Shown here: piece by piece, positions 1 through 24,174 of the stretch
How positions within the stretch are numbered: the stretch's first letter is position 1
Layout of the letters: each line of letters opens with the position of its first letter
Virus record (IMG/VR): IMGVR_UViG_3300033141_000489
Coordinates: 1-24,174 of that record
From: a virus
DNA: 24,174 nucleotides
Direction: 5' to 3' (one strand)
The notes under the pieces: model-generated
Databases searched by the model: none
Told to the model about the DNA's origin: nothing
What the model saw: only the letters and a program-made list of their open reading frames with translations
Made by a program: the position numbers and the translations under genes

Positions 1-8
1 GAGTTGCC

Positions 9-1466
9 ATGTCCACAGTAGATACAAAGCACGAACAATACACAGATAATGTAACCACTTGGAAGTTTTTAAGGGATTCTGTAGAGGGAAGCAAAGCGAT
101 AAAAGCAGGCGGCACTACTTATGTTCCAAGTCTTGACGGGCAAACCGACACAGAATACAAAGCTATGGCCAACCGTCCATCATACGAAAACTTCACTCAA
201 AGAACTCTTGACGGCTTAACGGGCTTAATCTTCTCAAAAGAGCCTATATTCACAGCTCCAAAAGCACTTATGGATTTAAAAGAAAACATTGACGCTCAAG
301 GTAAAACGCTCACAGACTTGGCACAAGAAACAGTTGAGGAAGTTGAAACAGTTGGTCGTGTTGGTTTACTTGTTGACGCTCCAAGTGTTGATGTAGCAGG
401 CATGACAGAAGCAGATGCGGAAGCTCTTAATCTAAGACCGTTTATAAGAATGTACGCTACAGAAAGTATAATCAATTGGAAGCATGAAATAATAAACAAT
501 CAGCAAGTCTTATCAATGGTAGTTTTAATGGAAGAAAAGGACGAGTGGGTAGATATGTTCACTAATAAGCCGAAGACCTTTTATAGAGTGCTTCATTTAG
601 TAGAGGGTGTATATACCCAAACAATCTTTGAGGAAGTAGCAGAAGGAACGGCAAAGACTTTTATACAAGGCGATATAGTACAACCTAGAATCAAAGGAAA
701 AGCTTTATCTTCAATTCCTTTCATTCCAATTACTCCAACATCATTAGAAATCACACCCGCTAAATCTCCTCTATATGATCTAGCAGATGTAAACTTAACC
801 CACTTCAAAACAAATGTTGACTACTATCACGGCATGCACTTTACAGCACTGCCAACAGGATGGGGTGCAGGTGTTCAGATGAAAGATGGAGACAGCATAG
901 CACTTGGTGGCTCAAAGTTTCACCTATTCGACAATCCACAAGCTAAACTAGAATTCTTAGAGTTTAAAGGTGATGGACTTGGTACTCTGGAGAGAGAGAA
1001 AAAAGAACTTAAAAGCACAATGACAATACTTGGCGCAAACTTATTAACTTCTGATAAGAATGTTGCAGAAGCAGAAAACACAGTTGCTATGCGAAGCGCA
1101 GGGGAAAGAGCAACTTTAGTGTCTATTGCTAACACTTGCTCAAGAGGAATAAAGAGCGCACTTGACATAATGGCGGAATGGTTAGGCACAAGTGGCGAAG
1201 TATCGTATAAGTTAAATACTGACTATCAACTAACTGAAATGAATCCTCAGATGATAAAAGCCCTGGTAGAAACTTGGCAAATGGGCGGACTTTCTCAAGA
1301 AGATATATTTTTACAATTCCAAAAAGGGGAAATAGTCAGCGAAACTGAAAACTATGAGGAATGGCAGGCAAAACTAGAAGTGGAAGCACCTCTACTATCA
1401 GCACCCCCTGAAACTGAGAAAAATAATTCAACACTTGACGCAATCAGAAACAAACTAGGCTTATAA
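9..1466 (+). CDS. Portal protein, DUF4055 family
   Basis: The 485-residue product resembles DUF4055 phage portal proteins: an N-terminal segment rich in Tyr/Asn, then RTLDGLTGLIFSKEP near residue 65, a conserved central alpha/beta region, and a long helical C-terminus. Portals form the dodecameric ring at one capsid vertex through which DNA is packaged and to which the neck attaches. Length is normal for the family. The ATG at 9 is preceded only by GAGTTGCC in this window, so the SD cannot be judged well. It is the first gene seen; terminase genes would be expected just upstream, outside the window. It is followed after 1 nt by the collagen-like gene, so co-transcription is likely. The family assignment rests on recognition of sequence style rather than a search. 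Confidence 0.9.
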   Translation: MSTVDTKHEQYTDNVTTWKFLRDSVEGSKAIKAGGTTYVPSLDGQTDTEYKAMANRPSYENFTQRTLDGLTGLIFSKEPIFTAPKALMDLKENIDAQGKTLTDLAQETVEEVETVGRVGLLVDAPSVDVAGMTEADAEALNLRPFIRMYATESIINWKHEIINNQQVLSMVVLMEEKDEWVDMFTNKPKTFYRVLHLVEGVYTQTIFEEVAEGTAKTFIQGDIVQPRIKGKALSSIPFIPITPTSLEITPAKSPLYDLADVNLTHFKTNVDYYHGMHFTALPTGWGAGVQMKDGDSIALGGSKFHLFDNPQAKLEFLEFKGDGLGTLEREKKELKSTMTILGANLLTSDKNVAEAENTVAMRSAGERATLVSIANTCSRGIKSALDIMAEWLGTSGEVSYKLNTDYQLTEMNPQMIKALVETWQMGGLSQEDIFLQFQKGEIVSETENYEEWQAKLEVEAPLLSAPPETEKNNSTLDAIRNKLGL

Positions 1467-1467
1467 A

Positions 1468-2253
1468 ATGGATGAAGTCTTGTTGCCAACTCTCTTTGAA
1501 GCATTAGCAAACTTAAAAGCAAAAACAGATGATTTAGTAGAAGAGTTAAACAGTTTTGAGGGCGAATACTCAAAAGACCGAGACTTAATCAATACGCAGA
1601 TAGAAGACTTAACTGTTCAAATGGATAGACTTATCAAAGAGGCGGTTAATGCTCTGCCAAAAGCTAAAGACGGCGAAGATGCTGAGATAGACTATAAGCA
1701 GATAGAAGACTTTATAAAAGCAGAAGTGGATTTAATACCAAAAGCTAAAGACGGTGATGATGCCACAGTAGATTACGAAATCATTTATAATAAAGTCAAA
1801 GAGTTAGTAAGTGAAATCCCAAAGCCTAAAAACGGTGATGACGCAGTTGTAAACTATGAAAGATTAGAAAATGAAATAAAAAGACTTGTTGATGAAATCC
1901 CTATACCAGAAGATGGGAAAGATGCAAGCAACGAGCAAGTACAAACTAAAGTAAATCAGTGGCTAAACACCCACGAAGAAGAACTTAAAGGCGAAGACGG
2001 TCTAAGCATAGATGAGATATACGAAAAGAACGGCTACATAGTAATTACTCTAAGTGATGGCACAATAAAAGAACTAAAACTACCTAAGATTGAAAAGCAC
2101 ATGACAACAGTAAGAGGTGGTGCGGACAATTTTAGCTATGATTTAGTAGATAAAGTCGTAACCATACCTTACAATCAGCAATTAATCGTACACGGAGAAA
2201 TAGACATTCAATCAACTCTTATAATAGATGGCAGGCTAATTCTTGAACTGTGA
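1468..2253 (+). CDS. Collagen-like/coiled-coil repeat structural protein
   Basis: The 261-residue protein starts with an acidic coiled-coil segment (about 1-60). About four units of ~30 residues follow (about 63-150), each with a core like PKAKDGDDA and then an amphipathic helix of the I..KVKELVSEIPK type. A GEDGLSIDEIYEKNGYIVIT segment and a short beta-rich tail ending STLIIDGRLILEL complete it. Gly-x-Asp-Gly motifs followed by ITLSDGT are common in trimeric phage fibres and head appendages. Placement directly behind the portal fits a capsid-associated fibre or minor head protein. The SD is weak (TAGGC about 10 nt upstream), so translational coupling to the portal is likely. Exact function is not known to me. 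Confidence 0.6.
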   Translation: MDEVLLPTLFEALANLKAKTDDLVEELNSFEGEYSKDRDLINTQIEDLTVQMDRLIKEAVNALPKAKDGEDAEIDYKQIEDFIKAEVDLIPKAKDGDDATVDYEIIYNKVKELVSEIPKPKNGDDAVVNYERLENEIKRLVDEIPIPEDGKDASNEQVQTKVNQWLNTHEEELKGEDGLSIDEIYEKNGYIVITLSDGTIKELKLPKIEKHMTTVRGGADNFSYDLVDKVVTIPYNQQLIVHGEIDIQSTLIIDGRLILEL

Positions 2254-2265
2254 AGCAAAATAAGG

Positions 2266-2343
2266 TATAATATAAATCTAGTTTGAGCCATTTAGCGGTG
2301 GCTCGTTTCATTAAAACTAGAAAACATAAACTAGGAACTTCAA
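2266..2343 (+). promoter_or_regulatory. HNH1 promoter and structured leader (copy 1 of 3)
   Basis: A TATAAT (2266-2271) lies 12 nt before CTAGTTT (2278-2284), where transcription should start. A hairpin follows: GAGCCA 2285-2290, loop TTTAGCGG 2291-2298, TGGCTC 2299-2304. AAACTAG occurs at 2314-2320 and again at 2328-2334; either copy pairs perfectly with CTAGTTT. The second copy runs into the SD (AGGA 2333-2336) of the ATG at 2344. Pairing with copy 2 would partly bury the SD, and pairing with copy 1 would free it. The same architecture precedes the HNH genes at 7202 and 10131(-), with compensatory changes. Confidence 0.75.
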
Positions 2344-2958
2344 ATGAAAACTACACAAACAAAAATATGCAACAATTGTAAAATTGAAAAAATAAACACA
2401 TCTTTTAATAAACATAAAAGAGGGAAGTTTGGCTTAAGAGCAAACTGTAAAAGTTGTGACAAGCATGAAAATAAACAGCACTCGAGAACAAAAAATGGGC
2501 TTATTTCAATAATGTACAGTAGCCAAAAGCACACCTCAAAGAAAAGAGGACATTCTCTTCCGTCATATACAAAACAACAATTACACAATTGGCTTTTAGA
2601 TGATTGGCTATTTAATCTATTGTTTAGTAATTGGAGAAATTGTGGCTTTATTACAGAAATGAAGCCCTCGATAGATAGGTTAAATAACAATATAGGCTAT
2701 TCTTTTAATAATATTCAAATTACAACATGGAGAGAAAATCAATTTAACGCCTATCATGATATGAGAAAAGGAAAATTGACTGTTTCTAGAAGACCGCAAA
2801 AAAAAGTAGTTCAATGCTCTATGGATGACATCTATATTAAAGAGTTTGTCTCTATGTCGGAAGCTGATAGAATGACAGGGATTGACCAAGCGTCAATATC
2901 AAAATGTTGCAACATGAAGCAAAAAACAGCAGGAGGCTTCACATGGTCTTACGCTTAG
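2344..2958 (+). CDS. HNH-type homing endonuclease with zinc knuckle and NUMOD1-like domain (HNH1)
   Basis: The 204-residue protein has an N-terminal four-Cys zinc site (C9, C12, C35, C38). Its core contains KPSIDRLNNNIGY and NNIQITTWREN (about 107-130), typical of a variant phage HNH/His-Me nuclease class. The C-terminal region (about 153-204: VVQCSMDDIYIKEF then MSEADRMTGIDQASISKCC, GGFTW) looks like a NUMOD1 DNA-binding helix-turn-helix. Such free-standing nucleases cut a specific site and promote their own spread. It sits between two structural genes and has its own promoter-leader, and its lysine/asparagine-rich AT codon use differs from its neighbours, consistent with a mobile insertion. 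The SD AGGA lies 7 nt upstream. No intron halves flank it. Target specificity cannot be read from sequence. Confidence 0.82.
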   Translation: MKTTQTKICNNCKIEKINTSFNKHKRGKFGLRANCKSCDKHENKQHSRTKNGLISIMYSSQKHTSKKRGHSLPSYTKQQLHNWLLDDWLFNLLFSNWRNCGFITEMKPSIDRLNNNIGYSFNNIQITTWRENQFNAYHDMRKGKLTVSRRPQKKVVQCSMDDIYIKEFVSMSEADRMTGIDQASISKCCNMKQKTAGGFTWSYA

Positions 2959-2964
2959 TATCTA

Positions 2965-2973
2965 TGATATAAT
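2965..2973 (+). promoter_or_regulatory. Extended -10 promoter TGATATAAT
   Basis: TGATATAAT (TATAAT 2968-2973) followed by TACACAA lies 25 nt before the 2998 gene. It matches the TGnTATAAT form at 8111, 8789, 10218, 12376, 13912 and 23238. No convincing -35 is seen. It restarts transcription after the HNH1 insertion. Confidence 0.65.
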
Positions 2974-2997
2974 TACACAAGAAGTAATGGAGACATA

Positions 2998-4494
2998 ATG
3001 AGTAAAATAAGATTTGAAATAACCACAACACCAAGCACACCACCAACAGATAAAGTTTTTGTTTACATAGATGAAAGTGATAATCACATCAAGACTATTG
3101 ATGATACAGGAACAGTTACAGACTTAACCGACACAACAGCATACACAGACCAAGAATTTGCCGATAAAGTGGGAGCAGAAACAGAGTTGACTGGGGTTAT
3201 GTCAATAGAAGATATTGTTTCTCTAAATACGGATATAAAAAAGATAGACATTATAGAGTTTAACTACTTTATACAAGGGACTAGATATAGTTATGCCGGC
3301 GGGACAGCAATAAGCCCAACAATCGGAGCAGGCGACAGCTCGACATGGGTGGGAGTAGATAGCTCTGGATTACTTTATAGCGAAACAAAATTCACAACAG
3401 AGCAAAATAAAACAATTCTGCCTCTTGCAAGATTGCAAGCAGTTCAAGGACAATCAGGATCAGGAAGTGATTTACAGCCTCCATTGCACTTAACATATTC
3501 TGAAAGTCAAAACGGTTTTGTAGACAGAGAATGGGTCGAGGGAGTTATTGGCGCGTTATATCAAACAGGTGGAACTTTCTCAGAGAATGCAACAAATGCA
3601 CTACAAGTAGACCAAACATCAGGCTCTTTTCATAATGCTCAAAGAAAACACCTCGACATAACAGGAAGTTTAAATATCGAGGCTTCTGCTGTGTATCATG
3701 TTTCTGGAGCGCCGACAGTTCAAACAAGAGCGACATTAATAATTCCTAAATACTATGATAATGGCACAGACATAGTGGCGCTTGGCAATAATAAATATGC
3801 TTCACACACATTACTAAGAAGTCCGAAAGCTGATGATGTTTTTTTCCTTGTGTATTCAAATGCTGAATATGCATCACAAGCAGGAGCAGAACAAGCACCA
3901 ATAGACTATTCTGTTTTTGTAGACCAAGCTACCTCTAGTTTAATACCTGTTGCAAGATTTGTATTAAAAGGTGATAGCACAAATATTATAACGATAGTTG
4001 ACGAAAGACCGTCCATCGGAGCAACACAATCGGCTATCATCGGGACAGCTACCGTTCAGCAAGTGTACGATAACTCGACAAACCCTGAAATCATAACAGA
4101 CTCTACGAGAGGTGCTTTAACGGTACAAGAGGGAACAGCAGACGATGCAGGACTAGTATATGAGGGCAGAAACAACGCAGGAACAGTCACTTCTAATGTA
4201 AATGGAGCAGGTGCAATTAGAGGGAGTGTAGCCTCAGAAGATAACACGATAGACTTTAGAACAGGCACACACTTTACCTTAACAGCAACCGCAGCAACAA
4301 TGGGAACTCCAACGGTTACGGGATGTGTAGGTCAAAGTGGTACAATTACGATTACAACAGCGGAAAACATTACAGGATGGGACGGCTTATATTACTTTCC
4401 ACAAGACACAGTTCCAACGGACTTAACAGGGATTGAAATATTCGGCTATTTTGTAGAAAGTCTTACAGATATAAGAATAGGAAGGGTTCAATAA
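2998..4494 (+). CDS. Fibre/appendage-like virion protein
   Basis: The 498-residue protein is rich in Thr, Ser, Ala and Gly with beta-strand periodicity, as in phage fibres. It has three visible parts: a short N-terminal attachment-like segment (MSKIRFEITTTPSTPPTDKV), a middle domain with many aromatic strands, and a C-terminal beta domain. That last part runs from about 418 (DFRTGTHFTLTATAATMGTP) through GQSGTITITTAENITGW to IFGYFVES, a pattern common at the ends of marine phage fibre proteins. Translation uses ATG 2998 with TGGAGA upstream. The stop overlaps the next start (TAATG at 4492-4496), so coupling with the propeller gene is likely. Its place among head genes suggests a head fibre or decoration, but a tail fibre cannot be excluded. 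Confidence 0.55.
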   Translation: MSKIRFEITTTPSTPPTDKVFVYIDESDNHIKTIDDTGTVTDLTDTTAYTDQEFADKVGAETELTGVMSIEDIVSLNTDIKKIDIIEFNYFIQGTRYSYAGGTAISPTIGAGDSSTWVGVDSSGLLYSETKFTTEQNKTILPLARLQAVQGQSGSGSDLQPPLHLTYSESQNGFVDREWVEGVIGALYQTGGTFSENATNALQVDQTSGSFHNAQRKHLDITGSLNIEASAVYHVSGAPTVQTRATLIIPKYYDNGTDIVALGNNKYASHTLLRSPKADDVFFLVYSNAEYASQAGAEQAPIDYSVFVDQATSSLIPVARFVLKGDSTNIITIVDERPSIGATQSAIIGTATVQQVYDNSTNPEIITDSTRGALTVQEGTADDAGLVYEGRNNAGTVTSNVNGAGAIRGSVASEDNTIDFRTGTHFTLTATAATMGTPTVTGCVGQSGTITITTAENITGWDGLYYFPQDTVPTDLTGIEIFGYFVESLTDIRIGRVQ

Positions 4495-5492
4495 TGTCAA
4501 TGATGGTGTGTGCGAATGGCGGTAGCGAAAGTGAGCCGACAGGCAGTAATCTAGCTCTACTTGATTCGTATACAAGCTCTTCTTTAAACGCTGCATCAGG
4601 AATTGCAATATCTGGAGATGTCGCATATGTGGCAAGTGTAACAGCGGATTCAATCACCTCCATTGACATTTCCGACCCAACAAATTTAATAGAACTAGAC
4701 TCCCACGCAAGCTCTAATCTAAATGTTGCATATGGAATTGCAATCTCAGGAGATGTTGCATATGTGGTAAGTATTGTAGCAGACTCTATTACTTCAATAG
4801 ATATTTCTGACCCGTCTAATTTAATAGAACTAGACTCTTATGCAAGTTCTACCCATTTAAACGGTGCTTATGGAGTTGCAATATCTGGAAATGTTGCATA
4901 TGTGGTAAGTCTTACATCGGACTCTATCACCTCGATTGACATAACTGACCCCTCTAATTTAGTAGAGTTGGATTTTTATTCAAGTTCTAGTTTAAACGGT
5001 GCTTTCGGAATTGAAATATCTGGAAATGTTGCTTATGTAGTGGGTACAGTATCTGACGCTATTACCTCAATCGACATTACTAATCCAGAAAACCTAGTAG
5101 AGTTGGATTCTTATACGAGTGCAAACCTCAACAACCCAAAAGATATAGCAATCTCGGGAGATGTTGCGTATGTGGCTTGCTATGATTCCAATGCTATTAC
5201 ATCAATAGATATTTCTAATCCATCTAATTTAGCGGAGCTTGATTCTTATGCTAGTGCTACACATCTATCAGGAGCTTATGGAATTGCAATCTCAGGGGAT
5301 GTTGCATATGTGTCTGGGTATACTTCACTTTCTATCACCTCAATAGATATTACAGACCCAGAAAATTTAGCAGAGATAGATTTTTATACGGGAGCTAGTT
5401 TGAATGGAGCAAGACATATTGCAATCTCAGGGAACGCTGCTTATGTAGCGAGTTATACAGCAGATTCAATAACTTCAATTGACATAACATAA
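4494..5492 (+). CDS. Seven-repeat LVIVD beta-propeller protein
   Basis: After an ~18-residue leader (MSMMVCANGGSESEP) the 332-residue product consists almost wholly of seven tandem ~45-residue repeats. Each reads roughly LDSYxSSxLNxAYGIAISG, then a VAYVVS strand, then DSITSIDISDPxNL. This is the LVIVD repeat pattern, and seven copies would make one closed seven-bladed beta-propeller. The family is often surface-exposed and used for binding. The start overlaps the upstream stop and has SD GGAAGGG 7 nt before the ATG. Function is unknown: a capsid-exposed adhesin or fibre tip is my inference from context. A related seven-repeat block occurs in the 1091-residue protein at 19043. Confidence 0.75.
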   Translation: MSMMVCANGGSESEPTGSNLALLDSYTSSSLNAASGIAISGDVAYVASVTADSITSIDISDPTNLIELDSHASSNLNVAYGIAISGDVAYVVSIVADSITSIDISDPSNLIELDSYASSTHLNGAYGVAISGNVAYVVSLTSDSITSIDITDPSNLVELDFYSSSSLNGAFGIEISGNVAYVVGTVSDAITSIDITNPENLVELDSYTSANLNNPKDIAISGDVAYVACYDSNAITSIDISNPSNLAELDSYASATHLSGAYGIAISGDVAYVSGYTSLSITSIDITDPENLAEIDFYTGASLNGARHIAISGNAAYVASYTADSITSIDIT

Positions 5493-5501
5493 GGGGAATA
5501 A

Positions 5502-6089
5502 ATGTATTTATACAACAACAACACAAAACAAAAAGAGAACTTCAAAACAAAACAGTATAGAGATGAAAATAGAAAGGCATATTTGCTTGAAAAGATAACA
5601 GACACACAGCTAAATGATTTAGGTCTATATAAGATAGCGATAGTAGGCTCACCTACACCAGCGAATCATCAAAAAATAGAGATACAAGTAGGCAGTATAA
5701 TAAATGGTTTATGGACTGAGCCTAAAGTCTTAGTAGATTTACCTATAGAGGATTTAAGAACAAAGCTAAAAAATCAGCTTAAAACTAAATCTAATGAAGT
5801 TGAAATAGGTGGCATTACAGTCGGTGAGATAGAAGTAGATACCACAGAAGCCGGACAATCAAAACTAAGCAATGCAGCATTTTTCTCTGATAAAAACCCA
5901 AACAAAGAACTAAGCTACCCAAGTGCTACAGGTTGGCAGAAAGTAACAAACGCTCAACTTCTGGCGATACATGATGCAGTAGGAAACCATAAGTCAAACA
6001 CATACGACAACGAAATGGCTCACGACATAGCTCTAGATAGTGCAGATTTAGCAACACTTCAAAGCTACGATATTTCAACAGGTTGGTAA
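5502..6089 (+). CDS. DUF4376-type fibre-associated protein
   Basis: The 195-residue protein has an N-terminal region typical of small phage fibre-assembly or adaptor proteins. From about residue 80 (DLRTKLKNQLKTKSNEVEIG) it shows a helical segment with EIEVDTTEAGQSKLSNA, then GWQKVTNAQLLAIHDAVGNH, and ends DIALDSADLATLQSYDISTGW. This order and the terminal DI..GW motif fit DUF4376, often encoded beside tail or head fibre genes. It follows the propeller gene with SD AAGGGGA and only 9 nt of spacing. A chaperone or attachment role for the two preceding appendage proteins is inferred. Confidence 0.7.
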   Translation: MYLYNNNTKQKENFKTKQYRDENRKAYLLEKITDTQLNDLGLYKIAIVGSPTPANHQKIEIQVGSIINGLWTEPKVLVDLPIEDLRTKLKNQLKTKSNEVEIGGITVGEIEVDTTEAGQSKLSNAAFFSDKNPNKELSYPSATGWQKVTNAQLLAIHDAVGNHKSNTYDNEMAHDIALDSADLATLQSYDISTGW

Positions 6090-7112
6090 ATGGCTAATAT
6101 AACAACCTCATTAGCCGATATTTCAATTACAAGAGCTTTAATACTAGAGCGAGTTAAAAACGGTCTTAGTAATGATGTGGCTTTAGTCTATAAAGAAATT
6201 CTTGCAGAGATAGAAGCAAAGATAAGAAGCTATCCTGAAATGAATATCAAGAACATGAACAAGATCATCAAAGAGATAAAATCAAGTGTGACACCATCTC
6301 TAAACATTTATGACGATTTAGCAGACCTAGCAAGTCAAGAAGCTACATTTATGATGACCTCTATTAATTCAGTAGCCGGATATGACATTATGAGCAAAGT
6401 AGTAAATGAATCAACTATCAAAAAACTTGTAAACACTTCTTTAATGGAGGGAGCGACAATTTCTGATTGGTTCGGATCATTAGAGAAGTCAATTCAAACA
6501 GACTTAGAAAGACAAATAAAAATCGGTGTAGTATCAGGTGAAACAAATCGGGACATCGTTGAGCGTGTTAAAAATGTTATGAACACAAATATAAATCATG
6601 CCAAGTCAATAACAAGGACAGCAGTTTCAACAGTCAGTAATCAAGCGAGACAAGCTGTATATGAAGAGAATAGCGATGTGATTGACGGTTATGAGCATGT
6701 TTCAGTACTTGATTCTAGAGTTTCCCTGACTTGTAGTTCAAGAGATGGGGCAGCATGGGACCTTGAAAAAAAAGGACTCAACACACTAGGCAAGCAAAAT
6801 AATTATAGAGTGCCTCCTCTTCATTTCAATTGTAGGAGCATTTTGGTCCCTATCATCAAAGCATGGGAGAACATGAAAGCCTCACTTAAAGGTAAAGTCC
6901 CTGAAAGCACAAGGGCTTCGATGGATGGGGCAGTATCAAGTAAAATTACTTTTAATAAGTGGTTTGAAGGAAAAAGTAGTACATTCCAAGAAGAATATTT
7001 AGGGAGGTCCAGATATGATTTATATAAAAAAGGGACCATTACTTTTTCGGACCTAGTTAATCAAAGTGGAAGCGTTTTGTCTATTTCTGAATTAAAGCGA
7101 AAATATAGCTAA
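6090..7112 (+). CDS. MuF-like head morphogenesis protein (SPP1 gp7 type)
   Basis: The 340-residue protein has a long helical N-terminus. The MuF domain signature follows: RTAVSTVSNQARQAVYEEN starting about residue 176, then EHVSVLDSRVSLTCSSRDG and PPLHFNCRSILVPI from residue 242. MuF/gp7 proteins bind the portal and are carried inside the head, where they affect DNA exit. It directly abuts the DUF4376 gene. In most phages it would lie straight after the portal, so here an appendage cassette of four genes has come between them. The C-terminal tail after residue 260 carries no recognisable toxin domain. The HNH2 promoter begins 8 nt past the stop codon. Confidence 0.88.
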   Translation: MANITTSLADISITRALILERVKNGLSNDVALVYKEILAEIEAKIRSYPEMNIKNMNKIIKEIKSSVTPSLNIYDDLADLASQEATFMMTSINSVAGYDIMSKVVNESTIKKLVNTSLMEGATISDWFGSLEKSIQTDLERQIKIGVVSGETNRDIVERVKNVMNTNINHAKSITRTAVSTVSNQARQAVYEENSDVIDGYEHVSVLDSRVSLTCSSRDGAAWDLEKKGLNTLGKQNNYRVPPLHFNCRSILVPIIKAWENMKASLKGKVPESTRASMDGAVSSKITFNKWFEGKSSTFQEEYLGRSRYDLYKKGTITFSDLVNQSGSVLSISELKRKYS

Positions 7113-7119
7113 ATAATAA

Positions 7120-7201
7120 TATAATATTTTTCTAATCATCGAGACCTTTAGCGGGGTCTCATCCATTAAATGATTAGAAAATGATTGATTAGGACCTACA
7201 A
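7120..7201 (+). promoter_or_regulatory. HNH2 promoter and structured leader (copy 2 of 3)
   Basis: TATAAT (7120-7125) is followed 12 nt from its start by CTAATCAT (7132-7139). The hairpin is GAGACC 7141-7146, loop TTTAGCGG 7147-7154, GGTCTC 7155-7160. ATGATTAG (7170-7177) pairs with CTAATCAT over 8 bp, or 9 with flanks. A second copy, TGATTAG (7186-7192), ends in the SD AGGA (7191-7194) for the ATG at 7202. The pairing bases differ from copies 1 and 3 but complementarity is kept. Confidence 0.75.
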
Positions 7202-8092
7202 ATGGAACAACATAACAAATGTACTCAATGCAACAAAATAATAACAAAAGCAAAAAATAAATTTTGCAATAGAGAATGCTACTTACTATCTCATAAGATG
7301 AAATTCAGCACAATAGAATGTGCAAAGTGTGGAAAAGAATTTAAAAAGCAAACAACATCTATAAAATACGATAATAATTACTGCTCTAGCAAGTGCAGGA
7401 CCAAAAAAGAAAGAGTTTTAACATGTATAGTCTGTGATGTAAAGTTTTGTGCCTTCCAGTATAGAAAAGCAAACAATAAAAAAGGCTTCACAATAATAAG
7501 ACCATTTAAAAAAGTATGTTCAAAGAAGTGTCATTATGAGTTTTATAGAACGGACCAAAACAGAAAAGATAAAATATCAAAAGCATTTCTAGGAGAAAAA
7601 CACCCTATGTGGGCTGGTGGAATTTCACAGCACAACAGCAGAGGTTCATCTTGGGCCACCATCAGAGAAGAAGTTTTTAAAATTAAAGGACACTGTTGCG
7701 AAAAATGCAAAATCAACAGAACGGACCATAAAAACAAATATGGGATGGACATTCACATAGACCATATTATTACATACCATTCTTTTGATACTGAAAAAGA
7801 AGCAAATGAAATTACTAACCTAAGACCTTTGTGTATATCATGCCATGGGAAAGAAGGAAAAAAGACGGGCCACGGAAAGTATAAAAAGAAAAAAGATGAA
7901 TTGCTCTTAGCAAAATTTAAAGCAACAGGCGTAAATGGATTTAAAGAATTGCAAGGAATAAAAAACGATTATGAAAAAGTTGGCAATCACAAATCTAACA
8001 TAAGAGAAGTTATGAAAAAATATAATGTTAGCAAAGATACGATAAGAAAGATTTCAAATGGAATTCATTGGTCCAACAAATATTTAACTTAG
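7202..8092 (+). CDS. HNH homing endonuclease with multiple zinc knuckles, NUMOD3 and HTH (HNH2)
   Basis: The 296-residue protein has several N-terminal Cys-pair zinc motifs (CTQC at 7-10, then CAKC, CIVC and matching Cys pairs to about 110). A NUMOD3-like GEKHPMWAGG follows near 131-140. A canonical HNH core has zinc Cys near 164-168, HIDHI with H185/D187/H188, NLRPLCISCHGKEGK near 205-220. The C-terminal helix-turn-helix (REVMKKYNVSKDTIRKISNG) ends in a typical W-containing strand. The order zinc fingers, NUMOD3, nuclease, HTH is that of phage mobile HNH enzymes. It is strongly lysine- and AT-rich. It lies between MuF and scaffold genes with its own promoter-leader, and SD AGGA lies 7 nt upstream. 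It is probably intact and active, but the target is unknown. Confidence 0.88.
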   Translation: MEQHNKCTQCNKIITKAKNKFCNRECYLLSHKMKFSTIECAKCGKEFKKQTTSIKYDNNYCSSKCRTKKERVLTCIVCDVKFCAFQYRKANNKKGFTIIRPFKKVCSKKCHYEFYRTDQNRKDKISKAFLGEKHPMWAGGISQHNSRGSSWATIREEVFKIKGHCCEKCKINRTDHKNKYGMDIHIDHIITYHSFDTEKEANEITNLRPLCISCHGKEGKKTGHGKYKKKKDELLLAKFKATGVNGFKELQGIKNDYEKVGNHKSNIREVMKKYNVSKDTIRKISNGIHWSNKYLT

Positions 8093-8101
8093 CTAAAAGA
8101 T

Positions 8102-8143
8102 TTAAAATAATGCTATAATACATAGTCCAATTAAGGACGACAT
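8102..8143 (-). other. Tiny hydrophobic ORF with strong SD (13 codons)
   Basis: On the minus strand AGGAGG (8153-8148) lies 4 nt before an ATG (8143-8141) opening MSSLIGLCIIALF and a TAA at 8102. The SD is among the strongest in the window and the peptide is almost wholly hydrophobic. It would be read on mRNA continuing from the minus-strand gene at 8565. A candidate antisense RNA on the plus strand covers its SD and start. Thirteen codons can arise by chance, so this is a hypothesis only. Confidence 0.25.
8111..8119 (+). promoter_or_regulatory. Extended -10 promoter TGCTATAAT for candidate sRNA
   Basis: TGCTATAAT (TATAAT 8114-8119) predicts a start near 8125, at the first base of GTCC. No protein gene follows on this strand before a hairpin at 8155-8186, and the gene after it is on the minus strand. 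The promoter therefore appears to serve a short non-coding transcript. Confidence 0.55.
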
Positions 8144-8194
8144 TCTTCCTCCTGCACCTCTTTAAGCTGCATGTATTAAAGAGGTGTTTATTAT
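8125..8194 (+). ncRNA. Candidate small/antisense RNA
   Basis: The predicted ~70-nt transcript starts with a small hairpin (GTCC 8125-8128, GGAC 8135-8138). A single-stranded pyrimidine run TTCTTCCTCCTG (8143-8154), complementary to an SD, comes next, and it ends with an 11-bp hairpin. It is fully antisense to the AGGAGG site and start of the minus-strand tiny ORF, and so could act in cis. The exposed CUUCCUCC could also pair with SD sites in trans. This is inferred from promoter and fold; no family is recognised. Confidence 0.45.
8155..8194 (+). terminator. Hairpin terminator
   Basis: CACCTCTTTAA (8155-8165) and TTAAAGAGGTG (8176-8186) form a perfect 11-bp stem with a 10-nt loop. TTTATTAT (8187-8194) follows on the plus strand. 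The U-tract is imperfect, but position fits the end of the small RNA and of HNH2 read-through. On the minus strand no T-run follows, so it is likely one-way. Confidence 0.6.
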
Positions 8195-8565
8195 AATCTT
8201 GTTATCTTCCTTTTGGCATCATCAAAAATAGTAACCATTAATTTACTATCACAAAATGTGGTTAAGTCTCTTTTGTCAAACTTCACTACCATGATTGTAT
8301 TATCTAATGAGAAACTTTTTATCGTGCCTCTACCAAAGCCCTCATAATCACAATAGACAAAATCGCCTACTTTTGGATTAACTAGCTTTTCTCTTTTATA
8401 TAAGTGATTATACTTTTCTTGGAGCAGCACATCATATAAAAACCATATCTGTTTAGAAGATAATATATATTTCTTATCCATCTGAACACTACTAAGACTA
8501 TTGTTAACAACATCGTTCTTTAATGTATTCCATGTAGATTTACTCAGTTCATATACTTTATGCAT
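8191..8565 (-). CDS. Small SH3/KOW-like protein, minus strand
   Basis: The 124-residue product starts best at ATG 8565-8563, because AAGGA (8575-8571) lies 5 nt upstream; a GTG at 8568 is in frame but poorly spaced. The first half is helical (YELSKSTWNTLKNDVV, then KQIWFLYDVLLQEKY). From about residue 63 a small beta-barrel pattern appears (NPKVGDFVYCDYEGFGRGTI then DNTIMVVKFD), as in SH3/KOW-type modules that bind RNA, protein or RNA polymerase. I do not recognise a family. It is transcribed against the surrounding late genes from the side of the TTATTCACA array, so it may be an earlier or independently controlled gene. A candidate -10 (TACTAT) lies upstream on the minus strand but is weak. 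Confidence 0.65.
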   Translation of the reverse strand: MHKVYELSKSTWNTLKNDVVNNSLSSVQMDKKYILSSKQIWFLYDVLLQEKYNHLYKREKLVNPKVGDFVYCDYEGFGRGTIKSFSLDNTIMVVKFDKRDLTTFCDSKLMVTIFDDAKRKITRL

Positions 8566-8632
8566 CACTATCCTTATGGTAGATTTATTTTCCGAACATA
8601 GTAAGTTTATCTAAAAAAGAAATAGTTGTAAA

Positions 8633-8780
8633 TGTGAATAAGTGCCATATTTATAGTTATTCACATCTTATTCACATTTATAAAAATTCAATGTGAATAA
8701 CTAAGCAAGTGTATGACGGATTTCTCTTAATGTTATGTGAATAAGTAGCAATAAATAGCATGTGAATAAGATGTGAATAA
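8633..8780. repeat. Array of seven TTATTCACA (DnaA-box-like) 9-mers; candidate origin or operator
   Basis: Seven exact copies of TTATTCACA or its complement TGTGAATAA occur at 8633-8641(-), 8657-8665(+), 8668-8676(+), 8692-8700(-), 8736-8744(-), 8761-8769(-) and 8772-8780(-). Start-to-start distances are 24, 11, 24, 44, 25 and 11 bp, mostly near multiples of a helical turn. The motif fits the bacterial DnaA-box consensus TTATnCACA. It lies in the longest non-coding gap (8569-8848) between divergent genes. Copies 6 and 7 overlap the expected -35 zone of the 8789 promoter. A role in initiating phage replication or in DnaA-like control of scaffold transcription is inferred. A phage repressor operator is the main alternative. 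Confidence 0.7.
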
Positions 8781-8788
8781 GTGAGATA

Positions 8789-8842
8789 TGTTATAATTTT
8801 AGCAACAGATGATAGTGTCATCTATTAAATTATCCAGAGGAT
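8789..8842 (+). promoter_or_regulatory. Promoter, leader hairpin and RBS of scaffold gene
   Basis: TGTTATAAT (TATAAT 8792-8797) lies just after the 9-mer array. The predicted leader contains a 6-bp hairpin, AGATGA 8807-8812 and TCATCT 8818-8823, and SD AGAGGA (8836-8841) 7 nt before the ATG at 8849. Factors bound to the last two 9-mers would contact or block RNA polymerase here. Confidence 0.6.
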
Positions 8843-8848
8843 AGAAAA

Positions 8849-9436
8849 ATGGCAAAAACAGTTGAAGATATGGAAGCAGAGCTTTCAGAGCTGAAAGACA
8901 GTGTAACAGCATTGGCGAGCAAGAACAAGGAACTTTTAGGGGAGCTTAAAACTGAGCGTAAAGCGAACAGAGAGAGCGATATTGATAGTGACAAGTATTA
9001 TAAGCTTAAAGATGAGTTTGATGATTTGAAAGAGTCAAGCAAGAAAATGGAACACGAATTAAAAGGTCGTGATAAAGAGATTGTGAAACTCACAGAATCA
9101 AATACGGGTTTAAATACTAATCTTCACAATGTTATAGTGGATGGCGGTTTAACGGATAGTTTGGCAAAAGTAGGTGTTTTGCCGCATTTCATGGATGCAG
9201 CGAAAGCACTCTTAAAAGGTCAAGTATCAATCGCAGACAATAAAGCAGTAGTAGGTGATAAGCCTCTTACTGATTTTATGACAGAATGGGCAGGCGAAGC
9301 CGGAAAGCACTATATCGGTGCTGCTGATAATTCAGGCGGTGGAGCAGGTGGGAATAAGAGTGGTGGCGGAAGTCATCAAGATACAAGCAATTTAAGTCCT
9401 AGCGAGAAGATGAAAGCTGGAAGAGGAAGTGCTTAA
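8849..9436 (+). CDS. Capsid scaffolding protein
   Basis: The 195-residue protein has a highly charged N-terminal coiled coil (about 1-85, Lys/Glu/Asp-rich heptads). A short globular section follows (GLTDSLAKVGVLPHFMDAAKALLKGQ, then TDFMTEWAGEAGKHYIG), then a flexible Gly/Ser linker and a small basic tail (LSPSEKMKAGRGSA). This layout and its place just before the major capsid gene are those of phage scaffolds: a helical core with a basic C-terminal segment that binds capsid protein. No protease motif is seen, so a separate or no protease is used. Start and SD are clear. HNH3 has inserted between it and the capsid gene on the opposite strand, with the stop codons 8 nt apart. Confidence 0.8.
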   Translation: MAKTVEDMEAELSELKDSVTALASKNKELLGELKTERKANRESDIDSDKYYKLKDEFDDLKESSKKMEHELKGRDKEIVKLTESNTGLNTNLHNVIVDGGLTDSLAKVGVLPHFMDAAKALLKGQVSIADNKAVVGDKPLTDFMTEWAGEAGKHYIGAADNSGGGAGGNKSGGGSHQDTSNLSPSEKMKAGRGSA

Positions 9437-9444
9437 AAAAGGCT

Positions 9445-10131
9445 TTAAAATAAACGTCCGATTTCATTAGCAAACTGTATTGGATTTTTAGCGCCTTTTG
9501 ATAAGTTACAACCTCTACAACTCCAAACAACATTATCTAAAGTGTGAACTCCGCCTTTAGATAATGGCTGAACGTGGTCTAAATGAGTTCCATTCTTACT
9601 GCTAAAATCTAGTTTTTCTTTGCAGTAGTAACATTTATAATTTTGTTTTATTTTTAATGCAGATAAAGACTCTCTATTAACAGTTCCATCTTCAGTAGAT
9701 TTTTTAATCGCTCTTCTTTTTAGGGTAGAAATTCTCAATCTTTCTCTATTGCTAATTAAATAATTCTCTCTGTTTTCTAAATATTTCTTTTTTCTTTTTT
9801 GTGCTATTAATTGTTTATGATTTTTTCTATATTCAACGAGATAGGTAATCTTCTCTTCTCTATGTTCAGATTGATGAAGTTTTATTCTTTTTAAAATATG
9901 CTCTTTATTAGCAATATAATATTCTTTCTTAGCTTTTTTTAAAGTTTCTTTATTTTCTGTTTCCCATTCCTTTCTTTTTTTGGTGAAATGTTCTTTATTT
10001 TTAGAGATATAATCTTTTTTAATAGCATTAATGCATGGATAGCATTGTCCTCTATACCCATCTAAGGAGTCTTTTCTTTTTGGAAAATTTAATAATTCTT
10101 TTGTGTTTTTACATTTTGAGCAAGTTTTCAT
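9445..10131 (-). CDS. HNH homing endonuclease with N-terminal zinc site (HNH3)
   Basis: The 228-residue protein has an N-terminal four-Cys zinc knuckle (C4, C7, C30, C33). About 100 residues of Lys/Glu/Tyr-rich repeating helix follow (units such as YYIANKEHILK, YLENRENYLISNRE). A classical C-terminal HNH nuclease has C167/C170, HLDH with H183/D185/H186, N200, and C205/C208. This architecture is common in phage free-standing HNH genes. It is very AT-rich and opposes the late genes, so it depends on its own leader. The capsid gene has a separate promoter beyond it. SD-like AGGG lies next to leader repeat 2. No disruption is seen, so it is probably functional. Confidence 0.9.
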   Translation of the reverse strand: MKTCSKCKNTKELLNFPKRKDSLDGYRGQCYPCINAIKKDYISKNKEHFTKKRKEWETENKETLKKAKKEYYIANKEHILKRIKLHQSEHREEKITYLVEYRKNHKQLIAQKRKKKYLENRENYLISNRERLRISTLKRRAIKKSTEDGTVNRESLSALKIKQNYKCYYCKEKLDFSSKNGTHLDHVQPLSKGGVHTLDNVVWSCRGCNLSKGAKNPIQFANEIGRLF

Positions 10132-10208
10132 ATTGAAGCCCTAAGTTATATTTTCTAAGTCTATGAAACGAGACCCCGCTAAAGGTCTCAACTTAGATTT
10201 ATATTATA
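10132..10208 (-). promoter_or_regulatory. HNH3 promoter and structured leader (copy 3 of 3)
   Basis: Read on the minus strand: TATAAT (10208-10203), then CTAAGTT (10196-10190). The hairpin is GAGACC 10189-10184, loop TTTAGCGG 10183-10176, GGTCTC 10175-10170. GACTTAG follows (10161-10155; pairs with one G-U), then AACTTAG (10147-10141; pairs perfectly), which runs into AGGG before the ATG at 10131. Spacing from -10 to the 5' strand is the same 12 nt as in copies 1 and 2. Confidence 0.75.
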
Positions 10209-10217
10209 CTGTAACTA

Positions 10218-10226
10218 TGCTATAAT
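10218..10226 (+). promoter_or_regulatory. Extended -10 promoter TGCTATAAT for capsid gene
   Basis: TGCTATAAT followed by TACAATG predicts a start near 10233 and a ~70-nt leader to the capsid ATG at 10304. It lies back-to-back with the minus-strand HNH3 promoter, so capsid expression does not depend on passing the insert. Confidence 0.65.
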
Positions 10227-10303
10227 TACAATGATTTGCTAATGAAAGAAGATTAAAACATAGAACTGATACTAATGTAGCAGTAATGAAAAAGGAAATA
10301 AAA

Positions 10304-11209
10304 ATGGCTTTAACTTTACTAGAGGCAGCCAAGCTTAATAGCGGCGACGTTTACAGACAGGGGGTTTTGGAACGCTTTGCAGAAACTTCTGATATTCTAA
10401 GAGTTTTACCTTTCACGGGTATTCAAGGGAATTCACTTAAGTATAATGTAGAAGAAACATTGCCGGGAATCGGTTTCCGTGGTGTAAACGAATCTTATAC
10501 AGAATCAACAGGGATTATCAATCCGCAAGTTGAATCATTGACAATCGCCGGTGGTGATTTAGATGTAGATAAATTTATTGTTGATACAATGGGTGAAGAT
10601 CAAAGAGCAGTACAAGAGGGAATGAAGATCAAAGCACTTTCTCTTTCATGGACTAAAACTTTTATCAAAGGTGACAACTCGACAGAGCCTCGTGAGTTTG
10701 ACGGTTTACAAGTTCGTTTAACGGGAGATGCTCTTATTCTTAACCACGCTACAGGTGCGGGACTATCTCTTGCGAAACTTGATGAAGCTATTGATGCGGT
10801 TGACGGTGCTACTCATATCATTATGAGCAAATCAGTTCGTAGACGCTTAACAGTTGCAGCAAGAACGGCAGCGGTAGGTGGAAACATCACTTATTCTTTA
10901 GATGAATTTGGTCGCCAAGTTACGGCGTACAATGATATTCCAATTCTAATTGCTGATAAAGACAATGAAAACAATGAAATCTTAGGCTATACGGAAACAA
11001 ATACAACAACTTCTGTTTATATCGTAGCAATGGGTGACGGTATGGTATCAGGTCTTGAAAACGGCGGAATGGATGTTCGTGACATTGGTGAGCTTGAAAC
11101 TAAACCAGCTTTTAGAACTCGTGTTGAGTGGTATTCTGGAATGGGTGTATTCGCTCCTCGTTCAGCTGCTAGACTTAGCAAAATCACAGATGCAGCAGCA
11201 ACTGCATAA
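10304..11209 (+). CDS. Major capsid protein
   Basis: The 301-residue protein begins MALTLLEAAKLNSGDVYRQG and continues with DILRVLPFTGIQGNSLKYN, GIGFRGVNESYTESTG, ESLTIAGGDLDVDKFIVDTM and a C-terminal WYSGMGVFAPRSAARL. These are recurring features of HK97-fold capsid proteins in phages with DUF4055 portals. The start at 10304 is chosen because AAAGGAAA lies just upstream. An in-frame ATG at 10286 would add six residues but has no good SD and would place the SD inside the gene. It is flanked by the scaffold upstream and decoration-like and neck genes downstream. It is highly expressed by expectation, with its own promoter at 10218. Confidence 0.9.
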   Translation: MALTLLEAAKLNSGDVYRQGVLERFAETSDILRVLPFTGIQGNSLKYNVEETLPGIGFRGVNESYTESTGIINPQVESLTIAGGDLDVDKFIVDTMGEDQRAVQEGMKIKALSLSWTKTFIKGDNSTEPREFDGLQVRLTGDALILNHATGAGLSLAKLDEAIDAVDGATHIIMSKSVRRRLTVAARTAAVGGNITYSLDEFGRQVTAYNDIPILIADKDNENNEILGYTETNTTTSVYIVAMGDGMVSGLENGGMDVRDIGELETKPAFRTRVEWYSGMGVFAPRSAARLSKITDAAATA

Positions 11210-11221
11210 TAAGGGGATAAC

Positions 11222-11614
11222 ATGGCAAATAAAACTTTTGACTTATTAGGTTTAATCGTAGAAGATGAGGCAGTAACAACAGATGCTTCATGTACAGGTG
11301 CTAACATTGACGGCTTGGCTTTAGGCTCAGCATCTTATGTAGCAGTAATCAACACGACAGCATCATCAGGAACAGTCGATGCTTCAAACTACTACACTTT
11401 AGCTTTAGAGGCTTCTGATGCAGTAGGTGGTACTTATGTTCAAGTTGGGAATATCGTACAGCTTCCGGCAACAGCGGGTCAATATCAAATCGGCTTTACA
11501 GCGGAACAGCTAGAGGGTCTTGTTTCAGGTGCAGATTATTTTAGAATAACTGCCGACCAAATAGGAACGACAGCAACAGCCGTTACTTATACCGCTTTCG
11601 TTAGCAAGATATAG
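11222..11614 (+). CDS. Small beta-rich virion protein, probable head decoration
   Basis: The 130-residue protein is Ala/Thr/Gly-rich with strand-like segments (SYVAVINTTAS, YYTLALEASDAVGGTYVQVG, YFRITADQIGTTATAVTYTAFV). It starts 12 nt after the capsid stop with SD AAGGGG. Size, composition and place fit a capsid-decorating or stabilising protein present in many copies. No specific family is recognised; a neck-associated protein is possible. Confidence 0.5.
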   Translation: MANKTFDLLGLIVEDEAVTTDASCTGANIDGLALGSASYVAVINTTASSGTVDASNYYTLALEASDAVGGTYVQVGNIVQLPATAGQYQIGFTAEQLEGLVSGADYFRITADQIGTTATAVTYTAFVSKI

Positions 11615-11616
11615 TT

Positions 11617-11757
11617 ATGACTATCTACGACAAAAAAGGTGAGGCAATCAACATTCCTCACGCCGTAGATGCTAAAGAGTGGTTAGCAACGGGGGACTAT
11701 TTTAAAGAGCCTCCAAAAGCTAAAAGAACCACAGCTAAAAAGACTACTGAAAAGTAA
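11617..11757 (+). CDS. 46-residue basic protein downstream of capsid
   Basis: ATG 11617 opens MTIYDKKGEAINIPHAVDAK, then EWLATGDYFKEPPKAKRTT and a Lys/Thr tail, ending at TAA 11755. It starts 2 nt after the previous stop, so translation is probably coupled. Very short proteins with a DAKEWLATGDY-like segment and a basic tail are common between capsid and neck genes in phages. Their role is not established to my knowledge; binding capsid or DNA would suit the tail. Confidence 0.65.
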   Translation: MTIYDKKGEAINIPHAVDAKEWLATGDYFKEPPKAKRTTAKKTTEK

Positions 11758-11762
11758 TTTTA

Positions 11763-11785
11763 CTATACTCTCTTTGAGGGTATAG
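11763..11785 (+). other. 10-bp hairpin without U-tract
   Basis: CTATACTCTC, loop TTT, and GAGGGTATAG form a 10-bp stem with one G-U pair between the 46-codon gene and the next start at 11810. ATAAGACTATAAAAAGG follows, so it is not an intrinsic terminator on this strand. It may protect or process mRNA. Confidence 0.4.
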
Positions 11786-11809
11786 ATAAGACTATAAAAA
11801 GGAATTATC

Positions 11810-12250
11810 ATGGCAGTTATAGTAGTAGGAACAAACTCTTATGTTACAGAGGCGGAATTAACAACTTATGCAACAGATAGAGGCATAACTATATTAGCGA
11901 GTGATAAGACAGTCCTTTTAATCAAATCAATGGATTATATAGAAACAAGAAACTTCAAAGGCTATAAAACAGACACAGACCAAGCCTTGCAATTCCCAAG
12001 AGTAATAACAGGATATGACAGCGATGAAGTTCCAGACGGTATAAAAACTTCTCAAATCATTGCGGCTCTTTTAGTTGATGGCGGAAACGACTTACAGCCG
12101 ACAATAGAAAAAGCAGTGAAAAGCAAGAAAGTTGATGTTATAGAAATTGAGTATCAAGATTTCGCAAGTGAATCAACTACATATACGCAATTGAATGATG
12201 TTCTCAGACCGTTTGTGCAAGGCTCAGGACTTAATGTTGTTAGAGCCTAG
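11810..12250 (+). CDS. Head-tail connector, DnaT-like domain
   Basis: The 146-residue protein begins MAVIVVGTNSYVTEAELTTYATDRG and continues with LIKSMDYIETRNFKGYK and ALQFPRV. This pattern is that of phage head-completion proteins annotated as putative DnaT-like (helical connector subunits with NSYVTxAEA...YA..RG and QALQFPR). They form the first ring below the portal. It has a normal length and a good SD (AAAAAGGA). Its leader and first codons are shared over 24 bp with the tail-tube gene at 13947. The 3' end overlaps a minus-strand 37-codon ORF. Confidence 0.8.
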   Translation: MAVIVVGTNSYVTEAELTTYATDRGITILASDKTVLLIKSMDYIETRNFKGYKTDTDQALQFPRVITGYDSDEVPDGIKTSQIIAALLVDGGNDLQPTIEKAVKSKKVDVIEIEYQDFASESTTYTQLNDVLRPFVQGSGLNVVRA

Positions 12251-12337
12251 CGAATAGTTTAACATTGCTATAAAAGATAAAGCAGACAAAAAAGCAAAAG
12301 AAATTAACTCAGGGATATTATCGTAACATTCAATCAT
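12224..12337 (-). CDS. Candidate 37-residue membrane peptide, divergent
   Basis: On the minus strand TATAAT (12361-12356) is followed by AAGGA (12349-12345) and, after 7 nt, ATG 12337-12335. The reading frame gives MIECYDNIPE, then a ~20-residue hydrophobic span (LISFAFLSALSFIAMLNYSL), GSNNIKS, and TGA at 12226-12224. Promoter, SD and a single transmembrane helix together occupy a gap otherwise lacking a gene, and the end overlaps the plus-strand connector gene by 27 nt. No family is recognised; a holin-like, toxin-like or superinfection-control peptide is possible. Chance is not excluded. Confidence 0.4.
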   Translation of the reverse strand: MIECYDNIPELISFAFLSALSFIAMLNYSLGSNNIKS

Positions 12338-12375
12338 TTAAAAATCCTTGGTTAAATTATACTCTCTTTTATATG

Positions 12376-12384
12376 TGATATAAT
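12376..12384 (+). promoter_or_regulatory. Extended -10 promoter TGATATAAT
   Basis: TGATATAAT (TATAAT 12379-12384) followed by TAGACAA lies 27 nt before the 12412 gene. It faces away from the minus-strand TATAAT at 12356-12361, making a compact divergent pair. Confidence 0.65.
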
Positions 12385-12411
12385 TAGACAAATCAAAAAA
12401 AGGATTCAACA

Positions 12412-12759
12412 ATGGCAACAATTACAGCAAGTGATGCGAGCGGAAGCGGCGAAACAATCATAACAGAGACTACATTAACAGCCTCAGACACATTTACTTA
12501 TGTAGGTGGAGGGAATCAATACCTTATGCTTAGAAACGAATCAGCAGGCGCATTGACTCCAAACATTTTAGGCGATGCTGTATCAACAGTTTCAGTTTCA
12601 GGTGCGGGGAATCTTGATATTTCTGCCGGATATACTACTGCTTCAATCGCAATTGGTGAAACAGCGGTAATCAGAACAAGCACTATAGAAAAATATCTAA
12701 CTGGTGTAATTGAGATTACAGGCGGCACGGACATAGAAGCTTCGTTAGTCGAGTATTGA
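12412..12759 (+). CDS. Small beta-rich structural protein
   Basis: The 115-residue protein has a Thr/Ala/Gly-rich composition with regular strands (NQYLMLRNESAGALTPNILG, STVSVSGAGNLDISAGYTTA, IGETAVIRTSTIEKYLTGVI). This resembles small surface or decoration proteins of marine phages. It has its own promoter, suggesting high copy number, and lies inside the neck gene cluster. SD AAAAGGA is good. A head decoration or neck-whisker role is inferred from composition and place only. Confidence 0.45.
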   Translation: MATITASDASGSGETIITETTLTASDTFTYVGGGNQYLMLRNESAGALTPNILGDAVSTVSVSGAGNLDISAGYTTASIAIGETAVIRTSTIEKYLTGVIEITGGTDIEASLVEY

Positions 12760-12763
12760 TATT

Positions 12764-13105
12764 ATGGCTAAATTTGACTATGAGAGTGTAACAGCAACAG
12801 CGAAAAGTCTTATAGACGAATTTGGTCGAGAAATTACTTTAAAAGTAGTGACAAACAGCGGTACGGAGTGGAATCCTACTCAATCAGAAGTAGTTTCCAC
12901 TATTACCGCTGTATTTACAAACTTCTCAAAGAATGAGATAGATAATGTTCTTATTCTTGCTACTGACAAAAAGCTTCTCTCTTATGAAGAAATCTCATTG
13001 ACTGACTTTATCCTAGACGATGGCATTGATTATAAAGTTATGAATGTTGACACTATTCAAACAGGCGATATTAAGATAATATTCAAAGCACAGCTCAGGA
13101 GGTAA
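12764..13105 (+). CDS. Head-tail adaptor/stopper-like neck protein
   Basis: The 113-residue protein starts MAKFDYESVTATAKSLIDEFG and continues REITLKVVTNSGTEWNPTQS with alternating strands to FKAQLRR. A short helix followed by a small beta-barrel, placed between the first connector and the HK97 gp10-like protein, fits the stopper (gp16-like) neck ring that closes the DNA channel. It starts 4 nt after the previous stop. Family assignment is moderately sure by gene order. Confidence 0.65.
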   Translation: MAKFDYESVTATAKSLIDEFGREITLKVVTNSGTEWNPTQSEVVSTITAVFTNFSKNEIDNVLILATDKKLLSYEEISLTDFILDDGIDYKVMNVDTIQTGDIKIIFKAQLRR

Positions 13106-13107
13106 AA

Positions 13108-13497
13108 ATGTCCTTCTCAAAAGATATAGCAAACTACGCAAAGAGAACAAAAGTCAGTATTGATAAAGCAGTGGTGCAAGTCAATTTACAGCTAACAACT
13201 GACATCATTAAAAAGACTCCAGTAGATAAAGGGCGACTTATTTCTAATTGGATGCCCTCTTTTGACATTCCGTCAAGCGTAGCAACACTTAGCATTGTAG
13301 CAGAGCAAGAAAAGATAAAAGAAGTTGAGACAGACGCTTTAAAGTCAGCGGGAAAAGTGTTTTATCTTACTAACAATTTAATATATGCTCATGCGATAGA
13401 ATACGGACACTCTAAGGTTAAAAGTCCTAAAGGTATGGTCAGAGTCTCGATACAAGACGCGAGAGCAAAACTAAGAGCGTTCAGAACAACAAAATAA
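13108..13497 (+). CDS. HK97 gp10-like tail completion/neck protein
   Basis: The 129-residue protein carries the HK97 gp10 signature: KKTPVDKGRLISNW near residue 35, LTNNLIYAHAIEYGHSKVKSP near 90, and GMVRVS near 110. These proteins join the completed head to the tail. The SD AGGAGG lies directly before ATG 13108, overlapping the end of the preceding gene. Length is usual for the family. Confidence 0.85.
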   Translation: MSFSKDIANYAKRTKVSIDKAVVQVNLQLTTDIIKKTPVDKGRLISNWMPSFDIPSSVATLSIVAEQEKIKEVETDALKSAGKVFYLTNNLIYAHAIEYGHSKVKSPKGMVRVSIQDARAKLRAFRTTK

Positions 13498-13506
13498 GGC
13501 TACAAA

Positions 13507-13902
13507 ATGACACAAACTATACTGTTAACCTCCATCTTCACATACCTTGAAGGACTAAGCGGACTACCTGATATCTTCTATCCAAACATCAGCGAGGGAA
13601 CTATTCCTGATGATTACTTATCTGTTCATGTTTTACCCGCAAAACCTGACGATATAGGCTTGACCGAAGTCAAACACATTGGCGGGATAATTCAGATAGA
13701 TGTAGTCACCAAGCAAGGCATAGGCTCGATACATTCAGTGGAAATAGTTGATTTAGTTATAGCCTCGTTTCCTCGAAACACAGTTATTCCAACTTCTAAT
13801 ATTAGGATAGACAAATCTTCATACGCTTCAAATGGTTTTACTACAGAAGAGGGCAAATGGAAAGTTCCGGTAACGATAACCTATAATCAAGTTTTAGCCT
13901 AG
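13507..13902 (+). CDS. Tail terminator, DUF4128-like
   Basis: The 131-residue protein (MTQTILLTSIFTYLEGLSGL, then DDYLSVHVLPAKP, HIGGIIQIDVVTKQGIGS, GKWKVPVTITYNQV) fits the DUF4128 tail-terminator pattern: an N-terminal helix and a beta-sheet that caps the tail tube. It directly precedes the tube gene, as expected. Start ATG follows AAGGCTAC after 9 nt from the previous stop. Confidence 0.75.
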   Translation: MTQTILLTSIFTYLEGLSGLPDIFYPNISEGTIPDDYLSVHVLPAKPDDIGLTEVKHIGGIIQIDVVTKQGIGSIHSVEIVDLVIASFPRNTVIPTSNIRIDKSSYASNGFTTEEGKWKVPVTITYNQVLA

Positions 13903-13911
13903 TTATTTATA

Positions 13912-13920
13912 TGATATAAT
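13912..13920 (+). promoter_or_regulatory. Extended -10 promoter TGATATAAT for tail-tube gene
   Basis: TGATATAAT (TATAAT 13915-13920) followed by TACATAAC lies 27 nt before the major tail gene. It matches the 2965 promoter over ATGATATAATTACA. A dedicated promoter suits the high copy number of tube subunits. Confidence 0.65.
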
Positions 13921-13946
13921 TACATAACTTAAAAAAAGGAATTATC

Positions 13947-14408
13947 ATGGCAGTTACTTCAGCGGATCTAGTCACAATAGCGGGCGGAAAGCTTTACATT
14001 TCAGCAGGATTACCGGCAACAAACGATACAGCGGGCTTTGAAGCTCTTTCATTCACAGAAGTTGGAGGCTGTACGGATTTACCATCAGTCGGTGCATCAG
14101 CAAATCTAGTTTCTTACGACTTACTTTCAGAGGGTTATACTTCTAAGAGAAAAGGTCAAAAACAATACGGTGCAGGTACAAGTAACTTTGCAACAGTTCC
14201 AACAGATGCATGGCAGATTTTAGTAGCAGCAGCAGTATTGTCCGATAACGAATATTCATTTAAAGTTGAATACTCAAACGGTGCTATTGATTATACAGTA
14301 GGTCTTGTAATGGGCGCACCAAAAAACAACGGTACAGCAGATACAGTTCAAGCTAATGCAATGGCTGTAGAATGGACAGGCGTACTTGTTGAAGTGGCAG
14401 CTCCTTAA
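13947..14408 (+). CDS. Major tail tube protein
   Basis: The 153-residue protein begins MAVTSADLVTIAGGKLYISA and shows TEVGGCTDLPSVGASANLV, GYTSKRKGQKQYG, DNEYSFKVEYSNGAIDYTVG and MAVEWTGVLVEV. This beta-sandwich pattern is that of lambda gpV-like siphovirus tube proteins. It lies between the terminator and the frameshifted chaperone, exactly as in the conserved tail module. The SD AAAAAGGA is strong. No sheath gene is adjacent, which supports a non-contractile tail. Confidence 0.85.
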   Translation: MAVTSADLVTIAGGKLYISAGLPATNDTAGFEALSFTEVGGCTDLPSVGASANLVSYDLLSEGYTSKRKGQKQYGAGTSNFATVPTDAWQILVAAAVLSDNEYSFKVEYSNGAIDYTVGLVMGAPKNNGTADTVQANAMAVEWTGVLVEVAAP

Positions 14409-14782
14409 TGGATTTACTATCAGTAAAGATTAGCGAAACATCAACGCTAACAGTTCGTCACCCTCAAACGGGTGCTGATACAGATATAACCATTGAAGTT
14501 TATGGTGCTGATACAGTTGCATATAAAAAAGCAGTAGGCACTATCTCAAAACGCAATCGTAAACGCAAAGATATTTCTATTGAAGAGATTGAAAGTGCTG
14601 GTTTAGAGTTACTTTCAAGTGTAACAGCGGGTTGGAAAAACATAGAAGAAAAAGGTAAAAAAGTTCCTTTCAATGTAGAAAATGCAAAGCGTATTTATAG
14701 AGAGATTCCTTGGTTAAGAAAACAAGTAGATTCTTTCATAGGTGACGAACAGAATTTTTTGCAATCGGAAGAGAGCAACTAA
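14408..14782 (+). CDS. Tail assembly chaperone, short form (gpG-like)
   Basis: The 124-residue protein starts in the last base of the tube stop (TAATG). It has a beta-containing N-terminus (LTVRHPQTGADTDITIEVYG), a basic helical middle (KRNRKRKDISIEEIE) and a C-terminal helix. The position between tube and tape measure is that of lambda gpG. It would coat the tape measure during tail assembly. A TTTTTTG slip site sits six codons before its stop. Confidence 0.8.
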   Translation: MDLLSVKISETSTLTVRHPQTGADTDITIEVYGADTVAYKKAVGTISKRNRKRKDISIEEIESAGLELLSSVTAGWKNIEEKGKKVPFNVENAKRIYREIPWLRKQVDSFIGDEQNFLQSEESN

Positions 14783-15117
14783 GCCTCTTTGTAAAACATC
14801 TTGCTTGGTTAAGTGTAACTCCTGAGAAGCAAACAGTTTCAAGGGAGATATTGCTAAGTGCCGCCAACAATGAAAGGCTTTTAGAACAGCCAGACATTGA
14901 GGGCTTTGAATATGTTGTGGGGTATCTGCAAGACTTGGGATACACTACAAGCGATGGACACGGCTTACCATATAGTGAGATAGAAAGTTACTGCAACTTA
15001 ACAGCTACCGACCTGACACCTTGGGAAGCAGAAGTTATTAAAAAGCTATCCTCTGAGTTTGCTTCACAGCTACAGAAGAGGGATATTAACGACGAGACGC
15101 CGTATAAACACAACTAG
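14408..15117 (+). CDS. Tail assembly chaperone, -1 frameshift form (gpGT-like)
   Basis: A -1 shift at T TTT TTG (14755-14761) joins the first 118 residues to 118 more in the next frame, giving a 236-residue product. The extension is open from the slip site with no stop (AIGREQLSLFVKHLAWLSVT and on), through EGFEYVVGYLQDLGYTT and GLPYSEIESYCNLTATDL to the TAG at 15115. The T-like part ends in the typical TPWEAEVIKKLSSEFASQLQ segment that contacts tube protein in lambda-type systems. A TTG at 14851 could begin a separate 88-codon ORF but has a poor context. The frameshift form is therefore preferred. Confidence 0.8.
14755..14761 (+). other. Programmed -1 ribosomal frameshift site TTTTTTG
   Basis: In the zero frame the codons are AAT TTT TTG, so T TTT TTG is a canonical X XXY YYZ heptamer. 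The frame downstream is open in -1 to 15117. A modest stem, AAGAG 14769-14773 with CTCTT 14785-14789, starts 7 nt downstream, a suitable distance to stall ribosomes. The zero-frame stop is at 14780-14782. Confidence 0.8.
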
Positions 15118-15126
15118 GGAGCTAAA

Positions 15127-18100
15127 ATGGCTGAAATTCACTCACTCATACTAAAAAGTGACTCAACACAGATAAGTAAATCTTCAACGGATTTAGACAA
15201 GCTCTCTAAGTCTGCCGGTAAAGCAGATAACTCTACAACAAAGCTAACCAAAACAACCAACACAGCAACTACCTCTCTTATGGGGATGAAAACAGCAGTC
15301 GTTTCAATAGTTGCTGCTCTTGGAGTTACAAAGATTATAGGCTATGCAGATTCATGGTCTTTAGTAAACAGTCGCTTAAAATTAGCTACCGACTCAACAG
15401 AGGAATTTTCAAAGGCTCAAAAAGAACTTTTCGAAATCTCTCAACTTACAAGGCAAGAGTTTACTGCAACGGCTGACCTTTATTCAAGAATGGCTCGTGC
15501 TACTAAATCACTTGGCACAAATCAAGAAGACCTTTTAAAAGTAACACAGACAGTAAATGAGGCTCTTATCGTTTCAGGTGCATCAGCACAAGAAGCTTCA
15601 AGTGTTATTACTCAACTAGGACAAGGTTTAGCAAGTGGTGTACTAAGAGGTGAAGAATTTAATTCTATCATGGAAAATGGATCGCGAGTTGCTCTAGCAC
15701 TAGCCGATTCTTTAGGTGTTAATCTTGGCGAATTAAGAGCAATGGCAAAAGAGGGGAAATTAACCTCAGAAATAATTGTGAATGCTTTGGTTGACCAAGC
15801 GGACACGGTACATAGCGAATTCTCAAAAATGACCGTAACAGTAGCACAAAGTCAAACACAAGTAAGCAACGCTTTTATGCAAACAGTTGGAACGATAAAC
15901 GATGTGACAGGTGCGACAGAGGGCTTATCTAATATGCTCACGGGGTTAGCTGACACTTTCGACGATAACCAAGTAGCTATTGCAAACTTTGCTATGTTCA
16001 CATACGCAACTATCAGCAGAATGGTAGACGGCTTTAATCTTTTACAAGAAAGTGCAGAACTTGGGATAACAGGCTTAATGTCTATTCCAGAAGCATCACT
16101 ACACGCTTTTAAAATCCTTATCGCTGAATTAACGCTAGACTTAAAAGACTTAGCAAATGAAGCCTCTGAGGCTCTTGGTGGTGGTGCTATTTTTGATGAT
16201 GATTCAATTACAAGAACACTTACACAGCTTAACTTAGCAACAGATGCACAAGTACAGTTTACAAAAAGTCTAAAAGAAGAAGCCAAAGAGGTAACAGATG
16301 CTTTTGAGGCATGGAATGTTACAGTAGAAGAAAGAATCTCTCTCATAAAACAAGAGGAATCTGCTACAAGTGCTACAAACGAATTAAAAAAAGAAACAGT
16401 AAAAATATCGCAAGAAGAATTACAAATAGAAGAGGACTTGCTAGGTTTTCAAACAAGCATTAACGATTTACTCGCAGAAGAAAATGCACTAAGAGAAGAA
16501 AATCTTGAATCCGTAAAAGAAATGGCGAAAGCATTAACCAAGAATATTGACTTTGCGGGATACGGAAACAATTTAGAAGAAGAAAAAACAAACGAACTAG
16601 GCAATCAAATCACCGCTACAGGTCACTTAATAGCAGTAACAGCAAACGGAGCGAAAGAGGGCTCAAAAGGTCAAGAGATGCTACAAAAAGCCTCAGAGTT
16701 AGCAGCAATCGCAGCCGGAGCAGTAGCAATTCTTACACAAGGTCAAGGCGATCCGTACACAGCAATAGCAAGAATGGCAGCAATGGCTATTTCAGTTGCA
16801 AACATCTTAGGCTCTAGCAACATAAGTGGTGGTGGTGGAAGTGTTGCAAATACATCAGTAACAGAAGCATCATCATTTAGAGCATTAAGTGAAGCCGCAA
16901 CCCCAGATGTAAAGTTTGACGACTTTATCAAAGGCTTAGAAAGTGCAAGTAAAGCACTCGAAGATTTTGGAAATATCGGTACTTCAATAGGCGGACAAAT
17001 AGAAGTGTTGCAGACTCAAATATCAAACATCATGGACACCGTATCAACTCAGGAAGCAGACTTAGCACAAGCAAGACTTGACTTCAATATACCAGAGGGC
17101 GGAGATTTATTTAAAGAGGGTGAATATGACGCAAGTGTTTTAATCACAACATTTACAAAAGATATCGGGGTCGCAAAAGAATTAGCATCTAAATACACAG
17201 ATGAACTAAACAGGATAATATTAGATACAGTCATAGAAGCACTTGATTACTCAAAATTAAGCAATGAACAAATCTCAGGAATAACAGACTCTATTGATAT
17301 TCAATCTTATAAAGATATGAAGCAAGAGTTAAACAATATCGCAATAGAGACTAAGCTAGCGGGCGGTGTTCTTGAAGATAATACAAGAGTCTTAGAGATA
17401 TGGAGTGATACAAACTTCCAAGCTGGCGAAGATATGGCAGAACTCATTGATATCCTTGATGAAGCTGCTGAAAAAGTAGCACAAACAAGAACATCACTAG
17501 AAAAAGAACTTTTACTGTTAAAAACAACAGATGCTATCGAAAATTTAGCATTAAGACGACAATACGAAATGAATGAATTGACTGACGAGGGGAACAAGCT
17601 ACTTTTACAGCAAATATTCGATGAAGAAGATAGACAAAGTTTATTGGAAGAAGCAATCAGACTTCAAGAGGAAGCGATTAGAGTTCAAGAAGAGGCACAG
17701 AGAAACGCATTAACATCTCAAATAAACGCTTATAGAGAGCAAGAATCAGCACTAAATGAGTATCTTTCTAATGTGGTTAGTCAAATTTCTATGTTAGAGG
17801 GGTCTTTTAAATCGCTAAAAGACATAGTTAGTTCACTTAGAGGGCAAACGCTAGGAGCAGATTACACGCTGCAAGAGTTTTATGCATCAATGAAAGAAAC
17901 ACAAGAGCTTTCTTTAACATCAGACTATGAAGCTTTCTCTAAATCAGTTAGCGATACAATCGCCCTCTCTAGAGTGTTGAGTGATGTTAGTGCATTTGGA
18001 AATATAGAAAGAGATATGCTTTTCGCTCAGGGCGTGGCGGCTCGTCAATTTGAGCTGCTTGAAGATAATACGCTTGACCAGATTGACTATTTAAAATTAA

Positions 18101-18681
18101 TAGAAGAGAACACAAGAGAGCAGTTAAATTCTTTAGCAAATCAGATTACTATACTCAACAATCAGCTATCAGCAATAGGAACATCAAACGAACTTCTCAC
18201 AGAGATAGACACTAACGGCGACGGGGTTATGGACACTAGACTTCTTTATGATGCAAGTGGAAATCTTGTAGCACTAGAAAAAATAGAAAATGCGACAGAC
18301 GAAACAGCCGCGCAAGTTTCTAGTCTAAAAGATGATGATTATCTATGGGGAATTAGATACCAAACAGCAAACACCGCAAATTGGACACGAAGCACATATT
18401 CTTATACTAAATTAAATTGGGAAGTGCTTAAAGATATAAGTGCTAGTCTATCAACCTCATCAGAACCCGGTACAACAGCAGCGCTAAGCACTATGGAAGT
18501 CTCTAGCCTTTCTGTACCAAGCCAAATGACGACAACAAGCAGTACATCAAATGAGCAAGACAATATGATATACGAACTCAGAAAATCAAACACTTATTTA
18601 GTAAGACTTATAAATAAAGCAGACCAACAAATAGAAGGCACAGAAAACACAAATAAAATCTTATCAGAGGAGTCAGCATAA
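15127..18681 (+). CDS. Tail tape-measure protein
   Basis: The 1184-residue protein shows the tape-measure N-terminal domain at about 75-250: DSWSLVNSRLKLATDSTEEF, SRMARATKSLGTNQEDLLKV, ASSVITQLGQGLASGVLRGEEF, VNALVDQADTVHSEF. Hydrophobic stretches near 52-72 and 520-570 (ELAAIAAGAVAIL, then MAAMAISVANILG) are typical of parts that enter the cell envelope. Long coiled coils fill the rest. DTNGDGVMD at about 1028 resembles a calcium-binding EF-hand/dockerin loop. At ~0.15 nm per residue the tail would be about 180 nm (estimate). It follows the chaperone by 9 nt with SD GGGAG. No murein-hydrolase motif is seen. Confidence 0.9.
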   Translation: MAEIHSLILKSDSTQISKSSTDLDKLSKSAGKADNSTTKLTKTTNTATTSLMGMKTAVVSIVAALGVTKIIGYADSWSLVNSRLKLATDSTEEFSKAQKELFEISQLTRQEFTATADLYSRMARATKSLGTNQEDLLKVTQTVNEALIVSGASAQEASSVITQLGQGLASGVLRGEEFNSIMENGSRVALALADSLGVNLGELRAMAKEGKLTSEIIVNALVDQADTVHSEFSKMTVTVAQSQTQVSNAFMQTVGTINDVTGATEGLSNMLTGLADTFDDNQVAIANFAMFTYATISRMVDGFNLLQESAELGITGLMSIPEASLHAFKILIAELTLDLKDLANEASEALGGGAIFDDDSITRTLTQLNLATDAQVQFTKSLKEEAKEVTDAFEAWNVTVEERISLIKQEESATSATNELKKETVKISQEELQIEEDLLGFQTSINDLLAEENALREENLESVKEMAKALTKNIDFAGYGNNLEEEKTNELGNQITATGHLIAVTANGAKEGSKGQEMLQKASELAAIAAGAVAILTQGQGDPYTAIARMAAMAISVANILGSSNISGGGGSVANTSVTEASSFRALSEAATPDVKFDDFIKGLESASKALEDFGNIGTSIGGQIEVLQTQISNIMDTVSTQEADLAQARLDFNIPEGGDLFKEGEYDASVLITTFTKDIGVAKELASKYTDELNRIILDTVIEALDYSKLSNEQISGITDSIDIQSYKDMKQELNNIAIETKLAGGVLEDNTRVLEIWSDTNFQAGEDMAELIDILDEAAEKVAQTRTSLEKELLLLKTTDAIENLALRRQYEMNELTDEGNKLLLQQIFDEEDRQSLLEEAIRLQEEAIRVQEEAQRNALTSQINAYREQESALNEYLSNVVSQISMLEGSFKSLKDIVSSLRGQTLGADYTLQEFYASMKETQELSLTSDYEAFSKSVSDTIALSRVLSDVSAFGNIERDMLFAQGVAARQFELLEDNTLDQIDYLKLIEENTREQLNSLANQITILNNQLSAIGTSNELLTEIDTNGDGVMDTRLLYDASGNLVALEKIENATDETAAQVSSLKDDDYLWGIRYQTANTANWTRSTYSYTKLNWEVLKDISASLSTSSEPGTTAALSTMEVSSLSVPSQMTTTSSTSNEQDNMIYELRKSNTYLVRLINKADQQIEGTENTNKILSEESA

Positions 18682-19043
18682 TGGCACAAGCAGAAGTTTT
18701 TGAAGTAATTGGTCACATTAAAGTAGTAGCAGGACAAAGCTATAAAACAACAGATATACCAACAGGCATGGAAGTTGTTGTTTTAGTAAAAGGAACTCTC
18801 CAATACGGAAAAGTCTTAGATGAAGATGGAAATCAAGAAACTTATGCAGATGAGACATTGAAAGTTGCTCGCTCTATTGTCAGAGGTGTTAGATACACAG
18901 TAACAAAAACAGGAGTTACATACCCATCTCCTAATGTATCCGGAGTATGGCAAGAATTCACCGAGATAGCTTTTGATTCAGCAAGCACATATTTGTTTCA
19001 TGATGATGGAATAGTAGCATACGGACTAAAGGTAACGCCATAA
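18681..19043 (+). CDS. Small tail-tip-region protein, unknown
   Basis: The 120-residue protein (MAQAEVFEVIGHIKVVAGQS, TTDIPTGMEVVVLVKGTLQY, YLFHDDGIVAYGLKVTP) is mainly beta-strand. Both ends overlap neighbours by TAATG, so it is tightly coupled to the tape measure and to the large fibre protein. Its place suggests a tail-tip or fibre-attachment adaptor. I do not recognise a family. SD GAGGAG precedes the start. Confidence 0.6.
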   Translation: MAQAEVFEVIGHIKVVAGQSYKTTDIPTGMEVVVLVKGTLQYGKVLDEDGNQETYADETLKVARSIVRGVRYTVTKTGVTYPSPNVSGVWQEFTEIAFDSASTYLFHDDGIVAYGLKVTP

Positions 19044-22000
19044 TGAAAAATTCAAAACAAACAGTAACGACTTTATCAAGAAGCAATATTATAAGCTTGT
19101 ACCCAGAGTGGAGTTCAACTACAACATACGAAACTGAATCAGAGGTATCTAATCCCACTTATCTTTCTACAGTAAGAGTCGGCAACTATTTATACCGCTC
19201 AATGAGTGAAGATAATCTCAATAACGAGCCTCTTTCAAATCCAGACTTATGGTTTAAATGGGAAGTTTCAAACATTTACGCAATGCTAGATTTTAAAAAA
19301 GCCACAGAAACAGTATGGGATGATGATGGAATTGTAGAATTTGAAAAAGGCGACAGCGATACTCTAGTTTTAGGAAACATAAAAGCCGGTGCAGTAACAG
19401 TAGATGTTGTCGCCCCTAAAAATGGTGTAATTGATGGCTTGGTTTTAACAGAGAGTGATGAAAACTATCTATTATCCAAAGGAAGTTGGTACGCACAAAA
19501 CGCCTACACAAAACAAAATGTAAACTGGACTTTTGATAACACAATCTTAACAGCAAGCAAGGATAATTATATTTATCCAGAGTATACAAAAACAAGCGGG
19601 GGATTAAACGGTGTATCGGCAATTCGCATTGACGGAAATATTGCCTATGTGATAAGTTCAGAATCAAACTCAATAACATCACTGGACATTTCTGATTCAT
19701 TGAATGTTAGAGAACTTGATAAACTTTTCAGCGAAAACATAAAGAATGTGGCAGATATTGCAATCAGCAACTCAAAAGCATATATAGCAGGCTCAACAGG
19801 CACAAAAGGAACAATAACAATAATAGATATTTCGGATTCAACCTCATTAGATGAAATAGGAAATTTTACTTTTTCAAGCCTACAGTACGCAACAGGAATC
19901 GCTATTGACGGAACAGAGGCTTATGTGGCTGGTAGTACATTTACAAATGGGGATGTAGTTTCGCTTGATATATCAAATTCACCCACTTTAATAGAATTGC
20001 ATGCAATTTCTTATGTTGGATCAACTGCAAGGGGAATCGCAATAGATGGAACAGAAGCTTATGTGACAGCAGGTAATTTAATCGCATCAATAAATATAGC
20101 AACCCCTACAGCACTTGCGAAGCTAGATAGCTACACTTCCGCAAACTTAAATGGGGCGACAGGAATCGCAATAGACGGCACAGAAGCTTATGTTGTAAGT
20201 ATAGCCGCTAATTCAATCACATCTATAAACATAACAACTCCAACAGCATTAGCGGAGCTAGACAGCTACACTTCTTCTAGTCTAACTTGGGCGACAGGAA
20301 TCGCAATAGACGGCACAGAAGCTTATGTGACGAGTCAAGTTAGTGATTCTATCACATCTATAAATATTACAACTCCAACAGCATTAGCGGAGCTAGACAG
20401 CTTGTCAAACTCTAGTACAAATGGAGCAATAGGAATTGATATTTTAGGAACAGAAGCATTTATTGTAAGTTCTCACTCTGACAATATTACATCTATAAAT
20501 ATCGCAACTCCTACAGCACTTGCGGAGATAAGCCACTTTCCAGAAACCACAGCAAAAGTAATCTCAGTACCGACAGGATTCGACCAACCAACAACACCAG
20601 ATGGCGACTTAGCAATATGGATGGTAACAACAGATGCAAGCAATCTTTTTGTATCTCAAACAGACCTAAGGACAACAATAACAGATGATGTATTAGATGG
20701 ATACACTCAAACAAAAACTTTCTATGATGGCTATAGAGGTGCATGGCTTGTAGACTTACCAAACATAGGAGAAATAGTAAGAGTTTCATTTTTTGAAGCA
20801 AACAACACAGGGACATCTTGCGGGGCTTTACTTTCAGGCGCTCTTCAAGAAATGGGTAAAACCCTCAATGAGGTAAATATAACTCAAATTAGAGACGGTT
20901 CTACACTAAAAAGAGGTGCAAGTTTTGGCACGACAATGAATAAAAACTTAGTGACCATTACTGCAAATCAGGCAGATGATGATACAGGCAGTGACATGGC
21001 TTATATAACTGAACCAGATGATGATGTTCACCAACATATTATAATCATGGGTCAACATACAATATCTCACAATGAGTCGAATGCTGACCAAAATATAATA
21101 AACTGGACAGTAGAGGGAGAGAAAGTTATTAACGGCTCACCTCTTGGGCTGACATCATTTCCTTTCTTCCAACTAGGTGTTGACCCACTATCAATTATAA
21201 AAGGCTCAGGAAGTGCATACCATGAAAGAGATACAGCAGCAACCTACATAGACAAAGACTACTTAACTCTAAAAACAGCAGACATAGACGAAGTAGTTTA
21301 TGAAAATGAGGGGATGAGAGGGAGCTGTGAAAGTACAAACATCCTAACATATAGTGAAGATTTAACAAATGCTAAATGGACGGAAGATAATGCTTCTGCT
21401 GCATTAGATGCAACACTATCATCAGATGGTATAACTCAATGCTATAAAATTACTTCAACAGTAGATAATGGCAGAATAGAAAATGAGAATATCTCAATTA
21501 CTTCTAATAGTGTATATTCTTTTTCACTTGATATAAAAAAAGATGTGGGTGATAAGCCATCTATGGTATGTGTATTTGTTGGTGGAACTCCACAAACTTT
21601 AACGATTGATTATACATTTTCAACAGATGCACTAGATTACACAATAACAGGTGGATTGGGGAATCTGATATCATTAAGCAGGGAGCTGTTAATAGACGGT
21701 TGGGTTAGAATAAAAGCATCTTTTGAAGATATCAGCACTAACACTACGGCTAGAATGTATATAAGACCAGAAACGGGTGGCTTTAGTTCAGTCTTTTCTA
21801 ATTTCGCGCAAGTAAAAGAATCAGCTTTCCCAACAAGCTACACTCCAACAACCACAGCCCCAGTAACAACATCAGGAGACATAATAAGCTATGACACAGC
21901 AAGCAACATTCCTGACTTAACAGGTGATTGGTCTATGAAGTGGACGGGTACTCCTTATTTTGAGGCAGGAGATTCTGTACTTCAACAAATTTTACGAAAC

Positions 22001-22318
22001 TATACTAATAGCACTAATTTTATCAGTCTGTATATAGAAAATGACCTTTTAAAATTCGATATGCGACTCGATGGAGTAAACGAAAGAGTTACAAGTATAT
22101 CAGATATAACATCAGGACAAGAAATAGAGGCTAAGATTGAATGTATCAGCGGAATAGTTAAAATGTATATAGATGATGAAGAAACAGATTCAGGCGATTA
22201 CTCTGATATTTTAACTGTACCTTTAACAGATATAACATATATTGCTAGTAAAAATGATGGCGTACCAAACACAAACTCAGTAATATATACAAAAGCTCAC
22301 TCATGGGAGGCATTATAA
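19043..22318 (+). CDS. Receptor-binding tail protein with LVIVD propeller and carbohydrate-binding-like domains
   Basis: The 1091-residue protein has at least four parts. The first 110 residues (YPEWSSTTTYETESEV, then YLYRSMSEDNLNNEPLSNPD) resemble a chitin-binding-like phage spike module. About 187-495 are seven LVIVD repeats of the GIAIDGTEAYV ... SITSINITTPTALAELDSY type, so one seven-bladed propeller. A middle beta region follows. About 762-940 (NILTYSEDLTNAKWTEDNAS, then FAQVKESAFPTSYTPTT) looks like a CBM-type jelly-roll, and about 943-1091 (DWSMKW, IENDLLKFDMRLDG, KMYIDDEETDSGDYSD) a LamG/concanavalin-like domain. Host-surface recognition is inferred. Blades 5 and 6 share 40 identical bases (20154-20193 and 20289-20328), a sign of recent repeat expansion. 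Confidence 0.75.
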   Translation: MKNSKQTVTTLSRSNIISLYPEWSSTTTYETESEVSNPTYLSTVRVGNYLYRSMSEDNLNNEPLSNPDLWFKWEVSNIYAMLDFKKATETVWDDDGIVEFEKGDSDTLVLGNIKAGAVTVDVVAPKNGVIDGLVLTESDENYLLSKGSWYAQNAYTKQNVNWTFDNTILTASKDNYIYPEYTKTSGGLNGVSAIRIDGNIAYVISSESNSITSLDISDSLNVRELDKLFSENIKNVADIAISNSKAYIAGSTGTKGTITIIDISDSTSLDEIGNFTFSSLQYATGIAIDGTEAYVAGSTFTNGDVVSLDISNSPTLIELHAISYVGSTARGIAIDGTEAYVTAGNLIASINIATPTALAKLDSYTSANLNGATGIAIDGTEAYVVSIAANSITSINITTPTALAELDSYTSSSLTWATGIAIDGTEAYVTSQVSDSITSINITTPTALAELDSLSNSSTNGAIGIDILGTEAFIVSSHSDNITSINIATPTALAEISHFPETTAKVISVPTGFDQPTTPDGDLAIWMVTTDASNLFVSQTDLRTTITDDVLDGYTQTKTFYDGYRGAWLVDLPNIGEIVRVSFFEANNTGTSCGALLSGALQEMGKTLNEVNITQIRDGSTLKRGASFGTTMNKNLVTITANQADDDTGSDMAYITEPDDDVHQHIIIMGQHTISHNESNADQNIINWTVEGEKVINGSPLGLTSFPFFQLGVDPLSIIKGSGSAYHERDTAATYIDKDYLTLKTADIDEVVYENEGMRGSCESTNILTYSEDLTNAKWTEDNASAALDATLSSDGITQCYKITSTVDNGRIENENISITSNSVYSFSLDIKKDVGDKPSMVCVFVGGTPQTLTIDYTFSTDALDYTITGGLGNLISLSRELLIDGWVRIKASFEDISTNTTARMYIRPETGGFSSVFSNFAQVKESAFPTSYTPTTTAPVTTSGDIISYDTASNIPDLTGDWSMKWTGTPYFEAGDSVLQQILRNYTNSTNFISLYIENDLLKFDMRLDGVNERVTSISDITSGQEIEAKIECISGIVKMYIDDEETDSGDYSDILTVPLTDITYIASKNDGVPNTNSVIYTKAHSWEAL

Positions 22319-22692
22319 TGCAAGATTTAATATTTTGGGGAACAGACCACGAAGCCTTTTTAGAAGAGGCTCACGAAAAAAGTCCAGAGTTAGTAGGTCA
22401 AGATGAAAACAGCTATTATAGAAAATACTCTCAGATACCTATAGTAACAAACGAAGATGGCGAGTTTATGATTAAAGTCAGAGCTTCAACTACGAAAGTG
22501 GGTTATTTTGCAAGACTTCAAACCATAAAAAACTTAGGAGCTTACGAAGCCGTTTTAAAATCACCACCAAAAAGAAAAATATATGATAGAATCTATGATC
22601 AAACACCGTATGATGTAGATGATGGTGAGGGCGGAACAATAACAGTAACGCCATCGCCAAATTTCGGTGAGTTTTTTAATAAAGGAAAATAA
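22318..22692 (+). CDS. Small tail-associated protein, unknown
   Basis: The start is placed at ATG 22318, overlapping the previous stop, because GGGAGG (22305-22310) lies 7 nt upstream. An in-frame ATG at 22303 would hide that SD in the gene. The 124-residue product begins MQDLIFWGTDHEAFLEEAHE and has KVRASTTKVGYFARLQTIKN and a PSPNFGEFFNKGK end. It may be a fibre-assembly or tail-tip accessory protein by position; no family is recognised. Confidence 0.65.
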   Translation: MQDLIFWGTDHEAFLEEAHEKSPELVGQDENSYYRKYSQIPIVTNEDGEFMIKVRASTTKVGYFARLQTIKNLGAYEAVLKSPPKRKIYDRIYDQTPYDVDDGEGGTITVTPSPNFGEFFNKGK

Positions 22693-23042
22693 TGCTGACA
22701 TACAAAGATCTTACCCCAATTCAAAAGAAGTTTATTTGTAACGGGTGTGGTTCTAAAGGCGGAATAATCAAAGTTCCAAACTTTTTATTTCTAGCCTCTT
22801 GCAATAAGCATGATTTCTATTTCTGGCGCGGCGGTGATTCTTTGGAGTTTATTATGGCGAATGTGTTGTTTTATTGGTTTATGCTGAAAGATGCATGGAG
22901 TGCCTTATGGTACAAAAGACTGTACTATATATTTTGGGCAACAGCTTATTTTATAGCTGTAATGATTGGCGGATGGAGAGTTTTTAACTTTTCTTTTAGA
23001 CAGAAAGATTTAATTGACTTACAAAGGGAAATGACAACATGA
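22692..23042 (+). CDS. Phospholipase A2-like membrane protein
   Basis: The 116-residue protein has FICNGCGSKGGIIKVPNFLF and SCNKHDFYFWRGG. C16, C19 and C37 with G23-G24 recall the PLA2 calcium loop. H40-D41 in the C..HDF.Y/FW.GG motif match the PLA2 catalytic His-Asp site. A hydrophobic span at about 77-98 (LYYIFWATAYFIAVMIGGWRVF) predicts one transmembrane helix. It opens the small-gene cluster that ends with the DUF5675 protein, so a role in host membrane damage at lysis or entry is inferred. The starts overlap (TAATG). It is shorter than secreted PLA2s, and activity is not proven by motifs. Confidence 0.6.
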   Translation: MLTYKDLTPIQKKFICNGCGSKGGIIKVPNFLFLASCNKHDFYFWRGGDSLEFIMANVLFYWFMLKDAWSALWYKRLYYIFWATAYFIAVMIGGWRVFNFSFRQKDLIDLQREMTT

Positions 23043-23233
23043 AAAGAAGTGGAATAGTAATAACAGAGACATTAGTTTTAGCAATATTAGGGTTAATCAC
23101 AGCATTTTATGGCGGAGCAGTCACAGAGGCAGAAACAGAGGGTATGATAACAGACAGCATCAGCTATGAAGTTAATGCAAGTGGTGGAAGAATTTGTAAA
23201 GAATACTATCCTAAAATCATAATAACTGATTAA
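23039..23233 (+). CDS. Small membrane-anchored lysis-region protein
   Basis: The 64-residue protein overlaps the previous stop (ATGA). It has a hydrophobic N-terminal span (VITETLVLAILGLITAFYGG) flanked by basic KR, then a polar tail with one Cys (GGRICKEYYPK). One transmembrane segment with a periplasmic tail fits a holin-like or small spanin-like protein, but there is no lipobox. Function is not known. Confidence 0.6.
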   Translation: MKRSGIVITETLVLAILGLITAFYGGAVTEAETEGMITDSISYEVNASGGRICKEYYPKIIITD

Positions 23234-23237
23234 ATAA

Positions 23238-23246
23238 TGCTATAAT
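23238..23246 (+). promoter_or_regulatory. Extended -10 promoter TGCTATAAT
   Basis: TGCTATAAT followed by AAACAAAAAGGG predicts a start near 23253, leaving a leader of about 10 nt that is almost wholly SD before ATG 23264. It would express the last two lysis-region genes independently. Confidence 0.6.
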
Positions 23247-23263
23247 AAACAAAAAGGGTATGC

Positions 23264-23611
23264 ATGACTACTTCCGAGGTAGAGAAAATCACAATAGAGA
23301 ACGCTATTTCGATAAAGGGTCTTGCTACGGTATCAGACCAGATACTGAAAGATGTGGATAGAATCGTGAAACACTTAGATAAACCATTAAGTCCTTTGAA
23401 AATTTTACTCATAGGGACGGTAATAACGGGAGTTTTGTCTTTTAATACCTATATGCTATTGGAGATACAGAAACTTAGACTTGATGTGGATACTCACAAA
23501 ACAGAGCATATCGCAGATGTCCAAAAACTAGAGGAAGCTGTAAAAAAAAACACCGAACAAGATAAGTATATAATCGGCAGGCTCAATCCTAACAGAGTAA
23601 TAGAGCAATGA
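23264..23611 (+). CDS. Single-pass membrane protein, holin- or spanin-like
   Basis: The 115-residue protein has an amphipathic N-terminal helix (about 1-42) and one transmembrane span near 43-66 (PLKILLIGTVITGVLSFNTY). A coiled-coil tail follows (EIQKLRLDVDTHKTEHIADV, QKLEEAVKKNTEQDK). This layout occurs in small phage holins and inner-membrane spanins next to endolysins. It overlaps the next gene by 4 nt (ATGA). The specific class cannot be decided from sequence. Confidence 0.6.
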   Translation: MTTSEVEKITIENAISIKGLATVSDQILKDVDRIVKHLDKPLSPLKILLIGTVITGVLSFNTYMLLEIQKLRLDVDTHKTEHIADVQKLEEAVKKNTEQDKYIIGRLNPNRVIEQ

Positions 23612-24042
23612 TCCTAAAACTAAAAACATTCAAAACCTCAGCAAAGTCCACCATCGGAACACTTACAATTGATGAAGTTGCGGAATGTTTCACTTTAGAA
23701 GATACTTTCAGAGAAGAGAAAATCGCAGGAGAGACTCGAATACCTAGAGGCTTATATAAAATCAAGTTAAGAACACACGGCAGTATGCACAAAGATTATA
23801 AAAAGAAGTTTGGAGACTTTCACAAAGGTATGCTCTGGCTTCAAGATGTGCCTAACTTTGAATGGATTTATATTCACTATGGGAATTATGACTATAATAC
23901 AGATGGCTGTATCTTGGTTGGATCAAGTGCTGATTTAGAAAGAGACATGGTGGGGAATTCAGTAAACACTTACAAGAAGTTATACGAGAAAGTCGCAAAC
24001 GCTCTTGTAAGCGGTGAAGAAGTTTTTATCAAGGTTGAGTAG
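23608..24042 (+). CDS. DUF5675 protein, probable lysis enzyme
   Basis: The 144-residue protein fits DUF5675: STIGTLTIDEVAECFTLEDT, KIAGETRIPRGLYKIKL, MLWLQDVPNFEWIYIH and YGNYDYNTDGCILVG, ending in a helix and strand. The conserved H90..GN..(D/N)TDGC101 arrangement recalls the His/Cys pair of L,D-transpeptidase-like folds. The family is common in phage lysis regions, so cell-wall cleavage or modification is the inferred role, though biochemistry is not established to my knowledge. It overlaps the upstream membrane protein and, tail-to-tail, the minus-strand gene beginning beyond the window. Confidence 0.7.
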   Translation: MILKLKTFKTSAKSTIGTLTIDEVAECFTLEDTFREEKIAGETRIPRGLYKIKLRTHGSMHKDYKKKFGDFHKGMLWLQDVPNFEWIYIHYGNYDYNTDGCILVGSSADLERDMVGNSVNTYKKLYEKVANALVSGEEVFIKVE

Positions 24043-24174
24043 CTTTCTTCAAAGCATAAGCCTTAGCCGCTCTCTCTCTGTTTCTAACACCCCAACAAGC
24101 CTTGCAGACTTTTAATCTGTTTATTCCCTTGTTAACAGTGCTGAATGCTTCCGGTGGTCTATCTCTTTTGCATT
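24029..24174 (-). CDS. C-terminal part of zinc-knuckle protein (partial at window edge)
   Basis: On the minus strand an open frame enters at the window edge and ends at TGA 24031-24029. The 47 visible residues are CKRDRPPEAFSTVNKGINRL, then KVCKACWGVRNRERAAKAYA and LKKATQP. A Cys followed after ~22 residues by CKAC, with basic and Trp residues between, is the layout of small treble-clef proteins like those at the N-termini of phage HNH enzymes. The missing first Cys would lie outside. It overlaps the DUF5675 gene end by 14 nt. Whether it is a short stand-alone protein or a degraded HNH gene cannot be seen. Confidence 0.6.
   Translation of the reverse strand, partial: CKRDRPPEAFSTVNKGINRLKVCKACWGVRNRERAAKAYALKKATQP

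Follow-up and report, generated by a model that had tools for sequence, protein, structure and literature searches.

The window analyzed here is a whole IMG/VR record of 24,174 bases (36.9% G+C), in which an earlier note had described a phospholipase A2 (PLA2)-like gene. The ORF lies exactly at 22692-23042 on the plus strand and encodes 116 aa, with both motifs named there, CNGCGSKGG (residues 16-24) and SCNKHDFYFWRGG (residues 36-48). It is preceded by AAAGGA, shares 1 base of its start with the stop of the upstream ORF (taATG) and 4 bases of its end with the next start (ATGA), and these overlaps make the gene look translationally coupled to its neighbors. No signal peptide was evident in the protein. 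The order in the window is tail genes, the PLA2-like gene, two genes for small transmembrane (TM) proteins of 64 and 115 aa, and DUF5675; the ORF that follows is on the opposite strand, as confirmed by contig L072 (100% identity over 793 bases). Another viral contig, L001, carries the identical stretch (5683/5683 bases). Across other viral contigs the PLA2-like protein has one identical copy (100%) as well as relatives that are 40-54% identical to it, which, together with motif residues invariant in 41/41 family members, argues that the ORF is not a chance one. The features are as follows.

22303-22692, plus strand: 129-aa ORF after a long tail gene, no family match, its stop overlapping the start of the PLA2-like gene
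22692-23042, plus strand: gene for the 116-aa PLA2-fold protein (ORF, structural model and family profile)
22740-22751, plus strand: N17-G18-C19-G20, motif resembling a calcium loop, invariant in 41/41
22800-22802, plus strand: C37, likely disulfide partner of C19, invariant in 41/41, aligned with C61 of 1FAZ
22809-22814, plus strand: H40-D41, invariant in 41/41, aligned by HMMER with H64-D65 of 1FAZ
22821-22823, plus strand: F44, equivalent of Tyr52, four residues after the His (Tyr in 39/41)
22860-22862, plus strand: N57, aligned with D85 of 1FAZ (SvPLA2), the dyad Asp in 37/41
22908-22979, plus strand: helix of residues 73-96, the third core helix of the PLA2 fold (DSSP of the model, PLA2 alignments, hydropathy)
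23039-23233, plus strand: 64-aa protein with a single TM segment at its N terminus, overlapping the PLA2-like gene by ATGA; weak match to phrog_13280 (E 0.012)
23264-23611, plus strand: 115-aa protein with one TM segment followed by a charged stretch, no confident family; the layout would suit a holin accessory protein
23608-24042, plus strand: DUF5675 (PF18925, E 2.1e-29), probably L,D-transpeptidase (YkuD)-like by a low-confidence model; candidate murein enzyme

Elsewhere in the window, two proteins (4494-5492 and 19043-22318) contain numerous repeats of the form DISDPTNLIELDSY...GIAISGDVAYV, and the larger one has weak matches to LVIVD and lactonase propeller families; a similar-looking gene of 324 aa adjoins the PLA2-like gene in L077. 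Among the structural genes, ORFs at 7202-8092 (plus strand) and 9445-10131 (minus strand) have numerous CxxC and HNH-like motifs (DHIITYH, LDHVQPLSKGG) and look like inserted homing-type endonucleases.

Single-sequence searches with the window protein gave no match in Pfam, PHROG, NCBIfam or the PDB, and the single phage record matched, weakly (E 0.2), was that of Thiohalocapsa phage LS06-2018-MD03, annotated as a "DNA binding protein". The family was gathered by iterated scans of IMG/VR, begun from this record and then run from alignments, and only these iterated searches revealed it. Identity to the window protein is 54% for L077, 51% for L080 and L011, 46% for L078 and L081, 44% for L012/L079, and lower for the others. 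A search of plasmids for relatives yielded zero matches, and one of genome contigs yielded a single relative, in the Arcobacter MAG contig L038. The family includes gp09 of Vibrio phage 1.097.O, already annotated as a "phospholipase A2 domain protein".

Some family genes have interrupted frames. The L050 gene (1010-1350) has five in-frame TGA codons, every one of them at a family glycine position and some at invariant ones, and the single in-frame TGA of the L046 gene (5947-6270) likewise falls at a family glycine; when TGA is read as Gly (table 25) both become intact members and the open frames become much longer. These two look like phages of bacteria with TGA as a glycine codon, which we take to be Gracilibacteria/Absconditabacteria. 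The reading frame of the PLA2-like gene is broken in L085 (5995-6250), with an in-frame TAA directly after the HD motif, and in L086 (6001-6522).

A PLA2 profile search, negative with the single protein, was positive with the profile of its relatives. The best PDB matches of the family profile were 1FAZ (E 1.7e-7) and 4AUP (1.8e-7). A 24-member profile matched the PLA2 chains 1FAZ (1.8e-7), 4AUP (4.3e-6), 8K1W (0.001) and 7YGK (0.066), the sole other match at E below 10 being an aminotransferase (1.3), and all four chains matched by a 31-row profile were PLA2s. With a five-row profile, ten matches were obtained, headed by 1FAZ and 4AUP at about 1e-4 and followed by seven APOBEC3 chains (0.12-0.67) and, last, another PLA2 (1.6). 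When ten relatives were scanned against Pfam, PF09056 was found in six (E 3.3e-6 to 0.16), always under its curated cut-off of 29.4 bits; the L012 protein scored 28.1 bits (3.3e-6) and that of L011 26.6 bits (9.4e-6). The same scan gave weak matches to PF06951 in three relatives and to DUF1353 in five, and a match to PF08398 in one. A patatin-like phospholipase was also considered and rejected, as the 116-aa sequence lacks the GxSxG nucleophile motif.

The AlphaFold model of the window protein (pLDDT 89.5, pTM 0.81) contains the three-helix core of the PLA2 fold. Its closest structures by VIA-align were the group XIV-type PLA2s 4AUP (Z 10.0; 91 residues aligned at 2.4 Å), 8K1W (9.1), 7YGK (8.7) and 1FAZ (8.7; 91 residues at 2.8 Å), followed by an unrelated chain at 4.5, so that the outcome which the earlier note would have counted against its idea, a model with no PLA2-like fold, did not occur. 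In a Foldseek search of the PDB, PLA2s filled the first three rows, yet with weak E-values (0.11-1.1). Among viral models, an uncharacterized phage protein scored best (4.7e-6), and there were also matches to two that bear the name PLA2, likewise from phages (1.6e-3 and 4.0e-3). The NGCG motif stands where the calcium loop is expected, but model confidence is low there, averaging only 60 in the block of residues 21-30. The profile matches to solved PLA2s, the fold match, the conserved NGCG and the His-Asp pair together demonstrate that the PLA2 resemblance is real homology, and they are in line with the resemblance to a calcium loop and His-Asp site first noticed in the sequence.

The same note had the PLA2-like part joined to one TM helix, and this was not supported. 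The best 19-residue Kyte-Doolittle mean of the window protein is 1.50 (residues 80-98), below the usual TM threshold of 1.6, and the supposed TM helix is the last core helix, inside the region aligned to soluble PLA2s; a TM anchor is not indicated. The maxima of near relatives are 0.10 (L077), 0.33 (L011), 0.83 (L079) and 1.03 (L080). Among eight members measured together, the distant L084 (1.69) was the sole one above 1.6, and four others (L002, L016, L018, L041) exceeded it in an earlier set of 40, so hydrophobicity of the last helix turns up repeatedly but is not characteristic of the family. It is possible that this helix gives the window copy a stronger grip on membrane surfaces.

Conservation was counted over 41 distinct intact members, after removal of near copies, of L008 and L009 (cut before residue 57), of L034/L069 and L037/L071 (gene cut by the contig end), and of L046, L050, L085 and L086 with their in-frame TGA or broken frames. 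Invariant in all 41 were N17, G18, C19, G20, C37, H40, D41, G47, V90 and G94. Equivalences to 1FAZ were counted from the printed HMMER profile alignment; a C19-C37 disulfide is likely from the sequence, and C45 and C61 form a disulfide in 1FAZ. The window protein thus has the His-then-Asp of group XIV PLA2s, and Asn57 in place of their dyad Asp. Asn57 is shared by L077, L080 and L084, whereas the other 37 members have Asp, and Phe44 is shared by L080, the other 39 having Tyr. As the three other Asn57 carriers are just 36-54% identical to the window protein, Asn57 is neither a sequencing slip nor fresh decay and, judged from this distribution, is a maintained variant. On the family tree it needs at least one change and is clustered (1/500 shuffles gave as low a number), the branch joining the carriers being weak (35/76). 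In secreted PLA2s the dyad Asp supports the His, and the dyad mutant D85A of the PLA2 TtaP, an Ala substitution, is reported to be inactive. Catalysis by the window copy is therefore uncertain: the earlier suggestion that the protein attacks phospholipids is less certain here than in the relatives, as the Asp partner of the His is Asn57.

To place the gene in context, its surroundings in sister phages were compared. Downstream of the PLA2-like gene, L011 carries genes for a TM/coiled-coil protein, another TM protein and a Phage_lysozyme (PF00959, 1.1e-10), while L077 and L080 carry TM proteins followed by a lysozyme-like gene, assigned to PHROG 7 endolysin (2.4e-19) in L077 and to lysozyme-related PHROGs in L080. 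In L042, weak Rz-like matches and an endolysin-type peptidase (PHROG 894) lie beside the PLA2-like gene. With local models built for four types of murein enzyme, matches were found within six genes at 18 of 50 loci, two of the 18 being duplicates. After deduplication, 18 of 43 loci had such a match anywhere in their available sequence, and in 13 of these it lay within 2.5 kb downstream, where random placement expects 4.5 (0/5000); with five near copies left out the count was 8/13 against 3.3 expected (15/5000). These distance counts are descriptive and biased upwards, since the models were seeded from the same loci. A PHROG scan covered the downstream side alone, with no upstream control, and comprised 83 proteins hand-picked from 123 neighbors and from some further downstream, leaving out minus-strand ORFs and near copies; among these chosen neighbors were the endolysin families 7 (7 members), 33083 (6), 894 (3) and 315 (1), and the best 25 of 78 families also included tape-measure, portal and DNA-metabolism families. 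On our reading, the neighbors in L061 and L081 look like DNA-metabolism genes (SbcD- and Dda-like families are among the PHROG matches), and in L004 and L006 the PLA2-like gene lies three genes before a baseplate-like gene. The proposal that the gene belongs to the lysis cluster is thus favored by the TM proteins, DUF5675 and the lysozymes of sister phages, and weakened by relatives located away from lysis genes; a lysis role is a plausible and the best reading of this neighborhood.

The murein enzyme of the window itself would be DUF5675. Its model has low confidence (65.7), and the first 31 of 32 fold matches are of L,D-transpeptidase/carboxypeptidase types, with Pgp2 (Z 7.8), Csd6 (7.7), DpaA (7.2) and Tlde1a (5.9). 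A relative matches the Tlde1 domain at 3.1e-4, under its cut-off, and the invariant H90 and TxGC fit the motif of the L,D-transpeptidase fold; a sequence search of the PDB with DUF5675 alone found nothing useful. These data are only suggestive of an L,D-transpeptidase (YkuD)-like fold. The protein (23608-24042) may be an unusual endolysin, and in the Thiohalocapsa phage (L002) the local DUF5675 model matches the site of a gene annotated as a peptidoglycan hydrolase.

A search for relatives of the window DUF5675 found four loci, one of which, L074, has the order 593-aa gene (tail-type, on our reading), DUF1353 (PF07087, 3.8e-17), TM proteins of 63, 136 and 72 aa, and DUF5675. Compared to the window, DUF1353 replaces the PLA2-like gene and there is one extra small TM gene. 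BLASTP gave no alignment between the TM proteins of the window and their L074 counterparts, or between the PLA2-like protein and the L074 DUF1353, so the comparison rests on order and layout, DUF5675 and the profile match. By hhalign, seven DUF1353 sequences aligned to the 31-row PLA2-like family at 93.7% (E 1.9e-7, 85 columns) with the HD motifs in register, whereas the unrelated control pair of DUF5675 and DUF1353 gave 0.3%. Searched against the PDB, a DUF1353 profile matched no PLA2; the window protein did not match DUF1353, and its relatives reached at most 17.6 bits against a cut-off of 22.5. On the profile alignment, DUF1353 is a distant homolog of the phage family. Its member TtaP has been proven experimentally to be an active PLA2, the one such case known in DUF1353. 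PHROG 1158, labeled "tail assembly chaperone", matches the L074 DUF1353 protein (1785-2174) at 5.5e-26, and because DUF1353 has a proven PLA2 this label is doubtful in many phage records.

The position of DUF1353 varies among phages. It adjoins a holin in Fusobacterium phage FNU_1P, is reported to stand two genes ahead of an amidase in phage FNU1, and is reported next to a head-to-tail joining gene in phage KIRK. In CP30A, pv27 and Bakedbeans it is away from annotated lysis genes, the nearest in pv27 being an endolysin-labeled gene among baseplate genes, and in two Helicobacter prophages its surroundings are mostly unannotated.

The best reading of the window gene, which we hold to be somewhat better than an even bet, is that of a small PLA2-type, lipid-attacking protein of a lysis cassette. 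A soluble member of the PLA2 superfamily, of the group XIV (Streptomyces/Tuber) type, would be made within the phage lysis operon and collect in the cytoplasm, inert because free Ca2+ is low there and a disulfide between C19 and C37 would hardly form. Once the membrane proteins of the cassette permeabilized the inner membrane, it would meet Ca2+ and oxidizing conditions, dock on phospholipid leaflets and hydrolyze or destabilize them, while a murein enzyme, DUF5675 here and a lysozyme- or peptidase-type enzyme in sister phages, opened the wall. We infer such a latent PLA2 from the fold, the operon, the invariance of the two Cys and a sequence in which no signal peptide is evident. Homology, fold, conservation of the calcium-loop-like motif, His-Asp and Cys pair, operon context and replacement by DUF1353 in the slot are computed; timing, Ca2+ gating, disulfide, lysis role and catalysis by the window copy (N57, F44) would be its inferred parts.

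It is rather unlikely, though worth weighing, that catalysis is gone or almost gone in the window copy and its Asn57 sisters, and that these proteins act as Ca2+- and lipid-binding membrane perturbers, like the Lys49 venom PLA2-like proteins. The presence of Asn57 in four members and of Phe44 in two of them, a minimal reconstruction with one change on the weak joining branch, and a last core helix more hydrophobic in the window copy than in near relatives are consistent with such a loss, and venom PLA2-like proteins that lack catalytic activity are documented. However, the Asn57 members keep H40, D41, NGCG and C19/C37, which would be dispensable in proteins free of catalysis, and Asn could still hydrogen-bond the His.

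We consider it improbable that the protein is carried in the virion or injected, and helps DNA or tail across a membrane at entry, as is thought for the PLA2 domain of parvovirus VP1. On our reading, many relatives have the gene behind tail genes, in Vibrio phage 1.097.O it lies between terminase and head genes, and parvoviral and densoviral proteins are among the weak fold matches. Against this, most near relatives examined have the gene before TM and murein-enzyme genes, and the product is a small free-standing protein with no structural domain, its parvoviral fold matches having E above 1.

The chances seem slim that the gene is a moron with no part in lysis, its product being either a released effector or an enzyme that modifies the lipids of host membranes in the course of infection or lysogeny. 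Phage-borne secreted PLA2s are reported as lysogenic-conversion factors for the Staphylococcus sciuri phage phi575 and, as cited in that work, for streptococci, and TtaP reportedly stays in the cell, its loss giving no envelope phenotype. However, the window protein has no evident signal peptide, unlike the phi575 Pla2, and the gene overlaps tightly with neighboring operon genes and occupies the slot that holds DUF1353 in L074. That an unrelated small protein resembles PLA2 motifs by chance, which the failure of the window protein alone to match any family might suggest, is very unlikely given the independent profile and fold matches and motif residues invariant in 41/41.

Beyond the preferred reading of a PLA2-type lysis protein in the window, we tentatively propose, as possible rather than probable, that interchangeable Ca2+/His PLA2s (the PLA2-like family and DUF1353) are a standard phage lysis part that breaks phospholipid membranes after holins admit Ca2+ and oxidant, and that the Asp-to-Asn change in the window sub-lineage marks either a PLA2 that naturally works with an Asn dyad or a former enzyme turned lipid-binding lysis protein. 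If true, a lipid-hydrolyzing enzyme would be a further way of breaching the outer membrane, common and testable together with DUF1353, the "tail assembly chaperone" annotation of PHROG 1158 would be corrected, and the Asn57 variant would serve as a natural experiment on the extent to which a His-Asp dyad is required. Ca2+/His PLA2s are already known, as are phage-borne PLA2s (those of S. sciuri and streptococcal phages and the annotation in Vibrio phage 1.097.O) and, as a proposal for phage WO, a PLA2 lytic cassette of another fold. A literature search that subscription papers largely lay outside did not turn up any phage lysis protein reported to be a His-type PLA2, or any description of the PLA2-like family, its Asn dyad variant or its lysis setting.

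Among known systems, the phage family shares fold and motif order with the group XIV PLA2s (PF09056; Streptomyces violaceoruber 1FAZ, Tuber borchii 4AUP), including CxxHD with the Cys of the probable disulfide, the V..fG end motif and, in most phage relatives, the helix bearing the dyad Asp. It differs from them in being phage-encoded, in NGCG as the calcium-loop-like motif, in the lack of an evident signal peptide, in the Asn at the dyad position of the window copy and in relatives that score under the Pfam cut-off. Within the family, gp09 of Vibrio phage 1.097.O differs from the window copy in having D57 and Y44, and its gene follows a lipoprotein-like ORF between terminase and head-completion genes. 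DUF1353 (PF07087; TtaP; PHROG 1158) likewise comprises small free-standing phage proteins with the order HD...D, with TD instead of NGCG ahead of the active site and, in TtaP, reportedly without the disulfide cysteines.

Phages are known to breach the outer membrane by spanins and, less often, by membrane-active peptides. Rz/Rz1 spanins and other outer-membrane lysis factors remove the outer membrane barrier at lysis. The PLA2-like protein may share this task with the spanins, whereas it has no lipobox and does not consist of an inner and an outer membrane partner. It would not have to take their place, since L042 carries weak Rz-like genes beside its PLA2-like gene. The PLA2 of phage WO is a patatin-type enzyme that relies on Ser and Asp for catalysis and does not have the Ca2+/His PLA2 fold. 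Its cassette is a proposed lysis cassette with PLA2 activity beside a holin-like TM/coiled-coil protein, and the enzyme is proposed there as an endolysin replacement, unlike the arrangement in the window.
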